This document shows positions 1 through 64,000 of a stretch of DNA of 64,000 nucleotides, piece after piece. Below the pieces are notes generated by a model that saw nothing but the letters and a program-made list of their open reading frames with translations, was not told the DNA's origin and did no database searches. Source of the stretch: Pseudooceanicola nanhaiensis (GTDB lineage Bacteria; Pseudomonadota; Alphaproteobacteria; Rhodobacterales; Rhodobacteraceae); NCBI RefSeq assembly GCF_020171315.1, contig NZ_JAIUZP010000001.1, positions 682,001-746,000 on the forward strand, read 5' to 3'. Made by a program: the position numbers and the translations under genes. Each line of letters begins with the position of its first letter. The first letter of the stretch is position 1.

Positions 1-69
1 GGTCATGCCCGAGACGTAGAGGCCGGTGCCGAACAGGCCGCCGGCGAGGAAGGCAAAGAGGTTGCGCAT
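1..69 (-). CDS. YeeE/YedE (DUF6691) family membrane protein, partial
   Basis: Only the first 23 residues are inside the window; the gene continues past base 1. The start reads MRNLFAFLAGGLFGTGLYVSGMT, a glycine-rich first membrane helix typical of the second half of split YeeE/YedE sulfur-transport proteins. Its ATG overlaps the TGA of the upstream YeeE gene (TGATG), so the two are translationally coupled. In the family, paired YeeE/YedE halves are thought to move thiosulfate or other reduced sulfur across the inner membrane. The assignment rests on the short N-terminus and the pairing. Confidence 0.7.
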   Translation of the reverse strand, partial: MRNLFAFLAGGLFGTGLYVSGMT

Positions 70-494
70 CAGATCACCCCCAGGATTTCACGGAAGAGCG
101 CGACGGTCAGACCGCCTGCGAGGATGTAGAACACGGTGGCCACGATCCCGCGCAGCGACAGCCGCGAGATGCCGCAGACCCCGTGACCGGAGGTGCAGCC
201 ATTGGCGAACCGCGTGCCGACGCCGACCAGCAGCCCCGCGATGGCGATGACCACGAAATTGGAGGTCAGGTGCGTGTCCACCCGCCCGAAGAGCGGGGTC
301 AGCACCAGCGGCAGCAGGAAGACCGCGGCGAGGAAGCTGATCCGCTCCGCCGCCGTGTCGCGGCCCGAGCCGTCCACGAGACCGCCGATGATGCCCGAGG
401 CACCCATGATCCGTCCGTTGAAGAGAAGGTAGACCGCGCCGCCCGTGCCGATCAGCAGCCCGCCCAGAAGACCGAGAATCCAGTCCATTGGCAT
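69..494 (-). CDS. YeeE/YedE family sulfur transport protein
   Basis: A 141-residue inner-membrane protein with about four hydrophobic helices. It carries the family signature around residues 96-108 (NGCTSGHGVCGIS), whose cysteines are proposed to handle sulfur in YeeE thiosulfate transporters. It is about half the length of E. coli YeeE, as expected for split versions that work with a second small subunit, and that partner starts at its stop codon. It lies 78 bases downstream of the persulfide dioxygenase gene and probably belongs to the same operon. Start at 494; an ATG at 488 is also possible. The substrate is inferred from the family. Confidence 0.85.
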   Translation of the reverse strand: MPMDWILGLLGGLLIGTGGAVYLLFNGRIMGASGIIGGLVDGSGRDTAAERISFLAAVFLLPLVLTPLFGRVDTHLTSNFVVIAIAGLLVGVGTRFANGCTSGHGVCGISRLSLRGIVATVFYILAGGLTVALFREILGVI

Positions 495-572
495 GAGGGA
501 ATTCCATGTATTGGAGGGGGGAGGAGGCAGGCGCCCGTGGCGTCTGCCCCCGAGAGGGAGGGAAGGGGGCGG

Positions 573-1436
573 TCAGAGCTTGTTGACCGGCACCTTCAGG
601 AAGACATCGCCCTTTTCGTCTGCGGGCGGCATCTGGCCCGCGCGCATGTTCACCTGCAGCGAGGGGATGATCAGCTTGGGCATGGCCAGCGTCGCATCAC
701 GGGCGTCGCGCATGGCCACGAAATCCTCGGCCGACTTGCCTTGGCCGACGTGGATGTTGAGCGCCTTCTGCTCGCCCACGGTGGTTTCCCAGGCATAGTC
801 ATCGCGGCCCGGCGCTTTGTAATCATGGCCCACGAAGATCCGCGTTTCATCGGGAAGCGACAGGATTTTCTGGATTGATTCGAAGAGCGTGGCCGAAGAC
901 CCGCCCGGAAAGTCGCAGCGCGCGGTGCCGAAATCGGGCATGAAGAGCGTATCGCCTACGAAAGCGGCATCGCCGATCACATAGGTAAGACACGCCGGCG
1001 TATGGCCCGGTGTATGCAGCACGTCGCCGCGCAACTGCCCGATGTGGAAGCTGTCGCCCTCGGCGAAAAGCGCATCGAACTGCGAGCCGTCGCGCTGGAA
1101 CTCGGTGCCCTCGTTGAAGACCTTGCCGAAGGTGTCCTGCACGATGCGGATGTTGTCCCCGATGCCGATCTTGCCGCCCACCTCGCGCTGGATGTAGGGC
1201 GCGGCCGAGAGGTGGTCCGCGTGGACGTGGCTTTCGAGAAGCCATTGAACGTCAAGGTTGTTTTCCTTGACGAATGCGATGATCGCATCCGCCGAACGGG
1301 TGTCCGTGCGGCCGGAGGAATAGTCGAAGTCCAGAACCGAATCGATCACCGCCGCGGCGCGGCCTTCGGGCTCGCGGACGACGTAGGAGATCGTGTTCGT
1401 GGCTTCGTCGAAGAAGGCGTGAACAATGGGTTTCAT
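573..1436 (-). CDS. blh: Metallo-beta-lactamase fold persulfide dioxygenase (Blh/ETHE1-like)
   Basis: A 287-residue MBL-fold hydrolase with the metal motif HVHADHL near residues 70-76 and later ligands in HTPGH, GDTLF and GHDY. Length and the C-terminal LQVNMRAG stretch match the Blh branch. Blh oxidises glutathione persulfide to sulfite in the cytoplasm and is usually encoded with YeeE/YedE and the sulfide-sensing repressor BigR. Here the two YeeE halves follow, but no bigR is visible upstream in this window. An inverted repeat covering a promoter lies directly upstream (1453-1489). The role in sulfide detoxification is inferred from family and neighbours. Confidence 0.85.
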   Translation of the reverse strand: MKPIVHAFFDEATNTISYVVREPEGRAAAVIDSVLDFDYSSGRTDTRSADAIIAFVKENNLDVQWLLESHVHADHLSAAPYIQREVGGKIGIGDNIRIVQDTFGKVFNEGTEFQRDGSQFDALFAEGDSFHIGQLRGDVLHTPGHTPACLTYVIGDAAFVGDTLFMPDFGTARCDFPGGSSATLFESIQKILSLPDETRIFVGHDYKAPGRDDYAWETTVGEQKALNIHVGQGKSAEDFVAMRDARDATLAMPKLIIPSLQVNMRAGQMPPADEKGDVFLKVPVNKL

Positions 1437-1782
1437 GGTGATGTCCTCTGCTTTGCATCTACATATATAGAAAATGGCATATGATGCAAGGGATCTTTGC
1501 TTAAGTGCTTGTTAGCCGTTCTGAATACATCGCGTCGACGCGGCTGCCGGATGCTGCGCCGCGGCTTGGCAGGGCGACGCCGAGTCGCGGCTTTATACAA
1601 GGCTTTCAACGAAATGGACGGTTGGCAGAACAAAATATGATCCGTAGTCTGTCCCGGTCATGTCACGCACGGGCTGGCACCGGGTTCGAGGAGGGAACCC
1701 CTGCCACATTGCTGTTGCGTCGTGATCGGATCCCCGGGGGTGACGACGTCCGGGGGCCATTTGGTCAAGGGGAGGAACTTTG
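1437..1782. other. Intergenic region with divergent promoters
   Basis: This 346-base stretch separates the divergent persulfide dioxygenase gene and a small + strand gene. Besides the inverted repeat at 1453-1489 it holds an AT-rich patch around 1620-1650 that may contain the + strand promoter. Open frames here have no recognisable protein sequence. Confidence 0.5.
1453..1489 (-). promoter_or_regulatory. Promoter with inverted repeat, candidate BigR/SqrR-type operator
   Basis: Perfect 7-base arms TTGCATC (1453-1459) and GATGCAA (1483-1489) flank an AT-rich core. On the minus strand a -35-like TTGCAT (1489-1484) and a -10-like TATATG (1467-1462) sit 16 bases apart inside the repeat, about 25 bases before the gene start. 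A repressor bound here would cover the promoter. BigR-family repressors bind such AT-rich dyads upstream of blh; assignment to BigR is inference. Confidence 0.5.
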
Positions 1783-1998
1783 ATGACTCATGCAGAACTC
1801 GAAACCCGGCTGTCGGAGCTGAAGTCGCAGATCGCCAATGCCGCGCCCGGTGCGCGCCATGTCCATCTCGACGGGCTCAACAAGTTGGTGACCGATTTTT
1901 CGCATCACGGCACCGAGGTGCCCTCGCATCTGCGCCGCCTGCAGGACGAGTTGACGAACGAAGCCATCGAGGCCCGGTTCGACAACCTGCCGGTGTGA
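1783..1998 (+). CDS. Small conserved-looking protein of unknown function
   Basis: A 71-residue soluble, probably helical protein without signal peptide or membrane segment. The ATG at 1783 has a good ribosome site (GGAGG at 1771-1775), and a strong intrinsic terminator follows at 2044, so it looks like a single-gene transcript. Composition is charged, with a histidine patch (HLDG, SHHG) but no metal motif that I recognise. I do not know its family. The clear start signal and terminator make a real gene likely. Confidence 0.75.
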   Translation: MTHAELETRLSELKSQIANAAPGARHVHLDGLNKLVTDFSHHGTEVPSHLRRLQDELTNEAIEARFDNLPV

Positions 1999-2043
1999 CC
2001 TATCTTTGCCCTGACGGGCGAAACCTGACGTTGTGACCTTGCG

Positions 2044-2080
2044 CCGCCCGTCTCTATGACGGGCGGTTTGCTTTTGTTTT
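2044..2080 (+). terminator. Intrinsic terminator
   Basis: A perfect 9-base-pair stem (2044-2052 with 2058-2066), loop TCTAT, followed by a T-rich run to 2080. It ends the small gene at 1783-1998. Confidence 0.9.
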
Positions 2081-2200
2081 CACATCAAATTTTTCATCTG
2101 CTGCAACCGGGTCTTGCCATTCAGGGTTGTATGAACAATTCTTGCGCGACCGAGTTGAAGCGTTCCGGGGCAACAGGAACGAAGACGGGATGGGGCAAAA

Positions 2201-4231
2201 TTGGCAGCTAGCGTGACTTTCCGGATCGAGGACCGCATCGCGATCATCTCGCTTGCGAATCCGCCGATCAACGCGCTGACCCCCCGGATGCGCAACGCCC
2301 TAGCCGAGGCGCTCGACCGGGCCGAGGCCGAGGACTGCCGTGGCGTGGTGATCGAGGGCACGGAGGATGTCTTTGCCTCCGGGCTCACGCTCAATGAATA
2401 CGACGATGGTTTGCAGGATATCTCGCTGGCCGAGCTGAACCGCCGGGTCGAGACCTTTCCCAAGCCCGTCGTGGTGCGGCTCGCCGGGCTGGTGAGCGGC
2501 GGCGGGCTGGAGCTGGCACTGGCCGCCCATTGGCGCGTCGGCACGGAAACCGTCCGCCTTGCCTTGCCGGACCTCGGCATCGGGCTGATCCCCGGGGCAG
2601 GGGGCACCCAGCGGCTGCCGCGTCTCGTCGGCGGCGAGGCGGCGCTGAACCTCATCCTTTCGCGACAGGCGGCCGGGCCCAGCTGGCCGGCCTTCAAGCT
2701 GGTAGTGGACGAGGTGCACCGCGCCGAGACCGCCCACAGGGCCGCGGTCGATTCCGCCCTGCGTCTGGCCGAGCGTGGCGACTGGCCCCTCAGCGCCGAG
2801 CGCACCGGCGGTCTGGAGGAGGGCGATGCCTTCCGGCAGGCGGTCGAGAAGCGCCGCGCGGCCTACCTCGAGGCCAATCGCCGGGCCGAGCTGGAGGTGG
2901 TGAACTGCGTCGAGGCGGCGCTGCTTATGCCCTTCGAGGCCGGGCTCGAGCTGGAGGCGACGATCTACGAGGAGCTCGTGGACAGCAACCATTCCGCCGC
3001 CCTGCGCCATGCCCGCAAGGCCGAGCGGCGTGCGGCCTCCATCGCGATGAAGCAGCGCAGCAACCCGCTGACCACCGTCGGCGTGGCCTATGCCGGGCCG
3101 CTGGCCGCGCAGGCCGTCGCCGAGATGCTGGTGGCCGGGCTCTCGGTCAAGCTGGCCGACCCGGATCAGCGCGCCCGCGAGACGCTGGTCCGCGCGGTGA
3201 CCCGCGAGCTGGAGACCATGGCAGAGGCGCGCAGTTCCGGCGCCGGTCTGGAGCCGGGCGAAGTGCTGCGCCAGTTGCAGATGTCGCCGGACATGTCGTC
3301 GCTGGCCGGGCAGAGCGTGCTGGTCGAAGGCGCCCCCGACACCGAGAAGGCCAAGCGGGCGGCGCTCTCCGCGCTCTCCATGCTGGGCCGGGTGCTGGGC
3401 GGGCCGCCGCCCATCCTCTCGCTGACCCACCACCTTGACGTGGCCGCACTCGCCCCGGCGCCATTGAAGGGCAAGGTCGCGGGCCTGTCGCTGGCGCACC
3501 GGTCGTTCCCGGCGCCGCTGGCGGAATTCTCCGCGCCCAAGGGCGAGGAGGAGGCGCTGGTCAACGGCGCGGTCCGCTTTGCCACCGCGCTCGGGCGGCG
3601 GGCGGTGCGGCTCTTCCCGACGCCGCAGGCGGCCTCGGCCAGCATGGTTCTGACGGCGGCGCTGCTGGCGGCGGCCGATGCGCTGACCGCGCGGGGGATC
3701 GAGCCCGGGCAGGTCGATGCGGCGATGCGCAGCTGGGGGATGCGGCGCGGGCCCTACCAGATGATCACGGAATTGCCCGCCGACGTGCTGTCCCGGGCGC
3801 GGATCGCCTTTGGCGATCTCGACGGGCTGTCTCTGAAGCGGCTGGCCGAGCGGGGCGGCGTGGTGCCGGAGCCCTCCCCGGAAGACCCGCAGCCCCTCGT
3901 GGGTCTGGCCCCGGGATCGGGCGAAGACGGCGCCTGGACGCCGGTGGACGTGCGCCGGGCCTGTCTCGCGGCGGTGGTCAACACGGGCACGGGTCTGCTG
4001 GATCAGGGGCTCGTGGCGCGGCCGCTGGTGCTGGATGCGGTGGCGCTCATGGGGCTGGGCTATGCCCCCAGCACGGGCGGGCCGATGAAGGCGGCGGAAC
4101 TGCGCGGCCTCTTCGAATACGTCAAGCGCTGCCGGGCGCTTGCGCCGCTGAACCCGCTGCTCTGGACGCCGCATCCGCTCTTGGTGAAGCTGCAGCGCGA
4201 AGGCGTGGTCTTCGACCGGATGAACGGCTGA
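2201..4231 (+). CDS. Divergent FadB/FadJ-like enoyl-CoA hydratase/3-hydroxyacyl-CoA dehydrogenase
   Basis: A 676-residue two-domain protein with the layout of the fatty acid oxidation multifunctional enzyme. Residues 1-190 are a crotonase domain with the oxyanion-hole stretch SGGGLELA and GLIPGAGGTQRL. About 290-480 is a Rossmann-type dehydrogenase domain, and the rest is the C-terminal helical domain. The first crotonase catalytic glutamate is kept (E104), but the second is aspartate (D124). The dinucleotide loop (GVAYAG near 292) and the usual HFFNP motif of the dehydrogenase are poorly conserved. The start appears to be TTG at 2201; GTG at 2213 is an alternative. Either activity may be altered or lost. 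Confidence 0.75.
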   Translation: MAASVTFRIEDRIAIISLANPPINALTPRMRNALAEALDRAEAEDCRGVVIEGTEDVFASGLTLNEYDDGLQDISLAELNRRVETFPKPVVVRLAGLVSGGGLELALAAHWRVGTETVRLALPDLGIGLIPGAGGTQRLPRLVGGEAALNLILSRQAAGPSWPAFKLVVDEVHRAETAHRAAVDSALRLAERGDWPLSAERTGGLEEGDAFRQAVEKRRAAYLEANRRAELEVVNCVEAALLMPFEAGLELEATIYEELVDSNHSAALRHARKAERRAASIAMKQRSNPLTTVGVAYAGPLAAQAVAEMLVAGLSVKLADPDQRARETLVRAVTRELETMAEARSSGAGLEPGEVLRQLQMSPDMSSLAGQSVLVEGAPDTEKAKRAALSALSMLGRVLGGPPPILSLTHHLDVAALAPAPLKGKVAGLSLAHRSFPAPLAEFSAPKGEEEALVNGAVRFATALGRRAVRLFPTPQAASASMVLTAALLAAADALTARGIEPGQVDAAMRSWGMRRGPYQMITELPADVLSRARIAFGDLDGLSLKRLAERGGVVPEPSPEDPQPLVGLAPGSGEDGAWTPVDVRRACLAAVVNTGTGLLDQGLVARPLVLDAVALMGLGYAPSTGGPMKAAELRGLFEYVKRCRALAPLNPLLWTPHPLLVKLQREGVVFDRMNG

Positions 4232-4237
4232 CCCGGG

Positions 4238-4453
4238 TCAGCCCAGGGCGATGCCCGCGATCACGATGATCAGCCCCATGACCGAAAGCAGCAGAGAGCC
4301 CAGGTTCAGGGGGATCACCTTCCGGATCACCTCGCGCAGCGCGTCGTCGTCGAGGCCCGCCCGGCGCGCCCGGCTGACCTTCACGATGGCCCAGATGAGC
4401 CCGACAAGGCCGATCAGCGAAAGCGCGGCGCCGCCCCAGATAAGCGTTTGCAT
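4238..4453 (-). CDS. Small two-helix membrane protein
   Basis: A 71-residue protein with two hydrophobic helices (about residues 4-25 and 50-70) joined by a basic and acidic loop (SRARRAGLDDDALREVIRKV). The ATG at 4453 was chosen because the protein then begins directly with the first helix. It ends six bases from the convergent FadB-like gene. The family is conserved-looking but I cannot name a function. Confidence 0.7.
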   Translation of the reverse strand: MQTLIWGGAALSLIGLVGLIWAIVKVSRARRAGLDDDALREVIRKVIPLNLGSLLLSVMGLIIVIAGIALG

Positions 4454-4599
4454 GTGGTCTCGTCCCCTGTCTCGTGAGCTTTCCCCGCGCCTAAAGGATC
4501 GGCCCCGTCCGCGCAAGCCTGCCGGGACGGGCTGCCGGGACTTGCCGTGGCCCGCGCGGACGGCTAGCTAGGGGCACTCAGGCAAGACAGAGGTGTGCG

Positions 4600-4860
4600 A
4601 TGGAAGACGACGCAATCGAGGCCAACTACCGCGTGACGGCGGGCGAGCTGCGCCAGTTCATCGAACGGTACGAGCGGCTGGAGACCGAGAAGAAGGACAT
4701 CGCCGAGCAGCAGAAGGAAGTCATGGCAGAGGCCAAGGGCCGCGGCTACGACACCAAGGTCATGCGCAAGGTGATCTCGCTGCGCAAGCGCGACAAGGAC
4801 GACATCGCCGAGGAAGAAGCGATCCTCGAGATGTACAAGGAAGCGCTCGGCATGAGCTGA
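4600..4860 (+). CDS. GapR-like DNA-binding protein (DUF2312 family)
   Basis: An 86-residue, highly charged, all-helical protein. The pattern RVTAGELRQFIERYERLETEKKDI, then a long helix with KGRGYD and KVMRKVISLRK, matches the DUF2312/GapR family. GapR of Caulobacter is a nucleoid-associated protein that clamps overtwisted DNA ahead of polymerases; many alphaproteobacteria carry one or more copies. The length is typical. A single-gene unit with a strong terminator at 4884. Whether this copy is the essential GapR or a paralogue cannot be told from sequence alone. Confidence 0.88.
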   Translation: MEDDAIEANYRVTAGELRQFIERYERLETEKKDIAEQQKEVMAEAKGRGYDTKVMRKVISLRKRDKDDIAEEEAILEMYKEALGMS

Positions 4861-4883
4861 GCCACCGCCCCGCGATGAAGCGC

Positions 4884-4919
4884 AAAGGCGCGATCTCCTC
4901 CTGGAGACGCGCCTTTTTT
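4884..4919 (+). terminator. Intrinsic terminator of the GapR-like gene
   Basis: Arms AAAGGCGCG (4884-4892) and CGCGCCTTT (4908-4916) with an inner TCTCC/GGAGA stem and TCCT loop, followed by a T run. Confidence 0.9.
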
Positions 4920-5040
4920 CGTGGCCCGACCCGACCGAGGCGCGCGCGGGCCGCAAAACAGCACAATCAAGCCCCCGTGCCCCCAAGGCCGCGCGCCGCA
5001 CCCACCACCGGGGCGGCCCCCTTCGGGACCCCATTTGATT

Positions 5041-5100
5041 TCCGTTTCGCAAATATCCTCGGGGGGTGGGGCGCAGCCCCGGGGGGGCAGACAGCCCCCC
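5041..5100. repeat. GC-rich intergenic double-hairpin element (REP-like)
   Basis: A segment starting TTTCGCAAATATCCTCGGGG is followed by two back-to-back hairpins: GGGGC-GCA-GCCCC (5068-5080) and GGGGGGC-AGACA-GCCCCCC (5082-5100). I recall similar C/G-tract elements after CGCAAATATCCTCGG as common intergenic repeats in Rhodobacteraceae, but only one copy is in this window, so the repeat status is from memory. It could also act as a terminator region for the minus-strand gene that ends at 5153. Confidence 0.5.
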
Positions 5101-5152
5101 AGCACCATCGTGGCCTCCACCCGGTGCGACAGGCTCACCCCGTCGCCCCCGC

Positions 5153-6028
5153 TCAGGTCGACAGGAACCGCACGCCCTCCATGGCCGCGATCCGGGCGCA
5201 ATCGGCGTCGTATTCCTCCGTCAGGTCCTCGATCAGCTGCTCGTCCCAGCCCGGCAGGTCCAGTTCCTCCTCCAGCGCGCCTTCCAGCGCGTATTTGTCG
5301 AGGAAGGCCGCCATGACCCGGTGCTTCTGGGGATCGTTCAGGTTCGGATGCGCCTTCAGGTAGGCGCGGAACCGCTGCATCCCCTCGCGGCTCATGATCT
5401 CGATCAGCAGGTCGAAGCCGCCGGTGATCTTCTGCCCCGTGGGCAGGTCGGCCATGGCGCGGATGATCTGCGCCCAGAGGAAGGGCGTGTCCTCATTGCT
5501 CCAGACCGTCAGCTTCAGCCGGGGCACGTAGCCCTGAATGCGCTCGATCATGTCGGACCAGCGCAGCTGCATCGGGTCGTAGCCCGAGAGGAACGCCGCA
5601 AGGTCGTCATCGGGCGCAAGGTTGAAGAGCGCGGGCAGGAAGGTCGCGGGGTTGCGCAGCGCGAGGAAGAGATGGATCTCGTCCTCGGGGAAGAGCGCGC
5701 AGAACTGGCGCAGCTTCTCTTCCGCCATCGGGTAGAGCCCGCCGGGCCCCACCGCCAGCTTGGGCACGCAGAAGAAGTTGTCGTTCGACAGCACCATGCG
5801 GCTGCCTTCCTCCTCCTCGAGGATCGCGTCCAGCAGGATGCCGCGCGCCCCCAGCGTCGGCGGCGCATAGGCCAGCCCGTGCAGCGCATCGCGCAGCAGA
5901 CGGCGGTACTTGGAGGGGCCGGGGATCAGGACACCGCGCTGCAGGAACTCCTGCTTGTTGCGCAGCAGGGTCTTCATCAGCCGGTCCTCGTCCGTCGCAT
6001 GGGCGCCTGCGTGAAGAATGATCTGCAT
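5153..6028 (-). CDS. Hypothetical protein, sulfotransferase-like fold suspected
   Basis: A 291-residue cytoplasmic protein with no signal peptide. It opens with MQIILHAGAHATDEDRLMKTLL, which resembles the nucleotide-sulfate binding start of sulfotransferase-like proteins (hxGxHKTGT...). Later parts read like Rhodobacteraceae hypothetical proteins annotated as glycosyl or sulfotransferases (FLALRNPATFLPALF). The canonical PAPS loop is not complete, so no activity is claimed. It stands alone, divergent from the iron permease gene. Confidence 0.6.
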   Translation of the reverse strand: MQIILHAGAHATDEDRLMKTLLRNKQEFLQRGVLIPGPSKYRRLLRDALHGLAYAPPTLGARGILLDAILEEEEGSRMVLSNDNFFCVPKLAVGPGGLYPMAEEKLRQFCALFPEDEIHLFLALRNPATFLPALFNLAPDDDLAAFLSGYDPMQLRWSDMIERIQGYVPRLKLTVWSNEDTPFLWAQIIRAMADLPTGQKITGGFDLLIEIMSREGMQRFRAYLKAHPNLNDPQKHRVMAAFLDKYALEGALEEELDLPGWDEQLIEDLTEEYDADCARIAAMEGVRFLST

Positions 6029-6112
6029 CTGTCGTCCTGAACCTACACGTACCTCGGCGCAGGATAGAGCCCTGCGCTGGACAGGGAAAGCGGATTGCGG
6101 CTAGACGGGAGC

Positions 6113-7840
6113 ATGGTCTCGAACGTGTCGCCGCAACCCCACGATCCAACCTCTCAAGGACCCGGTCCGGGGGCCGGGGGCGCTGCCCCTGCTCGCCGCC
6201 TGACGGGCGTGCCCTCGCTCTGGTCGGCCGGGGCGGTGGTCATTGCCGTGATCGTCATCCTGCCGATCCTCTCTGTCCTCTGGATCGCGCTGACGCCGAC
6301 CTCGGCCAACATCTGGCCGCACCTGATCCAGACGACCCTGCCGCGCTATCTCAAGAACACGCTGATCCTGATGGGGGCGGTCGGGCTGCTGACCGCCATG
6401 GTGGGCAGCGGGGCGGCATGGATCGTCACGCGCTACCGCTTCCCGGGTGATCGCTGGCTGGAGTGGCTGCTGCTGCTGCCGCTGGCAATCCCGGCCTATG
6501 TCGGGGCCTATGCGCTGGTGGACCTGCTGGAATACGCAGGCCCCGTGCAGACGTGGCTGCGCGGGCTGATGGGCTGGAAGACGGCGCGGGACTACTGGTT
6601 CCCCGAGATCCGCTCGCTGGGGGCCGCGATCCTCGTGCTCTCTGCTGCCCTCTATCCTTACGTCTACCTGCTGACCCGCGCGGCCTTCCGCGAACAATCG
6701 GGCGGGGGCGAGGAAGTGGCCCGCTCGCTCGGCGCCGGGCCCTTCGCCCGGTTCCGCCGGATCGGCCTGCCGCTGGCCCGTCCCGCGATTGCCGCCGGTG
6801 TCGCCGTGGTGATGATGGAGACGATCAACGATTTCGGCACGGTGGATTACTTCGCGGTGCAGACGCTGACCACCGGCATCTTCTCCACGTGGCTCGACGG
6901 GAACAACGCCAGCGGCGCGGCGCAGATCGCCTGTGTGATCCTCACCATGGTGATCCTGCTGGTGCTGCTGGAAAAGGGCTCGCGCCGGCGCAGCAAGTTC
7001 TACAACCTCGGCAGCCGCCACCGGCCCGTGACCCGCGTCCGCCTCACCGGGGTGGCGGCCTGGGCCGCGACGGCGCTCTGCGCGCTGCCGGTCCTCGCGG
7101 GCTTCGTGCTGCCGGCGGGCGTGATCCTCAGCCATGCGGTCGACCATGCGGGCGCCTGGACCGACCCGGCGCTGCTGAGCGCGCTTCTCAACACCCTGGC
7201 GGTGGGCGGCATCGCGGCGGTGCTGACGGTGCTGGCGGCGGTCTTCCTCGTCTACGGCGTGCGCCTGTCGGGCCACCGCCTGCCGCGCCTGCTGATGCCG
7301 GTGACGACGATCGGCTATGCCGCGCCCGGCGCGGTGCTGGGGGTGGGCATCCTGATCCCGCTGGCGCAGCTGGATCACGGGTTGGCGGATTTCGTCGAGG
7401 GTACGTTGAGCGTGGACATCGGCCTGATCCTCACCGGCTCGGCCTTCGCCCTCGTGCTGGCCTATTGCGTGCGCTTCTTCGCCATCGCGCAGGGGGCCTC
7501 GGATGCCGCCATGGGGCGGGTGTCGCCCTCGCTGCCCATGGCCGCGCGTTCGCTGGGGCGCAGCCACCGCAACGTGCTGGGGGCGGTCTATTTCCCGCTG
7601 ATCCGGGGCACGCTGGCCTCGGCGCTGCTGCTGGTCTTCGTGGACTGCGTGAAGGAACTGCCCGCCACGCTGCTGCTGCGGCCCTTCAACTACGACACGC
7701 TGGCGACCCGGGTGCATGAGCAGGCCAGCCTCGAGAGGCTGGGGCAGGCGGCCCCGGCGGCGATCCTCGTGATTGTCGTGGGGCTGGTGGCCGTGGGCCT
7801 GCTGGCGCGCTCCAGCCGCGAGAACTGGGGCCGGGACTGA
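6113..7840 (+). CDS. Ferric iron ABC transporter permease (FbpB/AfuB type)
   Basis: A 575-residue protein made of two fused permease domains, about 12 helices in all, as in FbpB/SfuB/HitB. Each half has an EAA loop for the ATPase: EVARSLGAGPFARFRRIGLP near residue 208 and MAARSLGRSHRNVLGAVYFP near 470. The C-terminal KELPATLLLRPFNYDTLATRV is a hallmark of ferric iron permeases. No binding protein or ATPase gene is next to it, so partners must be encoded elsewhere. ATG at 6113 chosen; TTG at 6095 would add six residues. Confidence 0.87.
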   Translation: MVSNVSPQPHDPTSQGPGPGAGGAAPARRLTGVPSLWSAGAVVIAVIVILPILSVLWIALTPTSANIWPHLIQTTLPRYLKNTLILMGAVGLLTAMVGSGAAWIVTRYRFPGDRWLEWLLLLPLAIPAYVGAYALVDLLEYAGPVQTWLRGLMGWKTARDYWFPEIRSLGAAILVLSAALYPYVYLLTRAAFREQSGGGEEVARSLGAGPFARFRRIGLPLARPAIAAGVAVVMMETINDFGTVDYFAVQTLTTGIFSTWLDGNNASGAAQIACVILTMVILLVLLEKGSRRRSKFYNLGSRHRPVTRVRLTGVAAWAATALCALPVLAGFVLPAGVILSHAVDHAGAWTDPALLSALLNTLAVGGIAAVLTVLAAVFLVYGVRLSGHRLPRLLMPVTTIGYAAPGAVLGVGILIPLAQLDHGLADFVEGTLSVDIGLILTGSAFALVLAYCVRFFAIAQGASDAAMGRVSPSLPMAARSLGRSHRNVLGAVYFPLIRGTLASALLLVFVDCVKELPATLLLRPFNYDTLATRVHEQASLERLGQAAPAAILVIVVGLVAVGLLARSSRENWGRD

Positions 7841-7888
7841 TCCCTGCGCGGGCCGGGCACGGCGCGCATCCCTCAGCTTGAAACGTCA

Positions 7889-7920
7889 GGAGCCGCCCGG
7901 TGGATGCGCCGGGCGGCTCC
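7889..7920. terminator. Bidirectional hairpin between convergent genes
   Basis: A perfect 12-base-pair stem (7889-7900 with 7909-7920) with an 8-base loop. It lies between the convergent iron permease and hypE genes and has no clear T run on either side. Confidence 0.6.
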
Positions 7921-7952
7921 GTCCTGCGCAGGCCTGTCCCGAAGGACCCGCC

Positions 7953-8996
7953 TCAGCAGATCCGTGGCAGCTGTTCGCCGACCAGCATGTCCACGATCCG
8001 CTGCCCACCGAAGGCCGTCCTCAGCACCACGGGGACCGGGCCGCGCGGGCCCGCCCGGCCCACGATTGCGGCTGTCCGGCCTGCGTCCATGGCCTGCATC
8101 GCCTCCAGCGCTGCCTGCGCCTGATCCGCCGGCACGAAGAGCGCCAGCGTTCCCTCGTTGGCGAGATAGAGCGGGTCCAGCCCGAGGATCTCGCACATGC
8201 CCTTCACCTCTGCGCGCAGCGGCAGGGCCTCTTCCTCCAGCGTCACGGTCACGCCCGCCGCCTCGGCCATCTCGTTCAGGGTCGAGGCCAGCCCGCCGCG
8301 GGTCGCGTCACGGGCGGCGCGGGTGCCCGGGGCTGCGGCCAGAACCGCCTCGATCAGGTGGTTGAGGCTCTGGCAGTCGCTTTCCAGCGGGGTGGAAAGC
8401 GCCAGATCACCGCGCGCGGCAAGGATCGTCGCGCCGTGATCGCCCAGCACCCCGTTCACCAGCACCACGTCGCCCTCGCGGATGTCTTCCGCCGCCATGT
8501 CGCGGCCCGCGGGGATGACCCCCACGCCCGAGGTGGTGATGAAGACCGTGTCACAGGCGCCCCGGCCCACCACCTTGGTGTCGCCGGTGACGATGCGCAC
8601 GCCCGCCGCCGCCGCCTCGCGCGCCATGGAGGCGACGATGCGGCGCAGCAGCGCGATCTCGGTGCCTTCCTCGATGATGAAGGCCGCCGACAGCCAGAGC
8701 GGCTTGGCGCCGCCCACGGCGAGGTCATTGACCGTGCCGCAGACCGCCAGCTTGCCGATGTCGCCGCCGGGAAACTCCACCGGCGTCACCACGAAACTGT
8801 CGGTGGTGAAGGCCAGCCGCGCGCCGGGCTCCTGCAGGGCCGCATCCATCAGCCGCGCCTGATCTTCCGAACCGGGGGGCTGGAAGACGTCCGTAAAGAC
8901 CTCTTCGATCAGGTCGCGCATAGCACGCCCGCCGCCGCCATGGGCCAGCGTCACCCGGGCATCGCGCAGGCGGGAGGGTTTGGCAGACATGTTCAT
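7953..8996 (-). CDS. hypE: HypE, hydrogenase maturation (cyanide ligand synthesis)
   Basis: A 347-residue PurM-like ATPase. It ends in the HypE signature PRIC; this C-terminal cysteine accepts the carbamoyl group from HypF and is dehydrated to a thiocyanate that supplies the iron CN ligands. LAHGGGGRAMRDLIEEVF near the N-terminus and GDTKVVGRG mid-protein fit the family. The ATG at 8996 overlaps the hypD stop (ATGA), so it is coupled to hypD. It is the last gene of the hydrogenase cluster, and a hairpin follows at 7889. Confidence 0.96.
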   Translation of the reverse strand: MNMSAKPSRLRDARVTLAHGGGGRAMRDLIEEVFTDVFQPPGSEDQARLMDAALQEPGARLAFTTDSFVVTPVEFPGGDIGKLAVCGTVNDLAVGGAKPLWLSAAFIIEEGTEIALLRRIVASMAREAAAAGVRIVTGDTKVVGRGACDTVFITTSGVGVIPAGRDMAAEDIREGDVVLVNGVLGDHGATILAARGDLALSTPLESDCQSLNHLIEAVLAAAPGTRAARDATRGGLASTLNEMAEAAGVTVTLEEEALPLRAEVKGMCEILGLDPLYLANEGTLALFVPADQAQAALEAMQAMDAGRTAAIVGRAGPRGPVPVVLRTAFGGQRIVDMLVGEQLPRIC

Positions 8997-10144
8997 TCCG
9001 CAGCCTCCACCGAGAGGCGCGCTCCGCCATAGGTCCAATAGGCCGCGCAGGCCCCTTCGGAGCTGACCATCAGCGCGCCGAGCGGCGTGTCAGGGGTGCA
9101 GCCCCGGCCGAACTGCGGGCATTGCGTCGGCTTCATCCGGCCCGTCATGACGGAGCCGCAGGCACAGCCCTCGGGCTCCGGCGTGGGGGCACGGCCCCCG
9201 GCCTTAGCATAGCCGATGCCGAATTTCTCCTCCGCGTCCCACGGGCGGTAGGCGGCACGGATGCGCAGCCCGCTGGCGTCGATCTCTCCCAGACCCCGCC
9301 ATTCGAAGCTGGGGCGCTTTTCGTAAACGTCCTCGATCGCGGCAAGGCTGACGGCATTGCCGTGTTCGGGCACCACGCGGGCGTATTGGTTCTCGATCTC
9401 GGCGCGACCCTCGGCCAGCTGGGTCAGCACCATGAGCACCGATTGCAGCAGGTCCAGCGGCTCGAACCCCGCCACGACCAGCGGCTTGCCGTAGTCCTGC
9501 GCCACGAAGTCGAGCGGGTGGATGCCGATGACCATCGAGACATGGCCCGGCCCGACGAAGCCGTCGAGCAGCATATAGGGATCGTCCAGCAGCGCCTTGA
9601 TCGGCGGCGGCACGGTGATGTGGTTGCAGAAGACCGAGAAGTTGGTCAGCCCCTCGCGGGCCGCCTGCTGGATCGAAAGCGCGGTGGAGGGCGTCGTCGT
9701 CTCGAAGCCGAGGCCGAAGAAGACCACCTCGCGGTCGGGATTGCGCCGCGCCAGTTCCAGCGCGTCGAGCGGGGAGTAGACCGTGCGCACATCGGCGCCA
9801 TCGGCCTTGGCCTGCAACAGCGACTTCTTCGTGCCGGGCACCCGCATGGCATCCCCGAAGGTGGTGAAGATCACCTCGGGCTTCTCGGCGATCTCGACGC
9901 ATTCGTCGACGCGCGCCATGGGCAGGACGCAGACCGGGCAGCCGGGGCCGTGGATGAACTCGATCCCCTCGTGCACCAGCTTGTCGAGCCCGTAGCGGAA
10001 GATCGCGTGGGTGTGTCCGCCGCAGATCTCCATGATGCGCACCGGCTCTGCCTTGGTGGCGCCCAGCCGGTCGGCCATGGCGCCAATGGCGGCGATCAGG
10101 GCCTTCGCGGCCTTGGGATCGCGGAATTCCTCGACATAGCGCAT
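8993..10144 (-). CDS. hypD: HypD, hydrogenase maturation iron-sulfur scaffold
   Basis: A 383-residue protein with all HypD signatures: CGGHTHAIFRYGL near residue 42, GPGCPVCVLP near 67, GFETTTPSTA near 149, and a C-terminal cysteine-rich [4Fe-4S] site (CGSVMTG, QCPQFGRGCTP). HypD works with HypC as the scaffold on which Fe(CN)2CO is built before transfer to the large subunit precursors. It sits two bases after hypC and overlaps hypE. Length is normal. Confidence 0.97.
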   Translation of the reverse strand: MRYVEEFRDPKAAKALIAAIGAMADRLGATKAEPVRIMEICGGHTHAIFRYGLDKLVHEGIEFIHGPGCPVCVLPMARVDECVEIAEKPEVIFTTFGDAMRVPGTKKSLLQAKADGADVRTVYSPLDALELARRNPDREVVFFGLGFETTTPSTALSIQQAAREGLTNFSVFCNHITVPPPIKALLDDPYMLLDGFVGPGHVSMVIGIHPLDFVAQDYGKPLVVAGFEPLDLLQSVLMVLTQLAEGRAEIENQYARVVPEHGNAVSLAAIEDVYEKRPSFEWRGLGEIDASGLRIRAAYRPWDAEEKFGIGYAKAGGRAPTPEPEGCACGSVMTGRMKPTQCPQFGRGCTPDTPLGALMVSSEGACAAYWTYGGARLSVEAAE

Positions 10145-10146
10145 GG

Positions 10147-10437
10147 TCAGCCCCTCCCTGCGAGGGCGCGGTCGCCCTCGGCCATCTGGTCCAGCGCCTC
10201 CTGCGCCTCGCCGAGCGAACGCAGCGCCTCCAGCGTCTCGGCGGCCTCATGTTCGTCGATGACGGCCATGGCAAAGCCCACGTGGATCAGCACCCATTCG
10301 CCCACGAGGTCCTCAAGCGGGCCGGTGACCACCGGGGCAAGGCTCACCTCGCGGCGCACGCCCGAAACCTCGGCCATGCCCATCTGGCGGGCGGCGTCGG
10401 TGATGGCGGTGATCTGGCCGGGAATTCCCAGACACAT
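10147..10437 (-). CDS. hypC: HypC, hydrogenase maturation chaperone
   Basis: A 96-residue HypC/HybG/HupF family protein that starts MCLGIPGQI, where Cys2 (after Met removal) binds the iron centre and the large-subunit precursor. The OB-like core GEWVLIHVGFAMAVIDEHEA is intact. The start at 10437 is fixed by the invariant MCLGIP. It follows hupR by two bases and precedes hypD, its scaffold partner. A paralogue, hupF, is in the same cluster (16196-16516), as in Rhodobacter. Confidence 0.95.
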   Translation of the reverse strand: MCLGIPGQITAITDAARQMGMAEVSGVRREVSLAPVVTGPLEDLVGEWVLIHVGFAMAVIDEHEAAETLEALRSLGEAQEALDQMAEGDRALAGRG

Positions 10438-10439
10438 GG

Positions 10440-11912
10440 CTACTCCTCCTCTGAAACCGTGGCGTGGGGCTCGATCCCGTAGCGGTCGAGCTTGGCGCGC
10501 AGGCCGACCCGGGACAGGCCCAGTTCGGCCGCCGCGCGGGACTTGTTCCACTTCAGCCGGGTCAGCGTCTCGCCAAGGATGCGCATCTCGATCAGTTCGA
10601 CGCGGTCCTTGAGCGTGCCGTCCATCTGGCTGAAATCGGGTAGGGGCTGGCGTTCGCCCGCCCGCGGGTCGCGCGATTGCAGGATGTGGCGCGAGATCAG
10701 CTCGGCCCCCAGCGTGACCTCCTGCGCGAGGATCAGCATCCGCGTCACCTCGTTGCGCAGCTCGGGCAGGTTGCCGGGCCAGTCGTAGGCCTCGAGGAAG
10801 AGCAGCGCCTCGCTGGAGAGCCCGCGCACCGGCTTGCCATGCTCGGTCGCCGCCTCCTGCAGGAACCGCTCTGCCAGCAGGGGGATGTCGTCGGCCCGCG
10901 CCCGCAGCGGCGGGATCGTCAGCTCTGTCACGGCAAGCGCGTAGTAGAGATCGTTGCGGAACGCGCCCTCGGCCACCGCGCCGCGCAGGTCCACATGGCT
11001 GCCGGTGATGATCCGGGCCGAGGTCGTCAGCTGTTCGTGGCTGCCGATGGGCTGGAACGCCCCGGTGGTGGCCACGCGCAGCAGCGCCATCTGCATGTCG
11101 GCGGAAAGCGTGTCGATCCCGTTGAGGAAGATCGTGCCCCGGTCGGCCTTCTGCAGCAGGCCCGCGCGGGCCTGTGTCTGGCCGGGCAGGGCGCCGCGCC
11201 GCGCGCCGAAGAGTTCCGCCGCAAGCGCCTGATCGTCGAGGCCCGCGCAGTTGATCTCGTGGAACGGGCGGTCCGCGCGGAGCGATCCGTAGTGGATCGC
11301 GCGGGCCAGATCGGTCTTGCCGGTGCCCGGCTCGCCGGTGATCAGCACGGGCACGTCGAAACTGGCGAAATGCCGGGCCAGCGCGATGGTGCCGTTCAGG
11401 GCGGAGTTCGGGCCTCGCAGCACTTTGTCGAAGCCAAGACCCGCCTGAAGCAGTTGCCGACGCTCCTGCGTGCGGGCATTGGCGGCGGTGCCGAGGTAAC
11501 GCATCTCCAGCGTCATGCGTTCATGATCGCGGGCCAGTTCGAACAGCTTGGCCGCGTTCTTGACCGCCATCAGCAGCTGGTCGGGATGCCAGGGCTTGGT
11601 GATGAACTGGTAGATCCCTGCGTCGTTGATCGCCTGGATCATGTCGCCGGTCTCGGTATAGCCGGTGACGATGATACGCACGGTTTCGGGCCAGCGGTCG
11701 CGGACCTCGGTCAGCAGTTCGATCCCGGTCTTGCCCGGCATCCGCTGGTCCGAGATCACGACCTGCACCCAATGCTCCTCCATCAGGCGCCAGGCCGCAT
11801 CGGCGTCATAGGCCTCGAGGACGGTGAAATCGTCCTCCAGTGCCATCCGCATGGCGGCGACGGAATGGGGCTCGTCGTCGATGACGAGGATGGTGGGCAG
11901 GGTCTCGGCCAT
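10440..11912 (-). CDS. hupR: HupR, NtrC-family regulator of the uptake hydrogenase
   Basis: A 490-residue response regulator: receiver (about 5-125) with acceptor Asp55 and Lys106, a linker, an AAA+ domain (about 165-390), and a C-terminal Fis-type helix-turn-helix ([22 protein letters not shown]). Walker A is intact (GEPGTGK, Lys199). However, the sigma-54 contact loop GAFTGA is replaced by GALPGQ and the Walker B FLDE by FLNG. R. capsulatus HupR likewise lacks the sigma-54 motif, works with sigma-70 polymerase, and is active when not phosphorylated; HupT phosphorylation shuts it off. The ATG overlaps the hypB stop (TAATG). Confidence 0.95.
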
Positions 11913-12853
11913 TATTCCGCTGCCTTCTCCGCGGTGCCGCGTTTGGCCGTGGCGTTGCGCGCGAGCCAGTCCAGCCACTCCGGCAGGCCCTCGCCGGTGC
12001 GGGCCGAGACGCGGATCACCTCGATCAGTGGGTTCACGCGCTTCAGGTTCGTCTCGTAGAGGTCGAGGTCCACGTCGCAATGGGGCGCAAGGTCGACCTT
12101 GTTCAGCAGCGCGATCCGCGCGGCGGTGAACATGTCGGGGTATTTCAGCGGCTTGTCCTCGCCCTCGGTGACCGAGAGGATGGCGACCTTGGCATCTTCG
12201 CCCAGGTCGAAGGCGGCGGGGCAGACGAGGTTGCCCACGTTCTCGATGAAGAGGGTGGAATTGTCGTGCAGGTGCAGATGCTCCATCGCGTGGCCCACCA
12301 TGTGCCCGTCGAGGTGACAGCCCTTGCCGGTGTTGACCTGCACGGCGGGCGCGCCGGTCTCGCGGATGCGGTCGGCGTCGTTGGTGGTCTGCTGGTCGCC
12401 CTCGATGACGGCCACGTCGCCCATCTGGGCGTCGGCCATCGCGCGGATCGTGGCGCAGAGCAGCGTCGTCTTGCCCGACCCGGGCGAGGAGACGAGGTTG
12501 ACGGCATAGACCCCCTGCGCGGCAAGGCGCGCGCGGTTGCCGGCGGCATAGCGGTCGTTTTGCGACAGGATGCCGGTCTCGATCTCGATCAGCCGTTCCT
12601 GCGACATGCCCGGCACCTCGGTGCCCGCGATGCCCTGGCCGAAGTGGATGTCGCCGTGGGAATGGTGATGGTGGTGGTGGCCGTGGCTGTGATCGTGGGA
12701 ATGGCCGTGATCGTGATCGTGCCCGTGATCGTGGCTGTGCCCATGCCCATGGCCGTGATCATGCTCATGGTGGTGATCATGGGCGTGGCCGTGAGAGTGG
12801 CCATGGGTGTGGCCTTCGACGGTGGACCCGCTGCATCCGCAAACCGTGCACAT
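11912..12853 (-). CDS. hypB: HypB, nickel-inserting GTPase with long histidine tract
   Basis: A 313-residue SIMIBI GTPase that helps HypA load nickel into the hydrogenase large subunit. The start MCTVCGC carries the high-affinity nickel motif (Cys2, Cys5, Cys7). Residues 15-70 form a tract with about 31 histidines, which in rhizobial and Rhodobacter HypB stores nickel. The P-loop SSPGSGKTT lies near residue 124 and the guanine specificity motif NKVD near 252. The gene overlaps hypA upstream (TGATG) and hupR downstream by one base. Confidence 0.97.
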
Positions 12854-13194
12854 CAGATGACCTCCATATCCTTGATCTGCAATTCGTCGCCCCCCTGGGG
12901 CAGAAGTTTCCCGCCGCCGCAGTCGGGGCAGGGATCGAGCCGGTTCTCGATCTCCACCTCCGTCATGCAGTCGTAGCAGAGCGCGCGGCCCGGCTGGTCG
13001 ATGATCTCCAGCGTCGCGCCTTCGGCCTTGGAGCCGCGCATCACCACGTCCCAGGCGAAATGCATCGCGGGTTTCTCGACCCCGGCGAAGCGGCCGACGG
13101 TCAGGCGCACGCGGGTGACGCGGGAAATGTCGGGCGCGGCGGCGGCCTGTTCGACCACCCGGCGTATGCCCTCGCACAGCGACATCTCATGCAT
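12853..13194 (-). CDS. hypA: HypA, nickel metallochaperone
   Basis: A 113-residue protein starting [10 protein letters not shown]; His2 (the N-terminal MHE) binds nickel in HypA. A zinc finger of two CxxC pairs lies near residues 74-95 (CYDC and CPDC). It partners with HypB in nickel delivery. Its start lies inside the end of hupK (8-base overlap) and its stop overlaps the hypB ATG, so translation is coupled throughout. Confidence 0.96.
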
Positions 13195-14092
13195 GGGCCG
13201 CCTCCGGCTGAACCAGTTTCACGGGGCTGCAGGGGTCGAGGACCTCCAGCAGCAGGCCGCCCAGAAGGGCGCGATCGGCGGGCAGCGTGGCAAGGCTGCG
13301 TTCCAGCACGCCGCCCTTGGACAGCAGGCTGTCAGTGGGGGTGACGCGGGCGAAATGCGTGACCACGCCGTCGCTTGTGCCGATCCGCATGGCATAGGCG
13401 CCCCGCGCGGCAGGCACCAGCCCCTCGCCCGGAACAGGCGCCTGTGCGGGCGGCAGGCTGCCCCTCAGCGCGGCCTCGATATCATAGAGCCGGGCCGCGG
13501 CACGCCAGAGCGGCCCGCGCCCGTGGCGCTGCGCCAGCCCGGTCAGCGCCGGATGCGCGATATGGCGGGCGGCGACGGAATTCTCGACCGGGGCTTTGCC
13601 CCAGATATTGCGGGCACTGACCGCGGGCAGGCCCTCGGCCACGGCCTCGCCGGGGGCAAAGAGGCTGGCAAGCCGGGCCAGAACCGGCGCCACGCCTTGG
13701 CCCGAGACGAGGAAGGCGGCCAGCGCCCCGGCAGTGTCCGGCGCGCGGCCCGCGGGGCCGAAGACGGCCTGCGCCACGGCGGCGCGGTCACTCTGCCAGT
13801 CGTCGGGTAGGCGCACGGCGGGCATCTGCATCAGCCGCGGCAGGCCGAGGTGGAATTTCATCAGGTGATCGCGGATCACCTCCTGCCGGATGCCATCGGC
13901 ATCGGCAGGCTGCCCGAGGGCCGCGGCAACGGCGGCCCCCTGCGCGGCGCGGCAGAGCGCGAAGAGACGCGGAAGCAAAACCGCCGCCTCCCCCACGGAG
14001 CGGCCAATGACCATGCGAGCCACGGGGAGGCGCGGCCCACTGTCGGCACGCAGCGGGAGGGGAGGACAGAGGGAGGCGGCGGCCTTGCTCAT
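13187..14092 (-). CDS. hupK: HupK, hydrogenase assembly protein
   Basis: A 301-residue protein at the hupK position between hupJ and hypA. HupK proteins are distant relatives of the large subunit thought to act as a scaffold in its maturation. Here the C-terminal [19 protein letters not shown] echoes the large-subunit DPC motif, but only one cysteine remains. Residues 24-60 hold the usual [21 protein letters not shown] stretch. The start at 14092 gives an ATGA overlap with hupJ. Assignment is by position and this C-terminal motif. Confidence 0.85.
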
Positions 14093-14964
14093 TCGGCGGG
14101 CGCTCCTGCGCGCGCGCCTATCTCGGAAGACGTCTCGGGGGTATCGTTCGTGTCGGGATCGGAGGCGAGCCCGGCGGTCAGCACGGCACGGCGCGTGGGC
14201 GCCTGGCCCATGGCGGAGGGGGCCTCCGCCTCCGCCTCTGCGGCGGCGGCCTCTGCGGCCGCGATGGTGGCGATCTCCTCTTCCCGCGCGGCCCGGATGT
14301 CGGCGCTGCGGTCGGTCTCGGCCCGGTTCTCGGGATCGAAGAGCGCGGCCATCACGGCGCGGGCCACGTCGGTGGCATCCTTGTGGCGCTGGAAATCCCC
14401 CATCGGAGAGAAGAGCGAACAGGCCTTGTAGCCCCCGGTGGCGGGACGGCTGTTGTGGATGAACTCGTAGTCGCCGGAGGGGAAGGCGATCACCTCCTTC
14501 GCGCCGGCGGTCAGGTGATCCCAGCTGTCGCCATCGGGCATCAGCACGAGGTTCATGAACCACGGCGAGATCAGCACGCCGAGGAATTGCCCTTCCCAGA
14601 GCCGGAAGCCCACGGCCTCCACGTGCAGCGCCTTGTTCACGAGCGGCACGTCGCGCATCTTGGAATGCCAGACCTCGGTGAAGTCATCGACCAGCCGGGC
14701 GGTGGCGGCGTTGATCCGCGTGGCCTCGCGCATGGCGTCGGCGCCGGGGTCTTCCAGCACCATGAACTGTTCCTTCGGGGCCGAACACGTCGGGCAGGAC
14801 CAATCCCCGGGCAGCGCCGTGAAGGGCGTGCCCGCGTCGATCTGGCGGCTGTCGTCGCCCTCTGCCGGATCGTAGGGCGTCCAGCAGACCTTGCATTCCA
14901 TCACGGCCTGCGGGCTGATCTTGTCCATCGCGCCCAGGAAGGAGCCTTCAAAGGTCGTCTTCAC
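14089..14964 (-). CDS. hupJ: HupJ with fused rubredoxin domain (HupI-HupJ)
   Basis: A 291-residue protein. Residues 20-75 form a rubredoxin domain (CKVC ... CPTC) that corresponds to stand-alone HupI. Residues 85-205 form the HybE/HupJ chaperone domain (LWEGQFLGVLISPWFMNLVLMP). The last 80 residues are a low-complexity Ala/Glu-rich tail. R. capsulatus HupJ has the same fusion. Rubredoxin-type partners are linked to making the uptake hydrogenase in the presence of oxygen. Start is GTG at 14964, overlapping the hupH stop (GTGA). Confidence 0.9.
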   Translation of the reverse strand: MKTTFEGSFLGAMDKISPQAVMECKVCWTPYDPAEGDDSRQIDAGTPFTALPGDWSCPTCSAPKEQFMVLEDPGADAMREATRINAATARLVDDFTEVWHSKMRDVPLVNKALHVEAVGFRLWEGQFLGVLISPWFMNLVLMPDGDSWDHLTAGAKEVIAFPSGDYEFIHNSRPATGGYKACSLFSPMGDFQRHKDATDVARAVMAALFDPENRAETDRSADIRAAREEEIATIAAAEAAAAEAEAEAPSAMGQAPTRRAVLTAGLASDPDTNDTPETSSEIGARAGAPAE

Positions 14965-15779
14965 CGGATCGCCTCCGCCACTTCGCGGATACGCTCCGCG
15001 CTGTCGGACAGGTCCTCGCGGGCGGCCAGCACCACCTCGGGCATGGGCGTGATCTCGTAGGTGTCGAGGATCAGCTGATCGGTCGAGTTGTAGAACTGCA
15101 CGTGCCACGTCCGGGGCAGGGCGGTCGCCCGGATGCGGCAGTTGCCATACCCGCGCGACAGGATGTCGACCGAGCCCTCGCCGAGGCGGGCCTCGAGCCA
15201 CGCAAGGTCCTCTTCCGTATGCGGCAGCAGCGAGAGGTTGATCACATGCAGCGGGGCCTGCGGATTGGCGGAATGCTCCGTCAGCTCCGCTAGCAGCGAG
15301 GGCGCGTTGACGACGCCTGCGCCGGGTTTGTCGCCGGTGGCGGGGCGGAAGGGCTCATGGGCGCGGGTCAGCGCATCACTGGGCACCTGCGCCACCTCGA
15401 CGGCATCGACGCCGACGGCGGAGAGGACCCAGATGCCCGCAAAGACGCTTTCCTGCACGCGCAGCGCCGGGATGCCGCGGACTTTCACGGCCACTTCGCC
15501 CTCGCCCAGCGTCTCGGCCAGCACGCGGCGGCTGTCGGCATCCAGCGTCGAGAGGTCGAAGCGTTCCGCCGCGCCGCCTTCGGCCACGCGATCCGCCGCA
15601 TCGGCCAGCTGCGCCAGCAGGTCGAGCGCGCCCTTGGGGGCATGCTCCACGTCGGGCAGATGCGCGGTATAGGTGCGCATGTCCTGCGGCAGCTGCATGT
15701 ATTCCAGCTCCTTGCCGTCCTCCGGCTCGGGTTGGGAGCCGGGGCCGTAGCCGGTGGGGGGCAGGTGGAAGTTCTGCAT
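14961..15779 (-). CDS. hupH: HupH, hydrogenase expression/formation protein (HyaF/HupH)
   Basis: A 272-residue cytoplasmic protein of the HupH/HyaF family. Typical parts include GEGEVAVKVRGIPALRVQESVFAGIWV (about 102-128) and the C-terminal LPRTWHVQFYNSTDQLILDTYEITPMPEV (about 220-248). In other species it is needed for uptake hydrogenase maturation, possibly small-subunit cluster assembly or protection from oxygen. The ATG at 15779 follows the hupG stop by one base. Confidence 0.92.
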   Translation of the reverse strand: MQNFHLPPTGYGPGSQPEPEDGKELEYMQLPQDMRTYTAHLPDVEHAPKGALDLLAQLADAADRVAEGGAAERFDLSTLDADSRRVLAETLGEGEVAVKVRGIPALRVQESVFAGIWVLSAVGVDAVEVAQVPSDALTRAHEPFRPATGDKPGAGVVNAPSLLAELTEHSANPQAPLHVINLSLLPHTEEDLAWLEARLGEGSVDILSRGYGNCRIRATALPRTWHVQFYNSTDQLILDTYEITPMPEVVLAAREDLSDSAERIREVAEAIR

Positions 15780-15780
15780 G

Positions 15781-16185
15781 TCAGGCCTCCTCTTCGTGGG
15801 CTGTGGGCTGCGCCGCGAGGATGCGCGGGATCCGCGCGATGTAATCGTCCCAGTCGCGCACGCGGGCGATGCCGCCGACAAAGACCCCGTCGCGGAAGAA
15901 GATCAGCGAGGGCGTTTTGAGCACGCGGGTCTCCTCGCGCAGGCGGGTCTCGATCTCATCCCCCGCCACGGCGCAGTCGAAGGCGCGCTGGAAGGCGATG
16001 TGCAGCTCGGGCAGGATGATCGCCACGTCGGGCGTTTCCAGGTTGCGGGCCGCCTCGCCGGGGACAAAGACCACATGGGCGCCGGGCGCTTCGGCAAAGC
16101 TTTCGAGCGCGGCCCAGTCGGTGAGGACGGGATAGCCCATCTCGGCGGTCAGGCGCGTGACGAGCGGGTGTTGCGGTGCGGACAT
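15781..16185 (-). CDS. hupG: HupG, thioredoxin-like hydrogenase assembly protein (HyaE family)
   Basis: A 134-residue thioredoxin-fold protein without the CxxC pair, as in HyaE/HupG. Recognised by VVFVPGEAARNLETPDVAIILPEL and TPSLIFFRDGVFVGGIARVRDW. The family binds the Tat signal of the small subunit as a proofreading chaperone. It lies between hupF and hupH, with a one-base gap to hupH. Confidence 0.9.
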   Translation of the reverse strand: MSAPQHPLVTRLTAEMGYPVLTDWAALESFAEAPGAHVVFVPGEAARNLETPDVAIILPELHIAFQRAFDCAVAGDEIETRLREETRVLKTPSLIFFRDGVFVGGIARVRDWDDYIARIPRILAAQPTAHEEEA

Positions 16186-16195
16186 CGGGGTCTCC

Positions 16196-16516
16196 TCAGG
16201 CGGTCGTCTTGCCCGCGGCGGCCGCCGCGGCGAGATGGGGGGGCAGGCTGGGGCTGCGGGCGTCGAGATCGGCAAAGGCATCTCCCAGATCGCCGCCCTC
16301 CATCAGGCTGCGCAGCCCGCCGAGCGCGTCGCGGATCAGCCGCGCCTCGTCCCATGTGATGACCTCGCGGGCGGTGCCGAGGAAGGTCAGCACCCATGTG
16401 CCGGGGGCCAGCGGGCCGGTGAGCGACAGGTCGATCAACTCCTCGCGGTCCCCGTCGAGGGCCGTGGCCGCGATGCCGTCGACCGAGAGGACCTTCATCG
16501 GGATGCCAAGACACAT
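16196..16516 (-). CDS. hupF: HupF, HypC-like chaperone specific to HupL
   Basis: A 106-residue HypC paralogue starting MCLGIPMKV with the conserved second-position cysteine, plus [15 protein letters not shown]. In contrast to HypC it has a 25-residue Ala-rich C-terminal extension. In Rhizobium, HupF helps HupL maturation and protects it at higher oxygen. It lies four bases after hupD and ten before hupG. Confidence 0.93.
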
Positions 16517-16520
16517 GGGC

Positions 16521-17129
16521 CTATTCCGCCGCCGGGAAGAAGCGCGCGTCGCCGATCCGGCAGGCCACCTCCTCGGAGGGGCGGCCGCCTTCGTAGACGT
16601 CGCGGTGCAGCGCCGGATCGGCCAGGTCGTTGGTTGCGGTCTGGCCCTCGGTGGCCGTGATGCCGCGCGCGGCCAACCAGTCGCGGGCGATGGCCACGGC
16701 CTCGGGGATGCGGGCCGCCGTCTGCGGGCGCAGGCCGCCGCCGAAATCCTCCAGCTCCACCGGCTGGCAGCCGATCAGCACAATCTGCTCCGGGCAGTAG
16801 CCCATCAGCTGCGCCGTCGCGACCACGTCCTGAAAGCCGGTCTGGTGCAGAGACATCTTCTTGGCGCCCATGAAGGAGGGGACGTCCTCGCCCTCGACCA
16901 CCTTCATGGTGCCGGGGGGCAGGCCGTAGTCCACCGCGTCGAAGACGACCATGATGTCGGCCTCCTCGAGGAAGGGCAGCAGGTAGAGCCCCTGCGTGCC
17001 GCCGTCGAGAATGGCGACCTCCGGCCCGTAGGCCAGCGTCCGGGCGACATGTTCGACGCAGCGAACGCCGAAGCCCTCGTCTGCCCAAAGCACGTTGCCG
17101 ATGCCCAGGATAAGCGCCTTGTGCGCCAT
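16521..17129 (-). CDS. hupD: HupD, HupL C-terminal processing endopeptidase
   Basis: A 202-residue peptidase of the HybD/HyaD family. The nickel-sensing ligands are visible: Glu18 (in LWADEGFG), Asp64 (VVFDAVDYG) and His95 (SLHQTGF). After nickel insertion it removes the C-terminal tail of HupL behind the DPCLACSTH motif. HupV has no such tail and needs no HupD. The gene heads the hupDFGHJK-hyp block and is split from hupC by about 600 bases, so it may have its own promoter. Confidence 0.96.
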
Positions 17130-17684
17130 GATGTCCCTCCCTTGGTGGCGTCGCCGGACTGCGCCTTGGCAGGCTGCTTTCCGGTCTCTGCTGATTTCGA
17201 AAATAGGCTTGGCGGTCGGCTGGCGCAGCGATTCCTGAGTTTGCGGTGTATTTTATTCAAGTCTCTGATTTTGAAGGATTTATGTGGATTTTGCTGCGTT
17301 GCGGCAATGAGTGATATGCAAATCAAGTATTCAATATGTGCGCATGAGTGGAAAGTAAGTTTGCATGATGCGCTTTGGCGTCGCCAATCTGGCGCCACAA
17401 TGACCTGTCATTCTGATCACTAACTTGCCACGGAGCCACGATTTTTCGCCGTTCCTGCGCGCCCGGAACCAAGAGGGGAGCCGCGCATCGACGGCGCGCG
17501 CGGAGGCGATCCGGAGCTCTCTGGCCACCACTTTATGGTAGCGAAACTCGTCCCTCCCTCGCGAGGGACCGCCCAGCCTCACCAAATCGCCGCCGCGTGG
17601 GGGCCTGCCTACGATGCGCGGCGGCCTGCGGCCTTGTTCCGCGCGGGGGGCGATGTTTTGGTGTGGGCAGACAGGCGCACAACG
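17130..17684. other. Long gap between hupC and hupD with palindromes
   Basis: In an otherwise overlapping gene cluster, this gap of about 550 bases has no credible gene. Bases 17190-17430 are clearly richer in A/T than the surroundings, as expected of a promoter. It contains the perfect inverted repeat TTGGCG-T-CGCCAA (17375-17387) next to TGGCGCCA (17390-17397), and a 14-base palindrome TCCCTCGCGAGGGA (17555-17568). A terminator for hupC borders it at 17685. A separate promoter for hupD onward is the simplest reading. Confidence 0.6.
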
Positions 17685-17710
17685 GAAAAGGGCGGGCCGA
17701 AGCCCGCCCT
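17685..17710 (-). terminator. Intrinsic terminator after hupC
   Basis: On the minus strand: AGGGCGGGC, loop TTCG, GCCCGCCCT, then TTTC. A 9-base-pair stem with a stable UUCG tetraloop, 24 bases after the hupC stop. It separates hupSLC from hupD. Confidence 0.85.
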
Positions 17711-17733
17711 GTCTCAAACCCCGCAAGAGGGCT

Positions 17734-18477
17734 TCAGTCCTCGTCGTCCTTGAAGGTCCGCGTGCCCGAGATCATGGTCGAGACCATCGACTGCCGGGAC
17801 ATGATGTCTTCGCGGATCGCGGCATAGATGTGGATCATCATGAAGATGAGGATCGCGTACATCCCGAGGTGATGCAGCTGGTGCAGCACCATCGAATTGC
17901 CGATCCAGTCCCGCAGCGGGCCGAAGACGAGGTCGAAGATGCTGCCTTGCTGCGCGCCCTCGGCATAGAGCGCCATGCCGGTCACGATCATGAAGCTGAG
18001 CCCCACGGTCATGAAGAAGAACATGGCGATCTGCGCCAGCGGGTTGTGGCCCACGTATTTCTTGGGCGTCTTCTCGAGGAAGGCGTACCACTTCATCTCG
18101 TGCCAGACCTCGACCCACCAGGATTTGCGGTGCAGCGGCAGGATGAACATCTGCTTGGCGTGGTGGTTGCCCACGAAGGCCCAGTAGATGCGCCCGAAGA
18201 AGCCCACGGTCATGATCATGCCGGCGGCGAAATGGGCAAAGCGGATATAGCCGAAGACGAATTGGTGCGTCGCCTCGGCGATCTGCATCGAAGGCGGCGG
18301 GGAGCCGATGAACCAGCCGGTCACGATCAGGACCATGATCGCGGCGGCGTTGATCCAGTGCCACAGCCGGACCGGGGCCTCGTAGACGTAGACGCTGGTG
18401 TCGCGCCGGATCGTCGCGTGATCGGCCTCGGTTGCATCCCCGGTGAGCCGGATGGCCTTGGGGGAGGGGCTGGTCAT
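17734..18477 (-). CDS. hupC: HupC, b-type cytochrome of the uptake hydrogenase
   Basis: A 247-residue inner-membrane cytochrome b with four helices and the family's heme histidines (VRLWHWINAA, RFAHFAAGM, LHQLHHLGMY, MMIHIYAA). HupC anchors the HupSL dimer on the periplasmic face and passes electrons from H2 to quinone. The start forms an ATGA overlap with the small gene upstream. The 30-residue N-terminal extension before the first helix is cytoplasmic. A terminator follows. Confidence 0.96.
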   Translation of the reverse strand: MTSPSPKAIRLTGDATEADHATIRRDTSVYVYEAPVRLWHWINAAAIMVLIVTGWFIGSPPPSMQIAEATHQFVFGYIRFAHFAAGMIMTVGFFGRIYWAFVGNHHAKQMFILPLHRKSWWVEVWHEMKWYAFLEKTPKKYVGHNPLAQIAMFFFMTVGLSFMIVTGMALYAEGAQQGSIFDLVFGPLRDWIGNSMVLHQLHHLGMYAILIFMMIHIYAAIREDIMSRQSMVSTMISGTRTFKDDED

Positions 18478-18674
18478 TTGCCCCCCTCCCGGCGGCGGAT
18501 CAGCAGGTAGGCGGCGATGCCCACCGCCGCCAGCAGGGCCAGCGGCCCGAGGTGGGCGGCAAGGTGGCTCGCCTCGTCGTGGGTCGCCTCATGCAGCCCG
18601 TGGGCCTGTGCCGCCAGCGGCAGCGTGGCGAGTGCGGCGGTGATCGCCGCGCCTTTGCTCAGTTTACGCATCAT
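18474..18674 (-). CDS. Small membrane protein with periplasmic histidine segment, between hupL and hupC
   Basis: A 66-residue protein: a signal-like N-terminus (MMRKLSKGAAITAALATLPLAAQA, cleavable after AQA), a histidine-rich stretch with five His (HGLHEATHDEASHLAAH), then one helix (about 43-60) and a basic tail (RRREGGK). It starts 11 bases after hupL and overlaps hupC by ATGA, so it is expressed with the structural genes. I do not recognise it; it is not in the classical R. capsulatus order. It might assist HupC or metal handling at the membrane, which is a guess. Confidence 0.75.
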   Translation of the reverse strand: MMRKLSKGAAITAALATLPLAAQAHGLHEATHDEASHLAAHLGPLALLAAVGIAAYLLIRRREGGK

Positions 18675-18685
18675 GGTCTCCTCCC

Positions 18686-20479
<1,794 letters not shown>

Positions 20480-20482
20480 GGC

Positions 20483-21580
20483 TTACACCTCCTCCTTCGC
20501 GGACTTGCGGTCCTGCGTCTTCTTCTGTGCGGATTTCAGCGCCGAGACGGCGGCGTGCAGCGCGATGCCGCCACCCACCACGCCCGCGGCGGCAAGGCCG
20601 ATCTGGTCGGCGTTCTTCTCGACCCCGAACTGGGTCAGGTCGGTGACACGGTTGTAGAAGCTGCCCTGATCCCAGAAGCCGTCCTCGGAACAGCCGATGC
20701 AGCCGTGGCCGGACTGGATGGGGAAGCTGACGCCCTCGTTCCAGCGCACGGTGGAACAGGCGTTGTAGGTGGTCGGGCCCTTGCAGCCCATCTTGTAGAG
20801 GCAATAGCCCTTGCGCGCGTTCTCGTCGTCCCATTCCTCGACGAACTGGCCGGCGTCGAAATGCGGACGGCGATAGCATTTGTCGTGGATGCGCTGCCCG
20901 TAGAACATCGCCGGGCGGCCCTGACGGTCAAGCTCGGGCAGGCGGTCGAAGGTCAGCATGTAGGTGATCACACCGGTCATGACCTCGGCGATCGGGGGGC
21001 AGCCGGGCACCTTGATGATCGGCTTGTCGGTGATGACCTTGTGCACCGGCACGGCGCGGGTCGGGTTCGGCTTGGCCGCCTGCACACAGCCATAAGAGGC
21101 GCAGGCGCCCCAGCTGATGATTGCCTTGGCGTCCTTGGCCGCGTGGCGCAGCTGCTCGACGAAGGGCTTGCCGCCGACGATGCAGAACATGCCGTCCTCG
21201 TTCAGGGGCGGGTTGCCCTCCACGGCGAGGATGTAGTTGCCCTTGTACTTCTCGATGGTCTCCTGCAGCGCCGCTTCGGCCTGATGCCCTGCGGCGGCCA
21301 TCAGCGTGTCGTCGTAGTCGAGGCTGATCATCGACAGGACCACGTCCTTGGCCAGCGGGTGGGCCGACCGGATGAAGCTCTCGGAGCAGCAGGTGCATTC
21401 GAGGCCGTGCACCCAGATGACGGGCGTCCGGGGCTTCGTTTCCATCGCGTGGGCGATCTTGGGCACGAAGGCGGGACCGAGGCCAAGGGCGGCGGCGGTC
21501 AGGGAACAATATTTCATGAAGCTGCGGCGGGTGATCCCCTGCCGGCGCATCACGTCGTAGAAGGTTTCGATCTGGCTCAA
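20483..21580 (-). CDS. hupS: HupS, uptake [NiFe]-hydrogenase small subunit, oxygen-tolerant type
   Basis: A 365-residue iron-sulfur subunit. It has a Tat signal (TRRSFMKY at 17-24) with cleavage expected after AHA at 45, and a C-terminal membrane helix ([16 protein letters not shown]). Six cysteines surround the proximal cluster: 62, 64, 65, 160, 165 and 194, or 17, 19, 20, 115, 120 and 149 in the mature protein. These are the same positions as in the oxygen-tolerant Ralstonia HoxK, where the two extra cysteines make a [4Fe-3S] cluster. Transcription probably starts in the 200 bases upstream, which carry a HupR-like site. Confidence 0.98.
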
Positions 21581-21683
21581 GCTGCGTCTCCTCCGAATTC
21601 GGGCGGGGGCCCTGCGCTGGTTCGGGCATCATGCAGCGGCATACCTTGGTGTGCTGAGGGAAAAACGCGGTGGCGCGTGAGGT

Positions 21684-21705
21684 GATTTACTTGCTTGTAA
21701 ATCAA
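21684..21705 (-). promoter_or_regulatory. Palindrome and TTG-N5-CAA site upstream of hupS, candidate HupR site
   Basis: GATTTAC (21684-21690) and GTAAATC (21697-21703) form a perfect inverted repeat. Overlapping it is TTG-N5-CAA (21695-21705), about 120 bases before the hupS start. R. capsulatus HupR binds a TTG-N5-CAA palindrome upstream of the hupS promoter. Position and sequence agree, but binding is inferred. Confidence 0.6.
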
Positions 21706-21781
21706 TAGCTTGTGCTGAAAGTGTCCGCTTTTCTGCGCCCGCAGCGTGGTCAGGCCACAGCCGTCGCTTCCGGGGCAGTGG

Positions 21782-24115
21782 TCAGGCGCTTTCCAGCCGC
21801 GCCAGAGCGATCACCGCCTGTCCGAGCGCCAGCCCGCCGTCGTTCGCGGGCGTCTCGCGGTGGATCAGCAGCGGCAGATCGGCAAGCGCCCGGGCCGTGA
21901 GGTCGAGCAGCAGCGCATTCTGGTAGCACCCGCCGGAGAGTGCCACGGCCCGCGCCGCACCGCTCTCCACGAGCGCCCTCGCACGGCTGGCAAAGGCCCG
22001 CGCCAGACCGGCATGGAACCGCGCGGCGCGGACCGGATCGGGGCTCCTGTCGGCGAGCAGGGCGTGCAGCATCGGGGCGGGGTCGATCTTAGACTCATTG
22101 CCGAAGTCATAGCCCGGATCGCCAGCGGCCAGCGCCGCACGGCCCTCGGGTTGGCAGGCCAGCGCCTCCAGCCGCATGGCGGCCTCGCCCTCGAAGCTCT
22201 GCCGCGCGGGGCAGAGCCCGAGGAGCGCCGCGACCGCGTCAAAGAGCCTTCCCGCCGAGGAGGAGAGCGGCGCGTTCATCCGCGCCGCCTGCCGGGCGAG
22301 CGCCAGCGGATGCGACGCCAGATGCGCCTCGGCCGCGATCCCCGCCTGATCCAGCCGGGCGAGCGCGTTGCGCCAAGGCTCCTGCGCGGCCCGGTCGCCG
22401 CCAATGAGCGGCGCGGGGGTCAGGTGGGCGGTGCGGGTGCAGTCCTCGTAATCCCCCAGCAGCAGTTCGCCGCCCCAGAGCGTGCCATCCGGCCCCAGCC
22501 CGGTGCCATCCAGCACGATCCCCGCCACCGGCCCGCCGTCGCGCGGCCAGAGGTTCTCGGCCAGACAGGCGGCGAGGTGGGCGTGGTGATGCGCCACCTC
22601 GATCACCGGCAGGGGGCTGGCATGGGCGTGCTGCGTGGCGCGGTAGCCGGGGTGCAGGTCGCAGGCTACGGCCTGCGGACGATGGTCGAAGAGCTGGCTG
22701 TAGTCCTGTTCGGCCTGAAGGAAGGCCTCCCACGTCAGGGCCTCGTCGAGTTCGCCGAGGTGGTGGCCCAGCAGGGCCTGCCCATTTTTGGTCAGGCAGA
22801 GCGCGGCCTTCATCTGCCCGCCCATGGCCAGCACCTGCGCGTGGGGCAGGCCCTCGGGCAGGGGCAGGGTGCCGGGCACCCGTCCGCGAGCCCGGCGCAG
22901 GATCATCGGGCCCTGCGGGGTGATCCGCTCGACGCTGTCATCCAGCCTGCGGGCGATGTCGCGGTCGTGCAGCAGGAAGGCATCGGCGAAGGGCGCTAGC
23001 ATCTCGCGCGCCTCCGCATTGTGGATCGCCATGGGCGCGCCCGAGAGGTTGCCGGAGGTCATCACCAGCGGCCGCCCCACCGCATCGGCCAGCAGCCAGT
23101 GCAGCGGCGTGGCGGGCAGCATCCAGCCCAGCGTGGACTGCCCGGGGGCGAGGGCCTCGGGCAGGGGCGTGCCCACCTTTTCCAGCAGCAGGATCGGCGC
23201 GGCGGGATCGGCTAGGCGGTCCGCTTCCTCTGCATTCAGCGCGGCGTGGCGGCGGATCAGGTCGAGCGGCGCCATGAGGGCGAAGGGCTTGGCCGGGCGG
23301 TGCTTGCGGGCGCGAAGCCGGTCGATCGCCTCGGCGTTGGTCGCGTCACAGGCGAGGTGGAACCCGCCGAGGCCCTTGATGGCGAGGACCTGCCCCGCGC
23401 CCAGCAGGGCGGCGGCGCGGGCGAGGGGGCTCTCTGCCGCGCCCGGTGCCGGATCGGGGCCCTCCAGCCAGAGCTTCGGCCCGCAGTCCGGGCAGGCCAC
23501 GGGCTGTGCGTGGAAGCGGCGGTCGGCCGGGTCATCGTATTCGGCCCGGCAGGCGGGGCAGAGCGGGAAGGGCGCCATCGTCGTCTGCGCCCGGTCATAG
23601 GGCAGGCCGGTCACGATGGTGAAGCGGGGCCCGCAGTGGGTGCAATTCGTGAAGGCATAGCCCGCGCGGCGGCCCGTGCTGCGGACCTCGGCAAGGCAGG
23701 CCGGGCAGGTGGCCGCATCGGGCGTCACCCGCGTCTCGGCCCCCGCCGCGCCCGAGGCGGCGATGATGAACCCCTCGCTGGCGGGCCGCTCCGCCGCCGC
23801 GCTTTCCACCGCGTCGATCCGGGCGAGCGGCGGGGCTTCGGCGCGCAGGGCCGCCTCGAAGGCGTCGAGGTTCGGGCCCGCGACATGGATCAGCACGCCC
23901 TCGGCATCGTTCAGCACCTCGCCCGCCAGCCCCATGCGCCGGGCCAGTTGCCAAACGAAGGGCCGGAAGCCCACGCCCTGCACCTGCCCACGCACGCGGA
24001 TGCGGCGGGCGGCGGGCGCGCCGCCTGCCGGCTCGTCCTCGGTGTTGCCGGGGGCCGATGTGGGGGCCGGCGTCGGGGGCTGTGTCTCGCCGGAGGTCTT
24101 GGGCGGGCGGGTCAT
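21782..24115 (-). CDS. hypF: HypF, carbamoyltransferase for hydrogenase cyanide ligands
   Basis: A 777-residue multidomain protein: acylphosphatase domain (about 38-125, RGQVQGVGFRPFVW), two zinc-finger pairs (about 135-215, CPACL, CTHC, CPAC, CPDC), a YrdC-like domain (about 230-410), and a Kae1-like domain (about 420-777) with HHHAHLAACLAEN and VLDGTGLGPDGTLWGGELL. HypF makes carbamoyl-AMP from carbamoyl phosphate and moves the carbamoyl group to the HypE cysteine. The first 35 residues are a Pro/Thr-rich extension. It follows hupV by nine bases. Confidence 0.97.
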   Translation of the reverse strand: MTRPPKTSGETQPPTPAPTSAPGNTEDEPAGGAPAARRIRVRGQVQGVGFRPFVWQLARRMGLAGEVLNDAEGVLIHVAGPNLDAFEAALRAEAPPLARIDAVESAAAERPASEGFIIAASGAAGAETRVTPDAATCPACLAEVRSTGRRAGYAFTNCTHCGPRFTIVTGLPYDRAQTTMAPFPLCPACRAEYDDPADRRFHAQPVACPDCGPKLWLEGPDPAPGAAESPLARAAALLGAGQVLAIKGLGGFHLACDATNAEAIDRLRARKHRPAKPFALMAPLDLIRRHAALNAEEADRLADPAAPILLLEKVGTPLPEALAPGQSTLGWMLPATPLHWLLADAVGRPLVMTSGNLSGAPMAIHNAEAREMLAPFADAFLLHDRDIARRLDDSVERITPQGPMILRRARGRVPGTLPLPEGLPHAQVLAMGGQMKAALCLTKNGQALLGHHLGELDEALTWEAFLQAEQDYSQLFDHRPQAVACDLHPGYRATQHAHASPLPVIEVAHHHAHLAACLAENLWPRDGGPVAGIVLDGTGLGPDGTLWGGELLLGDYEDCTRTAHLTPAPLIGGDRAAQEPWRNALARLDQAGIAAEAHLASHPLALARQAARMNAPLSSSAGRLFDAVAALLGLCPARQSFEGEAAMRLEALACQPEGRAALAAGDPGYDFGNESKIDPAPMLHALLADRSPDPVRAARFHAGLARAFASRARALVESGAARAVALSGGCYQNALLLDLTARALADLPLLIHRETPANDGGLALGQAVIALARLESA

Positions 24116-24124
24116 TGCTGGGCC

Positions 24125-25555
24125 TCAGTGCACCGTGCAGACCATGCAGGGGTCAAAGCTGCGCACGATATGCTGGACGGAGAGCGGGGTCTCCTCGCCC
24201 TCGGCCACCTCGGCCCCGACCAGCGCCATTTCCACCGGGCCGGGCGTGCCGGTGGCATCGCGGGGCGAGAAGTTCCACGTCGTCGGCGCGACGATCTGGT
24301 ACGACGCGATCCGCCCGCCCTCGATCCGCAGCCAATGGCCCAGCGATCCACGTGCGGCCTCCACCAGCCCGGCGCCGCTCCCGGCCTTCACAGTGGGCTG
24401 CTCGCCCATGAAGCGCGCATCGGGATCGAGCGCCTGCACCCAGCTTTCCAGCAGCAGCTGCAACCGGGCGATTTCCAGCAGGCGGCCCGCGATCCGGGCG
24501 CGGGTGGAGCCTTCGGCGGCGAGCACCTGTGCCAGCGGGTGTCCGTCGATGGCCTGCCGGGCCAGCGCGCCCACCTCCACCACGCGGGTGTCGAGGCGCG
24601 GGGCCTTGCACCAGCTGTAGGCGCCCTCGCGCATGTCCTCGTCAGGCAGGGTCTGGCCCTGCGCAGGATGCGCGGTGTCGCCCAGCATCCATGCGTGGCT
24701 GAGGTCTTCGCTGATCTGGCCCGCGTCGTAGGGGCCGGTCATGCCGTTCTCCCACAGGCCCGGGGCCATGGCGCGGCCGCCCTCCAGCGGGTAGGCCCCG
24801 AAGGAGAGGTAGCGGCGCGGGCCGAAGCCGCCGCGCTCCAGCCCCAGATCGGTGGAGATCGCGAGGAAGAGACCGGCGTCGCCCGTCTCCCATGCCTCCA
24901 GCTCCACTAGCGTCGAGAGCCCGGCGAAGGCCTCCACCGGCGCACCGAAGAGCCCGTCTTCGAGGTAGCGGCGGAAGCTGCGCAGCGTGGCCAGCATCCG
25001 CACCCGGTCCTGTGCGGCGGGCGCGCGGGTGACGCCACCGGGCTGGATCGCCAGCGTATGGGGCCACTTGCCCCCCAGCGTGCCCGCGATGTGGAAGAGA
25101 CGCGCGCGGGCCTCGGCGGTGGCGCGTGCGGCACTGCCCTGAAGCGCGGTGAACCGCTGCACGGCGCGGTCATGCCATGTGCGGCCCGCATAGGCGGGGC
25201 GGGCGAAGTCGGGCATGAAGAAGAGGTGGAAATGGGTCACATGGTCGGCCATGTTCTCGACCCCGTGCAGGATCGCCGCCGCAAGCGCGCCTTGTGCGGG
25301 CATCCGGGCGCCCGAGGCCTCGGCCAGGGCAAAGGCCGCCGCGGCCGACTGGCTGACGGAACAGATGCCGCAGATCCGCGGCGTCAGGGTCAGCGCATCG
25401 CGCGGGTCCTTGCCGGGCAGCATCATCTCGAACCCGCGGAAAAGGGGCGAGTTCGCATACGCCGCCGCCACCTGACCGTCGCGGATGTCGAGCTTGATCT
25501 CGAGATCGCCCTCGACCCGGTTGAAGGGCCCGACGAGGAGTTGCCGTTCGCTCAT
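24125..25555 (-). CDS. hupV: HupV, large subunit of the H2-sensing regulatory hydrogenase
   Basis: A 476-residue [NiFe] large subunit with PRICGICS near residue 60 and the second motif DPCMVCTVH as its very last residues. The protein ends at this His without the tail that HupL has, which is diagnostic of regulatory hydrogenases (HupV/HoxC) that need no HupD cleavage. With HupU it senses H2 in the cytoplasm and controls HupT. The ATG overlaps the hupU stop (ATGA). Confidence 0.97.
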   Translation of the reverse strand: MSERQLLVGPFNRVEGDLEIKLDIRDGQVAAAYANSPLFRGFEMMLPGKDPRDALTLTPRICGICSVSQSAAAAFALAEASGARMPAQGALAAAILHGVENMADHVTHFHLFFMPDFARPAYAGRTWHDRAVQRFTALQGSAARATAEARARLFHIAGTLGGKWPHTLAIQPGGVTRAPAAQDRVRMLATLRSFRRYLEDGLFGAPVEAFAGLSTLVELEAWETGDAGLFLAISTDLGLERGGFGPRRYLSFGAYPLEGGRAMAPGLWENGMTGPYDAGQISEDLSHAWMLGDTAHPAQGQTLPDEDMREGAYSWCKAPRLDTRVVEVGALARQAIDGHPLAQVLAAEGSTRARIAGRLLEIARLQLLLESWVQALDPDARFMGEQPTVKAGSGAGLVEAARGSLGHWLRIEGGRIASYQIVAPTTWNFSPRDATGTPGPVEMALVGAEVAEGEETPLSVQHIVRSFDPCMVCTVH

Positions 25556-26544
25556 TTGCCGCCCTTTCCCGCGCCGGGGGGGATCTTCAGGCGGTCGGAA
25601 TGGGCGTTCACGTCGATCCGTTTCGGCGTGGCGGCCTTCGACAGCGATGCAAGTGCCATGAACCACGCTTTGGGCATGTCCGAGGGCAGGCCAATGGGGA
25701 TGCCCGCGAGGGTCGGCGTCTCGGTGAAGGGGTGGCGGGGTTCCTCGAACTCGGGCGCGGTGCAGTTGATGCAGGGGTAATTCCCCCGCGTGCAGGAGCC
25801 CGCGCCGTTCCATGGCCGGATGTTGCAATCCGCATGGGCCTGCGTGCCGACGCAGCCGAGGTGCTCCATCATGCAGCCCATTTCCGAAAGCTCGCGGGCC
25901 GAGGCCTTGTACTCGTAGAACTCGTTCTTGGTGCAGGCATGGTGCACGAGGTTGTCGGCATAGAAGCGCGGACGGCCCAGCGGGTCGAGGTCGGCTTCGG
26001 CCAGACGGTCCTCGGCCAGCAGCAGCAGCGTTTCCGAGACCCAGTCGGGATGGGTCGGGCAGCCCGCCACGTTGATCACCGGGCGGCCCGAGCGGGCGCG
26101 GAAATCACTGGGCAGGGCGCCGCCCTTGAGCTTGCCGTCATAGGCCAGCCCCACGGCGCCGGCGGGGTTGCCGCCCGCAGAGGTCACGCCGCCATAGGCC
26201 GCGCAGGTGCCCACGGCCACCACGTCGCGCGCCAGCGGCGCGAGGCTGCGCACCCAGTCGAGCATCGGCCGCCCGGTGCCTGCCAGCATGTGATAGCGCC
26301 CGGTGCCCTTGGGGCCCGTCACGATGGAGCCTTCGACGCAGAGCACGTCGAGCGTTTCCTCCCCGGCCTCGATCCGCTCCAGCAGGCGGCGCACCTCGGC
26401 CCCGGTCTCGACCGAGATCGAGGGATGCCAGAGCAGGTCGATGCCCGCGTCGGTCAGCAGGTCGAAGATGTTTGGGTCCTCGGCGCAGAGCAGCGACATG
26501 GTACAGCCGCCGCAGCCTGCGGATTGAAGCCACAGAAGGTTCAC
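25552..26544 (-). CDS. hupU: HupU, small subunit of the H2-sensing regulatory hydrogenase
   Basis: A 330-residue small subunit without any Tat signal: it begins VNLLWLQSAGCGGCTMSLL, so it stays in the cytoplasm. It has a standard proximal cluster (CGGC and GTCAAYGGV), without the extra cysteines of HupS. Distal and medial cluster ligands are in HHACTKNEFYEYK and CNIRPWNGAGSCTRGNYPCINC. Start is GTG at 26544, which overlaps the hupT stop (GTGA). HupUV binds H2 and relieves HupT-mediated repression. Confidence 0.97.
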   Translation of the reverse strand: MNLLWLQSAGCGGCTMSLLCAEDPNIFDLLTDAGIDLLWHPSISVETGAEVRRLLERIEAGEETLDVLCVEGSIVTGPKGTGRYHMLAGTGRPMLDWVRSLAPLARDVVAVGTCAAYGGVTSAGGNPAGAVGLAYDGKLKGGALPSDFRARSGRPVINVAGCPTHPDWVSETLLLLAEDRLAEADLDPLGRPRFYADNLVHHACTKNEFYEYKASARELSEMGCMMEHLGCVGTQAHADCNIRPWNGAGSCTRGNYPCINCTAPEFEEPRHPFTETPTLAGIPIGLPSDMPKAWFMALASLSKAATPKRIDVNAHSDRLKIPPGAGKGGK

Positions 26545-27914
26545 GTGTCCTCCGGTCGGTCTGGAGTGCCTGTTGCGTCGCCCGGGCGGGCGGGATCGGC
26601 CCCGGTGCCAAGCGGCAGGGCAAGACGGAAGTCGCCCCCGGGCCCGGGGCCCAGCGTCAGGGCGCCGCCGTGTTCCTCGGCGATCTTCGCGCTGATCGAG
26701 AGGCCGAGGCCGGTGCCCTGTCCCACGGGCTTGGTGGTGAAGAACGGATCGAAGATCGCGGCGCGGTTTTCCTCGGCCACGCCGGGGCCGGTGTCGCGGA
26801 CGGTCAGGACGGCGCGGCCATTCTCGATACCGATCTCGACGCTGACGGCGGCATCGTCGAGGCCCTGCACCGCGTCCATGGCGTTCTGGATCAGGTTCAT
26901 GACGATCTGCTGGATATGCCCCGGCGTGCCCTGCACCTTCAGCGAGGTCATGCCGGTGAAACTGGTGGTCAGCCCGCTTTTCGAGCCACGCTCGACCCAA
27001 TGCGCCGCGACCCGGGCCAGCTCCACGAGGTCGAAGACCGAGGCCGTGCCGGAGCCTTCGGCCGAGAGCCTGCGCAGGTCGGCCACGATGTCGCGCACCC
27101 GTTCGGCCCCGTCGCGGGCCCCGTCGATCGCCTGCCGCAGGTTGCGCAGGGCCCGGTCGAGCTTCAGCTCCTCGCGCAGCGAGACCAGTTCCTCCCGCGA
27201 GGCCCCGGACTGGACGCGGTCGAAATAGGTCTCGAACCGGCCCACGTAGCGTTCCAGCGCGTGGGCATTGGCATAGACGAAGGAAATCGGGTTGTTCAGC
27301 TCATGGGCCACGCCTGCCAGCAGGCGGCCCAGCGAGGCGAGCTTCTCGTTGCGCACCAGCTGCATCTGCGCCTGTTGCAGGGCGCGGTGGCTTTCCTCCA
27401 GTTCAGAATAGGCGCGGCGCAGCTCTCCCAGCGGGCGGCCCACGAGGACGGCGCCGATCAGCCGGTGCCGGTCGTTGATCCGGGCAGAGAGGGTGAACTC
27501 GAAGGGCGAGGGGCCCTCGATGGTGATCACGTTGGCCTCGAACCGCGTGTTCGAGAGCGTCAGGCGCAGGTCGGTCAGGGCCTTGGCGATGGCCTCGGCC
27601 CGTTCAGTGCGGAAGATCTCGGCCACGGGGCGGCCTACGAGGTCGGAGGCCGCGCGCCCGGTGACGGTGCAGAGCGAGGCGCTGACCTCCTCGATGGTGC
27701 CGTCGCGACCGACCACGGCCATGATCTCGCTGACGCTGTCGAGGACCGAGGCGATGAAGCGGCGCAGCTCGTGCAGCTCTTCGCCCTGCCGTTCCAGCTG
27801 CTCCTGATGGGCGACCAGATCGGCATAGGTGCGGTCCACCGCGGCTAGCACGTTGACCCAGGCCTCGTCGCTGAAATCGGCAGCGTCCATGGATGTGTCG
27901 GTCCCGGGACCCAT
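26541..27914 (-). CDS. hupT: HupT, soluble histidine kinase of the H2-signalling system
   Basis: A 457-residue kinase without membrane helices. A coiled coil and PAS domain (about 40-170, SVLDSVSEIMAVVGRDG) precede the phosphoacceptor helix LLAGVAHELNNPISF (about 207-221) and the ATPase domain with N, G1 and G2 boxes (NLIQNAMDAV, VRDTGPGV, GTGLGLS). In R. capsulatus, HupT without H2 phosphorylates HupR and blocks hupSL; HupUV with H2 stops this. First gene of the cluster; hupTUVhypF looks like one transcript. Confidence 0.96.
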   Translation of the reverse strand: MGPGTDTSMDAADFSDEAWVNVLAAVDRTYADLVAHQEQLERQGEELHELRRFIASVLDSVSEIMAVVGRDGTIEEVSASLCTVTGRAASDLVGRPVAEIFRTERAEAIAKALTDLRLTLSNTRFEANVITIEGPSPFEFTLSARINDRHRLIGAVLVGRPLGELRRAYSELEESHRALQQAQMQLVRNEKLASLGRLLAGVAHELNNPISFVYANAHALERYVGRFETYFDRVQSGASREELVSLREELKLDRALRNLRQAIDGARDGAERVRDIVADLRRLSAEGSGTASVFDLVELARVAAHWVERGSKSGLTTSFTGMTSLKVQGTPGHIQQIVMNLIQNAMDAVQGLDDAAVSVEIGIENGRAVLTVRDTGPGVAEENRAAIFDPFFTTKPVGQGTGLGLSISAKIAEEHGGALTLGPGPGGDFRLALPLGTGADPARPGDATGTPDRPEDT

Positions 27915-28322
27915 CGTTGCCCTTTCCCTCAGCTCCCCGCCCCATTCAATCGGCGGGCGCCGTCGCGGTCTACAAGATGTAGCCCCTCGCGCGCGGGAAA
28001 TCTATGGGCGCGCCATGTGGGGGCCTTGCGGGAGGGCGTGGGCGGTGTGGCCGGGGCCGTGCAGGGCTGTCGGACGGGCGGGCGGCGACAGGGGCAGGGG
28101 GTAGGGCAGGGCGATGCAGTCGTGCGGGGTGGAAAGCTGCCGTAGGGGCAGGCTGGCGCAGTGAACGATATTTGACCATTTGTGCGCCAACAAAAAAGAA
28201 TCCTTCTGACACGAGGCGCGGCTTGACTTGATGGCGGCGCAAACGGCTCTACTGAAGGCATCCCGAAACGCCGGGGCGACGCTGCCCCGGTTTCACTCAC
28301 GCTTACTGGACAGGTTCGCGCC
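27915..28322. other. Divergent intergenic region, hupT and ABC importer operon
   Basis: About 400 bases between divergent genes. An AT-rich patch lies at 28160-28205. For the + strand gene a weak promoter is visible: TTGACT (28223-28228) and TCTACT (28248-28253), 19 bases apart. In its 5' leader sits a perfect hairpin, CCGGGGC (28271-28277) with GCCCCGG (28284-28290), of unknown role. I see no gene here. Confidence 0.5.
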
Positions 28323-29339
28323 ATGAAAAACCTTCTCACGGTCTCCCTCCTTGCCCTGACTGCCTCGGCAGCTGCCGCGCAGGCGGAAACGCTCACCATT
28401 TCGTGGTGGGGCTACAACGGCGACAAGCTCAACGCACTGCTGATCGAACCCTTCAAGGCCGAATGCGGCTGCGATGTGGTCTTCGAGACCGGCAACAACG
28501 CCGACCGCCTCGGCAAGCTGACCGCCCGCGGTGGCAAGGGCGTCGACCTGATTTACCTCACCGACAGCTACAGCCAGATCGGCATCGAGAACGGCGTCTT
28601 CCAGGAGTTCGACCGCTCCAAGCTGACCAACCTCGACGAGCTCTACGAAGTGGCTCGTGATCCGCAGGGCGGGTTCGGCCCGGCCTACACCGTGGGCCGC
28701 ATCGGCATCGTCTACGACGCCGACAGCGTCGAGCCGATCACCTCGTGGAGCGACCTGTGGCGGGCAGACCTGGCCGGCAAGCTGTCGCTGCCGAACATCA
28801 CCACCACCGCGGGCCCGATGGTCGTCGTGCGCGCCGGTGACATTGCAGGCACCGACGCCTACGAGGATGCCGACCCGGCCTTCGCCAAGATCGAAGAGCT
28901 GAAGCCGAACGTGGTGAAGAACTACAACACCGGCTCCGAGATGGTGAACCTTGCCTCCACCGGCGAGATCTCGGTGACCATGACGCAGGACTTCACCCTG
29001 CGCTCGCTGAAAGAGGCCGTGCCGGGCATGACCTGGGCCACGCTGGACGATGGCGACATCGCGGTGCTGAACACCGTGAACATCCCCACCGGCGCCGAGA
29101 ACCCCGAACTGGCCTACAAGTTCGTCGACTTCCTGCTGTCGCACGACGTGCAACAGGCACTGGCCGCGGCCGGTGTCGATGCGCCGATCAACAGCACCGT
29201 GGAACTGGCGCCGGAACAGGCCGCCATGTGGACCTACGGCGAAGAGGCGATCAACAGCCTGAACAAGATGGACTACGCCAAGATGAACGCGGCCAAGACC
29301 GAATGGATCGACCGCTGGAACGAAATCTTCGGCATGTAA
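28323..29339 (+). CDS. Periplasmic binding protein of a PotD-like ABC importer
   Basis: A 338-residue binding protein with a Sec signal (about 1-21, ending AAAAQA) and a spermidine/putrescine-type fold (TISWWGYNGDKLNALLIEPF, GGKGVDLIYLTDSYSQIG). It heads an operon with two permeases and an ATPase of the PotABC type. Downstream are a nucleoside hydrolase and two deaminases, so the ligand may be a purine nucleoside or base instead of a polyamine; this is inferred from context. A stem-loop after the gene probably boosts its expression over the permeases. Confidence 0.85.
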   Translation: MKNLLTVSLLALTASAAAAQAETLTISWWGYNGDKLNALLIEPFKAECGCDVVFETGNNADRLGKLTARGGKGVDLIYLTDSYSQIGIENGVFQEFDRSKLTNLDELYEVARDPQGGFGPAYTVGRIGIVYDADSVEPITSWSDLWRADLAGKLSLPNITTTAGPMVVVRAGDIAGTDAYEDADPAFAKIEELKPNVVKNYNTGSEMVNLASTGEISVTMTQDFTLRSLKEAVPGMTWATLDDGDIAVLNTVNIPTGAENPELAYKFVDFLLSHDVQQALAAAGVDAPINSTVELAPEQAAMWTYGEEAINSLNKMDYAKMNAAKTEWIDRWNEIFGM

Positions 29340-29366
29340 TCCGGGCACAATTCGCCTAGACTAACC

Positions 29367-29393
29367 GGGCACGGCGTTTCCAGCGCCGTGCCC
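29367..29393 (+). terminator. Intercistronic hairpin after the binding-protein gene
   Basis: A perfect 10-base-pair stem (29367-29376 with 29384-29393) with a 7-base loop and only a weak T-rich tail. It lies between binding protein and permease genes, a common place for partial terminators that set higher binding protein levels. Confidence 0.75.
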
Positions 29394-29430
29394 TTCGCTC
29401 TTGATACGAAGACCAAGAAAGGCACCCCCA

Positions 29431-30258
29431 ATGCCTCGCAAGCTGCGGCCATGGCTCCTGTCCGCTCCGGCGCTCCTGCTGGTGCTGCTGTTCCTCGGCC
29501 TGCCGGTGCTCTCGACACTGGCCACCACCTTCGGCGACCCCAAGGGGCCGCTGGCGCAATATGCCACCTTCTTCAACTCGCGCTTCCGGATGACCGTGCT
29601 CTGGCGCACGATGGAGGTGGCGCTGATCACCACCGCCGTCTCGGTCGTGGTGGGCTTCATCACCGCATGGGTGGTGGCACAGGCCCCTGCCCGGATGAAG
29701 AGCCTGCTGATCATCGCCGCCGTCTTCCCGCTGCTGACCGGCGTCGTCGTGCGCAGCTTTGCCTGGCTGGTGATCCTCGGCAAGAACGGCATCCTGAACG
29801 ATTTCCTGCTCTGGATCGGGGTGATCAGCGAGCCGCTGTCGATGCTCTACACCAAGGGTTCGGTCATCGTGGCGATGATCTACCTCTTCGTGCCGCTGAT
29901 GATCCTGACCCTCGTGGGCGTGCTGGAAGGCATCCCGCAGGACCTGACCGATGCGGCCGCCAGCCTGGGCGCCAAGCCCGGCGCGGCCTTCCGTCAGGTG
30001 GTGCTGCCGCTGGCGGTGCCCGGCCTGATCGTGGGCTCGGTCCTCGTCTTCACGGGCTCCTTCACCTCCTACGCCACGCCGCAGCTTCTGGGCGGCGAGG
30101 GGCAGATGATGATGGGCACCTTCCTCTACCAGCGGGCCATGGTCACCTTCGACTGGGTCGGCGCCTCGACCATCGCCGCCGTCATGGTGGTGGTGACCCT
30201 GACCACCGTGCTGATCATGTCCAAGATCGCGCGCCGCGTGAACCCGATGGCGGGGTGA
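29431..30258 (+). CDS. ABC importer permease, PotB type
   Basis: A 275-residue permease with six helices. The first (LLSAPALLLVLLFLGLPVLSTLATTF) leads into the periplasmic loop typical of PotB. The EAA loop reads DAAASLGAKPGAAFRQVVLPLAVPGL near residue 175. Start at ATG 29431. It overlaps nothing but is four bases from the next permease. Substrate as for the operon: polyamine-type architecture, purine-related context. Confidence 0.88.
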   Translation: MPRKLRPWLLSAPALLLVLLFLGLPVLSTLATTFGDPKGPLAQYATFFNSRFRMTVLWRTMEVALITTAVSVVVGFITAWVVAQAPARMKSLLIIAAVFPLLTGVVVRSFAWLVILGKNGILNDFLLWIGVISEPLSMLYTKGSVIVAMIYLFVPLMILTLVGVLEGIPQDLTDAAASLGAKPGAAFRQVVLPLAVPGLIVGSVLVFTGSFTSYATPQLLGGEGQMMMGTFLYQRAMVTFDWVGASTIAAVMVVVTLTTVLIMSKIARRVNPMAG

Positions 30259-30262
30259 GAGC

Positions 30263-31051
30263 ATGAAACAACGTATCCATCCCCTCCTGATCGCCTTCGC
30301 GGTGCTGGTCTTCTTCTTCCTGCTGGGGCCGCTGGTGATCATCCTCGGCTCGGCCGTGTCGGACACCAACTACCTGACCTTCCCGCCGCAGGGGCTGACC
30401 CTGCGCTGGTTCACCAACATCTTCGAGATCTCGGCCTTCGTGCGCACCATGAAGACCAGCTTCCTGCTGGCGGTGGGGGGCACGGCGCTCTCCATGGCGA
30501 TCGGCATCCCGGCGGCCTATGCGCTGGCGCGGTTCCGGTTCCAGCTGCCCGCCTTCCTCGGCAACATCTACGTGCTGCCGATCCTGATCCCCGAGATCGT
30601 GCTGGGCTTCTCGCTGATGAAGACCGTGGCCATCGGGGCCGATGTCCCGATCATGCTGGCGCTGCTGCTGGGCCACGCGCTGATCGTGCTGCCCTATTGC
30701 GTGCGCGTCGTGGGCGCCTCGCTGAACTCCTTCGACTTCTCGATCGAGGAGGCGGCCGTCTCGCTCGGCTGCCCCCGGTGGAAGGCCTTCTTCACCGTGG
30801 TGCTGCCCAACGTCCGCGCGGGCATCATCGCGGGGTTCATCCTCGCCTTCATCACCTCCCTCAATGACGTCTCGGTCTCGATCTTCCTGACCGGCCCCGG
30901 CGTCTCCACCCTGCCGATCCAGCTTCTGGCCCATATGGAGCAGTTCTTCGACCCGACGATCGCGTCGGTCTCGGTTCTGCTCATGGGCGTGACCGTGGCC
31001 GTCATGGCCATTGTCGAGCGCACGCTCGGCCTGACTTTCCTGACAAAGTGA
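30263..31051 (+). CDS. ABC importer permease, PotC type
   Basis: A 262-residue permease with six helices and an EAA loop EEAAVSLGCPRWKAFFTVVLPNVRAGI near residue 155. PotC-like features include NYLTFPPQGLTLRWFTNI after the first helix and the conserved FITSLNDVSVSIFLTGPG. It pairs with the PotB-like gene four bases upstream; the ATPase gene follows 13 bases downstream. Confidence 0.88.
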   Translation: MKQRIHPLLIAFAVLVFFFLLGPLVIILGSAVSDTNYLTFPPQGLTLRWFTNIFEISAFVRTMKTSFLLAVGGTALSMAIGIPAAYALARFRFQLPAFLGNIYVLPILIPEIVLGFSLMKTVAIGADVPIMLALLLGHALIVLPYCVRVVGASLNSFDFSIEEAAVSLGCPRWKAFFTVVLPNVRAGIIAGFILAFITSLNDVSVSIFLTGPGVSTLPIQLLAHMEQFFDPTIASVSVLLMGVTVAVMAIVERTLGLTFLTK

Positions 31052-31064
31052 TGGGCGTTACCAC

Positions 31065-32126
31065 ATGACCGTCTCCCTCTCTCTCGACAACGTCACCGCC
31101 CACTACGGCAGCACCAAGGTGCTGGAAGACCTCTCGCTCCACGTGGGCGAGGGCGAGCTGGTCTCGCTTCTGGGCTCCTCCGGTTGCGGCAAGACCACCA
31201 CGCTGCGCCTCGTGGCGGGCTTCCTTGAGCCGACCTCGGGCAGCATCAAGCTGGGCGAGCGTGACCTGACCCGCCTGCCGGCGCACGCCCGCAACATCGG
31301 GCTGGTGTTCCAGACCTACGCGCTCTTCCCGCATCTGACCGTGCGCGACAACGTGGCCTTCGGCCTGAAGCAGCGTAACGTGGGCGCGGCGGACCGCCGC
31401 AAACGCGCCGACGACATGATCGAGCGTGTCGGCCTCGGCCACCTCGCCGACCGGCACCCGGCCAACCTCTCGGGCGGTCAGCGTCAGCGGGTGGCCCTTG
31501 CCCGGGCCCTCGTGATCGAGCCGCCGCTGCTAATGTTCGACGAGCCGCTCTCGAACCTCGACGCCAAGCTGCGGGTCGACATGCGGGTCGAGATCCGCCG
31601 CCTGCAACAGGCCAACGGCACCACCGCGCTCTACGTCACCCACGATCAGGAAGAGGCCTTCAGCATCTCCGACCGTGTGGCGATCATGAACGCGGGCAAG
31701 ATCATGCAGCTGGACACGCCCGAGGTGCTCTACTCCCGTCCCGCCAACGCCTTCGTGGCGGATTTCGTGGGCTTCGAGAACATGATCCCCATGCGCGCGA
31801 TCTCCGAGGCCGGCGATGCCGTGCGGGCCGAAATGGCCGGCGGCGCGACCATCGACCTGCCCAAGGACAAGTTCACCGTGCCCGCGCAGGACTTCATCCT
31901 CGCGACCCGGCCCGAGGGTCTGCTGGTGGCGGCAGAGGGGCAGGGCGTGCCGACCAAGCTGGGCCTGCGCACCTACCTTGGCCGCGCCTACCAGTACCAG
32001 TGCGATACGCCGGCGGGCGAGATCAAGGCCAACGGCCCGCTCTCGCAGCCCTTCGAAAGCGGCAGCGCCGCCGTGCTGGTGCCCCAGCCCGAGCAATGCT
32101 GCCTGCTGCCGACGGAGGCCGCGTGA
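31065..32126 (+). CDS. ABC importer ATPase, PotA type
   Basis: A 353-residue ATPase: Walker A GSSGCGKTT (near 37), Q-loop FQTYALFPHLTV, signature LSGGQRQRVALARAL (near 133), Walker B LLMFDEPLSNLD and the switch VTHDQEEA. A C-terminal TOBE-like regulatory domain covers about 240-353. It belongs to the PotA/CysA/MalK group. Its stop overlaps the GTG of the amidohydrolase gene (GTGA), which ties transport to catabolism. Confidence 0.93.
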   Translation: MTVSLSLDNVTAHYGSTKVLEDLSLHVGEGELVSLLGSSGCGKTTTLRLVAGFLEPTSGSIKLGERDLTRLPAHARNIGLVFQTYALFPHLTVRDNVAFGLKQRNVGAADRRKRADDMIERVGLGHLADRHPANLSGGQRQRVALARALVIEPPLLMFDEPLSNLDAKLRVDMRVEIRRLQQANGTTALYVTHDQEEAFSISDRVAIMNAGKIMQLDTPEVLYSRPANAFVADFVGFENMIPMRAISEAGDAVRAEMAGGATIDLPKDKFTVPAQDFILATRPEGLLVAAEGQGVPTKLGLRTYLGRAYQYQCDTPAGEIKANGPLSQPFESGSAAVLVPQPEQCCLLPTEAA

Positions 32127-33442
32127 CCCTTCTGACCAACGCCCGCATCCTGACCATGGATGCGGGCCTGACGGAGCACGAGGCCGGCTGGCTTCACATC
32201 GAGGGCGACCGGATCGTCGCCCTCGGCTCCGGCACTCCGCCTTCGGATGTTCCTGAGGGCGAACGGCAGGACATGGGCGGTGACCTGATCCTGCCCGGCA
32301 TGGTCAACCCGCATTGCCACATGCCCATGACGCTGTTCCGGGGTCTGGGCGAGGACGTGGACGACCGGCTCTTCCGCTATATCCTGCCGCTGGAACGCGC
32401 CCTCGTGGATGCCGAGGTGGTGGAGATCGGATCGCGCCTCGCCGCGCTGGAGATGATCCGCGGCGGCGTGACCACGGTGGCCGACATGTACTACTTCGAG
32501 GACCGCATCGGCGCGGTGCTGAACGAGGCGGGGATGCGCGGTGTTCTGGGCCAGACGCTGGCCGATTTCGCTGCCCCCGATCACGGCTCGATGGACGAGG
32601 GCTTTGCCCGGCTCGATGCGCTTGCCGACCTCTATGCCGATCACCCGCTGATCACTGCCTCCGCCGCGCCCCATGCTCCCTATTCCACGGGGCTCGAGAC
32701 GATGACCCGCGTGGCCGCATGGAACGCGGACAAGGGCCTGCCGGTGCAGATGCATCTGGCCGAGACCAAGCCCGAACTGGAGTGGGCCGAGAAAACCCAC
32801 GGCTGCACCACGGTCGAGGTCGCGGATCGTGCGGGCCTGCTGACGCCGCACCTCGTGGCCGCGCATTGCATGTATCCGACCGGGGCCGACATGGATCTGA
32901 TGGCCGAACGCGGCGTGAACGTGGCCTACAACGCGCGCTCCAACGGCAAGGCCGGGCGGGGCGTGGCCCCGATCACCGCCCTGCGCGCGCGGGGCATCAA
33001 GGTGGGCATCGCCACCGACGGGCCGATGTCGGGCAATACGCTCGACCTCTTCAGCCAGTTCGGCCCGGCGACCATGTTCCAGAAGATCGCCGCCGGCACC
33101 CGGGGCGCGCTGCCCTGTGTTGACGTGATCCGCATGGCCACGATCGAGGGCGCGGCGACGCTGGGAATGGCCGACAGCATCGGCTCTCTCGAACCCGGCA
33201 AGCAGGCGGATCTGATCCGCATCTCGCTGGACGATCCGCGCCTGCACCCGATCTACGACATCTATTCCATGCTCACCTATGCCACGATGCCGTCAGACGT
33301 GCGCGCGACCATGGTCGCGGGCCGCTGGCTGATGCAGGACCGTGCAGTCACGACGGTGGAGGGGCCCAAGGCCCTCGCCGATGCGTTGCAGGTCGCGCGC
33401 CGCTTCAAGGCGCGGATCGTGGAAATCGACAAGACCACTTGA
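32123..33442 (+). CDS. Amidohydrolase, purine/SAH-MTA deaminase-like
   Basis: A 439-residue member of the amidohydrolase family (SsnA/MtaD/TrzN branch). Metal ligands are visible: the HxH in NPHCHMPM (near 62), His in MHLAET (near 211), His in AAHCM (near 249) and Asp in ATDGPMSGN (near 299). Relatives deaminate S-adenosylhomocysteine, methylthioadenosine, adenosine or guanine. The neighbours favour an aminopurine nucleoside or base. Start is GTG at 32123 with a GTGA overlap. Confidence 0.85.
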   Translation: MTLLTNARILTMDAGLTEHEAGWLHIEGDRIVALGSGTPPSDVPEGERQDMGGDLILPGMVNPHCHMPMTLFRGLGEDVDDRLFRYILPLERALVDAEVVEIGSRLAALEMIRGGVTTVADMYYFEDRIGAVLNEAGMRGVLGQTLADFAAPDHGSMDEGFARLDALADLYADHPLITASAAPHAPYSTGLETMTRVAAWNADKGLPVQMHLAETKPELEWAEKTHGCTTVEVADRAGLLTPHLVAAHCMYPTGADMDLMAERGVNVAYNARSNGKAGRGVAPITALRARGIKVGIATDGPMSGNTLDLFSQFGPATMFQKIAAGTRGALPCVDVIRMATIEGAATLGMADSIGSLEPGKQADLIRISLDDPRLHPIYDIYSMLTYATMPSDVRATMVAGRWLMQDRAVTTVEGPKALADALQVARRFKARIVEIDKTT

Positions 33443-33451
33443 GGGAAGACC

Positions 33452-34351
33452 ATGCCCGCCATCATCGACACGGACCCCGGCATCGACGACGCGATTGCCA
33501 TCCTCCACGCCCTGCGGGTGCCCGATCTGGACATCCTCGCGCTGACCACCGTGGCGGGCAATATCGGCCTCTCGGTCACCACCGGCAACGCGGGCCGCAT
33601 CGTGGCCTGCGCGGGCGTGCCCACGCCGGTGCACGCGGGCGCTGCCGCACCGCTGGGGCGCGAGCCGCGGCCTGAGACCGGGGTGCATGGCACCGATGGT
33701 TTGGGCGGCGTGACCTTCCCCGCGCCTCTGGCAGCGCCTGCGAGCGCTGATGCCGTGGCCTATATGGCGCAGGCGCTGATGGCAGCGGAGGCGAAGACCA
33801 TCGACCTGCTCTGCCTCGCGCCGCTGACCAACGTGGCGCTGCTGCTGCGTCACCATCCCGAGGCCGCCGCCCGCATCCGCCGCATCATCGCCATGGGCGG
33901 CGCGGTGGATGAGCCGGGAAACATGGGCGCGGACAAGCGGGCCGAGTTCAACCTCGCCCATGATCCCGAGGCGGCGGCAGAGGTGCTGCACGCGGGGCTC
34001 GACCTTGTGCTGATCCCGCTGGATGCCACCCGCCAGTTCCGCGCCAACGCCGAATTCATCGCCCGCCTGCGCGAGGTGGGCACCGCGCCTGCCGTCGCCT
34101 GCGCCGATCTGATCGAGGCCTATTTCGCCCAGACCGAGGCGCAGACGCAGGTCCGCGAAAGCCGCCCGCTGCACGATCCCTGCGTGCCGCTCTACGCGCT
34201 GCACCCCGATCTCTTCCGGCTTGAGACGCGGTCGCTTCAGGTGGAGCTGGACAGCGGCGCCCTCGTGCCCGGCCCCTACCAGATGCAGGTGGCCATGGGC
34301 GTCGATGCCGACTTGCTGCGCGATGCGCTTGCGGAGGGGCTAGCATGCTGA
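33452..34351 (+). CDS. Nucleoside hydrolase (IU-NH family)
   Basis: A 299-residue inosine/uridine-preferring nucleoside hydrolase. The calcium motif IDTDPGIDDA lies at residues 5-14, and the later Asp/His ligands are in VHGTDGLGG and HDPCVPLYAL. It cleaves nucleosides to ribose and free base. It comes nine bases after the deaminase and overlaps the adenine deaminase gene by seven bases, so hydrolysis and base deamination are co-expressed. Confidence 0.93.
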   Translation: MPAIIDTDPGIDDAIAILHALRVPDLDILALTTVAGNIGLSVTTGNAGRIVACAGVPTPVHAGAAAPLGREPRPETGVHGTDGLGGVTFPAPLAAPASADAVAYMAQALMAAEAKTIDLLCLAPLTNVALLLRHHPEAAARIRRIIAMGGAVDEPGNMGADKRAEFNLAHDPEAAAEVLHAGLDLVLIPLDATRQFRANAEFIARLREVGTAPAVACADLIEAYFAQTEAQTQVRESRPLHDPCVPLYALHPDLFRLETRSLQVELDSGALVPGPYQMQVAMGVDADLLRDALAEGLAC

Positions 34352-36192
34352 AGGACATCACCGCCGCCAACGAGGCTGATCTGCGCCGCGAGTTGATCGA
34401 GGTCGCCCTGCTGCGCCGCCCGGCGGATACGCTGATGCGGGTGGGGGCGCTGCTGGACACCAACACCGGGCTCTGGCGCGAGGACATGGAGCTGGCGCTC
34501 TACGGCGGGCGCATCGCCTATGTCGGTCCGCGCGGCTCCTACCGGGGCGATGCGGCGGGGACGGTGGACAAATCCTCGCTGCTGGCGGTGCCGGGTCTGG
34601 GCGAGGTGCACAAGCACATCGAAAGCTCGCACGTCACGCCGGAATACGAGGCGGCGCTGGTGATCCCGCGCGGCAACACATGGACCTGCGAGGCCAGCCA
34701 CGAGTTTTCCAACGTGGTGCCCGACCGCACGCTCGACTTCTGGCTGGCGCCGCGCCGGGCCGGATCGCCGCTGAAGATCTTCCCGCTGCCCGGTTCCGCC
34801 GTGCCGCCGACCGCGTGGGAACATGGCGCGCATCTGGAGGGCGTGGACCAGACCCGCTTCCTGAGCGAGAGCCTCGCCTGTCCGGGCCTCGACGAGGTGA
34901 TGGACTGGCCCGCCGTGCGCGACCGCGACAACCCGGCCCATGACCGGCTGTGGTCGATGATCCGGGCCACATGGGAGGCCCGCGCCGTGGTCGAGGGCCA
35001 TGCCGCCGGCATCCGCGACCTGCCCAACATCAACGCTTTCGCCGCCTCGGGCATCGCCTCGGATCACGAGGCCTGGACGCCCGAGGAGGCCTTCGACAAG
35101 TTGCAGGCCGGGCTCTTCGTCGAGATCCGCATCCACACCGGGCCCGAGATCATCAAGGGCCTGCTGGAGATGGGCCTGACCGACTGGAGCCAGGTGGCGC
35201 TTGCCACCGACGACCGCCCCGCGCAGGAGGTGCTGGCCACCGGCGCGACCGACCGCAACGTGCGCATGGCGATCGAGGCCGGGCTGTCCCCCGAACAGGC
35301 GATCCAGCTGGTGACGATCAACCCGGCCCGCCACATGCGGCTGACGCCCTGGGTCGGATCGCTGGCGCCGGGGCGGTTTGCCGATATCGTGCTGCTGTCC
35401 GATCCGGAAAAATTCGTGATCGAGGAAGTCTGGGCCGAGGGGCGCCGCGCCTCCAAGGGCGCCGACTACCTGCTGCGGGTGCCGCAGATCGACTGGCCCG
35501 CCTGGGCGACGCAGAGCGTGAACATCGGCCGCTCCCTGACGGCCGGGGATTTCGTGATCCCCGCAGAGCCGGGCCGCGAGACGATGCAGGCCGCCGTCCT
35601 GCGCCCCTTCCACTGGACCGACGATTTCCTGACCTTCGAGATGCCGGTGGCCGAGGGCGCGGTGCAGCGCGACGCGGATCGCAACCTGACCAAGTTCGCC
35701 ATCGTGGATCGCTACTCGGGGCAGGGGGCGGTGTCGAAGATGTTCTGGCTCGGCTGCGGCCCGCGGGACGCGGATACGGCGCTCTGCTGCTCCATGGCCC
35801 ATGACAAGCATAACATCTGGTGTGTCGGCTCCTCCGACGCTGCCATGGCGCAGGCGGTGAATGCTTGTGCCGAGATGGGCGGCGGCTGGGTGCTGGTGCA
35901 TCGCGGCGACGTGGTGGCAAGCGTGCGCTATGAAGTCGCGGGCCTGATGACCGCACGCCCGGCGCAGGCGCTCGCCGCCGATATGGAGGCGCTCTATGCC
36001 GCGGGCGCAGAGGTGGAGTGGATGTTCGAACCCTCCTTCCACCCCCGCTGGGCCGCAGGCTTCCCGGAACGGCTGGCCTTTGCCACGCTGACCTGTTCGC
36101 CGTGGCGCTGGAACCTCGTGGCGCCGTCGGACCATGCCCCGCAGGGCCTCGTTCAGGTGCAGACCGGCGAGACCCATCCGGTGGTCTGGTAA
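34345..36192 (+). CDS. Adenine deaminase (Ade/AdeC family)
   Basis: A 615-residue adenine deaminase. Metal-binding stretches typical of the family are VHKHIESSHVTP (near 91), VVEGHAAGIRDLPNINAF (near 214), GIASDHEAW (near 236) and ATDDRP (near 288). The C-terminal domain (about 410-615) ends GLVQVQTGETHPVVW. It converts adenine to hypoxanthine and ammonia. With the nucleoside hydrolase and the ABC importer it forms a short purine salvage or nitrogen-scavenging route. Last gene of the operon. Confidence 0.92.
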   Translation: MLKDITAANEADLRRELIEVALLRRPADTLMRVGALLDTNTGLWREDMELALYGGRIAYVGPRGSYRGDAAGTVDKSSLLAVPGLGEVHKHIESSHVTPEYEAALVIPRGNTWTCEASHEFSNVVPDRTLDFWLAPRRAGSPLKIFPLPGSAVPPTAWEHGAHLEGVDQTRFLSESLACPGLDEVMDWPAVRDRDNPAHDRLWSMIRATWEARAVVEGHAAGIRDLPNINAFAASGIASDHEAWTPEEAFDKLQAGLFVEIRIHTGPEIIKGLLEMGLTDWSQVALATDDRPAQEVLATGATDRNVRMAIEAGLSPEQAIQLVTINPARHMRLTPWVGSLAPGRFADIVLLSDPEKFVIEEVWAEGRRASKGADYLLRVPQIDWPAWATQSVNIGRSLTAGDFVIPAEPGRETMQAAVLRPFHWTDDFLTFEMPVAEGAVQRDADRNLTKFAIVDRYSGQGAVSKMFWLGCGPRDADTALCCSMAHDKHNIWCVGSSDAAMAQAVNACAEMGGGWVLVHRGDVVASVRYEVAGLMTARPAQALAADMEALYAAGAEVEWMFEPSFHPRWAAGFPERLAFATLTCSPWRWNLVAPSDHAPQGLVQVQTGETHPVVW

Positions 36193-36271
36193 ACGCTCTT
36201 TCCGGGATGCCAATTCAGTGACCAACCTCCGCCTCAGACCCTGAGGCGGACGCCTGCGCGCCTTTGGCGGA

Positions 36272-36310
36272 TTGACGGGCGAGTTAATAATTCACAGAAT
36301 AGGAATTATT
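36272..36310 (+). promoter_or_regulatory. Promoter and palindromic operator of the NsrR-like gene
   Basis: AATAATTC (36286-36293) and GAATTATT (36303-36310) form a perfect inverted repeat with a 9-base spacer. It covers a promoter with -35 TTGACG (36272-36277) and -10 CAGAAT (36295-36300), 17 bases apart. The start codon is 20 bases downstream. Self-repression by the Rrf2 protein is the likely reading, by inference. Confidence 0.6.
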
Positions 36311-36330
36311 TGCACGCAGTTGATATCACC

Positions 36331-36840
36331 ATGCATCTCTCGAAGTTCACCGACTACGCCCTGCGCGTCTGCCTCTATCTGGGCGCCCATCCCGAGCGGC
36401 TGGTGCCGATCTCGGAAATGGCGCGTGCGCACGACCTGTCGCAGTCGAATCTCATGAAAGTGGTGCACCAGCTGGTCGAAGGCGGCTTCCTCAGTTCCAC
36501 GCGCGGGCGCTCCGGCGGCATTCGCCTTGCCCGTCCCGCCGAGGAAATCCGGCTGGGCGCCGTGGCGCGCTACATGGAAAGCGACGGGGCGATGGTCGAT
36601 TGCTCCTCCTGTATCCTGCGCGGCTCCTGCGGGCTGGTGCCTGCGCTGCACGAGGCGCGGATGGCCTTCTTCGCGGTGCTGGACAGCCAGACGCTGGACC
36701 GGGCGGTGAAATCTCATCCCCGGATGCTGCCGATCCTGCGCTCGGCCGCCGACAAGCAGGGCAGCGGCGCCTGTGGTGCCGCGCCCGCTACGGCACCGGC
36801 GCGCCCGCGCCGGGTCGAGGACCCCACCCCGGTCAAGTGA
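36331..36840 (+). CDS. Rrf2-family regulator, NsrR-like
   Basis: A 169-residue regulator with an N-terminal winged helix (MHLSKFTDYALRVCLYL ... SQSNLMKVVHQLVEGGFL) and three iron-sulfur cysteines at 91, 94 and 100 followed by GLVPALHEA. Asp8 is present, which is a cluster ligand in NsrR. NsrR proteins hold a [4Fe-4S] cluster that nitric oxide destroys. The spacing C-x2-C-x5-C differs from the usual first interval. It stands between the purine operon and nirB, and NO control of nitrite assimilation is plausible. ATG 36331 chosen over TTG 36310, which lies inside the operator. Confidence 0.8.
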   Translation: MHLSKFTDYALRVCLYLGAHPERLVPISEMARAHDLSQSNLMKVVHQLVEGGFLSSTRGRSGGIRLARPAEEIRLGAVARYMESDGAMVDCSSCILRGSCGLVPALHEARMAFFAVLDSQTLDRAVKSHPRMLPILRSAADKQGSGACGAAPATAPARPRRVEDPTPVK

Positions 36841-37131
36841 GTCGCCCCGGATGCGTCGGACCCCGCCTATGAGTCGGGGCCGACTCACGCGCCGACTCGG
36901 CCCTTTCACGACAGTCTGACAGCCGATGCTGCCTGCGCGGGGCAGGGGCGCGGGGGGGCTGATCGCCCGCGCCATTCCACCAGTGCTGGCCGGACGGGCG
37001 GGGTTTTCCGGCGTTTGATCAAAATTTGACCGCAATTCGTACGCTTTCCGCGGCGGCACCGAAATTTCACGCCGCAACTGCACATGACGCTTGTGCGAAA
37101 ATACATGCTATGTCATTGCATGTATCAATCG
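36841..37131 (+). promoter_or_regulatory. nirB upstream region with two inverted repeats
   Basis: First, an 18-base palindrome TGAGTCGG-GG-CCGACTCA (36870-36887) with an extra half-site CCGACTC at 36892; it may be a hairpin ending the regulator transcript. Second, ATACATGC (37101-37108) and GCATGTAT (37118-37125) with a 9-base spacer, just before the leader hairpins and so close to the likely transcription start. No sigma-54 type -24/-12 element was found. The binding proteins are unknown. Confidence 0.5.
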
Positions 37132-37277
37132 AGGTGGAAACGCTTCCACCTACCAGCCGCAATGGCGCGGCCATTTCCGTCAAATCGCCCGTATCGGGCA
37201 GGCAGCAACGATGCTGCAGCTTCGTACCGACAGACTCGGTTCGTGGGAAAGCTGTGCATCCAAGTCTTTGCTTTTCC
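37132..37277 (+). promoter_or_regulatory. ANTAR-type (NasT-like) antitermination leader of nirB
   Basis: Hairpin P1: AGGTGGA (37132-37138), hexaloop AACGCT, TCCACCT (37145-37151). Hairpin P2: GCAGC (37202-37206), hexaloop AACGAT, GCTGC (37213-37217). Both loops have A at position 1 and G at position 4, the rule for ANTAR targets. Two short hairpins lie between them (37161-37175, 37187-37199). The 3' half of P2 is part of a terminator whose arms are 37210-37222 and 37249-37260, followed by a T-rich tract to 37277. P2 and terminator exclude each other. NasT is the known ANTAR regulator of nitrate/nitrite assimilation. Confidence 0.75.
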
Positions 37278-37341
37278 TGACAGAAATCGCCGCGGCCCGG
37301 ACACCCGGTTCGCTCAGCCCCAAGCAGACCGGAGACTTCAC

Positions 37342-39810
37342 ATGTCCAGGCAACGACTCGTCATCATCGGTAACGGCATGGCCCCCGGCCGGATGCTGGA
37401 ACATCTCTTCGAAGCCAGCGATCAGTTCGACGTCACGATCTTCAACGCGGAATCCCGCGTGAACTACGACCGCATCATGCTCTCCCCGGTGCTGTCGGGC
37501 GAGAAGAGCTTCGATGACATCGTGATCCACGACGACGCCTGGTACGCCTCGCACGGCATCACCCTGCACCGGGGTCAGAAGGTCGTCTCCATCGACCGTG
37601 ACGCGCAGACCGTCACCAGCGAGGGCGGCATCACCGCCGCCTATGACAAGCTGGTCATCGCCACCGGCTCCAACCCCTTCATCATCCCCGTGCCCGGCCA
37701 CAAGCTGTCCGGCGTGGTGGCCTACCGTGACCTCGACGACGTGCAGGCGATGAAACGCGCCGCGGCACTCGGCGGGCGTGCCGTGGTCATCGGCGGCGGC
37801 CTGCTGGGCCTTGAAGCGGCGGCGGGCCTGAAGGCGCAGGGCATGGAGGTGACCGTGCTGCACCTGATGCCCACCCTGATGGAGCGTCAGCTGGACCCGG
37901 CGGCAGGCTACCTGCTGCAGAAGGAACTGGAAGGCCGCGGGATCGAAGTGCGCTGCGGTGCCAACACCAAGCAGATCCTCGGTGACACGCAGGTCGAAGG
38001 CGTTGAGCTGGAAGACGGCACCGTGATCGAGGCCTCGCTGGTGGTCATGGCCGTCGGCATCCGCCCGAACGTGCAACTGGCCCAGGAGGCCGGTCTCGAC
38101 GTGGGCCGTGGCATCGTCACCGGCACCGACATGAAGACCTCGGACGCCAACATCTACTCCGTCGGTGAATGCGCCGAGGTGGACGGCCGGGTCTATGGCC
38201 TTGTCGCGCCGCTCTACACCATGGCCAAGGTGGCCGCCGCCCATCTGGCCGGTGCCACGGACGCCGCCTTCGCCCATGCGGAAACGCCCACCAAGCTGAA
38301 GGTCACCGGCGTGAACCTCTACTCGGTCGGCGAATTCGGCGACGGGCCCGAGCTGGAGGACGTGGTCCTGCGCGATGCCAAGCGCGGCACCTACAAGCGC
38401 GTGATCCTGAAGGACAACAAGGTCGTCGGTGCCGTGCTCTACGGCGATGTGGCCGATGGCATGTGGTACAACGAGCTGCTCAAGTCCGCAGACTGTGTCG
38501 AAGCCATGCGCGAGACGCTGATCTTCGGTCAGGCGCACCAGGGTGGCGGCGCGGCAGCGGACCCGCTGGCGGCGATCTCGAACCTGTCGGACGACGCGGA
38601 AATCTGCGGCTGCAACGGCATCTGCAAGGGCCAGATCGTCAACGCGATCAAGGACAAGGGCCTGACCTCGCTCGCCGAAGTGCGCGCCCACACCAAGGCC
38701 TCCGCCTCCTGCGGGACCTGCACCGGGCTGGTCGAGGGCGTCATGGCCCTGACCCTGGGCGACACCTTCGCCAAGAAGGCCGAGGGCATGTGCGGCTGCA
38801 CCGATCTGGGCCATGGCGACGTGCGCCGCCTGATCGTGGCCAAGGGGCTGAAATCCATCCCCGCCGTGATGCAGGAACTGGAGTGGAAATCCTCGGGCGG
38901 CTGCGCCAAGTGCCGTCCGGCGCTGAACTACTACCTCCTGTCCGACTGGCCGGGCGAATACGTCGACGACCAGCAGTCGCGCTTCATCAACGAGCGCGTG
39001 CACGCGAACATCCAGAAGGACGGCACCTATTCGGTGGTTCCGCGGATGTGGGGCGGCATGACCACCTCGGACGAGCTGCGTGCCATCGCGGACGTGGTGG
39101 ACAAGTTCAACATCCCCGACGTGAAGGTCACGGGCGGTCAGCGGATCGACCTGCTGGGCGTCAAGAAAGAGGACCTGCCCGCCGTCTGGAAGGACCTGAA
39201 CGACGCCGGCATGATCTCGGGCCACGCCTACTCCAAGGGTCTGCGCACGGTGAAGACCTGCGTCGGCTCCACCTGGTGCCGCTTTGGCACGCAGGACAGC
39301 ACCGGCCTCGGCATCAAGCTCGAGAAGTTCATGTGGGGCTCGTGGACGCCCGCCAAGGTGAAGCTGGCGGTCACCGGCTGCCCGCGCAACTGCGCCGAGG
39401 CGACCTGCAAGGACATCGGCGTGATCTGCGTCGATAGCGGCTACCAGATCGTCTACGGCGGTGCCGCCGGCCTGCACATCCAGGGCACGACCGAACTGGG
39501 CACCGTGAAGACCGAGGACGAGGTGATCGAGATCGCCGGCGCCATGACCCAGATGTACCGCGAGCAGGGCTTCTACCTCGAGCGGATTTACAAGTGGGCC
39601 GACCGGGTCGGCTACGACACCGTCAAATCCGTCATCTTCGACGATCTGGAGAGCCGCCGCGCCTACTACGAGCGCTTCGTCTACTCGCAGCAATTCGCAC
39701 AGGTCGACCCCTGGTCCGAGCGTGTCTCGGGCGTCGACAAGCACGAGTTCAACCCGATGGCCGTCTTCGGCCTGCCCAACGACACCACCGTCCAGGAGCC
39801 CGCAGAATGA
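37342..39810 (+). CDS. nirB: Assimilatory NADH-nitrite reductase large subunit
   Basis: An 822-residue cytoplasmic flavoprotein. Residues 1-320 bind FAD and NAD (RLVIIGNGMAPGRMLEHL, VVIGGGLLGLEAAAGLKAQG). A [2Fe-2S] BFD-like domain follows (about 415-470, CGCNGICKGQIV and CGTC), with a second cysteine motif near 480-530. The siroheme/[4Fe-4S] part is at about 600-700 (TCVGSTWCRFG, TGCPRNCAEATCKDIG). It reduces nitrite to ammonium with NADH. ATG at 37342, and the stop overlaps nirD (ATGA). Its siroheme comes from CysG, encoded at 62052. Confidence 0.97.
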   Translation: MSRQRLVIIGNGMAPGRMLEHLFEASDQFDVTIFNAESRVNYDRIMLSPVLSGEKSFDDIVIHDDAWYASHGITLHRGQKVVSIDRDAQTVTSEGGITAAYDKLVIATGSNPFIIPVPGHKLSGVVAYRDLDDVQAMKRAAALGGRAVVIGGGLLGLEAAAGLKAQGMEVTVLHLMPTLMERQLDPAAGYLLQKELEGRGIEVRCGANTKQILGDTQVEGVELEDGTVIEASLVVMAVGIRPNVQLAQEAGLDVGRGIVTGTDMKTSDANIYSVGECAEVDGRVYGLVAPLYTMAKVAAAHLAGATDAAFAHAETPTKLKVTGVNLYSVGEFGDGPELEDVVLRDAKRGTYKRVILKDNKVVGAVLYGDVADGMWYNELLKSADCVEAMRETLIFGQAHQGGGAAADPLAAISNLSDDAEICGCNGICKGQIVNAIKDKGLTSLAEVRAHTKASASCGTCTGLVEGVMALTLGDTFAKKAEGMCGCTDLGHGDVRRLIVAKGLKSIPAVMQELEWKSSGGCAKCRPALNYYLLSDWPGEYVDDQQSRFINERVHANIQKDGTYSVVPRMWGGMTTSDELRAIADVVDKFNIPDVKVTGGQRIDLLGVKKEDLPAVWKDLNDAGMISGHAYSKGLRTVKTCVGSTWCRFGTQDSTGLGIKLEKFMWGSWTPAKVKLAVTGCPRNCAEATCKDIGVICVDSGYQIVYGGAAGLHIQGTTELGTVKTEDEVIEIAGAMTQMYREQGFYLERIYKWADRVGYDTVKSVIFDDLESRRAYYERFVYSQQFAQVDPWSERVSGVDKHEFNPMAVFGLPNDTTVQEPAE

Positions 39811-40151
39811 ACGCCTCTGTCCAGAACACCGATCTCGACTGGCGCCTGATCGGCACCATCGACGACATCCCCGCCCAAGGGGCGCGCTGCGTGAAGAATG
39901 GCGAGACCACGATCGCCGTCTTCCGGACCGCGGACGACCGCATCTTCGCACTTGAAGACAAATGCCCGCATCGCAACGGGCCGCTCAGCCAGGGGATCGT
40001 GCATGACGGTTGCGTCACCTGCCCCCTGCACAACTGGGTCATCTCGCTCGAAACCGGCACCGCGCAGGGTGCGGACGAGGGCCGGACTGCCTCCTTCCCT
40101 GTCCGCCTCAGCGGTCGGGACATCTACCTCAACCTGAAACCTGGCGCCTGA
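39807..40151 (+). CDS. nirD: Nitrite reductase small subunit, Rieske type
   Basis: A 114-residue Rieske-fold protein. Unlike many NirD proteins it keeps both cluster motifs, CPHRNG (near 53) and CPLHNW (near 73), so it can bind a [2Fe-2S] centre. It is the partner of NirB in nitrite reduction. Translation is coupled to nirB by a 4-base overlap. Confidence 0.95.
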   Translation: MNASVQNTDLDWRLIGTIDDIPAQGARCVKNGETTIAVFRTADDRIFALEDKCPHRNGPLSQGIVHDGCVTCPLHNWVISLETGTAQGADEGRTASFPVRLSGRDIYLNLKPGA

Positions 40152-40186
40152 TCTCAGGCCCGCACTCTCTCGAAAGGACTACGACA

Positions 40187-41026
40187 ATGGCGTATATCGC
40201 TCCGAAGGAATTCGCGGCCAAGATGGTCGACGCCGGCGAATCCAAGATCTTCATGTCCACCAAGGACACCCTGATCCGCGCTTACATGGCGGGTGCCATC
40301 CTGGCGCTTGCCGCGGCCTTCGCCGTGACCATCGCGGTCAACACCGGCAACTTCCTCGTCGCCTCGCTGCTCTTCCCGGTCGGCTTCTGCATGCTGTACC
40401 TGATGGGCTTCGACCTGCTGACCGGCGTCTTCACCCTGGCCCCGCTGGCCGTCATCGCCAAGCGCCCGGGCTGCACCTGGAAAGGTGTCTTCCGGAACTG
40501 GGGCCTCGTGTTCTGCGGCAACTTCGCAGGCGCCCTGACCACCGCCGTCTTCATGGCGATCATCTTCACCATGGGCTTCAGCGAAGAACCCAACGCCGTC
40601 GGCCAGAAGATCGGCAAGATCGGTGAGGCCCGGACGCTGGGCTACGCCGCTGCGGGCTCGGCCGGCATGCTGACCGTCTTCATCCGCGCCGTGATGTGCA
40701 ACTGGATGGTTTCCACCGGTGTCGTCGCCGCGATGATGTCGAACTCCACCGGCGGCAAGATCATGGCCATGTGGATGCCGATCATCGTCTTCTTCTACCT
40801 CGGCTTCGAGCACTCGATCGTGAACATGTTCCTGTTCCCCTCGGGCATCATGCTGGGCGGTCAGTTCACCTGGGTCGACTACTTCGCCTACAACGAGATC
40901 CCCGTTGTTCTGGGCAACCTCGTCGGCGGCCTGACCTTCGTGGGCGGCATGATCTACGCCACCCACTTCAAGGAATCGCCCAAGCGCAACGCCACCACCG
41001 ACGTGACCGGCCTGCCGGCAGAATAA
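40187..41026 (+). CDS. Formate/nitrite transporter family channel (NirC-like)
   Basis: A 279-residue FNT channel with six helices. Family residues include the first omega-loop region LYLMGFDLLTGVFTLAPLAVIAKRPG (near 85) and the second NWMVSTGVVAAMMSNSTGGKIMAMW (near 175). The central pore His is probably in GFEHSIVNMFLFP. It follows nirD by 35 bases and ends at a strong terminator, so nitrite import for NirBD is the likely role. Cyanate cannot be excluded, as cyanase is encoded downstream. Confidence 0.9.
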   Translation: MAYIAPKEFAAKMVDAGESKIFMSTKDTLIRAYMAGAILALAAAFAVTIAVNTGNFLVASLLFPVGFCMLYLMGFDLLTGVFTLAPLAVIAKRPGCTWKGVFRNWGLVFCGNFAGALTTAVFMAIIFTMGFSEEPNAVGQKIGKIGEARTLGYAAAGSAGMLTVFIRAVMCNWMVSTGVVAAMMSNSTGGKIMAMWMPIIVFFYLGFEHSIVNMFLFPSGIMLGGQFTWVDYFAYNEIPVVLGNLVGGLTFVGGMIYATHFKESPKRNATTDVTGLPAE

Positions 41027-41039
41027 TCTCCCCTCCCTT

Positions 41040-41067
41040 GGCCCCGCTTCGGCGGGGCCTCTTTTTT
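41040..41067 (+). terminator. Intrinsic terminator after nirBD-FNT
   Basis: GGCCCCGC (41040-41047), tetraloop TTCG, GCGGGGCC (41052-41059), then TCTTTTTT. Only 24 bases separate it from the next gene, so some read-through is possible. Confidence 0.9.
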
Positions 41068-41090
41068 CTTTCTTCACCGGAGACGATCCC

Positions 41091-42815
41091 ATGCCAAAGG
41101 ATACCGTTGCCCGCCCGTGCCTCACGGTGACGCTCGGCCAGTATTCCGGCGCGGGGCGCAAGCCGGAGAACCAGGATTTTCACGGCGCGCTGATCCCCTC
41201 GGGCAGCCCGCTGGCGCTGAAAGGGATCACCCTGGCCGTAGCCGACGGGATTTCCTCCAGCGCGGTCAGCGGGCAGGCGGCAGAGACCGCCGTAAAGGCC
41301 CTGCTGGACGATTACTACGCCACCCCCGACGCCTGGACGACGCGCACCGCCGCGACCCGCGTCATCGCCGCCACCAACGCCTGGCTGCATGGGCAGAACA
41401 CCTCCGTCGCCGATGTGAACGCAGGCCACGTCTGCACCCTCTCGGCGCTGATCCTGAAGGGGCGCGAGGGCCATGTGCTGCATGTGGGCGACAGCCGCGT
41501 GGCGCGGCTCTCGGGTGCCGGCCTCGAGGCGCTGACCGAGGATCACCGGCTGGTCCTCTCCTCGACCGAGAATTACCTGGCCCGCGCCATGGGCGCCGCC
41601 CGCGAGGTCGAGGTCGACTATCGCCGCGTGCGCCTGAGCGAGGGCGATGTCTTCGTGCTGACCACCGACGGCGTGCATGAGTTCATCACCGCCCGTGACG
41701 TGGTCGCGGCCCTTGCCGCGCCGGACCTCGACACCGCCGCCCGGCGGCTGGCCGATGTGGCGCTGGAACGGGGCAGCGACGACAACCTGACGGTGCAGCT
41801 GCTGCGGGTCGAAAGCCTGCCCGAGGCCGGGGCCGAGCTGTCGCTGGACGCCGCCCGCCTGCCGGTGCCGCCGCTGCCGAAGGCGGGGCAGGTGATCGAC
41901 GGCTTCCGCATCCTGCGCCCGCTGCACCAGACCGCCCGCAGCCACGTCTACCTTGCCGAGGACGGGCAGGGGCAGCGCGTGGCGCTGAAGATCCCCGCCA
42001 GCGAGATGGCGCTGGACACCGATTACCTGCGCCGCTTCGTGCTGGAGGAATGGATCGCCCGCCGCCTCGCCTCGGCCCACGTGCTGCGCGCGGCAGAGGC
42101 GCCGGCAAACCGCAGCGCGCTCTACGTGGTCACCGAGTTCGTCGAGGGCCAGACCCTGCGCGACTGGATGGCCGACCACCCGCAGCCCGATCTGGCCCTG
42201 GTGCGCGACATCGTCACCCAGATCGCCACCGGCCTGCGGGCGTTTCACCGCCGCGAGATGCGGCATCAGGATTTGCGGCCCGAGAACGTGATGATCGACC
42301 GGACGGGAACGGTAAAGATCATCGACCTCGGCTCTGCCTCTGTTGCGGGGGTAGAGGAAGCCGCGCCGGGCCTGTTGGGGGACATGCCCGGCACCTATCA
42401 GTACACCGCGCCGGAATACCTCTCGGGGCAGGGGGCGACGTGGCGGGCGGATCAATACGCCCTCGGCGTCATCGCCTACGAGATGCTGACCGGGCGGTTG
42501 CCCTACGGGGCGCAGGTGGCCCGCGTGCGCAATGCGCGCGATCAGGCCCGCCTCAGTTACACGCCCGCGCGGGATGCCGAAAACGGGCTTCCCGACTGGA
42601 TGGACGTCGCGCTGAAACGCGCGGTGCATCCCGATCCGGCCCGCCGCTACGAGGCGCTTTCCGAATTCGTCGCGGACCTGCGCCGTCCGGGCTCCGGCTA
42701 CCGGGCGGGGCGCCACGTGCCGCTGGCAGAACGCAATCCGGTCCGCTTCTGGCAGGCGGTCTCGGCGGGGCTGGCGCTGCTCTGCGTCGTGCTCATGACC
42801 CAACTGGCGGGCTGA
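41091..42815 (+). CDS. PP2C phosphatase-Ser/Thr kinase fusion with C-terminal membrane anchor
   Basis: A 574-residue bifunctional protein. Residues 10-245 are a PP2C phosphatase (ENQDFHG, VADGISSS, HVGDSR, LTTDGVHE, GSDDNLTV). Residues 270-540 are a Hanks-type kinase with the ATP lysine in VALKIP, catalytic loop RHQDLRPENV and DLG in place of DFG. One helix at about 553-572 anchors it, with the enzymes in the cytoplasm. Similar fusions lie beside nirB in other proteobacteria, for instance in Pseudomonas, but their target is unknown. Here it sits between the FNT channel and cyanase genes. Confidence 0.88.
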   Translation: MPKDTVARPCLTVTLGQYSGAGRKPENQDFHGALIPSGSPLALKGITLAVADGISSSAVSGQAAETAVKALLDDYYATPDAWTTRTAATRVIAATNAWLHGQNTSVADVNAGHVCTLSALILKGREGHVLHVGDSRVARLSGAGLEALTEDHRLVLSSTENYLARAMGAAREVEVDYRRVRLSEGDVFVLTTDGVHEFITARDVVAALAAPDLDTAARRLADVALERGSDDNLTVQLLRVESLPEAGAELSLDAARLPVPPLPKAGQVIDGFRILRPLHQTARSHVYLAEDGQGQRVALKIPASEMALDTDYLRRFVLEEWIARRLASAHVLRAAEAPANRSALYVVTEFVEGQTLRDWMADHPQPDLALVRDIVTQIATGLRAFHRREMRHQDLRPENVMIDRTGTVKIIDLGSASVAGVEEAAPGLLGDMPGTYQYTAPEYLSGQGATWRADQYALGVIAYEMLTGRLPYGAQVARVRNARDQARLSYTPARDAENGLPDWMDVALKRAVHPDPARRYEALSEFVADLRRPGSGYRAGRHVPLAERNPVRFWQAVSAGLALLCVVLMTQLAG

Positions 42816-42845
42816 TCCGCCACCAACATCGCAGGAGGACAAGAG

Positions 42846-43313
42846 ATGAAAGACATGGCACAAGCCGAAACCCTGACCCGCGAGGACGTCACCGCGCTGA
42901 TCCTCGCCTCCAAGAAGGCGGCGCTGCAGACCTGGGAAGGCATCGCCGAGGCGATCGGCATGTCCCCGGTCTGGACCCACTCGGCCTGCATGGGGATGAA
43001 CGCCTTCCCGCGCGACAAGGCCGATGCGCTGGTTGCGCTGTTGGACCTGCCGGAGGCGGCCGCCGACCTGCTGGTGGAAAGCCCCACCAAGATCTGGGAA
43101 CAGACTGTTCCGACCGATCCCTGCATCTATCGCCTCTACGAGATCGTCGGCGTCTACGGCCCCACGATCAAGGCGCTGATCCACGAGGGCTTCGGCGACG
43201 GCATCATGTCGGCCATCGACTTCGACATGCAGGTCACCCGCGTGCCGCACGAAAAGGGCGACCGGGTTAAGATCGAGATGTCGGGCAAATACCTGAGCTA
43301 CAACGCCTGGTAA
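42846..43313 (+). CDS. cynS: Cyanate hydratase (cyanase)
   Basis: A 155-residue cyanase. The N-terminal helical domain is followed by the catalytic domain with the Arg-Glu-Ser triad in RLYEIVGVYG (Arg and Glu near 98-101) and IMSAIDF (Ser near 124). It converts cyanate and bicarbonate to ammonia and CO2. Good ribosome site GGAGGAC before ATG 42846. It is coded 30 bases after the kinase gene and ends before a bidirectional hairpin. Ammonia output fits the nitrite reductase neighbours. Confidence 0.96.
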   Translation: MKDMAQAETLTREDVTALILASKKAALQTWEGIAEAIGMSPVWTHSACMGMNAFPRDKADALVALLDLPEAAADLLVESPTKIWEQTVPTDPCIYRLYEIVGVYGPTIKALIHEGFGDGIMSAIDFDMQVTRVPHEKGDRVKIEMSGKYLSYNAW

Positions 43314-43325
43314 GCGCCCCGACGC

Positions 43326-43356
43326 GACCGCCGGCGGATGGGGCCCGCCGGCGGTC
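43326..43356. terminator. Bidirectional hairpin between cynS and the sensor kinase gene
   Basis: A perfect 12-base-pair stem (43326-43337 with 43345-43356) with a 7-base loop, between convergent genes. There is no long T run; a short T-rich tail follows on the + strand. Confidence 0.7.
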
Positions 43357-43394
43357 CATTTGTCTGCACTGACCTGCCGCCGTGCGCGGGCGGG

Positions 43395-45374
43395 TCAATA
43401 GGTGTCGTAGTCCTGCGCCAGATCGGCCTCGGGCAGGAAGATGGTGAAACGGCTGCCCGTGCCGGGCGTGCTGTCCACCTCGATCCGCCCGCCCGCGCGG
43501 CTCACCAGCGTCTGGCTGATGGAAAGGCCAAGCCCCGTGCCCTGCGCCTGCTTGGTGGTGAAGAACGGATGGAAGATGCGCTGCATCGTCTCCGCCTCCA
43601 TCCCGGTGCCGGTGTCCTCCACCGTGATCTCGACCCCGCCCGGCGCCTCCGTCACGCCCAGTGACAGCACACCGCCCTCGGGCATGGCGTGCACGGCGTT
43701 GAGGATCAGGTTCACCATGATCTGCTGCAATTCCGTCCGGGCGATCAGCACGCGGCGGGTGCTTTCCAGCGCGGTGCGCAACTCCACGCCCGCACTCTCC
43801 GTCTGGTGCCGCGTCAGCACGAGGCAGTCACGCACCACCTCGTCAGGGCGGATCGCATTGGCCGCGCCGGAGTAATCCTCCGGCTTGGCAAATTGCAGCA
43901 GCTTTGAGACGATCGCCCCGATGCGATAGACTTGGTCGTCGATCAGGTCGAACTCGGTCTTCACGGCGTCGGCATGATCGTCCAGCAGGGCGCGTGCCAC
44001 GTCGAGGTTGCCCTGGATGACCGCGATCGGGTTGTTGATCTCATGGGCGACCGAGGCGGTGATCTCGCCCACGGCGGCCAGCTTCTCGGAGAGGATCAGC
44101 CGTTCGGTGGTCTGTTCCAGCTTCTCGTTGGCGGCGCGCAGGTCGCGGGTGCGGTCCTCGACCTTCTGTTCAAGGCTCTCGGCCCAGTCCCTGAGCTGTC
44201 GGTCGCGCTCCTGCACCTGATCCAGCAGGTCGTCGAGGTGGCCAGCCACCTGCGCGATCTCGCCGCTGTCGTCCTGCGGGCCGTTGCGGGCCTCCATCTC
44301 GCCGGCCTCGACCCGGGCCATGGTCTGGGTCATCCGTTCCAGCGGGCGGAAGATGCGCCCGGCCCATTGCAGGAAGATCGGCACCGACAGCGCGGCGATC
44401 AGCAGGAAGAGCACGGTAACCGTGAGCACCGAATTCGCCTTGGCCTGCAGGAAGGGCGCCTCGAGGAAGCCGACGTAGAGCATGCCCACCCGTTCGCCGA
44501 AACTGTCGGTGATCGGCTGATAGGCCGAGATGTACCAGTCGTTCACCACGAAGGCCCGGTCGCGCCAGACCTGACCCTCGCCCAGAACCCGCTCGCGCAC
44601 TTCGGCGGAGACGCGGGTGCCAAGGGCGCGGACGTTCTCGAAAAGCCGCACATTGGTCGAGACGCGCACATCGTCGAGGAAGAGCGTCGCGGTGCCCTGC
44701 GAGCCTTCGGGCAGGCTGCGGTCGCGGTAGACGAGGGCGTTGATCGTGTCGATGAAATCGAGGTTCCGGTTCAGCAGCCGCCCGCCCACCAGCGCGCCCA
44801 TCCGGCCGCCGGGCATTGCCACGGGGGCTGCGGAATGCACGACCATGCCGCGATCCTCCACGGGTCGGTCGGTGGGCACGGCGTTGCGGGTGGGCACCAT
44901 GGGGATCGCGGCGCGGCGGGCAAGGCCGGGGGCGAGCGCTTCCAGCGAGGGGGCGGGCAGCACGTCCACCGCGCTGCGGGCCTCGCCGTTGAGGGCCGCG
45001 CGGACCACTGGCCAGTCGCGGGGGGCGAAGCCGCGGGCGGTGCGGCTGCCATCGGTGACATAGAGGAAATCGAGCGAGAGTCGCCGCTTCTCGGCTTCCA
45101 GCAGGGCGGTGAAGGCCTCGGGATCGTCGAGGGCGTTGTGCAGCGCGACGGACTGGGCGATGGCATCGAGCCGCTCGCCGGAGCCCTCGATCAGCCGCCC
45201 GAGGTATTGCTCGGCAATGGTCAGGTCGCCGTTCACCTTGGTGATCAGGATGTCGTCGATCCGGCCGGACCAGCGGATCATCGCACTGCCGAGCATCATG
45301 GGCAGCAGCACCAGCATCGGCAGCAGCGCAATGACCAGAAGCCGGACGCGCAGGGAGCGGAAGAGACGGTCCAC
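43395..45374 (-). CDS. Membrane sensor histidine kinase with double Cache-type sensor
   Basis: A 659-residue kinase. One helix (about 9-31), a large periplasmic sensor (about 32-315, Cache-like), a second helix (about 317-338), HAMP, and a coiled coil with QRDRQLRDWAESLEQKVEDRTR-like heptads. The kinase core has SVAHEINNPIAVIQ (phospho-His), NLILNAVHAM, VEDTGTGM and GTGLGLSIS. It is close to the DctB/NtrB group. It follows the regulator gene by three bases; the pair is downstream of cyoABCD-surf1. The ligand is unknown. Confidence 0.9.
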   Translation of the reverse strand: MDRLFRSLRVRLLVIALLPMLVLLPMMLGSAMIRWSGRIDDILITKVNGDLTIAEQYLGRLIEGSGERLDAIAQSVALHNALDDPEAFTALLEAEKRRLSLDFLYVTDGSRTARGFAPRDWPVVRAALNGEARSAVDVLPAPSLEALAPGLARRAAIPMVPTRNAVPTDRPVEDRGMVVHSAAPVAMPGGRMGALVGGRLLNRNLDFIDTINALVYRDRSLPEGSQGTATLFLDDVRVSTNVRLFENVRALGTRVSAEVRERVLGEGQVWRDRAFVVNDWYISAYQPITDSFGERVGMLYVGFLEAPFLQAKANSVLTVTVLFLLIAALSVPIFLQWAGRIFRPLERMTQTMARVEAGEMEARNGPQDDSGEIAQVAGHLDDLLDQVQERDRQLRDWAESLEQKVEDRTRDLRAANEKLEQTTERLILSEKLAAVGEITASVAHEINNPIAVIQGNLDVARALLDDHADAVKTEFDLIDDQVYRIGAIVSKLLQFAKPEDYSGAANAIRPDEVVRDCLVLTRHQTESAGVELRTALESTRRVLIARTELQQIMVNLILNAVHAMPEGGVLSLGVTEAPGGVEITVEDTGTGMEAETMQRIFHPFFTTKQAQGTGLGLSISQTLVSRAGGRIEVDSTPGTGSRFTIFLPEADLAQDYDTY

Positions 45375-45377
45375 CTG

Positions 45378-46532
45378 TCAGACGCCGAGGTCGGCGCACC
45401 TCTGGTCCAGCGCAGCGCGCGACAGGCCGAGGCGGCGGGCGGCCTCGTCCCGGTCGCCCGCGGTCTCTGCCAGCACCCGGCGCAGGCGCTCTGCCCCGGG
45501 CAGGGTGAGCATCTCCAGCGGCAGCTGACCAAGGATCAGTGCCCGGTCGATGAAATTGCGCAATTCCGGGATGTTGCCGGGCCAGTCGTGGGCCAGCAGC
45601 GCATCCCGCGCGGCGGCATTCAGCGGCAGGGGCTGGCAGCGGTGGTGATGGGCGAGGTCTTCCATCAGCAGTTCGGCCAGCACCAGCACATCCTTGCCTC
45701 GGGCGTTCAGCGGGGGCAGGACGACCTCCTCGGCCTCCACCTCACCGGGCAGGGCGGCGGGATCGCGGGGGCAGAGGATCGGGCGCAGCCCGGCCGCGGC
45801 CAGTTGCGCCATGAGCGCGGGGGAGGGGTGTTCCACCAATGCGGTGCCACCCTGCGCGGCGGCCAGCAGGGCCGCGCCCGGCAGGCCCGCCAGATGCAGG
45901 AAGGGACGGCCCGCGCGGGGCGAGGCGCGGTGCAGGGCGCGGGCGGCGGCCGCCTGTCCCGTCCCGGGCGCCCCGGTGAAGAGCACGGGACCGTCGCGCC
46001 GGGCCAGCTCTGCCAGCCGGGCATGCAGCGCGGCGATGGCGGGGGAGGTGCCGCAGAGGTCATGCTCGCAGGGGGCGGCGCCCATGGCCTGCTCATGGCG
46101 CAGCAGCAGCGCCTCGCGCCGCAGCTGCGCATCGGTCAGGCAGCGCCGCACGGTGTGGAGCAGCTGGCTGGTGCGGAAGGGCTTCAGCACGAAATCGGCC
46201 GCCCCGTGGCGCAGCGCCTCCTCCGCGCGGTCGAGATCGGCATAGGCGGTGATCAGGATCGTCTCGGGGGCATCGGCGCGGGCCTGCAGCGCGGAGAGCC
46301 ACTCCTGCACCCGGCGGCCGGGCAGGAGGGTCGCGAGCAGCAGGATGTCATAGCGCTCGCGCTCCAGCATGGGCGTGGCCTCGGCGGTTTCGGCGACATG
46401 GGCCACGGCGCGGCAACAGGGGGTCAGCGCCTTGACGAGGAAGTTGCGCATGCCCGGCTCGTCCTCGACGATCAGGATGCGTGCCTCGTGCAGTGGATCG
46501 AAAGCCTGCGTCTCACGCGTTCCGTCTGGCAC
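45378..46532 (-). CDS. Degenerate NtrC-family response regulator
   Basis: A 384-residue regulator starting with GTG at 46532 after a GGAGGAG ribosome site. The receiver (about 17-130) keeps Glu23/Asp24, Thr95 and Lys117, but the phosphoacceptor is Ala67 (LLLATLLPG). The AAA+ part has Gln193 instead of the Walker A lysine (GAPGTGQ), no GAFTGA loop, and a lost Walker B. The C-domain keeps DWPGNIPELRNFIDRALIL and a Fis-type helix-turn-helix at the end. It probably binds DNA without sigma-54 activation or normal phosphorylation. Partner kinase three bases downstream. Confidence 0.85.
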   Translation of the reverse strand: MPDGTRETQAFDPLHEARILIVEDEPGMRNFLVKALTPCCRAVAHVAETAEATPMLERERYDILLLATLLPGRRVQEWLSALQARADAPETILITAYADLDRAEEALRHGAADFVLKPFRTSQLLHTVRRCLTDAQLRREALLLRHEQAMGAAPCEHDLCGTSPAIAALHARLAELARRDGPVLFTGAPGTGQAAAARALHRASPRAGRPFLHLAGLPGAALLAAAQGGTALVEHPSPALMAQLAAAGLRPILCPRDPAALPGEVEAEEVVLPPLNARGKDVLVLAELLMEDLAHHHRCQPLPLNAAARDALLAHDWPGNIPELRNFIDRALILGQLPLEMLTLPGAERLRRVLAETAGDRDEAARRLGLSRAALDQRCADLGV

Positions 46533-46571
46533 GATGCTCCTCCATCTTCCCGATCCGCATACTGGCAAAGA

Positions 46572-46597
46572 AAAAGGGGGCCTTACAGCCCCCTTTT
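46572..46597. terminator. Bidirectional terminator between surf1 and the regulator
   Basis: AAAAGGGGGC (46572-46581) and GCCCCCTTTT (46588-46597), loop of six, with T runs on both strands. On the minus strand it ends the cyo-surf1 transcript, only about 40 bases before the regulator start, so the kinase/regulator pair may depend on read-through. Confidence 0.85.
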
Positions 46598-46621
46598 GCG
46601 TTCGTCCAGCGATGCGCCGTT

Positions 46622-47380
46622 TCAGCGGCGGACCTCGCTGCGGATGAACATGCCCCATGCGAAGAGCACGAGGGCGGCAAGGGCGAACCACGTCAGCGCA
46701 TATTGCAGGTGCGCGTTGCGGAACTGGATCACCGTCTGGCCGCCACGGGGCCATGCCTCGGGCGCGCCACGCTCTTCGTCGACGAAGTAGGGCGCGGCAT
46801 TGTCGAAGCCCTTGGTAGCGGTGATCGAGGCGATGTCGCGACGATACCAGAGCTGGTTCTCCGGGTCGTTCGCCCGGGAGAAGAGCCAACCCTTGTCCTC
46901 GGGCATCCGCAGCAGGCCGGTCACCGTCACCTCGCCCTCGGGGGCCTGCCGGGTGGCGGGCGCCTTGAGACGCTCGGGGACCATGCCGCGGTTGACCATG
47001 ACGATGGTGCCATCGTCGCGCGCCAGCGGGGTCATCACCCAGTAGGAGGGGCCGAGGTCAGAGGGCACGTAGATCTGCACCTCCTCGTCGTTGAGGAAGG
47101 TGCCGGTCAGCTCGACGCGGGTGTACTCGCTGGCCTCTGCACTGATCGCGGGCCAGTCGGCGGGGCCGGGGGCAGGGATCGGATCGGCATGCACGCGGGC
47201 GTCCACGCGCTGGATCAGGTCCTCTTTCCAGCCCAGCCGGTGCACCTGCCAGACGCCGAGGCTGACGAAACCGGCGAGCCCTGCCGCCGCGACCAGCGAG
47301 ACGAGCAGGGTCAAAACGAAGCGCAGCCCCCGTTGGGGGGCTGCGGCGTTGGTGTCATGCGGCTCTGCCACTGGGGTCAC
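46622..47380 (-). CDS. SURF1-like oxidase assembly protein
   Basis: A 252-residue protein with two membrane helices (about 20-42 and 228-246) that enclose a periplasmic domain, as in SURF1/Shy1. Signatures are SLGVWQVHRLGWKEDLI and VNRGMVP (near 128). SURF1 helps heme insertion into terminal oxidases. Being the fifth gene of the cyo operon, with a 4-base overlap with cyoD, it most likely serves the bo3 oxidase. Confidence 0.93.
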   Translation of the reverse strand: MTPVAEPHDTNAAAPQRGLRFVLTLLVSLVAAAGLAGFVSLGVWQVHRLGWKEDLIQRVDARVHADPIPAPGPADWPAISAEASEYTRVELTGTFLNDEEVQIYVPSDLGPSYWVMTPLARDDGTIVMVNRGMVPERLKAPATRQAPEGEVTVTGLLRMPEDKGWLFSRANDPENQLWYRRDIASITATKGFDNAAPYFVDEERGAPEAWPRGGQTVIQFRNAHLQYALTWFALAALVLFAWGMFIRSEVRR

Positions 47381-47805
47381 CCCTGGGTGCCCGGCTCGGC
47401 CGGCGTTGCGGCCGGGTCGTCGACGGGGGTGTGCCCTTCGTGACCGTGGCTGCTGCCCGGCATCTCCATGTTCGGAGACATCTCGTGCATGGGCATCATG
47501 TTCTCGTTCATGTTGTGCATGACCCAGAGCGAGCCTGCCAGCACGATGCCGAGGATGACGACCGAGAAGACCGTCGCGGCCATGGTCCAGCCTTCTTCCA
47601 CCGAGGAGTTGATGTGGAGGAAGTAGACCAGGTGCACGATGATCTGGACTGCGCCGAGGCCCATGATGATGCCGACCAGCGTGTTACGCGGCAGGTCGAC
47701 TTCCAACATGACGAGGGCGAAGGGGATGATCGTCAGGAAGGCGGCAAGGCCGAAACCGACCATCAGCCGGCCCATGGTGCCGTGGGAATGTGCGTGATCA
47801 CTCAT
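47377..47805 (-). CDS. cyoD: Cytochrome bo3 quinol oxidase subunit IV
   Basis: A 142-residue subunit with three helices. It is recognised by the CyoD core (NTLVGIIMGLGAVQIIVHLVYFLHINSSVEEGW) in the second helix and loop. The C-terminal 40 residues are rich in Met and His (MNENMMPMHEMSPNMEM), longer than in E. coli CyoD. Its start overlaps the cyoC stop (TGATG). Confidence 0.93.
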   Translation of the reverse strand: MSDHAHSHGTMGRLMVGFGLAAFLTIIPFALVMLEVDLPRNTLVGIIMGLGAVQIIVHLVYFLHINSSVEEGWTMAATVFSVVILGIVLAGSLWVMHNMNENMMPMHEMSPNMEMPGSSHGHEGHTPVDDPAATPAEPGTQG

Positions 47806-48434
47806 CAGACAAGCCTCACCAGATAGACGAAGGAGAAGACCCCGATCCAGACCAGGTCGAGGAAGTGCCAGAACATCGACAGCGTCGAGAGGCGCTGCAT
47901 GTTGGCCGAAGTCAGACCCTTCCAGTTCAGCTGGATGGTCAGCGTGACCAGCCAGATCAGGCCGCCCGTCACGTGCAGGCCGTGGGTCCCTACGAGCACG
48001 AAGAAGGACGACAGGAAGGCCGACCGGTCAGGGCCCGCACCGATGTGGATCAGGTGATTGAACTCGTAGATCTCCATGGCGATGAAGCCGAGACCCAGGA
48101 GGCCGGTCACGATGAGCCAGAGGGTGGTGCCCTTCAGGTCGTGAGCTTCGGCGCGCAGCATGGCGATACCGAAGGTGATCGAGGAGAACAGCAGCAGCGC
48201 GGTTTCCCAGGCCACGAAGCCGGGCTCGAACAGGTCATGCGGGGCAGGGCCACCGGCATAGCCATAGCCGAGCACGGCATAGGTGGCGAAGAGGCACCCG
48301 AAGATGATGCAGTCGCTCATCAGGTAGATCCAGAACCCGATGGGGGTCGGGCTGGCGTGGGCATGGTCCGCCGTGTGGGCGGGGCCGGCCGGACCCTCGA
48401 TCCGGCCGGTGAGCGGGGTATCCAGCATGGTCAT
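47805..48434 (-). CDS. cyoC: Cytochrome bo3 quinol oxidase subunit III
   Basis: A 209-residue five-helix subunit III. CyoC features include [22 protein letters not shown] and [13 protein letters not shown] (His pair). It stabilises the core subunit. ATGA overlap with cyoB at its start. Confidence 0.95.
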
Positions 48435-50425
48435 GCCAGGGCTCCCTTCTGTTCTTGCTTGGCGATATCGGACTCAGGGATCCAGTAATCGCGGTTGTAG
48501 TTGAACGTGTGGGCGATCCCGATCGCGAGGCAGGCGAAGAAGGACACGATGGCAAGCCACCAGATGTACCAGACCATCGCAAAGCCGAGCACGAGCGCGA
48601 AGGCTGCAATCAGAACGCCGCTGGCGGTGTTCTTGGGCATGTGGATCGGTTCGTAGATTTCCGACCACTGGAAGCCTTCCTGCTTCATGCGCCACCATTC
48701 GTCACGACCGCGGACATGCACTTCCTGCGGGAAGTTGTAGGGCGCGGGCGGGCTTTGCATGGCCCATTCCAGCGTCCGGCCGTTCCACGGATCGGGACCA
48801 CAGGCGAGCGCCTTGCGGTTCTTGATCGAGACGAAGAAGCCGATGAAGGTCGAGGCAATGCCAAGCGCGATCAGACCGGCGCCGAAGGCGGCGATGACGA
48901 AGTAGATCTGCCAGGCGCTGTCCATGTAGGCGTTCATGCGGCGGGTCACGCCCATCAGGCCGAGCGCGTAGAGCGGCATGAAGGCGAAGTAGAAGCCGAT
49001 GCACCAGAACCAGAAGCTGCGCTTGCCCCAGCGGTCGTCGAGCTTGAAGCCGAAGGCCTTGGGCCACCAGAAGGTGACAGCAGCCATCACGCCGAACACC
49101 ACGCCGCCGATGATCACGTTATGGAAGTGCGCGATCAGGAACAGGGTGTTGTGCAGCTGGAAGTCGACCGGGGGAACGGCCAGCAGAACGCCGGTCATGC
49201 CACCGATGGTGAAGGTCACGAGGAAGCCGACGGTCCAGAGCATGGGCACTTCGAACCGCACGCGGCCCTTGTACATGGTGAACAGCCAGTTGAAGATCTT
49301 CACACCCGTCGGGACGGCGATGATCATCGTCGTGATCCCGAAGAAGGTGTTCACATTCGCGCCCGAGCCCATCGTGAAGAAGTGGTGCAGCCACACGACG
49401 AAGGACAGGACCATGATGCAGGCGGTTGCCCAGACCATCGTCTTGTAGCCGAACAGCGGCTTGCCCGAGAAGGTCGACACGATTTCCGAGAACACGCCGA
49501 AGATCGGGATGATCAGGATGTAAACCTCGGGGTGGCCCCAGATCCAGATCAGGTTCACGTACATCATGGCGTTGCCGCCCATGTCGTTGGTGAAGAAGTG
49601 GGTGCCGAGGTAACGGTCGAGGGTCAGCAGCGCCAGCGTCGCGGTCAGCACCGGGAAGGCGGCGACGATCAGGACGTTGGTGCACAGCGTGGTCCAGGTG
49701 AAGACCGGCATGTCGAAGAGCTTCATGCCCGGCGCGCGCATCTTGAAGATGGTCGCGACGAGGTTGATGCCCGACAATGTCGTCCCGACACCGGCGATCT
49801 GCAGCGACCACAGGTAGTAGTCCATGCCGGGCCCGGTCGAATAGTCGGAGCCGGACAGCGGCGGGAAGGCCAGCCAGCCGACACGGGCGAATTCACCGAC
49901 GAAGAGCGAGATGTTCACCAGCAGGGCACCGGCCACCGTCATCCAGAACGAGAAGTTGTTCAGGAAGGGGAAGGCCACGTCGCGCGCGCCGATCTGGGCG
50001 GGCATGACGTAGTTCATGATCCCGGTGACGAAGGCCATCGCCACGAAGAAGATCATGATCACGCCGTGGGCGGTGAAGACCTGGTCGAAGTGGTGCGGGG
50101 GCAGGTAGCCCTCGGCGCCGCCGGCGGCCATGGCCTGCTGGGCGCGCATCATCAGCGCGTCGGCAAAGCCGCGGACGAACATGATGAAGCCGAGGATCAT
50201 GTACATGATCCCGATCTTCTTGTGGTCGATCGTGGTGATCCAGTCCTTCCACAGCGGCACCCAGAGGCGATACTTGGTCAGGATCGCCAGCAGGACGAGA
50301 CCGCCGAGGACGATGGCGCCGAAGGTGCCGACGAGGATCGGCTCGTGGTAGGGGATCCAGTCGAGGGTCAGGCGGCCGAAGAACGGCGTCCAGACCTCGG
50401 CCGGTTGTACGGCATCAGTAGCCAT
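48431..50425 (-). CDS. cyoB: Cytochrome bo3 quinol oxidase subunit I
   Basis: A 664-residue heme-copper oxidase core with about 15 helices. Low-spin heme and CuB ligands are in [25 protein letters not shown] (His, crosslinked Tyr and K/D-channel Glu), LHHFFT and FHNVIIGGV. CyoB reduces O2 to water with ubiquinol and pumps protons. ATG 50425 was chosen because AAGGAG lies ten bases upstream; ATG 50434 is too close to it. The start overlaps the end of cyoA by 11 bases. Confidence 0.97.
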
Positions 50426-51509
50426 TTTGCGCATACTCCTTGGCGGCGTCAGAGGGGTGCGCCGTCTTGTTGTCTTCGTTCATCGACATGTCGTCGTGAC
50501 CGTGGCCATGGCTCTCGCCTTCCGACGCGGGGTCGAAGGGGATCGGGTTGCCGAAGCCGTCGATGCGGCGGTAGCGGTCGTATTCGTAGGCCGCACCGTT
50601 GCCGAGGCCCTCGAGGCCGCCGCCGCCCTGCATGTCCTGCATCATCATGTCGCCCATGCAGACCTTGCCGTCCTGCACGCACAGGCCGACGATCCGCTGG
50701 AACAGGCCGTCCTCGACGTCCGAGTAGTAGGACACGGGGGCGTCGATGGTGGGCGCTTCCAGTTCAAGGTAGCTGGCGCGCGTCAGCGGGCTCTCGGCCC
50801 CTTTCGCAGAGGCCACCCATGCCTCGAAGTCCGCGTCGCTCATCGCCTTGGTCTCGAAGGTCATCTGCGAGAAGCCCGGGCCCGAGTAATGCGCCGAACG
50901 CCCTTGGTAGATGCCTTCGTGATCCGCGACGAGGTGCAGCTTGGTCTGCATCCCGGCCATGGAATAGACCATGCCGCCGAGGGCAGGGATCGACAGCGTG
51001 TTCATCACGGTGGAGGAGGACAGTTTGAACTCGATCTGGCGGTTCGCGGGGATCGCCAGTTCGTTCACCGAAGCCACGCCGTACTGCGGGTAGATGAACA
51101 GCCACTTCCAGTCGAGCGACACGGCCTGAACCTCGATCGTGTCCTCTGCGGCGAGGTGTTCGATCGGCTTATAGGGGTCGAGGCGGTGCGTGTAGATGTA
51201 GGTGTAGACGCCGAGCGCCGCCACGATCAGGATCGGAACGCCCCAGATGACCACTTCGAGCGAGGTGGAATGCTCGAACTCGGGATCATAGTCGCTCTGG
51301 TCTTCGCGACGTGCGCGGTACTTCCAGGGGAAGTAGACCGACATGATCAGCACGGGGATGATCACGATCAGCATCAGGAGGGTCGAGATGATCAGTAGAT
51401 TGCGCTGTTCGAGGGCCACCCAGCCCGACGGATTCAGCACGTCATACTGGCATCCCGAGAGCGCCAGCACAGCCAGCAGCAAAGGCGGGAGTTTTAGTCG
51501 TCTCAGCAA
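50415..51509 (-). CDS. cyoA: Cytochrome bo3 quinol oxidase subunit II (lipoprotein)
   Basis: About 364 residues. A lipoprotein signal ([11 protein letters not shown], modified Cys near 20), two helices, and a periplasmic cupredoxin domain without the CuA ligands, as expected of a quinol oxidase. The C-terminal tail is Gly/Met/His-rich ([13 protein letters not shown]). No ATG gives a normal signal peptide, so TTG at 51509 is proposed; ATG at 51584 would add 25 Pro/Arg-rich residues. First gene of cyoABCD-surf1. Confidence 0.9.
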
Positions 51510-52070
51510 TGTCTGTCTCTTCTTGTCCGGCCACGGCGGAACCAGTCCGTCTGCCCGGAATGGAGGGTTCAGGGCGCGTCGCATGGGGAGGGGCGCGTCC
51601 GCGGAATGGGCGTGGAATAAGCGCCGCGGCGCAGAAACCGAAGGCGTCAATCGGCCGCAACTTCGCCGTAAGGGCCTAGGCTCTCTCGGTTTTGAATTTT
51701 GATCACACCGCCGTGAGGCCTTTGCGATCGCAGCAATGGATGCCCATATCTGGGGATGGTTCGCAGAAGGCATCTCTGAAACTCTTGTTTTATTGACGCA
51801 AACAACTACCCCTCAGCGGCCCCCTTGTGCCGGGGGCGGGGGCGGCGCTGCGCGGGGACTCGGATCGCGATCACGATCGCCTCAAAGAGCTTCCCGAAAT
51901 CGTCATACCGAGACTTCCGTGGCTGCATGGGAGATCCGCCCCCCGGGCGGGCAAATCTTCAACCATAGGTGGAAAGCATCCCGAAATGCGGCGTGTGAGT
52001 CGTGCGCCCGGCGCCGTGGCGGCGCGAGTCAGGGGCACGTCCAGGCCCTCGCGATCAGGGCGTGGGCACG
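51510..52070. other. Upstream region of the cyo operon
   Basis: About 560 bases between the icd terminator and cyoA. The part at 51690-51830 is A/T-richer and probably carries the cyo promoter. No clear operator stands out; TTGAATTTTGATCA near 51689 only partly resembles an FNR box. On the minus strand, 51806-51928 could encode a 40-residue basic peptide (MQPRKSRYDDFGKLFEAIV...), which has no convincing ribosome site and is not called as a gene. Confidence 0.45.
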
Positions 52071-52101
52071 AAAAACCCCCGCCGGCAGGACCGGCGGGGG
52101 T
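52071..52101 (-). terminator. Intrinsic terminator after icd
   Basis: ACCCCCGCCGG (52075-52085), 5-base loop, CCGGCGGGGGT (52091-52101). On the minus strand it is followed by TTTTTCG. It lies about 70 bases past the icd stop. Confidence 0.9.
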
Positions 52102-52123
52102 GCGTCTTTCAGGCGATGGGGCA

Positions 52124-52170
52124 GGGCCCGATCACAGGGCCCGATCACTGGGCCCGATCACTGGGCCCGA

Positions 52171-52175
<5 letters not shown>
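52124..52175. repeat. Four tandem 13-base repeats across the icd stop codon
   Basis: The unit GGGCCCGATCACT occurs at 52124, 52137, 52150 and 52163 (the last copy ends differently). The final copy contains the icd TGA stop (52171-52173). Because 13 is not a multiple of three, each copy shifts frame. It looks like a recent slippage expansion in the 3' untranslated region. Confidence 0.9.
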
Positions 52176-54375
<2,200 letters not shown>

Positions 54376-54479
54376 GTTCTCCAAGCCTTTCTTGAGCCTG
54401 CAACGGCTCTATCCGACCCTGTCGCTCAGGTCTACTGTCTGGGGGCGGGGATGCGACAATTCCCACGCAAAATGGCCGA

Positions 54480-55271
54480 TCAGAGGGGCACGACGACCGG
54501 GGAACCGCTCTCCGGATCGGTCAGGATGCGGCAGGGAAGGTCGAAAACTGCCTCTACCGTCCGATTTGTGATCACATCCTGCGGTGCGCCCTCCGCGACG
54601 ATCCGTCCGGCGCGCAGGGCGAGGATGTGATCGGCGAAACGCGCGGCCATGTTGAGGTCGTGGACCACCACGATCACCGTCTTGCCGCGCGCCTCGGACT
54701 GGTGGCGCAGCAGGCGGAAGATGTCGATCTGGTGGCGCGGGTCCAGCGCGCTGGTGGGTTCGTCCAGCAGCAGCGTTTCACTGTCCTGCGCCAGCAGCAT
54801 GGCGATCCACGCCCGCTGCCGTTGCCCGCCCGAGAGCGCGGTGACGGGGCGGTGGGCTAGGGCGCTCAGCCCGGTCTCCTCCAGCGCGGCCTTGGTGGCG
54901 GCCTCGTCCTGTGGTTCCCACTGGCGAAAGAGCCCCTGATGCGGCGTGCGCCCCTGCGCCACGAGGTCCTGCACCGTCAGCCCCTCGGGCGCGATCGGGT
55001 GCTGGGGCAACAGGCCGATGCGTTTGGCCCGCGCCTTGGGCGCCAGCGTGGCAATATCGGTGCCCTCCAGCAGGACCCGGCCCGCAGTGGGCGTGACGAT
55101 CCGGGCGAGGGCCCGCAGCAGCGTGGATTTCCCGCAGCCATTGGGCCCAAGGATCATCGTCACCTTGCCCTGCGGCAGGCTGAGAGAGAGCCCGTCGAGC
55201 ACCCTGTGCCGGTCCAGCGTGACGCTGAGCGCCTCGGTTTCCAACTGGGCGGTGCGGGTCATGTCCTTCAT
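54480..55271 (-). CDS. Iron-siderophore ABC transporter ATPase (FecE/FepC type)
   Basis: A 263-residue ATPase with Walker A GPNGCGKST (near 41), signature LSGGQRQRAWIAMLL (near 142), Walker B LLLDEPTSALD and switch His in VVHDLNMAARFAD. The short length and LLPQHPIAPEGLTVQDLV stretch are typical of siderophore/heme ATPases. ATG overlaps the permease stop (ATGA). It powers uptake through the two permeases upstream. Confidence 0.94.
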   Translation of the reverse strand: MKDMTRTAQLETEALSVTLDRHRVLDGLSLSLPQGKVTMILGPNGCGKSTLLRALARIVTPTAGRVLLEGTDIATLAPKARAKRIGLLPQHPIAPEGLTVQDLVAQGRTPHQGLFRQWEPQDEAATKAALEETGLSALAHRPVTALSGGQRQRAWIAMLLAQDSETLLLDEPTSALDPRHQIDIFRLLRHQSEARGKTVIVVVHDLNMAARFADHILALRAGRIVAEGAPQDVITNRTVEAVFDLPCRILTDPESGSPVVVPL

Positions 55272-56311
55272 GAGGCGTCCTTTCGGGCGGGGCCACGGCC
55301 CTGTCGGCGGATTTGCCAGATCAGCACCGGCGCGCCGCAAAGAGCGGTGAAGATGCCCACCGGCAGTTGCGTCGGCGCGAAGGCGAGGCGCGCGGCCAGA
55401 TCGGCGGCGGTGAGGAAGGTGGCGCCGAGCAGGGCGCTCAGCAGCAGGGCGGGGCCGCCGCCCGCCAGCCGCCGCGCCACCGGGCCCGAGACGAAGGCCA
55501 CGAAGGCGACCGGCCCCGCGACATAGACCGCAAGCGCCGTGGCCAGCACGCCGATCAGCGCGGCGGCAGCCCGCAGGCGGGTCAGTGGCAGGCCCAGCGA
55601 GGTTGCCACCTCGGCCCCGAGCGCAAGCCGCGCCATGCCGCGTTCCAGCAGGGCGGCGGCGACGAGGAGGGCCGTGATCACAGGCAGGCCGAGGGTGAGT
55701 TCGCTGGGCCCGACGGCGTTGAGCGAGCCCGCGAGCCAGCGGTAGGCGGCCTCGGCCTCCATCCCCGTGGCGCGGGTCAGCAGGTAATCGACAGCGGCAT
55801 AGAGCATCAGGCCGATGCCCACGCCCACGAGGACGAAGCGCAGGGGCTGCAAGCCGTCGCGCCACGCAAGGGCTGTGATCACAAGCGCCGTCAGCGCCAC
55901 GCCGGCCACTGCGCCGCCGGCCGCGGCGAGGCCGGTTGCCCCCAGCAGGACGACGCTGGCCACCGCGCCGAGCGCGGCCCCCGCGCTGAAGCCGATCAGG
56001 TCGGGGGAGGCGAGGTCATTGCGGCTCAGCGTCTGGAAGAGCGCGCCCGCAAGGCCGAAGCCCGCCCCCGCGATCAGCGCCCCGGCGATCCGGGGCAGGC
56101 GCAGGCCGGTGACGATGAATTCCGCCATCGGGTCGGGGTCCGCCCCGAAGGCGCCCGCGATCTGCGCCATCGTCAGGGGATAGTCGCCGCGCATCGTCCC
56201 CCAGAGCGCGATGCCCGCCAGCAGCACCAGCAGCAGCGCCGCGGTGCGCAGCGCGGCCACCCGCAGGCGGAGCGAGAGGACGGGGGTGCGGAGGGTGAGG
56301 CTGCGGCTCAT
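55268..56311 (-). CDS. Iron-siderophore ABC permease (FecD type)
   Basis: A 347-residue FecCD/BtuC-family permease with about ten helices. Family stretches are GLRLPRIAGALIAGAGFGLAGALFQTLSRNDLASPDLIGFSAGAA (about 67-112) and GPVAFVAFVSGPVARRL (near 266). It pairs with the other permease (4-base overlap) to form the membrane channel for the iron chelate. Confidence 0.94.
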   Translation of the reverse strand: MSRSLTLRTPVLSLRLRVAALRTAALLLVLLAGIALWGTMRGDYPLTMAQIAGAFGADPDPMAEFIVTGLRLPRIAGALIAGAGFGLAGALFQTLSRNDLASPDLIGFSAGAALGAVASVVLLGATGLAAAGGAVAGVALTALVITALAWRDGLQPLRFVLVGVGIGLMLYAAVDYLLTRATGMEAEAAYRWLAGSLNAVGPSELTLGLPVITALLVAAALLERGMARLALGAEVATSLGLPLTRLRAAAALIGVLATALAVYVAGPVAFVAFVSGPVARRLAGGGPALLLSALLGATFLTAADLAARLAFAPTQLPVGIFTALCGAPVLIWQIRRQGRGPARKDAS

Positions 56312-57369
56312 CCGCGGGGCCTCCGCCGGGCGACGGCGACGAAGACCGGCCCGCCGAGCAGGGCCATCATGATGCCGGCCTGCACCTCGCCCGGGGGCAG
56401 GATCACCCGGCCCGCCGTATCCGCCAGCAGCAGCACGGCGGGGCCGATCAGCAGGGTCGCGGGCAGGGCCCAGACGAGGCGCGGGCCCACGAGGGCGCGG
56501 GCAAGGTGCGGCGTGACGAGGCCGAGGAAGCCGATCGGGCCCGCGAGCGCCGTGGCCGCGCCCGCCAGCACCACGGCGGCGGCGAGGGCCAGCAGGCGGG
56601 TGCGGGCGGGATGGGCACCAAGGGCACCGGCTGTCTCCTCGCCAAGGGCGAGGCTGTCGAGACCGCGCAGCGAGAGGAGCGCCAGCAGCAGGCCCACGAG
56701 GAAGAAGGGCGCAAGCTCCGCCAGTTGCGCGGCGCGGGTGCCGCCGCCACTGGCCAGCGAGCCGACCATCCAGAAGCGGTAGACCTCCAGCGTTTCCTGC
56801 GAGGACAGCAGGATCGCCGTGGTGCCCGCCCCCGCAAGCGCGCCGACGGCAACCCCGGCCAGCACCAGCCGCGCGGGGCCGGAGTGGAGCGGGCCGCTGA
56901 GCCCCAGCGGGACCACCACCGCCGTCACCACAGCGGCACCGGCCAGCGAGGCCCAGCCAAGCGCCACGGTGCCGCCAAGCCCGAAGGCCCAGACCGCGAT
57001 CACCACCGCCAGCCCGGCGCCGTTGGCCATGCCGAGGATGCCGGGATCGGCCAGCGTGTTGCGGGTGACCGATTGCATCATCAGCCCGGCGGTCGAGAGC
57101 GCGGCCCCTACCGCCAGCCCGGTCACGAGGCGCGGCAGGCGCAGCTCGCGGATCACCGTGGCCTCGGGCGAGAGCACCGTGGGATCGGTCAGCGCCACCC
57201 AGACCTGCGCCGGCGTGATCGCCCGCGCGCCGATCATCAGCGCGGCGAGGCAGGCCAGCAGGAGGAGCAGGCAGGCGAGCGCCAGCCGGGCGAGGCGGCG
57301 CTGCCGCGCCAGGCTGCGCAGGTCGCGGGGGGAGGCCCCCCCCGTGGCGCTGAGCCCGGTGGTGCTCAT
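56308..57369 (-). CDS. Iron-siderophore ABC permease (FecC type)
   Basis: A 353-residue FecCD-family permease with an N-terminal basic segment, then about ten helices. Signatures are LRLPRLVTGLAVGAALSTAGLMMQSVTRNTLADPGILGMANGAG (about 76-119) and GPIGFLGLVTPHLARALVGP (near 275). Its start overlaps the binding-protein stop, so all four transport genes are coupled. Confidence 0.94.
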   Translation of the reverse strand: MSTTGLSATGGASPRDLRSLARQRRLARLALACLLLLLACLAALMIGARAITPAQVWVALTDPTVLSPEATVIRELRLPRLVTGLAVGAALSTAGLMMQSVTRNTLADPGILGMANGAGLAVVIAVWAFGLGGTVALGWASLAGAAVVTAVVVPLGLSGPLHSGPARLVLAGVAVGALAGAGTTAILLSSQETLEVYRFWMVGSLASGGGTRAAQLAELAPFFLVGLLLALLSLRGLDSLALGEETAGALGAHPARTRLLALAAAVVLAGAATALAGPIGFLGLVTPHLARALVGPRLVWALPATLLIGPAVLLLADTAGRVILPPGEVQAGIMMALLGGPVFVAVARRRPRG

Positions 57370-58346
57370 GGTGCGAGGCCGGCCTCGACGCTGGAGGGCA
57401 CCGGCGTGGCGGGATCGCCGTCCATCGCGGCCTCGATCATCGGCACCATCTGGTCCAGCACGTAGGGCAGGCTCAGCAGGCTGGCGTGGGAGTAGGCCGA
57501 GGCCAGCATTGCGTCCACCGCCACCTCGCGGCCCTCGGTATGGGCGCGCAGCTCGGGGCGCAGGGCGAGGCCGCGGATCGCCTCGACATTCGCGGGGCTC
57601 ACGAACCAGAGCAGCAGGTCCGCATCCAGCGGCGTGAGGTCCTCGTTCGAGAGCGTCATGGCGAAGGCCTCGGCGCCCGAAACATCGTCCACCGCCTGCG
57701 GCGTGCGGAAGCCGAGCGTGGTGAGGAACATCGAACGGATGTCCTTGGAGGTATAGGCGCCCGGGGCGTCATGGTAGAGATAGGCGACCGTGGCCGTGGC
57801 GCCCTGCCAGTCGGGATGGCTGGCGCGCAGGGCGGCGGTGCGGTCCTCTATGGCCGTCACCTGAGCCTCCGCCTCGGCGGCGTGGCCGGTGATGAGGCCG
57901 GTGGTGCGCGCCAGCAACTGCCACGGCATGCCGTAATCCTCGTAGCCCTCCAACGGGGGCACGACGGGGGCGATGCGGCTGAGCATCTCGTATTGCTGCC
58001 GCGAGATGCCGGACCACATCGCCTCGATCAGGTCGGGCTTGAGCGCGGCGATCTGTTCGAAGTTGATGTCGCCCTTCAGCAGCGCGGGCCGGGCCTCGCC
58101 GAGGGCCTCCTGCGCCCAGGGCCAGACACCGCTTGGCTGGTTGCCGAACCAGTCACGCAGGCCCACCGGCGTCACGCCGATGGCCAGCAGGTTGTCGTGG
58201 TTCAGGAAGGAGAGCGTGACCACGCGCTGCGGCTGCGCGGGGATTTCGGTGGTGCCGTACTTGTGGGTGACGGTGAGGGGGAAGTCCTGCGCGGCGGCCG
58301 ACAGCGGCGCCAGCAGCAAGGCGAGAAGGGCAAGGATGCGGGGCAT
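57366..58346 (-). CDS. Periplasmic iron-siderophore binding protein
   Basis: A 326-residue class III binding protein (FepB/FecB-like) with a Sec signal (about 1-19, ending SAAA). The start of the mature fold is FPLTVTHKYGTTEIPAQPQRVVTLSFLNHDNLLAIGV and ALKPDLIEAMW follows. It lacks a lipobox Cys. It delivers the siderophore to the FecCD-like permeases. It lies 61 bases after the receptor gene, separated by a hairpin. Confidence 0.92.
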   Translation of the reverse strand: MPRILALLALLLAPLSAAAQDFPLTVTHKYGTTEIPAQPQRVVTLSFLNHDNLLAIGVTPVGLRDWFGNQPSGVWPWAQEALGEARPALLKGDINFEQIAALKPDLIEAMWSGISRQQYEMLSRIAPVVPPLEGYEDYGMPWQLLARTTGLITGHAAEAEAQVTAIEDRTAALRASHPDWQGATATVAYLYHDAPGAYTSKDIRSMFLTTLGFRTPQAVDDVSGAEAFAMTLSNEDLTPLDADLLLWFVSPANVEAIRGLALRPELRAHTEGREVAVDAMLASAYSHASLLSLPYVLDQMVPMIEAAMDGDPATPVPSSVEAGLAP

Positions 58347-58373
58347 TGGGGTCTCCGGGTGAGCGGAAGGAAA

Positions 58374-58401
58374 GGGCGCCCGCCGGTGAGGGCGGACGCC
58401 C
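58374..58401 (-). terminator. Hairpin between receptor and binding-protein genes
   Basis: An 11-base stem with one mismatch (58374-58384 with 58391-58401), followed on the minus strand by TTTCC. Probably a partial terminator that lowers expression of the ABC genes relative to the receptor. Confidence 0.6.
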
Positions 58402-58407
58402 GGAGCG

Positions 58408-60495
58408 TCAGAACTTCGTCGTCAGAGTCAGGGCGGCGGTCCGGCCTTCGCCGATGTAGCAGGCGCCCGAGCCGCAGGAGTTGACGTAGTATTCATCGGT
58501 CAGGTTACGCACCGTGAAGGCCGCATCGAACCGCTCTGTCTGGTAGCCGATCATGGCATCGTAGAGCGTGTAGGACGGGGTCTTCTGCGCGTCCGCGCCA
58601 TCCCAGGCCGCGCCGACGTAGCGCACGCCTGCGCCGAAGCGCCAGCCGGGCAGGGCCTCGGGCGTGTAGTTCACCCAGAGCGAGCCGAACTTCTCGGGCA
58701 CGGTGGCGATCCGGTAGCCATCCGCATTCTCGGTATCGAGCCAGGAGAAGCCGAAATCGACCGAGACCTCGCCGAAGTCATGCTTGGCCCCCAGTTCGAG
58801 GCCCTTCACGTTCGCCTCGCCGATCTGCTTCTGGAAGGTCGGGTTCTCCGGGTCGGTGATGGCAAGGTTCGACTTCGTCAGGTCGAAGGCCGCGACGGTG
58901 AAGATCGAGCGGGTGCCGGGCATCTGGTACTTCACGCCCACTTCCCACTGACGGCCCTCGGTCGGCTCGAAGGGATTGCCCTCCGCGTCCGATCCGGTGA
59001 CCTCCTGGGTGAAGCTCTCGGCATAGGAGAGGTAGGGGCTTAGGCCGTTCGGGGCTTCGTAGAGGATGGCGAAGCTCTTGGACCAGGCGTCGTCCTCGGC
59101 ATTCACGGTGCTGTCGGTGAAGGTGCCCGCGGTCTCGCCGGTTTCGATGTGGCTCCAGCGCAGGCCGAGGTCGAGGTGTAGCCGCTCGCCGAAGGTGGCG
59201 CGGTTGGTGGCATAGACGCCGTATTCCTCCAGCGTGGAGGCCGGATAATCCGTCAGCTCGATGTCGGGATAGCCCGCGTAGACCGGGTTATACGGGTCAA
59301 TCGGCGCGATCTGTTCGCCATAGCCATAGTCGCTGTCATAGAGGCCGCGGGTATAGGAAGCGCCCAGCAGGGTCTTCATCCGTACGCCGTTCAGCGCCCA
59401 TTCGCCTTTCAGGTTCACGTCCGCGACGGTGTCTTCCAGCGTGTTATGCGCGGAATAGAAGCTGCGGTTGATCGTGCCATCCGCGTTGTAGCGGTAGTTG
59501 CCGAAGTTGTCGTAGGCCCACCAGGCGTGGTTGTAATCCGACTCCGACTCGTGGTGGCGCAGGCGCGCGTCCAGCGTCCAGCCGTTCTCGAAATCATGTT
59601 CGACCATGGCGGTGATCGAGGTCTGCTCGGTGTTCAGCTTGTCGAAGCCCGGCTCGCCCACGAAGAGGCTGTCGGGAAGACGCCCGCCGTAGGGCGAGTC
59701 GTAGAGTGTGCCCCAGGCCGAGGCGAACTGGATCAGCGGCTGGGTCTCGGTCTTCTGGTAGTTGAAGAGCAGCTTGACCGTCGTCCGGTCCGTCGCGCGC
59801 CACGCGATGGAGGGGGCGAAGGCGAGGCTGTTGTCCTGCGTGTGATCGACCTGCGTGTCGCTGTCGCGCCAGAGCCCGACGACCCGGTAGGAGAGCCGCC
59901 CGTCCGAGAGCGTGTCGGAGAAGTCGACGCCGATCTGCTTGCGGTTATGGGAGCCGTACTGGAGCTGCACGATATTGTCCGAAGGCGCGCCCGCGATCTT
60001 CGACGTCGTGTCCACCACGCCGCCGACCGATCCATTGCCATAGAGCGCCGAGGCCGGGCCCTTCAGCGCCGCGACGCTGTCGAGCAGGAAGGTCTCGGGC
60101 TTGGTGTCGTTGTAATAGCCGAACCGCGATTGCAGCCCGTCGTGGTAGGTCGAGGGGGCGAAGCCCCGGATGTTCGACCAGTCGGAGCGGTTGTCGAGGC
60201 CCCATTGGCCCGCCACCACGCCCGGCGCATATTGCAGCGCCTGTTCGACGCTGGTCGCGCCGCGTTCGGTGATCTGCTCCTGCGTGATCACCGAGACCGA
60301 CCGCGGCGTTGCCATGATCGTCTCGCCGGTCTTGGTCACCCCGGCGGTGTCCTGCGGAATGGAGGGTCCGAAGAAACCTTCGCCTGCCGTGTCCCCCGAC
60401 TCGACGGTGATGGTTTCAAGATTGATGGTCTCCTGCGCGGCAACGGCCTGCGCAGTGACCAGGAACGACAAAAGCGTCGCCTGTCCCAGCTTCAC
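58408..60495 (-). CDS. TonB-dependent siderophore receptor
   Basis: A 695-residue outer membrane receptor with a signal peptide (about 1-20, AVAAQ), TonB-box-like region, plug domain (about 50-160: ATPRSVSVITQEQITERGATSVEQALQYAPGV, RGFAPSTYHDGLQ) and a 22-strand barrel that ends in the outer membrane signal ...TTKF. It is of the FhuA/FoxA siderophore type. It is downstream of an iron box and upstream of its ABC transporter. The siderophore cannot be told from sequence. Confidence 0.95.
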   Translation of the reverse strand: MKLGQATLLSFLVTAQAVAAQETINLETITVESGDTAGEGFFGPSIPQDTAGVTKTGETIMATPRSVSVITQEQITERGATSVEQALQYAPGVVAGQWGLDNRSDWSNIRGFAPSTYHDGLQSRFGYYNDTKPETFLLDSVAALKGPASALYGNGSVGGVVDTTSKIAGAPSDNIVQLQYGSHNRKQIGVDFSDTLSDGRLSYRVVGLWRDSDTQVDHTQDNSLAFAPSIAWRATDRTTVKLLFNYQKTETQPLIQFASAWGTLYDSPYGGRLPDSLFVGEPGFDKLNTEQTSITAMVEHDFENGWTLDARLRHHESESDYNHAWWAYDNFGNYRYNADGTINRSFYSAHNTLEDTVADVNLKGEWALNGVRMKTLLGASYTRGLYDSDYGYGEQIAPIDPYNPVYAGYPDIELTDYPASTLEEYGVYATNRATFGERLHLDLGLRWSHIETGETAGTFTDSTVNAEDDAWSKSFAILYEAPNGLSPYLSYAESFTQEVTGSDAEGNPFEPTEGRQWEVGVKYQMPGTRSIFTVAAFDLTKSNLAITDPENPTFQKQIGEANVKGLELGAKHDFGEVSVDFGFSWLDTENADGYRIATVPEKFGSLWVNYTPEALPGWRFGAGVRYVGAAWDGADAQKTPSYTLYDAMIGYQTERFDAAFTVRNLTDEYYVNSCGSGACYIGEGRTAALTLTTKF

Positions 60496-60563
60496 TGTGG
60501 TTCTCCCCTGAGAGTGTCTTACCTGGCGGGAAAGCTGGGTGGTACAGGGGGCGGTAGATTAAC

Positions 60564-60578
60564 TGACTTTAATAGTCA
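60564..60578 (-). promoter_or_regulatory. Iron-Rhodo-box (TGA-N9-TCA) upstream of the receptor gene
   Basis: TGA-CTTTAATAG-TCA, with the longer dyad TGACT/AGTCA, about 70 bases before the receptor start and overlapping the stop codon of the upstream gene. TGA-N9-TCA is the described iron-responsive motif in Rhodobacterales and Rhizobiales, read by Rrf2-type iron regulators (RirA or IscR). Binding is inferred. Confidence 0.65.
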
Positions 60579-61658
60579 AGTATCCGCGGGGCTGCGGGTC
60601 CAGTAGCCTGCGATATAGTGTTGCGCGCGCGGCACGGCCCAGTCGGTGCGCACCAGTTTGCGCAGGCGTTGGGCATCCGACATCTCTCCGGCGAACCAGA
60701 TGTGGGTACCGGGGCCGCGCGCTGCAGCGGCCTCCTCCAGCGCGGCGGCGGCGCGTTCGCCCCGGCTGCGCAGCAGCAGCGTGAACCGGTCGATGTGGCG
60801 CGCGGGCAGGCTATCCGCCGCGTCGGGGTCCGCCAGTTCCAACAGGATCAGGGGCGCATCGCCATAGGCGGCCGCGTCGAGGCTGCGCACCATGGCGGGC
60901 AGGGCGGTTTCATCCCCGGCCATGATCAGATCCGCCGTGGGGGCCAGCCAGCCGCCGCCGGGGCCGGTCAGGCCGATGGTCCGGCGATCCTCGGTGCCCG
61001 CCACCAGCCCCTCGGCCCAGTGACAGGTCGGGCCGTTGCCGTGGGTGTAGACATCGAACTCCAGCCAGCCCGCCTCGGTATCGAGCGCGATGATCGTATA
61101 GGCGGGGGTATGGAGCCGGTCCGCGCCCTCGGGCCAGACGGTGCGGGCATCAGCGCCCACCACGGGCCAGACGGGCACGCGGCCGGGGCCGGGCAGGCAG
61201 AGCCGGAAGTGCAGCCCGGTCTCCGCCAGCGGCGCCAGCCCGGTGCCCGTGAGGCGAATGCGGATGTAGTCGCGCGACACGCGGCGGGCCTCCGCCACCT
61301 CCAGCAGGTGGAAGTTGCGCGGGTGCACGCCCACGGCCCGCGTCGCGTCGTCGGACCAGCTGAGGTCCTTGATCGGCAGATCCCCGGCGTGGTGCTGAAG
61401 GAAGTGCAGGACCATGTCGCGCATCACCTGCAACATGCCCTCGTCCGCGGCGTTCAGATGCAGGTCCAGCCTTGTGTCCCCGCCCTGCGCCGCCATCCGG
61501 CCATAGCCGGTGTCGCAGTCGAGGGCCTGCGCATCGCCTGACATCTGCAGGCCATGCTCTTCGCCCGCGTGGCGCAGCGCGGCCAGCAGCGCGCGCCCGT
61601 CCGTCGTGCGACAGGAGGCGCTGAGAGCAAAGGAAGACTGGGGCGACTGCGCGTTCAT
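60576..61658 (-). CDS. Siderophore-interacting protein (ferric-siderophore reductase) with DUF2218
   Basis: A 360-residue protein. Residues 10-100 match DUF2218 (MLQVMRDMVLHFLQHHAGDLPIKDLSW). Residues 115-355 are a FAD-binding siderophore-interacting domain (SRDYIRIRLTGTGLAPL, LIMAGDETALPAMVRSL). Such reductases release iron from ferric siderophores in the cytoplasm. ATG 61658 selected. It precedes the receptor gene by 80 bases, and an iron box lies about 100 bases upstream. Confidence 0.92.
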   Translation of the reverse strand: MNAQSPQSSFALSASCRTTDGRALLAALRHAGEEHGLQMSGDAQALDCDTGYGRMAAQGGDTRLDLHLNAADEGMLQVMRDMVLHFLQHHAGDLPIKDLSWSDDATRAVGVHPRNFHLLEVAEARRVSRDYIRIRLTGTGLAPLAETGLHFRLCLPGPGRVPVWPVVGADARTVWPEGADRLHTPAYTIIALDTEAGWLEFDVYTHGNGPTCHWAEGLVAGTEDRRTIGLTGPGGGWLAPTADLIMAGDETALPAMVRSLDAAAYGDAPLILLELADPDAADSLPARHIDRFTLLLRSRGERAAAALEEAAAARGPGTHIWFAGEMSDAQRLRKLVRTDWAVPRAQHYIAGYWTRSPADT

Positions 61659-62051
61659 GGCCGGGTCCTTTCGGAGGCAAAGAGCAAACGGGGGAGGCGC
61701 CCCCATGCGCGCTTGCCTGATCGGGACCGGGCTGGCTGAGGCCCTCCTACAATTTCCGACTGATTTGGTCAATCATTGCGCCGCGCCAGAGGCGGACCGC
61801 TGCCAAGAGCCTCTCTGCCCGCCTTCGGGCCGGGTGGTTGCTGAAAAACCATGCATCCATGACGCATCTATCGGCTTCGGCCACCGTTGAGGGTCAATTC
61901 CCTTGCGCGACTCGCCTCATTGGGGGCAGATGGACCCAGCGGCAACGGCGCCGCCGATTTCCCTACATGACGGGACCTATGAGCAAAGCTGCTCGATCCT
62001 CCGCTTCTCGCGGTGATCGGCGGCTTTTTGGCATTTGAACGGTGGTGCGAT
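61659..62051. other. Divergent intergenic region between siderophore reductase and cysG
   Basis: About 390 bases. An iron box lies at 61761-61775 for the minus-strand gene. The rest, up to the cysG start, shows no clear operator or gene; a T-rich spot at 62020-62030 (GCGGCTTTTTGGC) lies shortly before cysG. Confidence 0.5.
61761..61775 (-). promoter_or_regulatory. Iron-Rhodo-box (TGA-N9-TCA) upstream of the siderophore reductase gene
   Basis: TGA-TTTGGTCAA-TCA, about 100 bases before the reductase start. This is a second copy of the same motif as before the receptor gene, which supports joint iron control. Confidence 0.6.
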
Positions 62052-63437
62052 ATGAAAAACTTTCCGATGTTCCTGCGGATGAACGGCCGGCGCGTGGTGA
62101 TCTGCGGCGGGACCGAAGAGGCGGCGCGCAAGGCCCGCCTGATGCTCAAGACCGAGGCCGAACTGGTCATCGTGGCCGCCGCGCCCGAGCCGGAACTGGC
62201 CGCGCTGATCGGCAATGGCCGTGCCACCGGTGTGGCCTCTGCCACGCCTGAGACCTTCGAGAACTGCGCCCTCGTCTTCATCGCCACCGGCGACGAAGAT
62301 GAAGACCTGCGCCTGCGCGCCATGGCGCGGGCCGCAGGCGCCGTGGTCAACGTGGTTGACCGGCCCGAGTATTGTGACGCCTTCACCCCCTCCATCGTGG
62401 ACCGCGACCCGGTCGTCGTCGCCATCGGGACCGAGGGCGCGGCCCCGGTGCTGGGCCGGTCGATCAAGACGCAGGTGGAGGTGATGCTCTCGCCCCGTCT
62501 CGGCGGCTTCGTGGCGCTGGCCGGCCGCCTGCGCGATGCAGTGGCCGAGGCGATCCCGCAGGCCCGCCGCCGTGCCTTCTGGGAAGCGGCCTTCACTGGC
62601 GCGGCCTTCCGCGCCCATCTCGCGGGCCGCGAGCGGGAGGCCGCCGCGCTGCTGAAAGAGGCCATCGCCACCGGCGAGGCCCCCGAACCCGCGGGCCACA
62701 TCGCCCTCGTCGGCGCGGGCCCCGGTGCGCGCGACCTGTTGACGCTGCGCGCGGTTGAACGTCTGCAACAGGCCGATGTCATCTTCTACGACCGCCTCGT
62801 GGACCCGGAGGTGCTGGAACTGGCGCGCCGCGATGCGGACCGGGTCTTTGTCGGAAAGGAAGTAGGCGCCTGCGCCTGGCCGCAGGACAAGATCGACCGT
62901 CTGATCGTCGCCGAGGCCAGCAAGGGCCGCCGCGTGGTGCGGCTGAAATCCGGCGATCCGTCGATCTTTGGCCGGGCCACCGAAGAGATCGAGGCCGCCC
63001 GCGCCGCAGGGATCGAGATCGAGATCGTGCCCGGCATCACCGCCGCCTCTGCTGCCGCCGCCTCGCTGCTGCGGCCCCTGACCGAGCGGGGCGAGACCGA
63101 TACCTTCGCCGTCTCCACCGGCACCTGCCGTCCCGGCGATGCCAACCCGGATCGTGCGCGGCTGGCCCATCCCGGCACCTCGATGGCCTTCTACATGGCG
63201 GTCGAGAAGGCGGGGCAGGTGCAGGGCGACCTGCTGGCCGGGGGCGCGCCCGCGGCCTGCCCGGTGGATATCGTCGCCTCCGCCTCTACGGTGAACGAGC
63301 GCCACGCCAGCACCACGCTGGGCGACCTCGCCGCCTGCATCGAACGCGAAGGCCTGAAGAGCCCGGCGATCCTCTTCGTGCGCTATCCCAAGTCGCTGGC
63401 AGCGCAGATCGAGGCCGCAGGCCGCAGCGCCGCATAA
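62052..63437 (+). CDS. cysG: Siroheme synthase
   Basis: A 461-residue trifunctional enzyme. Residues 1-150 are the NAD-dependent precorrin-2 dehydrogenase/ferrochelatase (VVICGGTEEAARKARLML). Residues 215-455 are uroporphyrinogen III methyltransferase (GHIALVGAGPGARDLLTLRAVERLQQADVIFYDRLV and RLKSGDPSIFGRATEEIEA). It makes siroheme, the NirB cofactor encoded 22 kb away. ATG at 62052; a terminator follows. Confidence 0.97.
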   Translation: MKNFPMFLRMNGRRVVICGGTEEAARKARLMLKTEAELVIVAAAPEPELAALIGNGRATGVASATPETFENCALVFIATGDEDEDLRLRAMARAAGAVVNVVDRPEYCDAFTPSIVDRDPVVVAIGTEGAAPVLGRSIKTQVEVMLSPRLGGFVALAGRLRDAVAEAIPQARRRAFWEAAFTGAAFRAHLAGREREAAALLKEAIATGEAPEPAGHIALVGAGPGARDLLTLRAVERLQQADVIFYDRLVDPEVLELARRDADRVFVGKEVGACAWPQDKIDRLIVAEASKGRRVVRLKSGDPSIFGRATEEIEAARAAGIEIEIVPGITAASAAAASLLRPLTERGETDTFAVSTGTCRPGDANPDRARLAHPGTSMAFYMAVEKAGQVQGDLLAGGAPAACPVDIVASASTVNERHASTTLGDLAACIEREGLKSPAILFVRYPKSLAAQIEAAGRSAA

Positions 63438-63805
63438 CAACATCTAGAGGCAGAGGGTCCGCAGAGGCCCGGGTGGAAACCGTCGAGGGGGCCGCGTACC
63501 GAAAGGGCGCGGCCCTTTTGCCGTGAAATGCGCTTGAAACGCGGGATTTTCGAGGGGAAGCGCACGGGCAGGCGCTAAAGCGTCCCGGCGACAAACGGCT
63601 GCCCGAAGTCGCGTCTATTCATGTGCCTGCAAAGATATCTTTCCACAACTTATTGAGTTTGTCCCCAACAAATTGCTTTACAGGCCCTGTCATCGCCAGC
63701 ACCATATTTGGTAAGGGAGCGGGGAAATCGCCCTGTCCCTAGAGCAGGCACCTAGCGCTTGGGGCGCTACCCGTCCCGGCGCTACAACAGAAATGAGGTG
63801 GCGCC
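63438..63805. other. Intergenic region before the YbjN-like gene
   Basis: About 370 bases. After the cysG terminator, bases 63615-63720 are A/T-rich and contain TTTGT/ACAAA half-repeats around 63659-63673; this is the likely promoter of the next gene. No gene seen. Confidence 0.5.
63489..63519 (+). terminator. Intrinsic terminator after cysG
   Basis: GGGCCGCG (63489-63496) and CGCGGCCC (63508-63515) with an 11-base loop and TTTT tail. Confidence 0.85.
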
Positions 63806-64000
63806 ATGGCTATGGCTGAAACGTTCCAGACGGAAGAAGTTCATCCGATCGACATCGTCGAGACTCTGGCCGAATTCAACGAATGGGAATTCGACCGGAT
63901 CGCCGATGATCAGATCGCCATGGCGGTCGAAGGCCAATGGCGCACCTATTCCGTGACCCTCGCCTGGTCCCCCTACGACGAGACCCTGCGCCTTGTCTGC
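63806..64000 (+). CDS. YbjN domain protein, partial
   Basis: The first 65 residues are present; the gene runs past the window end. ATG 63806 follows GAGGTG. The sequence (IDIVETLAEFNEWEFDRIADDQIAMAVEGQWRTYSVTLAWSPYDETLRLVC) fits the YbjN domain, seen in secretion-chaperone-like proteins of unclear function. Frame is open to the edge. Confidence 0.8.
   Translation, partial: MAMAETFQTEEVHPIDIVETLAEFNEWEFDRIADDQIAMAVEGQWRTYSVTLAWSPYDETLRLVC

Follow-up and report, generated by a model that had tools for sequence, protein, structure and literature searches.

The leader of nirB in Pseudooceanicola nanhaiensis is quite likely an antitermination switch that responds to nitrate or nitrite and is operated by NasT through two hairpins, P1 and P2. 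As judged from conservation and covariation of the leader, the conserved ANTAR pair is 37156-37171 and 37202-37217, 30 nt apart, and the hairpin upstream of them, P0, is not its member. The window, which is the whole stretch of 64,000 nucleotides that was analysed, carries the following features at this place.

36310-36840: gene for an Rrf2-family protein (Pfam).
37101-37125, + strand: inverted repeat ATACATGC-N9-GCATGTAT, immediately 5' of the leader hairpins (from the sequence; identical in Maritimibacter alkaliphilus, L002).
37132-37151, + strand: P0, the P1 of an earlier sequence-only reading; arms AGGTGGA and TCCACCT, loop AACGCT (hairpin scan; the stem is present in most relatives, the loop is not).
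37156-37171, + strand: P1, conserved ANTAR hairpin; arms GCCGC and GCGGC, loop AATGGC at 37161-37166, C-G closing pair (scan, alignments, covariance model).
37172-37201, + strand: P1-P2 linker of 30 nt, composed of 15 unpaired nt, the spacer hairpin and 2 nt.
37187-37199, + strand: spacer hairpin in the linker, GCCC-GTATC-GGGC (covariation, shuffles, RNAalifold, pairing probability).
37202-37217, + strand: P2, conserved ANTAR hairpin; arms GCAGC and GCTGC, loop AACGAT; it overlaps the 5' arm of the terminator (scan, covariation, folding).
37210-37260, + strand: T1, terminator-like hairpin exclusive with P2, with an imperfect T-rich tail up to 37277 (duplex shuffles, folding).
37245-37277, + strand: T2, hairpin GGGAAAGC...GCTTTTCC; it can form together with P2 but not with T1 (shuffles, folding).
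37167-37293, + strand: LR, predicted long-range helix of 37167-37182 with 37278-37293, which reuses the P1 3' arm (folding model, pairing energy).
37342-39810, + strand: nirB, nitrite reductase large subunit (Pfam).
39846-40151, + strand: nirD, Rieske-type small subunit (Pfam).
40187-41026, + strand: FNT formate/nitrite transporter, nirC-like (Pfam).
41091-42815, + strand: PP2C phosphatase/protein kinase fusion (Pfam).
42846-43313, + strand: cynS, cyanate lyase (Pfam).

Three Watson-Crick hairpins (at least 5 bp) with A1 and G4 in a hexaloop were found in the nirB leader, 37085-37341; the + strand of the entire window has seven A1/G4 hexaloop hairpins. Dinucleotide shuffles of the leader (n = 20,000) gave a mean of 0.018 such hairpins, with at least two in one shuffle and at least three in none. 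A covariance model, R1, composed of P1, the linker hairpin and P2, was built on six leaders and run on 394 genomes of the family. Matches were obtained in 47/394 genomes at E 0.01 and in 14/394 at ≥35 bits; below 35 bits, inspection by eye covered seven matches (L115-L121) and L202. The 14 leaders at ≥35 bits were joined with those of Maritimibacter alkaliphilus and Salipiger mangrovisoli (L003) into a set of 16. In all 16, six of which had served to build the model that found them, both hexaloops carry A1 and G4, and P1 is also closed by C-G. The alignment fitted to R1 has 17 rows, one of which is a doubtful coding match at window positions 61937-61997. In this alignment 99.5% of the cells pair, 7 of 13 pairs show two-sided changes (3/5 in P1, 2/3 in the spacer hairpin and 2/5 in P2), and none of 500 shuffles equalled it. 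The C:G pair closing each hexaloop is invariant in these 17 rows and in the 17 rows of the alignment of nas leaders described below. The sequence-only reading had proposed an ANTAR/NasT-type leader 5' of nirB, and this was supported: related nirB leaders conserve the pair and the genome has NasT-like and NasS-like genes. The second R1 match in the window, 61937-61997, scored 29.5 bits, overlaps long ORFs and is probably due to chance.

The reading had also taken P0 as the ANTAR P1 and paired it with P2 over 50 nt, with the two middle hairpins as filler. Its two hairpins, P0 with the loop AACGCT and P2 with the loop AACGAT, are indeed present with A1 and G4, and a hairpin stands at the P0 place in most relatives. 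For the upstream 45 nt, this hairpin is kept overall in the 16 leaders (Fisher p = 4e-6; p ≤ 0.05 singly in 6/16); in this and all other Fisher values, related leaders are counted as independent, so that significance is overstated. The 50-nt spacing fails because one of the supposed fillers, 37156-37171, also carries an A1/G4 hexaloop and is better conserved than P0: A1, G4 and the closing C-G are present in 16/16. At P0, a stem of at least 4 capped by an A1/G4 hexaloop was found only in the window, M. alkaliphilus and S. mangrovisoli (3/19 leaders) and in none of the other 16. When the window was aligned with these two species and Albibacillus kandeliae (L004), P1 and P2 were almost constant and the P0 sequence varied; of the two loops on which the reading relied, that of P2 is kept in related nirB leaders and that of P0 is not. 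The closing pair of P0 is A-U in the window and in M. alkaliphilus, G-C in S. mangrovisoli and never C-G, whereas C:G was preferred as the loop-closing pair in NasR SELEX (PMC7496416). Inside the loops of P0 and P2, the folding model closes an A-U pair with probabilities of 0.74 and 0.75, giving tetraloops. P0 as the partner of P2 is highly improbable on this evidence. A three-site array, in which P0, P1 and P2 would all be NasT sites in the genus and P0 would be the accessory or decaying member, we hold to be improbable. P0 in the window obeys the loop rule, 4 nt separate its end from P1, and several other P0 loops resemble, by eye, hexaloops with G4 and without A1; however, the rarity of A1/G4 at P0 and its closing pair argue against a third site too.

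The linker between P1 and P2 measures 26-39 nt in the 16 leaders, and in the window about 17 nt between the two would be unpaired if the spacer hairpin forms. The pairing probability of this hairpin in the window was 0.99-1.00. Compared with shuffles, linker folding gave a Fisher p of 1e-6 over the 16 leaders and p 0.05 singly in 4/16; the value for the window was 0.056. In G042 and G356, two genomes with NirB of the window type, the linkers are 21 and 13 nt long and no hairpin was predicted. A script applied to 23 nasS-nrtA leaders from the family detected a hairpin pair in 19/23 and no pair in G230, G188, G004 and G023; P1 was weak or doubtful in 2/23 (G000 and G231). A linker hairpin in the 19 nas leaders was indicated by a Fisher p of 3e-4 and was significant singly in 4/19. 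With the six named leaders left out and some P1 reset by hand, 17 nas leaders picked via P1 and P2 were aligned with MAFFT and folded with RNAalifold. P1, the spacer hairpin and P2 were predicted, with compensation in 7/12 pairs; since P1 and P2 served to pick the segments, the spacer hairpin alone emerged unguided here. The P1 loop of these leaders has G4 in 17/17 and A1 in 15/17. Because it is predicted in nas leaders too, the spacer hairpin appears to be widespread in the NasT-type leaders of the family and not nirB-specific.

With 30 nt, the linker lies outside the 2-25 nt of the ANTAR dual-hairpin curation. That range was used for curating actinobacterial ANTAR RNAs (PMC8164766) and is no known NasT requirement. 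The E. faecalis eut linkers are 5-12 nt and the actinobacterial set has 2-25 nt, whereas the 16 leaders here have 26-39 nt and an inserted hairpin; a 14-nt linker harmed the EutV response (PMC3369931). A description of a spacer hairpin in an ANTAR leader was not found in a literature search in which subscription papers mostly lay outside the material covered. We propose as a rule that ANTAR linkers may go beyond the accepted length if a hairpin absorbs the excess.

In the switch that we favour, NasS would hold NasT when nitrate and nitrite are absent, and the RNA would fold into T1 (37210-37260) and stop ahead of nirB. When nitrate or nitrite is present, free NasT would grip the loops of P1 (37156-37171) and P2 (37202-37217), with the spacer hairpin leaving about 17 unpaired nt between them. 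P2 would stay closed, T1 could not form, and nirBD-FNT-kinase-cynS would be transcribed as one operon. Growing transcripts were folded by partition function, in an equilibrium model without NasT, polymerase or kinetics. P2 is formed at about 1.0 with the 3' end up to 37252; T1 and P2 are at 0.62 and 0.38 with the end at 37262, and at 0.90 and 0.09 with the end at 37277. From 37283 on, T2 and P2 are back at 0.84 each without any protein. T1 uses the 3' half of P2 and the two folds are mutually exclusive in window folding; in the model, this recovers the exclusion that the earlier reading described. That reading had called T1 an intrinsic terminator with a T-rich tract to 37277. The hairpin itself is there; the tract is interrupted (AAGTCTTTGCTTTTCC), which makes a poor U-tract, and a simple scan found no terminator in 36840-37350.

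In the window and in M. alkaliphilus, T1 duplex pairing was stronger than in shuffles (p 0.008 for the window), whereas p was >0.05 in 14/16 leaders and the Fisher value was 0.066. Because T1 is so poorly conserved, NasT binding might instead control Rho-dependent termination, RNA stability or translation of nirB. The interrupted U-tract agrees with such control, as does T2, which is conserved (over 18 leaders the Fisher p is 7e-4, while the window by itself gives p 0.32) and compatible with P2. By contrast, at least 5 consecutive T occur in 17/19 nas leaders, in a set whose selection favoured T-runs. On the other side, T1 is the favoured fold while the 3' end lies at 37262-37277, and the layout at P2 resembles that of the nas leaders. 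We consider control by a route other than an intrinsic terminator possible and on the unlikely side, and keep antitermination at T1 as the preferred reading.

Antitermination at T1 might be followed by a further step. In the model, P1 is at 0.98 with the 3' end at 37290; at 37300 it is at 0.00, LR is at 0.99 and P2 at 0.85, so that LR displaces P1 only after the transcript end has reached a point between 37290 and 37300. The pairing energy of LR gave p<0.05 in 7/16 leaders and in 2/7 further ones, mostly by sequence invariance. A first alignment of LR (7 leaders, L107 included) had 95.9% of cells paired and no two-sided change; a second (9 leaders, without L107) had 93.5% paired and one two-sided change, which was matched by 49/500 shuffles. 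L216, misaligned at its 3' end, was kept as is in these counts. It is conceivable, and rather doubtful, that after read-through of T1 the helix takes the P1 3' arm, unfolds P1 and frees NasT, so that NasT would be used once per RNA, with the spacer hairpin and T2 shaping an ordered refolding. If true, this would be a way for the leader to recycle its antiterminator.

The search of the genome for nasTS that the earlier reading had called for gave a single ANTAR protein, NasT-like and 391 kb (0.39 Mb) from the leader, with a NasS-like NMT1_2 protein encoded behind it; NasT and NasS are named here from the domains (ANTAR, NMT1_2) and the gene order. An ANTAR protein is present in 14/14 strong-match genomes, 6/8 weak-match genomes and 5/8 no-match genomes. 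With ANTAR proteins so common across the family, this co-occurrence is weak evidence. Directly after nasS lies the own nas cluster, apparently with nrtABC-like genes, a short NirB-like FAD protein and nitrate reductase (names by eye). The NirB-like protein (L170:12348-13763, 471 aa) apparently corresponds to the FAD part only and adjoins nitrate reductase, as seen by eye. The nas leader of this genome (L170, after nasS, about 7580-7890) has a weak P1 and the P2 loop ATTGTC; neither a significant linker hairpin (p 0.74) nor a T-run was found in it. The siting of nirBD outside the nas cluster would explain why it needs a NasT leader of its own.

By gene order, the leader heads predicted (nirBD-)FNT-PP2C/kinase-(cynS) operons. 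All 14 leaders at ≥35 bits have nirB or FNT within about 0.5 kb on their 3' side (13 by tblastn, the window by its sequence), and tblastn placed NirB or FNT 3' of 22/22 leaders tested. Of 13 leaders with FNT and without NirB, 11 have the PP2C/kinase gene next, and six of those 11 have cynS too. FNT stands alone in the stretch at L202 and L214, in the latter perhaps because the stretch ends shortly after. In genome G039 (L202 and L203), nirBD (with the kinase) and FNT are separate, with about 13 kb between the leaders, and each has a P1/P2 leader; that of FNT is weaker (30.7 bits). A NirB match at E 1e-200 was found in 159/394 family genomes, and nine of them have at least 75% identity, which we call the window type. 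The P1/P2 pair is 5' of nirB in 9/9 of these, seven at ≥35 bits, G042 at 34.6 and G356, which has a mismatch in the P1 stem, at 25.4. A DNA match to the leader was found in 5/22 genomes of the same genus, the own genome counted, and in none of the others at E 1e-6; a plasmid search found nothing. In a class-level sample of 367 genomes, R1 gave five matches at E 0.001: the own leader, one weak match in the family and three outside it. Two of these three (G499 and G434) are ahead of FNT, and one reads by eye as coding. Matches of the hairpin scan at 260-300 nt upstream of rhizobial nirB were dropped since they apparently lie within the upstream coding region (8 loci, by eye). By eye, the nirB leader of Sinorhizobium meliloti (L032, upstream of 3001) apparently has the order P1, hairpin, P2, together with seven consecutive T.

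Control of nirBD by NasT is already known from Pseudomonas, where NasT-dependent antitermination acts on the nirBD leader nalA (review PMC12830290, citing Romeo 2012 and Nie 2024). There, like here, the NasT switch is directly 5' of nirBD; judging by the cited titles, the two operons differ in gene content. In Paracoccus denitrificans, activated NasS-NasT shifts the nasA leader RNA (PMC3795266), and two hairpins are placed upstream of nasA, HI at 137 bp and HII at 91 bp (PMC5424462). The two are 46 apart, which equals the P1-P2 start distance here, and a NasT-controlled operon follows. We infer by analogy that HI and HII correspond to P1 and P2. Mutation of HI severely reduced expression on nitrate, and mutation of HII left it relatively unaffected (PMC5424462), which would be at odds with a strict need for P2 if HII is P2. 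The P. denitrificans leader, compared here by its description, differs in that it heads nasABGHC beside nasTS and in that a spacer hairpin is not mentioned in the available text. ANTAR dual-hairpin RNAs (eutP, nasF, amiE) have, as here, two stems, A1/G4 hexaloops, C:G closing pairs and a P2 overlapping the terminator (PMC3369931, PMC7496416). In Bradyrhizobium diazoefficiens, hairpins for NasT interaction were proposed in leaders beyond nas, as here, and for different genes (nosR, nirA, coxS; PMC6759348).

What is new here is the spacer hairpin, the association of the leader with these operons, and the possibility that a long-range helix unfolds P1 once read-through has occurred. The likely NasT site is reassigned to other hairpins, P1 and P2. 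The likely NasT regulon of Rhodobacteraceae would gain an operon whose genes serve nitrite reduction and nitrite transport and encode a kinase/phosphatase and cyanate lyase.

Rfam gave nothing at gathering scores over the whole window and, below gathering, one chance-level thermometer match (E 2.9) on the opposite strand; a simple scan for promoters and terminators also gave nothing. The inverted repeat at 37101-37125, which lies between the leader and the gene of the Rrf2 family, is a possible operator or promoter element. In S. mangrovisoli, another inverted repeat is apparently present near the same position, as seen by eye.
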